Source of the DNA: Glutinoglossum americanum | Lineage: Eukaryota > Ascomycota > Geoglossomycetes > Geoglossales > Geoglossaceae | NCBI GenBank assembly: GCA_020080175.1 | Contig: JAGHQL010000270.1 | Span: forward strand, 1-21,190 | Reading direction: 5' to 3' | Length of the DNA stretch: 21,190 bases | Part shown: piece after piece, positions 1-21,190 of the stretch | How positions within the stretch are numbered: position 1 is the stretch's first letter | How the letters are laid out: every line of letters begins with the position of its first letter | The notes under the pieces: model-generated | Databases searched by the model: none | Told to the model about the DNA's origin: nothing | What the model saw: only the letters and a program-made list of their open reading frames with translations | Program-made: the position numbers and the translations under genes

Positions 1-1068
1 GGAGCGAAATCGCTGGTGGTCGCCAGGGACCGGACCAGGGACGGGAAGGCCCGGCAGAACACGCCTGCTGGCTTCAGCTGGAACCCCGAGAGAGAGATAT
101 ATATATATACATATCGGTGTACATGCAACGTTTTTACCCTTCATATCCCCCGCCGCACCCAGCTTCTTTTATTCCTTCTTTTTCTTTCTTTCTCGCGAGC
201 GGCCGGTTCTCCCTTTTTTTTTCCCGCGCAGGCAGCGCGCGCTATCCATCACATCACCCAGGGGGAAAGGAGGGGGGGGAGCTTTCTTCATCCTCGGTTG
301 GTTTTGGGGCAAAACTTCGGCTCTTTCTTTTTATTTTGAGATGTTGATGATGGATTTGATTGATTGATTGATTGATTTGAACTGATCTTTTATTTTTATT
401 TTTTGCTTCTGTTGTTGTTTGAGCGTAGGGTGGTGTGGATTTAAGAGAGAGATGTGAAAGAAGATGTGGAAAAGGTGGGGGGTTTAGGATATATATTGTA
501 TGTGTTACGTATTATATATATACACTAAAGCAGTTTCTTGGTGATTTCGTTTTTGCATCTAGAACCGGAGAGGGCGGTGGGGTGTTTGGCCGCCGCTGTT
601 TTTTTTGGAGGCATTTTGAACAGCTGACTACTTGCGAGCGTCATTGCCCTGTTAATTACCCCCGACTCGCCGAAGCCATCTGGAATTTTTATAAGAACAT
701 CATTGTTCCTGATGTGGGACGATGGTGGTTCCAAGTAGCCTTTATGCCCCTTCTGGCGTAATTATCGATCTGGCCTTCTTTCTGCCCTATCGATCACGAC
801 GGACCCCCCCTAATTCTCTCCGTAGCTCCAGTGCAGATAACCCTGCGAAACCAACTAACAGCGCAATTCCCGTATTCCGTGTAGACCCCGGGTAGCTAGT
901 TCTTCATCGGTCCTGACTATGCCTTTTCTCGACATCTCCGTCGCTGCTTGCTGTCCTCCCCAGGTGTTGACCGCTCCCGTAATCTAGTGCTATCTCGATA
1001 AAATTTGTCGCCCGAACCTGCCGCACGACCTCTTCACGAATGTCCTCTCTGCACCTTTACTATCTGCT
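1..1068. other. Left-edge region without a convincing gene
   Basis: The first hundred bases are GC-rich and open in all three forward frames, so they could be the tail of a gene lying to the left, but no family is recognisable. After that come (TA)n runs near 97-115 and 503-522, pyrimidine tracts at about 170-230, and a TTGA tetranucleotide repeat near 355-380. An open frame at 435-761 (+) has no recognisable domain and runs through low-complexity DNA, so I do not call it. The right part should include the 3' untranslated region of the minus-strand LIM gene, which stops at 1069. Confidence 0.5.
355..380. repeat. TTGA/TGAT tetranucleotide microsatellite
   Basis: About five to six consecutive TGAT-type units are directly visible, followed by AT-rich sequence. 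This is a simple repeat in untranslated or intergenic DNA with no inferred function. Confidence 0.85.
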
Positions 1069-4000
1069 TTATAGTGCCTTTCGTTTGCGGGTGGTTTCGC
1101 TGCGTTGGTAACTATCCATTATCCAGTCGGGCGACGCTGTATTGATGTCGATGATTCCCATCGGGGGTCGAAACCCCTGTTTAGAGGCCTCAATAGGTCC
1201 TCCGTTGAAGGGCTTAGAGGGTACTTCCCACCATGTGTGAATTTCTTGCCAGACCTCTGGAGATATTGAATCCGCTCTACTAGCTCTCAGGAATTCCACA
1301 AGTCTCGCAAGGGCCACTCTCAACAAAAAAACGAATTGTTGCAATCTCGTTATATGCTGGATTCCCCGGACAGCGTTCGAAATCTGGCCTCCGCATGCCT
1401 GGCAAACTATCCGGTCGTCCCCAACTACCCATCTTGATTCTTCAAGATTTCCCCCCAGGTTACGAAGGCAGTCACTGCAATTGAAGCAACCGAGATGCCA
1501 TCGCCTATCACCCAAGCGGGAGCATTCGTCCTCGATTAGGCGATTACATTGTGAGCAAAGGTCAGAGTTCGCATCTGCAAGCGCAGAAACGCTGCCAGTC
1601 AAATCTGAGGTCCCTGTTCCCTTCGGGGGACTTAGATCACTCAAGAGATCCAAAAGTTGATTTAGAACTTCCATATTGGCTCTCTCGCGTTCCAATCTGA
1701 GTCCTCCTCGAAGGCTTATCTTCAACAGCGACTTCAGGGAATGAGCCAGGCCTGTCACCAGCGACCGCAACTCCTCTGTAACTCCCAGCTTTCTTACTCC
1801 TGTGTCTTGTGTCTTTGGCAGCAACGAGAAGAGAGCCACCATTGTCTTGCAAAGAAGCTTGGCTTCTCGAGGAGAGGATAACCCCGCTGTCACCGGTTAA
1901 GTTAGCCTGATGTGACATGAAGAGAAGTCGATTCGTAAGTTACTGACCTATCATGCCTTCTGATATCATCAAAGCATCTAACTTGTCTATGGAGGTGAAT
2001 AGGATATTCACGTACCAGATGAACTCTTTGGCACAAAGTGCACCGCCAACATAAGCTCCATCACGAGCATAAAGAATCATATCTGAGATGCAAGCCGCGG
2101 ATGATTCTTCAAAAGTTGAAAGGATACCCCAAGCGCGATAGGTTTTTTCTTCCATCCTCTCCTCCCTCTCTCGAAGCGCTTCGCGCTCTTCATCTGCTGC
2201 ATCAACACCGCCCTGTGGAGCATAGTTTCCAGTAGTGCTGGATGGTGCAAACCGGACATTCCAGAATTTATGGATCATATAACACTCAGGGTGCCAGATC
2301 TGGGTCTGCCCATTGCGAACGATATCTACAAACTGCTTTAGTATGGCACTCTGGCACCCATTGCATCTTTGCGCAAACTGAGTGGAATAGTGGTAGTGGC
2401 AATAAACATTTCCCTCATGTTCGTAATAGCGATCCTGCGCGCCGAAAATTGTATGGCAAATCGAACATTTGAAGTGTTCCATATGGTATTTTCGATCCAG
2501 TGCTGTGATGTAGGAGTCGCGGAGAGCCCCGCCACACAAAAAGCATAGAAGATCTAGGCGGCGGAAAAAGTCAACTTCGCAGAGGGGATATTGTCCATTA
2601 CCTTCCTCGTCGTCAATGGGAAAGAAACGCGAGGCCACAAGTAGATCACAGTCCTACAAAATTGGTTAGGTCTAAAAGCCCGTGGGTCAACGCTCCGACA
2701 CGGCTTACTTTGCACGTGAAGCATTCTAGGTGGAAATTTCCCCCCAGTGCTCTAACAAATTGCCCTGATATTGTCCCACCGCATTTCTTGCATAGTCGGC
2801 GCCATTGTTGGCTCGAACAGGTGGCCCCAGGTGTAGGACTATTTAATTGGTCAGTAGCCCTTGGCTGAGAGCGGCCAAACCGGAAGAGATTCTCGATTGG
2901 AATGTTGCGGCTATCGTTGACATGTGGGACGAGTCGTGTCGCTAGAGCCGCACCAGCAGATTCCGCGGTGGGGCTTGGCTCATTATGAAGGAGAATGAGC
3001 TGCGCTGCTTGAGTTGTGTCAGCAGAATCCTGATTGGCGAGGCCTATGTTACTCCCACGAAGAGAAGGTTGTATGGCCTGAACCGAATCAACAGCAGGAT
3101 ACTGAGTAGAGTTTCGCCCATCCTTAGGAAGTTCGAACCGCGTTGATTGAACCGCATCAGTAGCTGGATCAAATTCCAGGTCAACAAGGCCTTGCTGGTC
3201 TTTAGGAAGTTCGAGCCGCGTTGATTGAACCACATAAGTAGCTGGATCAAATTCCAGGTCAACAAGGCCTTGCTGGTCTTTAGAAAGATTAAACTGCGTT
3301 GCTCGAGCCGCATCAACGGCTGGAACAAAATCCCATGCGACGAGGCCCCTCTCATCATTGCGAGGACTGGTCTGTGTTGCCCGAACGGTGTCTACGACTG
3401 ACGTAGACCCCCGAGCGACGAGACTATCCTCGTACCCATGAAGACCAGGCTGGACTACTTGAACCGTGGTTTCAGCGCGCGAGCCCCTAGCACCAGGGTT
3501 CTCCATCTTTCGCATCAAGGCTTGTCTGTAGGCACGAGAATTGATAAGAACATCATCAAACTCAAAAGATGTTTCCGACAAAGCTGACTCGGTGTCGTTG
3601 AGAACAGCACCCGTATTCGAAGAGCTGAGCGCAGATCCCGAGACCAAGCTTGGGGGCATCTTCCCCCGTGATGTTCGGGCCCGTGACAATATGAGCTTCA
3701 AAGAGCCGTGGTTTTTCTTGAGAAGATCTTGTGTTTCCAATTCGTTTTTACTATGAAGGGTCAGAGGATAAGCCTTGATAGTGTGCAATACATAAGGTGA
3801 GATTCTTCACATAAAGACCGAACAACATACTTTCGTAGGACAGTTAAGAGCAGGGTTATGGAAGACTGATGCCCCCGCAATTGCTGAAGCAGCTCTTTCA
3901 TTTCTGACTCATTCCACATGAGTTTCGCTTTTGCCATCCGGCTCGCCGGAGCCATGTCCAACACCTCCTTATTTGCTGCAAGTTCCATAATATACTCGTT

Positions 4001-4264
4001 CAATACCGAAAGGGTCAACGTGCAGCCCACGATAACCGTCTCAAAGGCATTAGCAATGTGAGGGTCCAATGAACCCGAGTTGCCGACCACGAGACTTTGC
4101 AAGTAGGATAAAGACGCGCTCACGGCGACGCACTCTGTAGATATGGAACTGATGGTGAGTGAGGCAGCTTTGTGTATGCCATATGCGCCTTGGGCTATCT
4201 GGACGATCTTCGCACACCCCACCACTAGCGACGTGATTGATGCTATCATGCTGACGGGATCCAT
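1069..4264 (-). CDS. LRG1-like triple-LIM protein without RhoGAP, with STAND-type N-terminal domain
   Basis: Hand model: exons 4264-3831, 3750-2709, 2653-1948 and 1886-1069, giving 999 residues. The introns (80, 55 and 61 bp) have donors GTATGT, GTAAGC and GTCAGT and phases that match. Residues 1 to about 165 start MDPVSMIASITSLVVG and resemble the N-terminal domain found on many fungal NACHT/ankyrin STAND proteins (PF17111-like). Residues about 240-410 are degenerate tandem repeats. LIM1 begins near 465 (CKKCGG) and LIM2 near 529 (CFLCGG, then YCHYHY). A following segment contains AILKQFVDI and HPECYMIHKFW, and LIM3 begins near 838 (CSQC). The order and wording of the LIM half match the fungal Rho1 GTPase-activating protein Lrg1. 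In Lrg1 a RhoGAP domain follows LIM3; here the protein ends about 160 residues after the start of LIM3, with a basic KRKAL tail and no RhoGAP sequence. It is probably a paralogue that lost its catalytic domain and now acts as a binding protein; that role is inference. The start has A at -3. Confidence 0.82.
2985..3480 (-). repeat. Degenerate 78-bp (26-residue) tandem repeat inside the LIM gene
   Basis: On the plus strand equivalent positions recur at 3131, 3209, 3287, 3365 and 3443, exactly 78 bp apart. Weaker units of altered length lie to the left, around 3065 and 2990. The two central copies encode KDQQGLVDLEFDPAT almost identically and outer copies diverge progressively. The unit is a multiple of three, so copy changes keep the frame. 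The encoded linker lies between the N-terminal domain and LIM1 and looks disordered. Confidence 0.85.
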
Positions 4265-4728
4265 ATTGGCGATGACCGAACCTAGGTTTCTCCAAGAGGA
4301 CTTTCTAATGCCTTACGAGGATATATAGCTGGAATACTGGTGATTGCACGATCGCCCTCGCGCTGTGAAGGGTGAGGCTTGAAAATGCGTGCGAGGCTGA
4401 GCCTTGCACCGCCTCCTGGCAAATCTTATGGGTCTAGAACAAATTCTAGCCCTAGCAGATGTTGCTTGCCGGCCAAGGCTGAAGCCCGCATACTTCTGAA
4501 ATCCATAAAGCCAGCGTTGCTGGTTTGTGTGCTGTACCCCCGACAATCATGGACTCGGCGAGAGGGTTGAGGTTCGCCTTCAGAGTCCCGACACCGCCTG
4601 ATGACCATAGTGATCTCAGGCTTTTGTGGGTGGGCTCAGATAGCTCTTCGCTCTAGCGTTTTGATACCGTCTGCCTTCAAGTGATAAGCAGTGCCGAGCG
4701 ACTGTTAGAAAGGATGATGTACAATATA
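4265..4728. promoter_or_regulatory. Upstream region of the LIM gene
   Basis: This stretch of about 460 bp between the LIM gene start and the MITE has no supported gene; the short open frames on both strands have no recognisable domain. It should contain the promoter and leader of the minus-strand LIM gene. No clear TATA box or known operator was identified. Confidence 0.45.
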
Positions 4729-5035
4729 TGGAGGCTCACACCAAAAGTTTTGATACTCGGAGTTAGGCCTCGCTTAGGCGTCGCCCCACCGAAACTCCAG
4801 TCTCTAGATTGAAACCTAACTCAATAGCGATTCTTTTATTGCGAAAAATTGTAGTTTTAGAAAGGGTAGTGCATTCTGTAATTTTAGCTACCAGGATGCC
4901 TTGCTCAGGAAGTGCAAGTACTTGCACAAGGAGGGTAGTTGGCATCGAGCGACCGGGCATTTTGGTGTGGTATGCTGGGGTGTCGCTTAGCCAAAATTTA
5001 GTTAAAGGTGTCGGGACTTTTGGTGTGAGCCTCCG
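4729..5035. mobile_element. MITE with about 61-bp terminal inverted repeats and TA target duplications
   Basis: The outer 19 bp of the left end (4730-4748, starting GGAGGCTCACACC) is perfectly inverted at 5016-5034. Both ends are flanked by TA (4727-4728 and 5036-5037), the target duplication of Tc1/mariner-type elements. The inverted repeat continues without gaps for another 42 bp (4749-4790 against 4974-5015) at about 50% identity, and 16 of the 21 mismatches are transitions. The 307-bp element has no transposase and so would be non-autonomous, mobilised in trans. It lies in the gap between the LIM gene and TAM41. A family name would need other copies in the genome. Confidence 0.82.
4912..4927. 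other. Perfect 16-bp palindrome inside the MITE
   Basis: GTGCAAGT is followed directly by its complement ACTTGCAC, near the middle of the element. It could extrude as a small cruciform or be a dimer-binding site; nothing else identifies its role. Confidence 0.8.
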
Positions 5036-6045
5036 TACATGGGGGGCAAACGACCCACCACGAAAAATATCAGTTCACATCAACAAAAGCCCCACGTTCA
5101 CATTTTGAGCATAATGCTCAATTCTTTAGTTTCACTAACAAGTTAGGGAATTTTAGTTGGCACCCACACCTCTCTTGTGAAGGCTCAGTGGCGCCCAGGA
5201 GCAAAGACTTACCCTTACCCCCCAATGCACACATGCGCCTACGAGCGGTTTGATGATCAAAATACTTCTGCTCCACCTGGGCCTAATTGTGCCGTGACTT
5301 CTTCCATATTAATCAAGAAAAAAGGCGGACTAGAGTTTCTTCCCCCAAGGATACATACATACACGGCAATTTCTCGTATACGCGTTATGGCTTAACAGTA
5401 AACCGCACGGGCGGGTAGGGTGGTGGGGGAACAAGGGATTTAGGGATTTAATCTTTGGTGTGCTTGGGCGTGCTATTGGGGATATTTTAAATCATTAATT
5501 ATTTAGGCAGGTAAATGATCTGTAGTTTGCCGTCCCGTAGGAGTTACTTTATCCCTTGGTGAAGGAGTGAGATATCTGGGTTATTGTGTAAGTCACGTTG
5601 GTGGAGAGGATTTTTTATGTATTTTGTTAGTTTTCCTCCGTTTATCTATCCTTCATTCGTTTAGTCTAGGAAACGTATCGAGTATCAAAGTATTTCATTC
5701 CATTCTATTGAATCTCATCCTAAATCCTAACCAACATATATGCCTATGCCCTTACCCCGTTTGGTTTTTTTTAAATTGGTAGAAAAATGCTTCTAGAAAC
5801 GCCTCATTTCCTTGAAATACTCCCTTTTCTGTATTTGACCCGCCTGTCTTGGTTTTTGGCAGGGGGGTTTCGTGATAATGTTGGACAAAAGAAAAGCTTT
5901 GTTGGGTTGTTCGACCATTTGGTGGCGGTTACCAAAAGAGGAGAAAAATGCTGAGGACGTGCCAATTGCATGGGATCATGCAGATGCTCGAGAAAGAAAA
6001 AAGCTATACAGTATAGAAGAGGCCGGATGGGATGTGCACACAAGC
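5036..6045. other. AT-rich intergenic region, no gene seen
   Basis: This stretch of about 1 kb separates the MITE from the TAM41 stop codon at 6046. Open frames on either strand are short and have no recognisable domain. A perfect 17-bp palindrome lies at 5105-5121, and 5450-5800 is markedly AT-rich. The right end should include the TAM41 3' untranslated region. Part of it may be old transposon debris, but no second pair of ends was found. Confidence 0.5.
5105..5121. other. Perfect 17-bp palindrome
   Basis: TTGAGCAT and ATGCTCAA flank a central A. It sits about 70 bp right of the MITE in gene-free DNA. Possible hairpin or dimer-binding site; function unknown. Confidence 0.75.
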
Positions 6046-7699
6046 CTATTTGTCGTTCGTTTTCGAGTTTGTAGATTCTTGGTTCTTATCTTCTGTTGTT
6101 TCGCCCTTGGGAGAAAGTGCTTCGGTAGATTCAGATTCCCCTATTCTACCCTCTTTCCCCTCCTTGTACTTCCCAACCTTATCCCCGACGTACCTCTTAG
6201 TACGTCCAAAGCCTGCGGTCAACACCCCCTTCAAACTTTGACTCGAGCTTGGCCAACCAATTGTCCTCTTAATCACCTCACCTATTTCCCTCCTCAGACT
6301 CCCTAGGTCGTTGGCGATTCGTTGGTCCAACTCGCCTCCCTGCCGACGCTTAATGCCGGTAGCATCCTCATCGCGGCAAGCTTCCATCATCATTTCGAAA
6401 TCCTGGTCTGGGATTTTGAATTTGCGCTGATAGTGCGAGTAAAGCTTTGCTCTAAAGGACTTTGGTAGACGCCGGACCATGTTTCCCCGCTTGATGGGGT
6501 CCATGTCCTGTTTAAGGATGGCGTCTGTAGTAGGATCGTCTGCCCAAGAGGGGTTTCTGCAGCGCGGGTCTTGGAAAGAAACGTTAGGGAGGGTTTCCAC
6601 AAGTGGAGCATATAGGCGGCGGAAATTAGGGAGTTGGTTCGAGACGATGTTTGCGACCTTGTTTGGGTTTTCGGTGGGTAGTGACATGCGTGGGTCACCC
6701 ATGTAGCTGATTCCGGCGATGGTGCCGTATAGCCGTGTCTCAGTGAAGGTTTCAGGAAGAAGAAGAAGTGCAGTACGGAGGGCGGAGATGAGGTTGACCT
6801 GGTTGGCGAGACGTACCCTTGGATCGTCACGGAGGATCTTGACTGGCTTTTGGAGACGGCCGGCAAGGTAGAGAGTATCCCATGTCGATAAATCGCGGCA
6901 CAGCGTTTCGAGGCTCACGACACCGTATTTTATGAGTGTGCCGTTGACCGTGACGTAGGGATTGAAATATACACCAGCACCCCAACGGTCTTGAACTCGA
7001 GAGACAACGGCGGAACCGAGAGATCCAAGAGCAGAGTAATGATCGCGATGCTGTTGGAGATTGAGAGAGTGCCAATGCTGGGTGTGGGAGACACCAAAGA
7101 TAAAGTCAATCATTTTGCCTTCACTTCCCTGAGCGGCGAGGATGGCGGGGTTGTTGGAAGTCCTGACAGGCGGTCCAGAGGACCTGGAACTGCTCTGAGG
7201 AAAGACGCCCGAGCCATAGGCGAATGCATAGCGTATTGGAGCACGGAACTGCCAAAGGATCTGGCGAAGAGCTTCCTTGAACTCGTTGTTAATGAGTATG
7301 TGCTGGTTAACACCGAAATTGGTGTGAGGTAGTTGGGAGAAGGCGGAGATGTTAAAATTTGGATTCTCGTCCCAGTCCGGAGGGGGAGTAGGCGGTGTGT
7401 TAGAGGGCGTAGGGGTGGGAAGTGGGCTCAGTGGAGAGAGTTTTGAATCTTCAGGCGGGCCGGCAAGATCTTTGAAGTTATCGGAAGACGATTGGGGCGA
7501 TTGCGTAGCGTAGAACCGACAGATAGGTCGGTATTGCGCACCACTTGGCACCGATAACAGCGGGGAAAACGCAATTACGGGCATCGTCCTCAAAAGCTGT
7601 CACGATTCAAAGTTAGACTTCTTGCGATGTGGAGAGGGTTACCCCGGCGATCATAATATTCACTGGGAGACGTACGACGAGATTCCTTAGAGTTGACAT
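6046..7699 (-). CDS. TAM41: Mitochondrial phosphatidate cytidylyltransferase (CDP-diacylglycerol synthase)
   Basis: Tam41 makes CDP-diacylglycerol from phosphatidic acid and CTP at the matrix face of the inner mitochondrial membrane, feeding phosphatidylglycerol and cardiolipin synthesis. The protein shows the family's nucleotidyltransferase signature: YGSG near residues 146-149, then IDFIFGV with the expected acidic residue near 183, followed by HWHSLNL, GAGVYFNPYV and IKYGVVS. My model has exon 1 at 7699-7643 and exon 2 at 7596-6046 (535 residues). The 46-bp intron has GTAACC, a CTAAC branch and GACAG, and the phases agree. The short first exon supplies MSTLRNLVVRLP, basic and free of acidic residues like a mitochondrial presequence. 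Without it, translation would start at the ATG at 7584. The Pro/Ser-rich stretch at about 50-90 and the acidic/basic tail are longer than in the yeast protein. It diverges from BIR1. Confidence 0.93.
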
Positions 7700-8033
7700 G
7701 ATTCCAGAAGTTTTATTTTTTAGCATTCACTACCAGATATATCTTGTATGTGGCAGCGTGTCCAGCAATGAGCGTAACGCCATGAAGTGCAGTGGTGAAT
7801 CAATTGCAGTTTATCCGGCTTTGACTGCAGATATCTTCAAGTTGCCAACGGATGATGACTAAGCTATGCACGACGTCGGTGGATTCAGGAACGCGACAAG
7901 CGACGGAAACCAAAACAAAAACAAACCCAAACCCAACTCTAACACACACTCGACGAGGCCTCGGACAGCGCAACAACACCAATTCCCTAAGAACTTCAGA
8001 TAGTTCAAAGGCACGTTGACTGCACTGTCCATC
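7700..8033. promoter_or_regulatory. Shared divergent promoter, TAM41 / BIR1
   Basis: These 334 bp separate two outward-pointing start codons and contain no supported gene. An A/C-rich stretch (about 7907-7950: repeated AAAC and CCAAAC) and a small GC palindrome (CGAGGCCTCG, near 7951) lie on the BIR1 side. No TATA box is obvious for either gene. Confidence 0.6.
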
Positions 8034-11000
8034 ATGAAGATGTCTTTACCGGAGGGCGTTCATACGCATGCTGGCCGGTTGGCCTCCTTCTCTATCAGCT
8101 ATCGGCTCCCACGCAAGAGTCGAGCTTCATCTGCGAATTCCAAGTCGCAAATTCTATTGGCTTGGCCCCATCAGCGGCCCTCGCCTGAGCAGGTACATCT
8201 ATCCTGAGATATAGCATTTGGAAATATGCTTCTAATATCCACTGTAGCTCGCGCAAGCCGGGTTCTACTATCGCCCTTCTCAAGAAAGCCCCGATAGCGT
8301 AGAATGCTTCCTTTGCCGTAAAGGCCTCGATGGATGGGAAGAAGATGATAACCCAATTGAGGAACATCTGAAACATTCTGCGGACTGCGGATGGGCGGTC
8401 AACACGTGTATCGAGCAGAAGTCTGAGGAACAAAAACGCGACGACAATGGGGACCATCTAAGCGAGAGAATGATGGCTGCGAGGAGGGTAACATTTGCGG
8501 ATAGATGGCCTCATGAGGGTAAGAAGGGGTGGTTGTGTAAGATTACGAAGGTATACCGTTGGCCCTCCTACTCAAGGACGTATTAATTCATAGGGTGCGA
8601 AATTGACCTTGCTCTTTTTAGATGGTAGAGGCAGGCTGGTATTATTGCCCAACCCCGGATTCGGACGACTTTGTTTCTTGCGCGTACTGTGGTCTTTCTC
8701 TGGACGGATGGGAGCCAAAGGATAATCCCATGTAGGTTGTGAGCTAAACCTTCTTCTACTCTAGCCTATTAACCCGACCTCTCCCGCAGGGAAGAGCACC
8801 AGCGCCGCTCTCCAATGTGTCCCTTTTTCACAACAGCAACCCTGCCGGCGATTAATGGTAAACCAACAAAAGCGAAGAAAGGCCGTGCATCGAAACTTTC
8901 ACTTGCGTCTACTCAGTCAGCAAACTGGACAACATTTTCTGCAAATTCCTCATTCGCGGAGGTTTTGGTCGAGGAGGGAGATAGTATAATGAGTACAGCG
9001 ACACGGCTAGCTGCCAAAGGCAAGAAGTCAGCTGCGGCTAAGGGCAGGAGTAGAACAAAAAAGAATGAGCCGGCTGAGCTAAGCAGTTTCGTTGAACCTG
9101 AGGACGACTCATTTGATGTTAAGGTGCCGGAGAAACCCATGAGGACGACGCGTGGGAAAAAGAGAACAAGCGCAGAGATGGATGCAGATGAACGTGGGAA
9201 CGAGAGACAAGGTTCTGTAGATACGGTCACCGAAGTTCCACCTGCAAAGAGGAGGACAAGGACAAGGAGCAGCTTGGCTCAAGTCCAGAGTTTTCCTGTC
9301 ACTGCACCTGCCAAGGCCCCGGGGGAAGAAGTTGTGATGCTCGATGCCGATGAGGTAGTTCCTGCGGCAACGAAAAAGGGTGGTAAAGGTAGAAAAACTA
9401 GAAATTCTACTGCGAAGCTTAGGGGACGCAAGACATCAGCAGCCTCAACCGCCTCGATGGCATCTATGAGGATGGAGATAGATATTCCCGATGACGACGA
9501 AATCGATCGGGCTCTAGAGGCGGACCTGGACCGTCCCTTGACCGATGATGAAGCAGAAAATATCGAAGTCGAAGAGGTGCCGAAGAGGAGACGATTGACT
9601 AGGAGTCGAGTTCCCTCGGCAAAGGCAGCTACCACTGTAAGAAAGGCTTCTAGAGCAAACAAGATGGTTGTTAGGGATGTTGAAATGGGTGAAGCAGCCG
9701 ACGCTATGGCGAACCACGTTCAGCCTGAACCTGAAATCCCCCAGCCAAGTGTAACGGCACCAAAAGGGAAACAGACGCGAAAAGCTTCGGCGAAACAAAA
9801 ACCTGGACCTCGCAGCAAGCCAAATGTTGCGGAACAAACCCACTCAAGACCGCAAGCCAGCCTATTGGAGGAAGCCCAATCACTGGAACGGGCCGACGAA
9901 CCATCGCTGCTTAATTCCTCTATCCTCGGAGATGTTGCTTCCCCCCCTCCTATTACACGCCCGAAACGGGCTGCTAGCCGTAAACCTTCACGCCAGGTGG
10001 AGAAGCGTGGCACCAGAGCTAGCGCTATGTCAGCGGCTGACAGCCATATCTTACCAAGTTCCGAAACCGGTCAACCTGCGCTCGACGAAGAGAGTAACTC
10101 GGGTGACGAATCAGCTGACAGCATGGCGAGCCAGGCAACCGTGCGTAGGGGAGGGCCTAAGCAGCAGGGTGCTGCAGGGAAGAGGGGGAGAGGTGTAAAG
10201 AATAATGTGATGGGTAGCAAGCATATTGAGGACGTTGTGCAAAAACGCGTTGAAGCAGCTGCAGAACAAAAGAAGGACGAGGTAATGGAGGAGGGGAAGC
10301 CAAAGCGGGGGAAGAAAGGGAACATGAATGTTAACTCGCAAAAAGCCGGGGACTTGCAAATTGACATGGACGTGGATGGGAGAACAGAAGCAGCGGTGCG
10401 AGCTGTTAAACCCTTGCCAGACATTCCACCTGCCAAGGCAACCAAGGCCAAAGGCGGTCGCAAGGCGATGGCTGCCGAAAAAACGGCTTCCACTATGCCA
10501 AACGAAGTTGCGGGGGGAGAAACTGCTGTGACAGTCCTAGCAGGGGGTGAACCGGCTCTCGGGTTTGCTGCACCTGCTCAACTTCCCCAATCCAAAGCCG
10601 TCAAAGAGAAGATAAGTGCTGCGAAAGCTACCCCTTCCTCTCCCGAAACGATTTCCGTGCTCCCCGTCGGTGGGCACCGGGAGGAGCACCAACAGGCCAC
10701 TCCTGATCCATCCAACGCCTCGGATGCTGAGAACCAGCCCCCATCTTCACGACCTTCCGCTTCGACCCCTTTCCGAGCGTACACAGCTCGAATTCCTCTT
10801 GCGGCCAGCACGCCTACGGCGTCTTCGCCATCCAAGCGCAACGTCGTTACAGGATTGCAGACATCGCTTCCTTGGACCACCATTGATCTAGAGGCTGTAT
10901 TTTTGCCTTCGCCTACATCACCGTCAATAAGACGAGGCGGCGATGAGGATGCGGATAAAGAAAATAGGGGCGTAGGGGTGTCTGTGACAGATGCGATGAA

Positions 11001-11169
11001 GGGGTTGACGAGCCCGGAGAAGAAGATGACGGTGGGGGAGTGGATTGGGTTTTGTGCGAAGAGGGAAGAGGAGAGGTTGAGGGAGGAGTGTGAGAGGCTT
11101 GTGGGGGTATTTGAGAGGGAGGGGAATAGAGCCATGAGGGCTTTGGAGGGGATTGAAGTTGCGGAGTGA
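8034..11169 (+). CDS. bir1: Survivin-family BIR-domain protein, chromosomal passenger complex subunit
   Basis: Model: exons 8034-8192, 8248-8550, 8622-8731 and 8790-11169 (983 residues). Introns of 55, 71 and 58 bp start GTACAT, GTATAC and GTAGGT, and all phases fit. There are two BIR domains with identical zinc spacing CX2CX16HX6C: Cys73, Cys76, His93, Cys100, then Cys174, Cys177, His194, Cys201. Each is preceded by the usual aromatic/WP segment and an AGFYY or AGWYY motif. The rest is a long, disordered Lys/Arg- and Ser/Ala-rich region with acidic patches (DIPDDDEIDRALEADL) and basic KRRRLTRSR motifs suited to nuclear localisation. It ends in a conserved C-terminal helix around MTVGEWIGFCAKREEERL. 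In yeasts Bir1 works with Aurora kinase, INCENP and Borealin at centromeres and spindles; the C-terminal helix probably binds those partners. The ATG at 8034 has A at -3; a second in-frame ATG is at 8040. Confidence 0.93.
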
Positions 11170-11851
11170 ATTCACCGATGTCACGAATGGCGTTGCTTTG
11201 GGTCTATTGCTGATGGTTGTCCGGGATTGGGTTTTTTATGCCGTGTTCTGTTTTTATTGCACTATATATAACGTAAGGGTTGCATTGAGCTTGCCTGTTA
11301 AGCCTGGGTTAATTGAATTGATATGTGATTGCTTGATGGGTTTTGGGTCCCACTGGGGTAATGTGATTTGAGCTGTTTGCGTGGTAATGGGGGGGGTTCG
11401 GTGTCTATCTGGAGATGCGGGCGGACGGACAGTAAGATGGGATGCTTGATACTACCTATACACCCGCTACACGAAGAAGTAAGCATGAGCTGCCATTTTT
11501 ATCATTAACAACAAAAAAGTACATGTTATGTGAATTATTAGAGTTATGTCGTAACAAACTGGCTTGAACAGCAGCAAAACGCTAACGCTAATCCCAACCC
11601 CAGCCCTACAGGTCCAGGTTTCCTAGGAAAGAAGAGAGAAGGAGCACATTATTATACGGGAATAAAAGGGTTTTTTTTTTCCTTTCCTTTTTGTTTTTTT
11701 TTTTCTTGTTTGGAGGGGGGAAGGGCTATGTGCGCCGGGCAGCAACAGCAGCAGCAGGGGAGGAAAGGAGCGATATCCTCCTCCTGGTGGGGGATTGAAG
11801 AGAGAGAGAGATGTGGGCGCTTGATTGATTGAAGGGGTTATTGTTGTTGGG
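11170..11851. other. Convergent 3' region between BIR1 and the next gene
   Basis: The BIR1 stop (11169) and the stop of the minus-strand gene (11852) face each other across about 680 bp. No gene is supported here. The sequence has T-runs at about 11670-11706, a GCA-rich stretch near 11740-11757 and AT-rich DNA suited to two 3' untranslated regions. Confidence 0.55.
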
Positions 11852-12817
11852 TCACACAACAGCAGTCTTCCCCCCCGCCGCGATCGCAAACCCTTTCCCC
11901 TTCTCCCCGACCTCCCCTTTCGCGCCCACAGGGTCTTCACCGCCGGACCCGGATCCGCCTTTCTCTGCGTCAGAGAAGGTGTCCTTTGGCAGCGGCCCGA
12001 CGGCCGCGGATTTCCTCCACCCGCGTCCTTTCTCCCTCGAGGCTAGTTTGAAGGCCTTTTTCTTCTCGGCCAAGTCTTCTTTCTCTCCTAGGATGTCTTT
12101 TTTCTGGTTTGCTACCGGCGATGAGGCTGTGGGTGTTAGGATGGGGCTTCCGCCGACCTCGTCGTCGGAGAATTTGTCTTTTGGCGAGCGGTGGTGGCCG
12201 TTTGTTGGGGAGCGGAGACTGCCTGGGGAGAGGACTATGTTTTTCATGAATGTGCGGAGGCCCTGTTATCGGAGGGGTTAGTTTTTGGGATTTGTTTTGT
12301 TGTTGGGAAGGAGGATGTGTGTAACGTGTGACAAACGGACCTTCTTCTCCCCACATCCTGATGATGGTGACACCGAAGGCTTCACCACTTCAGAATCCCC
12401 CCCCGCACTGCTAACACCCACCCTACCCTCCCCACACCATACAACCCACCACTCAACCCTCTCCTCCGGCGCCAGAACGCTCCTCAATCCCTCGAACGCC
12501 TCTCCTACCTCCCCACCCTTCCCCCAGTTATCATCTACCCTCGCACTTAGCCCCCCTAGTTCCCGCCACTCGCATGCTACGAATGCAAAGTCCTGCGTAT
12601 GTCGAGTTTCGTCGGCAGAGTCGTATTGCTCGAAGATTGCAAGGGAGATGTTTTGGGCGCTGAGGGAAGGGTGGAGTGCGTGGAGGGAGGTGGTCATGAT
12701 CTTGCCCGAGGGGCCCATGAGCCAGTCTGAGGCGCAGTCTTCGAGGTTATTGAGGATTATGTGGATGCGGATAGAGACACGTGGCCAGCGAAAGGCGTGT
12801 ATGAGGTAGAGAGGCAT
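11852..12817 (-). CDS. Conserved fungal protein of unknown function (starts MPLYLIHAFRWPR)
   Basis: Two exons, 12817-12341 and 12262-11852, give 295 residues. The 78-bp intron starts GTCCGT, has ACTAAC before its 3' end and closes with AACAG; both sides are phase 0. The N-terminal half (residues 1 to about 135) is compact: MPLYLIHAFRWPR, a run of Ile/His/Leu residues, SDWLM, then IFEQYDSADET and, further on, RSVLAPEERVEWWVVWCG. I recall this as a family found across filamentous ascomycetes but know no assigned function. The C-terminal half is low-complexity and rich in Lys, Ser, Gly and Glu, with paired SPKDKFSDDE and LPKDTFSDAE motifs suggesting phosphorylation or scaffold sites. No signal peptide or membrane segment is seen. 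The start has A at -3 after an A-rich leader. Confidence 0.8.
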
Positions 12818-13397
12818 TCTTTTGGTTTTTGTAGCTATTTAGACAGTTTGTTTCTTGTAATCCCTCTTTTGCTTTCAAGGGATCTTCTCTTTAAGGAATT
12901 GATATTAGATTTCTGATTGAAATGATGGATTCGATAGCATATGCGAGACAAGCATGTTGGGCAACATTCTCTCGTTGGGTGGGGATAGCTCTCTATACGT
13001 TAAACTCCGCGTAGGATTTAGTGACACGTTCGATCGAGATGAGAGGGATAACTCGCATAATCTCCGCTTTATTTTTTTTCTTCACGACACTCACTAACTT
13101 ACACAGCCCCAATGGCTTTTGGGGGGCTTAGAAAACGTTGAGGATGCATTCCCGTTAGCAGTTAGATCCGATGGCATCGCCCGAGGATCGACCTTTTTTG
13201 GCCAGTTAGGTATCGGGGAGCGGGAATGTCAAGCTTTTTTTTTTTCTTGGAAGGATCTTCTAAACGAGATCTGGGATGGCCCGGGAAATAATCGGTAGGA
13301 ATTAATATCCTTCATGAGTGGTGGGAAGGGATGATGATGCATGCGAGATTCGCTTTGGAGTTGCTTTTTTACCCCTTCCCATTTTAGGCGGGATTTT
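12818..13397. other. Intergenic region between the unknown gene and DPH5
   Basis: Both neighbours are on the minus strand, so these 580 bp should hold the DPH5 3' untranslated region on the right and the promoter of the 11852-12817 gene on the left. T-runs occur near 13071-13080 and 13235-13247. No coding sequence is supported. Confidence 0.55.
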
Positions 13398-14426
13398 TCA
13401 TTGTTTCCCCTTGTAGTCCCTCGACCATACCTCATTGAACACTTGGAGATCTACGGCGAACTCCGCGATGAATTCCCGCTCCATGTCGTGTGTCCGCCTA
13501 CCCAACAACACGAGAGAATGTAACGGCGGCCCGAGATCCGCTGAGCAGAGCTGCCTTAGCGTGCCAGCCACCATCTTCTGGTCATCCGCTCCGATACGTG
13601 CAACGCCCACGGCCAACGAATCCGGACTATACACGCTTTCCTTGCGCGAGGATTCTGTTTCGAGCATCTGCTGGGCGCACTGTGCGGCGGTCATGTAGCG
13701 TGGGGGTTCGAAGACGCGCCGGCCGCGCGCGAGGTTCTCGAGGCTCTGCTCTTTGACTTTGATGTCGAGGAGTACCAGGGTGTGTAGGCCAATGCGTTGG
13801 TTCTCGGCAATGCGGTCATAGAACGAGGAGGGCTTCCACGTGTCAGTAAAGAAGACCATACTAACGGTCTGTCCGAAGTTGTAGAGCTGGAGCCCCGTGG
13901 CACCGATAGCGGAAAGTATGGAGGCATTGGGGATGGTTTTCGTGGGGATTTTAAGTGTTCGGGCCCGAAGAACAAGGTCTGTATGCGTGGTTGCACTGCT
14001 GGGGGGTTAGTTATCATAAGGTAAATATTTAGATGGGAGAACAGGGAGAGTAGATATGCGAGAGAGTAATAACAGATGAAATTGCTCGAGCTTACCCAAA
14101 AGGATCTCCAACGACTAAAAATGCGACGTCCAACTTGTCAGCACCGGCAAGAATATCGTCGCTGAACGATTCGACAGCCTCCCGATCCGCAACAATGACA
14201 TCGCGGCCATAGAATACCTCCTGGCTTTCCCAATACGTTAGTTCCGCCGCGAAAATACCCACATTGCAGGCAATTGTAAAAGTATACTCACAAGCTTTTC
14301 CTTGTCAACTAGCAGAACACTTGTGTAAGCTTCCAGATATACCCGCTCAGCCTTCTTAACTACCTCTAGACCTTTAACGGTAATGTCGGTCTCATCCGCA
14401 AGACCTAGGCCTATCAGGTAGAGCAT
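13398..14426 (-). CDS. DPH5: Diphthine methyl ester synthase
   Basis: Dph5 uses S-adenosylmethionine to methylate the modified histidine of translation elongation factor 2, the second stage of diphthamide synthesis in the cytosol. Exons 14426-14292, 14220-14096 and 13995-13398 encode 285 residues, close to the 300 of the yeast enzyme. The 71- and 99-bp introns begin GTGAGT and GTAAGC and rejoin in phase. Family landmarks run the whole length: [20 protein letters not shown] at the start, [15 protein letters not shown], then FLVVGDPFG joined across an intron to [12 protein letters not shown], followed by [35 protein letters not shown] and [12 protein letters not shown]. All are expected in the tetrapyrrole-methylase fold. 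It looks intact and shares a 195-bp divergent promoter with SPT3. Confidence 0.95.
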
Positions 14427-14621
14427 GCTGTTAGTGCACAAACGAGATAGCAACAGCGGAAACGAGCTCCGGATTTTATCGAATGCGGCTCTGTGCTCGA
14501 GAGTGCACGGGCCTCCCCATCGACGTTGGTCGATGTGACCCAGGCTAATCCAACCTCTGCGACTCTTGCGGCAACAGTGAACGAGGAACGAGTAGCACAC
14601 CTATAGGTGTAGGCCGACAAG
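14427..14621. promoter_or_regulatory. Shared divergent promoter, DPH5 / SPT3
   Basis: Only 195 bp separate the DPH5 and SPT3 start codons. A perfect 14-bp palindrome, ACACCTATAGGTGT, lies at 14597-14610, 11 bp before the SPT3 ATG, and could serve a dimeric regulator or shape the SPT3 leader. No other element was identified. Confidence 0.6.
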
Positions 14622-16327
14622 ATGGGGGACAAATCAGCGAAGTACCGTGTGGAGATCCAGCAGGTAAGCTCATGAATTAGTTAGCCCTACCTAGTGTTGG
14701 CAGTTTCTCTATAAATGGCTCGCGCGATGAATCCATTCTTTTGCCTTCCCCTAACTAGATACCTCACGCAAGTGAGGTTATTCTTTTGTCCTTGGTCGCT
14801 ATGGATCCTCTTGGAAGATGCAGGTATTTCAAGAATGGCTTAGTCTGGGACAAGTCTTGGTAGGGGATAGAATGTCTGTACCTTAGCGTTACTATACACG
14901 ACGCGGGGTCTGTGGTGAGATGAGGGATGTGGTAGATATTGTTGTGCAGCCAGATGGGTTGCTAGAGCAAGCTACTGACCGGCTCCTTCTCGTGCATTCA
15001 CCCGCACAATCTACTCGATTCTTAGTTATCACACAATCACACATCCTCAATCACCATCCATCCTCAACATCTTTTCTCTAGGATCTCTATTACCACCACC
15101 TTCCATCTCTATTGCAAGATACTTCTTTCTATCACACCAATTAAATGGCGTGCACACTTGATGGACCAGATCTTGAAGATGTGGAAGATGCGGCAGAGTG
15201 GAAGATGAGGCTCACATATCATATCGAACAGATGATGTTCGTCTCTGGCGAAACTGCTGAGCCAACCCCAGACACAACAGGGATGATAGAGGAAATTGTC
15301 CGCCAGCAAGTCATCGAAATGGTTAGTTCTCCCCTGAGCGTAAAGCTCCCCTCCGACCAGCACATCTAACCACCACCTCAGCTCGTCCAATGTACAGCTC
15401 AAGCTGGTCGTCGCGGATCCCGCTCGATCTCCACCGACGACCTAATCTTCCTAATCCGTCACGACCGTGCCAAAGTCTCTCGCCTCCGCACTTTTCTATC
15501 CTGGAAGGACGTCCGTAAAAATGTTAAAGACTCGGACGATAAAGGCGGCGGCGATGCCGCTGACTTTGCAGGAGGTGAAGACGCTACCGCTGCCGGTGTC
15601 CTTGGGGGTGGCGGTCCTGTCGGCGACGCAGCCAAAAAGAACAAAAAAGCTAAAGTCGGCCTCCCCTGGGAAGTTGCGAGCTTCTATTCCGAACAGGTCC
15701 CCGAACGCGACGATGAAGAGGACGAGGACGAAGAAGAAATGAACTATGCCACGCTCCAACGCCTAAAAAACGCCGACGAGCGCACCAAACACATGACCCG
15801 TGACGAGTACGTCCACTGGTCCGAATGCCGGCAAGCATCCTTCACTTTCCGCAAAGGAAAGCGTTTCAAAGAATGGGCAGGTTTTGGCATCGTGACGGAC
15901 TCTAAACCTAACGACGACATCGTCGACATTCTCGGTTTCTTGACGTTTGAGATTGTGCAGACGCTCACGGAAGAAGCGTTAAAGGTCAAGGAGGCGGAGG
16001 ACCTGGTTAAGAGGGAGAGCGGGGGGGAGAGTGCGCAGAATTGTAGGAAGAGAAAGAGGGAACGAGGGCTCTTTGATCCGCCGGAGGAAGGGAGGACGCC
16101 GATCGAGCCGAGGCATGTAGAGGAGGCTTTTAGGAGGCTACAGAGGAGGGGAAACAAGGGGAGAGCGATGAGGAATTTTAGCAAGGCGCTAAACAGGACG
16201 CCGTTGAAGCTGGTGAGCGATTTGCCTCCCCTTCTCTTTCGTGGATGTGGCTGCGGCCATAGCTATTCTATCTAGTGCAGAGAAGAAGAAAAAAAAAAGC
16301 TAACTACTGCGCCTAAATCAGATATGA
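14622..16327 (+). CDS. SPT3: SAGA complex subunit Spt3
   Basis: Spt3 is the SAGA co-activator subunit that helps deliver TATA-binding protein to promoters. Model: exons 14622-14663, 15232-15321, 15382-16212 and 16322-16327 (322 residues; yeast 337). Introns are 568, 60 and 109 bp with donors GTAAGC, GTTAGT and GTGAGC, all phase 0. Exon 1 gives [14 protein letters not shown], the usual Spt3 opening, joined to [16 protein letters not shown]. The N-terminal histone fold contains [11 protein letters not shown] and [35 protein letters not shown] follows, then a Gly/Ala linker, an acidic run (EEDEDEEE), and the second histone-fold half around [19 protein letters not shown] and [18 protein letters not shown]. 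If the last intron is retained, the protein instead ends at 16275 with a short unrelated tail. Splicing gives a PLKLI end, which I believe is the usual one. An ATG at 15145 offers an alternative N-terminus. Confidence 0.92.
14664..15231 (+). other. Long first intron of SPT3 with an internal promoter-like segment
   Basis: This intron is 568 bp against 60 and 109 bp for the other two SPT3 introns. It starts GTAAGC and ends GAACAG with CTCAC 17-21 bp upstream. From about 15000 to 15144 the sequence is rich in C, T and A like a fungal leader, and it runs into an ATG at 15145. That ATG is open in frame through the acceptor into exon 2, adding [20 protein letters not shown] and a few more residues. 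A hairpin with a GCAA loop lies at 14761-14778. Confidence 0.6.
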
Positions 16328-16808
16328 ACGGAAACCTTTTCTCTAAGAAAAAGCGCGGACTGCTCTTTTGGCTACCGTTACGGCTTCCCTTCACCCCCAT
16401 TTTTTTCTCCCCTTGGAATTAGGTGACGGGTGGGAGGAGGATTCATGACGTGATGGCATTGGAAGGGGGTTCTCGATTTGGCATGTTGGCATTTTCTATG
16501 TTGGGGCGTTTTCCTGGGGAAAAAGGAGGGAGGGCGGCGGCGGTGGGGCTTAGTTTTTGTTTTTCCATGCTGATTCCCTCTCCTTTTTAGAGAAATACCA
16601 TTGAGTTGTCTCATCTTGTTACCCGCTACCCTTGGGATAATAGGACTCTTTTAGACTTTTCATGCGGGCTATTACCTGTATGGATAGAGAGAAGGTGGAA
16701 GGGGCTTTCTCTTTAAGGGTAGAAGATGGTGGTAAGGAGGAGGAGGGGTATATATGTGTATGATAAGCAATGCTGAGAACGCCGTGGTGAACCTGTTAAA
16801 GTTTTTTT
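16328..16808. other. Convergent 3' region between SPT3 and SNU23
   Basis: About 480 bp separate the two stop codons. No gene is supported. The sequence carries purine-rich stretches (about 16680-16750), a small TATA-rich patch and a T-run directly before the SNU23 stop, consistent with two 3' untranslated regions. Confidence 0.55.
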
Positions 16809-17513
16809 TTAGGCTTTGGTGGTGCCGAACCCGGCGAACCCCATGGCCTTCATCATATCCTCCTCTACCACCGCCACTCCCTCCCCGTCCCCGTTCACAT
16901 CCCCCCCCACCTCCTCCTCCTGCCCCCCCTTCCTCCTCTTGACCCTCCTCCTCTCTCTCCTCTCCACCCTCTCCCTCTCCTCCTCCCCCTTCCTCCTCTC
17001 CAACCTCTCCCTCAACCCCTCGCCCTCCCCCTCCATCTCACCCTTCCTCTTCTCCCTCAACCACGCCAACCGCTCCCGCACAACCTCAACCCCAACCCTC
17101 TCCACGACGCCACTCTCCCCAACCCTCACAAGATGGCCCTTACTATTCAGATGGTCCACCCACTGCAGGTTGTCCTTGAAGGTCAAGTCGCAGTCCTCGC
17201 AGTAGAACCCGGCGCTGCGGCCGCGCTTGGTGGACGTCGAGAAGGACGAGGGGATCAGCTGGGTCTTGCCGATCTGGGAGGCGATGTTTAGGCGAGCGGT
17301 GCGCGCGGTGGTGCTGGTGGAGGGGGTGGAGGGGGCGGGGGAGTGGTAGGTCTTTCCGAGGGATTTGGCTTCGTAGCGGAGGCGGGCTTCGGTGCGTTCT
17401 TGGGATTCGCGGGTGGCGGCTTGGGCGGCGTAGTCGGCTTTGTTCCAGGTTTTGCGGAAGGAGGTGTCGGTTGGAGGGGTGTCGTAGGCGGATTTTTTTG
17501 AGGGGTCAGACAT
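16809..17513 (-). CDS. SNU23: U4/U6.U5 tri-snRNP zinc-finger protein (ZMAT2/Snu23 family)
   Basis: Snu23 (ZMAT2 in animals) is a splicing factor of the tri-snRNP that acts in the precatalytic spliceosome. The gene is a single exon of 234 residues. The N-terminal part has the family stretch FRKTWNKADYAAQAATRE, followed by RLRYEAKSLGKTY. A U1-type zinc finger follows with Cys105, Cys108, His121 and His127 (CX2CX12HX5H, in FYCEDCDLTF...HLNSKGH). The remaining C-terminal third is a Glu/Arg/Lys-rich helix-like region, written in G- and A-heavy codons, ending MKAMGFAGFGTTKA, the typical family tail. I use the ATG at 17513; the frame extends a few codons upstream without another ATG. The neighbouring NLR gene diverges from it. 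Confidence 0.93.
   Translation of the reverse strand: MSDPSKKSAYDTPPTDTSFRKTWNKADYAAQAATRESQERTEARLRYEAKSLGKTYHSPAPSTPSTSTTARTARLNIASQIGKTQLIPSSFSTSTKRGRSAGFYCEDCDLTFKDNLQWVDHLNSKGHLVRVGESGVVERVGVEVVRERLAWLREKRKGEMEGEGEGLRERLERRKGEEERERVERRERRRVKRRKGGQEEEVGGDVNGDGEGVAVVEEDMMKAMGFAGFGTTKA
16855..17065. repeat. Long polypyrimidine/polypurine tract within SNU23
   Basis: For about 210 bp the plus strand is nearly all C and T, so the coding strand is nearly all G and A. It encodes the charged Glu/Arg/Lys region of Snu23. Such strand asymmetry can form triplex (H-DNA) structures; here it mostly reflects amino-acid composition plus G-ending codons. Confidence 0.75.
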
Positions 17514-18103
17514 GGTGGTGTCGGAAGCCAATTCTCTTGTTCTTTTCTTCTTGGACTTTTGCGGTGGTGTTTTGATGGTCGTTGATGTTGCTGATTGGTT
17601 GATGGAAGGTCCCGCTGGCGAGGAGCCTCTATGTAACGCGGTGAAGTGGGGATGTATGTTGCACCGCGGACTAGCTTACTTACCTTCGCGAAAACGGAAA
17701 CTTAAGAATATTTGTAGAAGTAAATTCCTGGAATACCACAATTTCGATATCTGCCCAACTGCCTCTCAATGCTGCCCCTTCTACCTATTTTCATTTCTGA
17801 TGGCATAACTATATTTACGGGAGTCCCTCCGGCCTCCGGGAGCATACCTGTAACTACGCCCGAAGGTAAGTTGTGCAGCCTTGACGCAGCCTTGCGTAGC
17901 CCCGCTCCACCTGACTTGCACATAGCGTTTTTTACATCTCCAAGTCGAAACCGTCACAACCAGACAGATCAGTTTGCATGATTCGCTTCGTCATCTAGTA
18001 TGCGGCATCGTCCCTATTAGGGACGGGGGACGATTACTTTGCTCTGCTACAAGCCTTGGCTCCACTCAAGACCAGCGCACCGAAACTCGGTACCTGTCCC
18101 ACC
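17514..18103. promoter_or_regulatory. Divergent intergenic region, SNU23 / NLR gene
   Basis: These 590 bp between outward-facing starts hold no supported gene. The left part should be the SNU23 promoter and the right part that of the NLR. A perfect 17-bp palindrome lies at 18009-18025, 78 bp before the NLR ATG. No clear TATA box was found. Confidence 0.55.
18009..18025. promoter_or_regulatory. Perfect 17-bp palindrome upstream of the NLR gene
   Basis: CGTCCCTA and TAGGGACG flank a central T. Position and symmetry suit a dimeric transcription factor site or a leader hairpin; no factor is recognised. Confidence 0.55.
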
Positions 18104-21100
18104 ATGGCGGGAGCCATTGCGGCAATCAACCTTGCGACCTCTATCGTCAAGTTTGTCGATATCAGCGCTAAGGCGCTAGCTCGTCTCCGCGAATTCCATT
18201 CAACAGCCCAAGAGACGCCTAGAGTCTTTCAAGATATCACAACGCAATTGCCTCTCATCATCGACATCATGACGCGGATCGAGAAATGTCGCGAAGGCGG
18301 TTCTCTAACGACAGATGCACAGCATGCACTATCGAATGTAGTGGAGGGGTGTCTCAGGCAGGTCATTATGCTCGATAGGCTAATCGACAAGATGTTACCC
18401 ACCTCGACTGACTCCCCACTGCGACGGGCCCGGAAGGCAATTGCAAGCGTTCTTAAAGAGAAGGATATTGCGGTAATACAAAGGACCCTGGAAACATACA
18501 AATCAACACTCACGCTTCACTTCAGTCAGAGATCTGGAGCTTCGATCACCAACGCTGCAGGGGAAAGCACTTATTACGAAATCCCATCGTTACAAGTTTC
18601 TCAATTTATTGAGCGGGTAGGGCTACTGGGGGAGATCGAGGCAAGCTTCGCCAACACCGCAGAAAATTCATCTGGTCCGAAAGTTGTCGTACTATTGGGT
18701 ATGGGTGGCCAAGGGAAGACACAGCTTGCCCTTAAGTACTGTCGAGTAGCAAAGATGTCTGGGAGATTTCAAGCAATCTTCTGGATTGACGCGTCATCTA
18801 CAAACACTGTCTCTAGTGGTTTTGATACTATCGCTGCGAAGATCTCCAGTACAGAACGAGTGTTTGACGACATTGAGTCGAAGATAACCTTTGTCAAAGA
18901 GACACTGGAGAGGTGGCGAAACCCATGGCTCATAGTGTTTGACAACTATGACAAGCCGAGTGACTTCAGGAACATCATGACATATCTTCCCCAAACAGAA
19001 ACCGGCGCCATACTTTTCACTAGTCGACATGCCGATTCCGAACGCCTTGGCGTCACTATTAGGGTCACGCGAATGACAGAGCATGAAGGCCTAGAGCTTC
19101 TCCTGCGCCAATCCAAGCTGGAAATAAGTGACGACAATACCATGGAAGGAAGGAAGGTTATTCAAAAGCTCGGCTACCTACCTCTCGCTATAGATCAAGC
19201 AGGTGCATATATCAATGCTCGTAAGCTTCCACTTCGGCTCTTTGCAGAGCATTATGACCAGAGAAAAGATGTTGTGTTAAGACATACTCCATCGCTATGG
19301 GAGTATCGAAGAAGGCTTGGCGAAGACAAAGACGAAACGTTGCTGAGCGTGTTTACAACATGGGAGTTGTCGTTTCAGCAAATTGGTAAAAATGAGGATG
19401 AAAAAGCCATGATCGGCCACTTTCTTACGCTTTCTGCATTCTTGGATAGTACAAACGTTGGTGAAGACCTATTCAAATCACATTTCACCTGGACTGGTAA
19501 GCCTCCGCAATGGGTGGAACATTTCCTTTCCAGAGGCATGTGGGATAAATACAAGTACCAGGACACTATCGTGGACTTACTGAGCTTGTCACTTCTGCAA
19601 ACTGTGGATATTGGGAGTGCGGAGTCACATTTCTCGCTGCATCCTCTCATCACAGATTGGTTGAAGTTGCGAACAGATCAGAAGGGTCGTCAAGAGTACA
19701 CCATAGAAGCGACGATGGTCCTGACAAACTACATTGATGCACTAGATCAAGACACGTTACCGTTGCAGATCAAATTGGATGCACTATCTCATGTTGATGT
19801 GTGCCTCCAGAATGATAGGGAATATTTGCAGGAATTGGATGAATCAGATATTGCATCTCTATGGGGACCCGAATCTACCTTTGCGTTACTCTACCAGAAC
19901 TACTGTCGATACCAAGAGGCAGAGGAGTTGTACCAGCGAACACTGAGGGGAAAGGAGAAGGCCCTAGGGACGGATCACACGTCGACGCTGAACACAGTCA
20001 ACGGCCTCGGTATCCTCTATAGGGAGCAGGGCAGGCTTACGGAGTCGGAGGCCATGTACGAGCGAGCACTAGCGGGGCGGGAGAAGATGCTAGGACCAGA
20101 CCACACGTCGACGTTGAACACGGTCAACAGCCTCGGCCTCCTCTACTATCACCAGGACAGGCCGGTAGAGGCGGAGGCTATGTACGAGCGAGCACTGACG
20201 GGGTACGAGAAGGCGTTGGGACCAGACCACATGTCAACACTGGACACGGTTAACAACTTGGGCATCCTCTACTCTGACCGGGACAGGCTTGCGGAGGCGG
20301 AGGCCATGTGCGATCGAGCACTGGCGGGGTGCGAGAAGGCGCTAGGGCCAGACCACACGTCGACGCTGGACACGGTCCACAACCTCGGCACACTCTATAG
20401 GAAGCAGGACAGGCTTACGGAGGCGATGGCTATGTACCAACGAGCACTAGCGGGGTGCGAGAAGGTGCTAGGACCAGATCACGCGTCGACGCTCCTCACG
20501 GTCCACTCTTTGGGCAACCTCTATAGTGACCAGGGCATGCTCGCGGAGGCGGAGGCCATGTACCAGCGAGCACTAGTGGGGTGTGGGAAGGCGCTAGGGC
20601 CGAACCACACGTTAACGCTAAGCACGGCCCACAACCTAGGCCTCCTCTACTATAACCAGGGCAGGCTTGCGGAGGCGGAGGCCATGTACGAGCGAGCACT
20701 GGCGGGGTACAAGAAGGCGCTTGGGCCAGACCACGCGTCGACGCTGAGCACGGTTAACAACCTGGGCGTCCTCTACTCTGACCAGGGCAGGCTTGCGGAG
20801 GCGGAGGCCATGTACGAGCGAGCACTGGCGGGGAGGGAGAAGGCGCTTGGGCCAGACCACACGTCGACGCTGGACACGGTTAACAACCTGGGCGTCCTCT
20901 ACTCTGACCAGGGCAGGCTTGCGGAGGCGGAGGCCATGTACGAGCGAGCACTGGCGGGGAAGGAGAAGGCGCTTGGGCCAGACCACATGTCGACGCTGGA
21001 CACGGTTAACAACCTGGGCAACCTCTACTCTAAGCAGGGCAGGCTTGCGGAGGCGGAGGCCATGTACGAACGAGCACTGGCGGGGAAGGAGAAGGTGCTT

Positions 21101-21190
21101 GGGCCAGACCACACGTCGACGCTGAGCACGGTTAACAACCTGGGCGTCCTCTACTCTGACCAGGGCAGGCTTGCGGAGGCGGAGGCCATG
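18104..21190 (+). CDS. NLR-like STAND receptor: SesA-like N-terminus, NB-ARC, TPR array (partial)
   Basis: An uninterrupted frame of 1,029 codons runs off the window; the C-terminus is missing. The start CACCATGGC is an excellent initiation context. Residues 1 to about 140 are helical (LREFHSTAQETPRVFQDITTQLP, later VVEGC and RTLETYKSTL) and resemble the SesA/NACHT-associated N-terminal domain of fungal NLRs (PF17107-like). The NB-ARC ATPase shows the P-loop GMGGQGKT (199-206), Walker B LIVFDNYD (Asp280), the sensor-like GAILFTSRH, LPLA (359-362) and, after the winged-helix part, HPLITDW (near 513) in the place of the MHD motif. From about residue 598 tetratricopeptide repeats of the kinesin-light-chain type follow, 42 residues each. 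In fungi such proteins act in non-self recognition and regulated cell death: the repeats sense, the ATPase oligomerises and the N-terminus signals. That role is inferred from the family. Confidence 0.93.
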   Translation, partial: MAGAIAAINLATSIVKFVDISAKALARLREFHSTAQETPRVFQDITTQLPLIIDIMTRIEKCREGGSLTTDAQHALSNVVEGCLRQVIMLDRLIDKMLPTSTDSPLRRARKAIASVLKEKDIAVIQRTLETYKSTLTLHFSQRSGASITNAAGESTYYEIPSLQVSQFIERVGLLGEIEASFANTAENSSGPKVVVLLGMGGQGKTQLALKYCRVAKMSGRFQAIFWIDASSTNTVSSGFDTIAAKISSTERVFDDIESKITFVKETLERWRNPWLIVFDNYDKPSDFRNIMTYLPQTETGAILFTSRHADSERLGVTIRVTRMTEHEGLELLLRQSKLEISDDNTMEGRKVIQKLGYLPLAIDQAGAYINARKLPLRLFAEHYDQRKDVVLRHTPSLWEYRRRLGEDKDETLLSVFTTWELSFQQIGKNEDEKAMIGHFLTLSAFLDSTNVGEDLFKSHFTWTGKPPQWVEHFLSRGMWDKYKYQDTIVDLLSLSLLQTVDIGSAESHFSLHPLITDWLKLRTDQKGRQEYTIEATMVLTNYIDALDQDTLPLQIKLDALSHVDVCLQNDREYLQELDESDIASLWGPESTFALLYQNYCRYQEAEELYQRTLRGKEKALGTDHTSTLNTVNGLGILYREQGRLTESEAMYERALAGREKMLGPDHTSTLNTVNSLGLLYYHQDRPVEAEAMYERALTGYEKALGPDHMSTLDTVNNLGILYSDRDRLAEAEAMCDRALAGCEKALGPDHTSTLDTVHNLGTLYRKQDRLTEAMAMYQRALAGCEKVLGPDHASTLLTVHSLGNLYSDQGMLAEAEAMYQRALVGCGKALGPNHTLTLSTAHNLGLLYYNQGRLAEAEAMYERALAGYKKALGPDHASTLSTVNNLGVLYSDQGRLAEAEAMYERALAGREKALGPDHTSTLDTVNNLGVLYSDQGRLAEAEAMYERALAGKEKALGPDHMSTLDTVNNLGNLYSKQGRLAEAEAMYERALAGKEKVLGPDHTSTLSTVNNLGVLYSDQGRLAEAEAM
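19928..21190 (+). repeat. 126-bp tandem array encoding 42-residue TPR units (at least 10 units)
   Basis: The codon that begins each MYERALAG segment occurs at 19928, 20054, 20180, 20306, 20432, 20558, 20684, 20810, 20936, 21062 and 21188, always exactly 126 bp apart. That gives ten complete units, and the array continues past the edge. Left units are older and more divergent; the last four differ from their neighbours at only 6-9 of 126 bases. The consensus is ERALAG-x-EKALGPDHTSTL, then TVNNLG-x-LYSDQGRLAEAEAM. Confidence 0.96.

Follow-up and report, generated by a model that had tools for sequence, protein, structure and literature searches.

A LIM-array gene model without a RhoGAP match and with a probable HeLo-like N-terminal domain in Glutinoglossum americanum

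Introduction

The gene on the minus strand at 1069-4264 of contig JAGHQL010000270.1 of Glutinoglossum americanum raises the question of whether LIM domains of the kind found in the Rho1-GAP Lrg1 can be part of a protein that has no RhoGAP domain and begins with a domain known from fungal STAND/NLR-type proteins. Such a layout had been proposed in a sequence-only reading of the window, i.e., the whole stretch of 21,190 nucleotides analysed here. The analysis supports one gene model that combines a LIM array lacking RhoGAP with a probable STAND-type N-terminal helical domain. The layout is plausibly a domain shuffle and is not yet an established new system.

Structure of the gene

The LIM-array gene (1069..4264, minus strand) consists of four exons, 4264-3831, 3750-2709, 2653-1948 and 1886-1069, running from a start ATG at 4264 to a stop codon ending at 1069. 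Translation of the spliced model yields 999 codons and a stop, with no internal stop. The three minus-strand introns are of the GT-AG type, and each contains CTGAC or CTAAC. Intron 1 (3830-3751, 80 nt) begins with GTATGT, contains CTGAC and ends with CATAG, while intron 2 (2708-2654, 55 nt) and intron 3 (1947-1887, 61 nt) begin with GTAAGC and GTCAGT, respectively, and both end with AG. Splicing of intron 1 joins the N-terminal exon to the linker, and its retention terminates the frame at 3761, after ~167 residues. The open frame and the small GT-AG introns bear out the spliced 999-residue protein proposed earlier, and the four-exon structure is largely real.

Codon usage supports coding of the 999-codon model weakly. 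The in-frame codon scores are 0.138 for exon 1, 0.107 for most of exon 2, 0.033 for exon 3 and -0.034 for exon 4. In the last two exons the coding frame does not score better than the out-of-frame alternatives (the +1 frame of exon 3 reaches 0.055), and one frame of a non-coding stretch downstream of the gene reaches 0.099.

LIM domains and the C-terminal end

The Pfam LIM profile (PF00412) matched four stretches of the spliced protein with 107.1 bits (E 5.4e-31; cut-off 22.9), and the LIM assignment of the sequence-only reading thus holds for the 999-residue model. Zinc-ligand patterns resolve these stretches, all on the minus strand, into three complete LIM domains and one half domain. LIM 1 (2570..2792; residues 465-520, interrupted by intron 2), LIM 2 (2390..2545; residues 529-580) and LIM 4 (1393..1557; residues 838-892) each combine a Pfam LIM match with a complete ligand pattern, whereas LIM 3 (2282..2365; residues 589-616), the second Pfam LIM stretch of exon 3, displays a half pattern corresponding to the first zinc module only. 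When the LIM half was searched against PDB sequences, 31 distinct sequences were found at E up to 0.01, with paxillin and PINCH (LIMS1) at the top. The closest solved relative is paxillin isoform alpha (E 3.3e-22), which covers LIM 2 and the half module, yet the domain order of paxillin-type proteins is not that of the 999-residue protein. A search of exons 3 and 4 against NCBIfam returned only two matches, far under the cut-off (E 0.14 and 0.51), and a structure model of exon 3 was set aside at a pLDDT of 37.9.

The LIM half is provisionally assigned to the LRG1 type, and not to that of Rga1, Pax1 or Ldp1, from an assumed likeness at the residue level, which makes descent of the array from LRG1 putative. 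In the Lrg1 layout, RhoGAP would continue from the position of the present C-terminal tail (1069..1278, minus strand); residues 892-999 had no Pfam match with E of 10 or less. Pfam searches were run to E 10, although HMMER filters discard most matches above ~0.1. At this setting, no RhoGAP (PF00620) was found in the full 999-residue protein or in any of eight further sequences, comprising five pieces of the protein and the three minus-strand frames of 1-1068. A RhoGAP remnant downstream of the gene was likewise dismissed, as these three frames gave no Pfam match with E of 10 or less; the search in this direction covered 1-1068 and was limited by the first base of the window. The earlier claim that the protein ends where RhoGAP is expected is supported within the stretch examined, and the RhoGAP exon below 1069 that could have overturned it was not found in the minus-strand frames of 1-1068. 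Within the stretch of the window examined, the spliced protein has LIM domains but no RhoGAP match.

Several LIM domains are shared with Lrg1, whose N-terminal LIM domains and RhoGAP domain are described in excerpts of PMC3914944. However, the 999-residue protein differs in having no RhoGAP match and in carrying ~460 residues, made up of the helical domain and the linker, ahead of the first LIM domain, which begins at residue 465 of 999. A protein of this kind might be the organism's sole LRG1 in a shortened form. This is extremely unlikely, since loss of LRG1 strongly lowers hyphal growth in M. oryzae (PMC3914944, excerpts) and a sole copy without GAP would presumably be costly.

Loss of RhoGAP and gain of a STAND domain, as the sequence-only reading put it, is a proposed direction of change. 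No relatives of two pieces of the LIM half were found in viral_contigs and genome_contigs, collections that are viral and prokaryotic and hence say little about fungi; the four scans gave 4, 1, 54 and 31 pattern matches, of which tblastn confirmed none.

The probable N-terminal helical domain

The N-terminus carries a probable HeLo-like domain (3714..4264, minus strand; residues 1-157, across intron 1), recognised as a sub-threshold match to PF17111, a profile listed as PigL_N and named Helo_like_N in the excerpted text of PMC9815663. The match starts at residue 1 with profile position 1 and spans the profile end to end over residues 1-157. It scored 17.5 bits (E 0.0028) with residues 1-172, 16.3 bits with residues 1-231, 14.9 bits with exon 1 alone and 10.5 bits (E 0.4) when the whole protein was used; the curated cut-off of 27.2 bits was not reached in any form tried. 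The unspliced ORF at 3761-4312 had no Pfam match with E of 1 or less. PF17111 was not matched by any of ten controls of the N-terminus (one reversal and nine shuffles). Two of these controls did hit other families, with E of 0.04 and 0.097, an indication of what can arise by chance near the level of the PF17111 match. An NLR-type protein encoded in the same window, with an N-terminus that passes the SesA cut-off, likewise scored just 16.9 bits for PF17111, and BLASTP aligned the two N-termini weakly (18/76 identical, E 0.031).

AlphaFold2, run without relatives, predicted four helices in exon 1 (residues 3-29, 38-61, 68-104 and 119-143) at a mean pLDDT of 71.1, the remaining four models ranging from 58.6 to 65.2. 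Foldseek found no PDB match to the exon 1 model at E 0.001 or better, and known HeLo or MLKL structures were absent from the 50 matches listed. Two entries named v22WRAP-T and v13WRAP-T, matched by residues 1-172 in the PDB sequence search (E 5e-09 and 2.8e-08), had no individually passing stretches and were rejected as composition or chance, as was a helicase at E 0.29. PADLOC gave no match for residues 1-172.

Taken as a divergent HeLo-like domain, which is probable from the profile match and the predicted helices, the N-terminus would resemble the PF17111 domains of fungal NLR systems in its sub-threshold match from residue 1 and its four predicted helices. It differs from them in staying under the family cut-off and in being joined to LIM domains instead of NACHT or NB-ARC and, apparently, instead of a known amyloid motif. 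The earlier claim of a STAND/NLR-type N-terminal domain is thus upheld in part, by the end-to-end match and the absence of PF17111 from all ten controls, while at 17.5 bits the match stays below the 27.2 that family membership calls for. The label "immune-type" leans on this sub-threshold match.

Plants encode NLRs with a C-terminal LIM domain, such as CHS3/DAR4. These share with the present case a LIM domain on a protein considered immune-type, but this is analogy only. The 999-residue protein has no NLR core: at E up to 10, Pfam matched LIM and the sub-cut-off PF17111 in the full protein, and neither NACHT nor NB-ARC. An NLR with an integrated decoy was therefore rejected as a description of this protein. 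According to excerpts of PMC4986451, the N-terminal domains of fungal NLRs, HeLo-like ones included, can differ even where the NOD domains are very much alike. HeLo and HeLo-like domains are described in PMC12881547 as targeting membranes and causing cell death.

The linker and the probable join of exons 1 and 2

Just after the helical domain lies the stretch SFEFDDVLINSRAYRQAL (3516-3569, minus strand). Stretches like it may occur in other fungal proteins with an N-terminus of this kind.

Between the helical half and the LIM half, the linker contains a tandem repeat (3121..3354, minus strand) of three in-frame copies of 78 nt, or 26 residues, in which identity to the reference copy is 95% for one of the other two and 68% for the second. 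Residue autocorrelation of the linker at lag 26 exceeded that of all 500 shuffles, also after removal of one copy. Two of the copies are nearly identical, which suggests that the linker grew recently and in frame. The repeat unit of 26 residues differs in length from the HET-s motif, which has 21 residues according to the abstract of PMC4518210. The linker gave one match in the PDB sequence search, at E 0.34.

The join of exon 1 to exon 2 is probable, and it is here that the layout could fall apart into two adjacent genes fused in the model, i.e., a helical-domain gene of ~167 residues that starts at 4264 and stops at 3761, and next to it a LIM gene beginning in exon 2. The unspliced frame does stay open to 3761, and past the junction the LIM part has its first in-frame Met at residue 176 (near 3659). 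HeLo-like (PF17111) proteins are moreover known from genes adjoining NLR genes, as described in the excerpts of PMC9815663, and codon scores near the junction are not clearly apart from the non-coding control. However, merely 80 nt separate the two parts, and these carry GTATGT, CTGAC and CATAG. Adding the start of exon 2 raised the PF17111 score from 14.9 to 17.5 bits and moved the end of the match from residue 141 to residue 157, which mildly favours the join. The 29 codons preceding the first Met of exon 2 also scored best in frame, at 0.169, with the remaining forward frames at 0.098 and -0.057, a weak indication given the few codons. Third-position GC argues in the same direction. Exon 1 had appeared as a compositional island (88/144 versus 408/856; z 2.99), yet codons 44-187, which span the junction, are equally high (0.611, the same as exon 1), so the compositional shift is not located at the exon boundary. 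Fusion of two genes is accordingly unlikely.

Proposed function and alternatives

The reading we favour, at a rough probability of 0.45, is an intact gene for a GAP-less LIM adaptor, composed of a probable HeLo-like four-helix domain, a grown linker and a putatively LRG1-type LIM array. The array comprises the three complete domains and the half domain with a helical-looking spacer, and the linker has been enlarged through tandem duplication of the 26-residue unit. The adaptor would be recruited through its LIM domains to sites of Lrg1 action such as hyphal tips and septal pores, where the helical domain may self-associate or contact the membrane, so that the adaptor would mark or tune tip and septal sites with no hydrolysis of Rho1-GTP.

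The proposed recruitment touches on a conflict in published work over the sufficiency of LIM domains for such placement. In N. crassa, the three LIM domains of Lrg1 bring it to tips and septa (cited in PMC3914944). In M. oryzae, by contrast, deletion of LIM2 or RhoGAP abolished septal-pore localisation of Lrg1, whereas removing LIM1 had an effect on localisation alone and LIM3 was not required (PMC3914944, excerpts). Since septal-pore localisation needs RhoGAP in the latter species, a LIM array without GAP may fail to localise.

Instead of an intact adaptor gene, the locus could be drifting as a relic without selected function, made up of an unrelated exon followed by a partial duplicate of LRG1. 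The weak codon preference of exons 3 and 4 and the recent repeat growth in the linker fit this possibility, as does an inverted-repeat element (4724-5040) ~460 bp upstream of the ATG. The element has 25-nt arms at 4724-4748 and 5016-5040 that are 92% complementary and 267 nt apart, and a second arm pair at 4569-4595 with 5007-5033. Its RIP ratios are 1.16 and 1.09, its ORF at 4763-5074 had no Pfam match with E of 0.01 or less, and we take it to resemble a small non-autonomous Tc1/mariner-type element. However, 999 codons without a stop or frameshift speak against a relic, and the three complete and one half LIM ligand patterns, still intact, make gene decay improbable. A relic therefore has a low probability.

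Decoy, sensor and dominant-negative roles, raised by the sequence-only reading, are speculation. Acting as a dominant negative or a sensor in Rho1 signalling, the protein might compete with the true Lrg1 for LIM partners, with disturbance freeing the helical domain. The presence of LIM domains with no RhoGAP match would suit such a role, as would the localisation conferred by LIM domains in N. crassa (cited in PMC3914944, excerpts), but no nucleotide-binding domain was matched, and we consider this quite improbable. It could further be speculated that a membrane-active HeLo-like domain under the spatial control of LRG1-type LIM domains acts as an executor anchored at septal pores or tips without an NLR core. 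If so, cell death or plugging would be confined to one hyphal compartment, although we regard this as highly improbable.

Should the layout of the GAP-less adaptor hold in other fungi, helical domains from fungal non-self recognition would be tied to the cell-wall machinery of Rho1. Shuffling of such domains would then extend beyond NLRs to scaffolds of the cytoskeleton or of polarity. In the literature searched, none of five peptide strings occurred and no paper combined "LIM domain" with "heterokaryon incompatibility". Among the listed titles and abstract starts there was no LIM protein with a HeLo-like domain; PMC4901127, a paper on homeodomains, holds both "LIM domain" and "helo".

Surroundings in the window

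The gene content of the window looks fungal. Six of ten further ORFs had a Pfam match with E of 0.01 or less, namely Tam41, BIR, TP_methylase (twice), TFIID-18kDa and a C2H2 zinc finger. The NLR-type gene (17999-21190, plus strand) lies ~13.7 kb away from the LIM-array gene, encodes SesA, NB-ARC and TPR repeats, and continues past the end of the window; it contains a 126-nt repeat unit in 9.8 copies with 83% matches. The BIR domain (8248-8586, plus strand) scored 72.3 bits, and as its match begins at profile position 23, this ORF is probably one exon within a larger gene.
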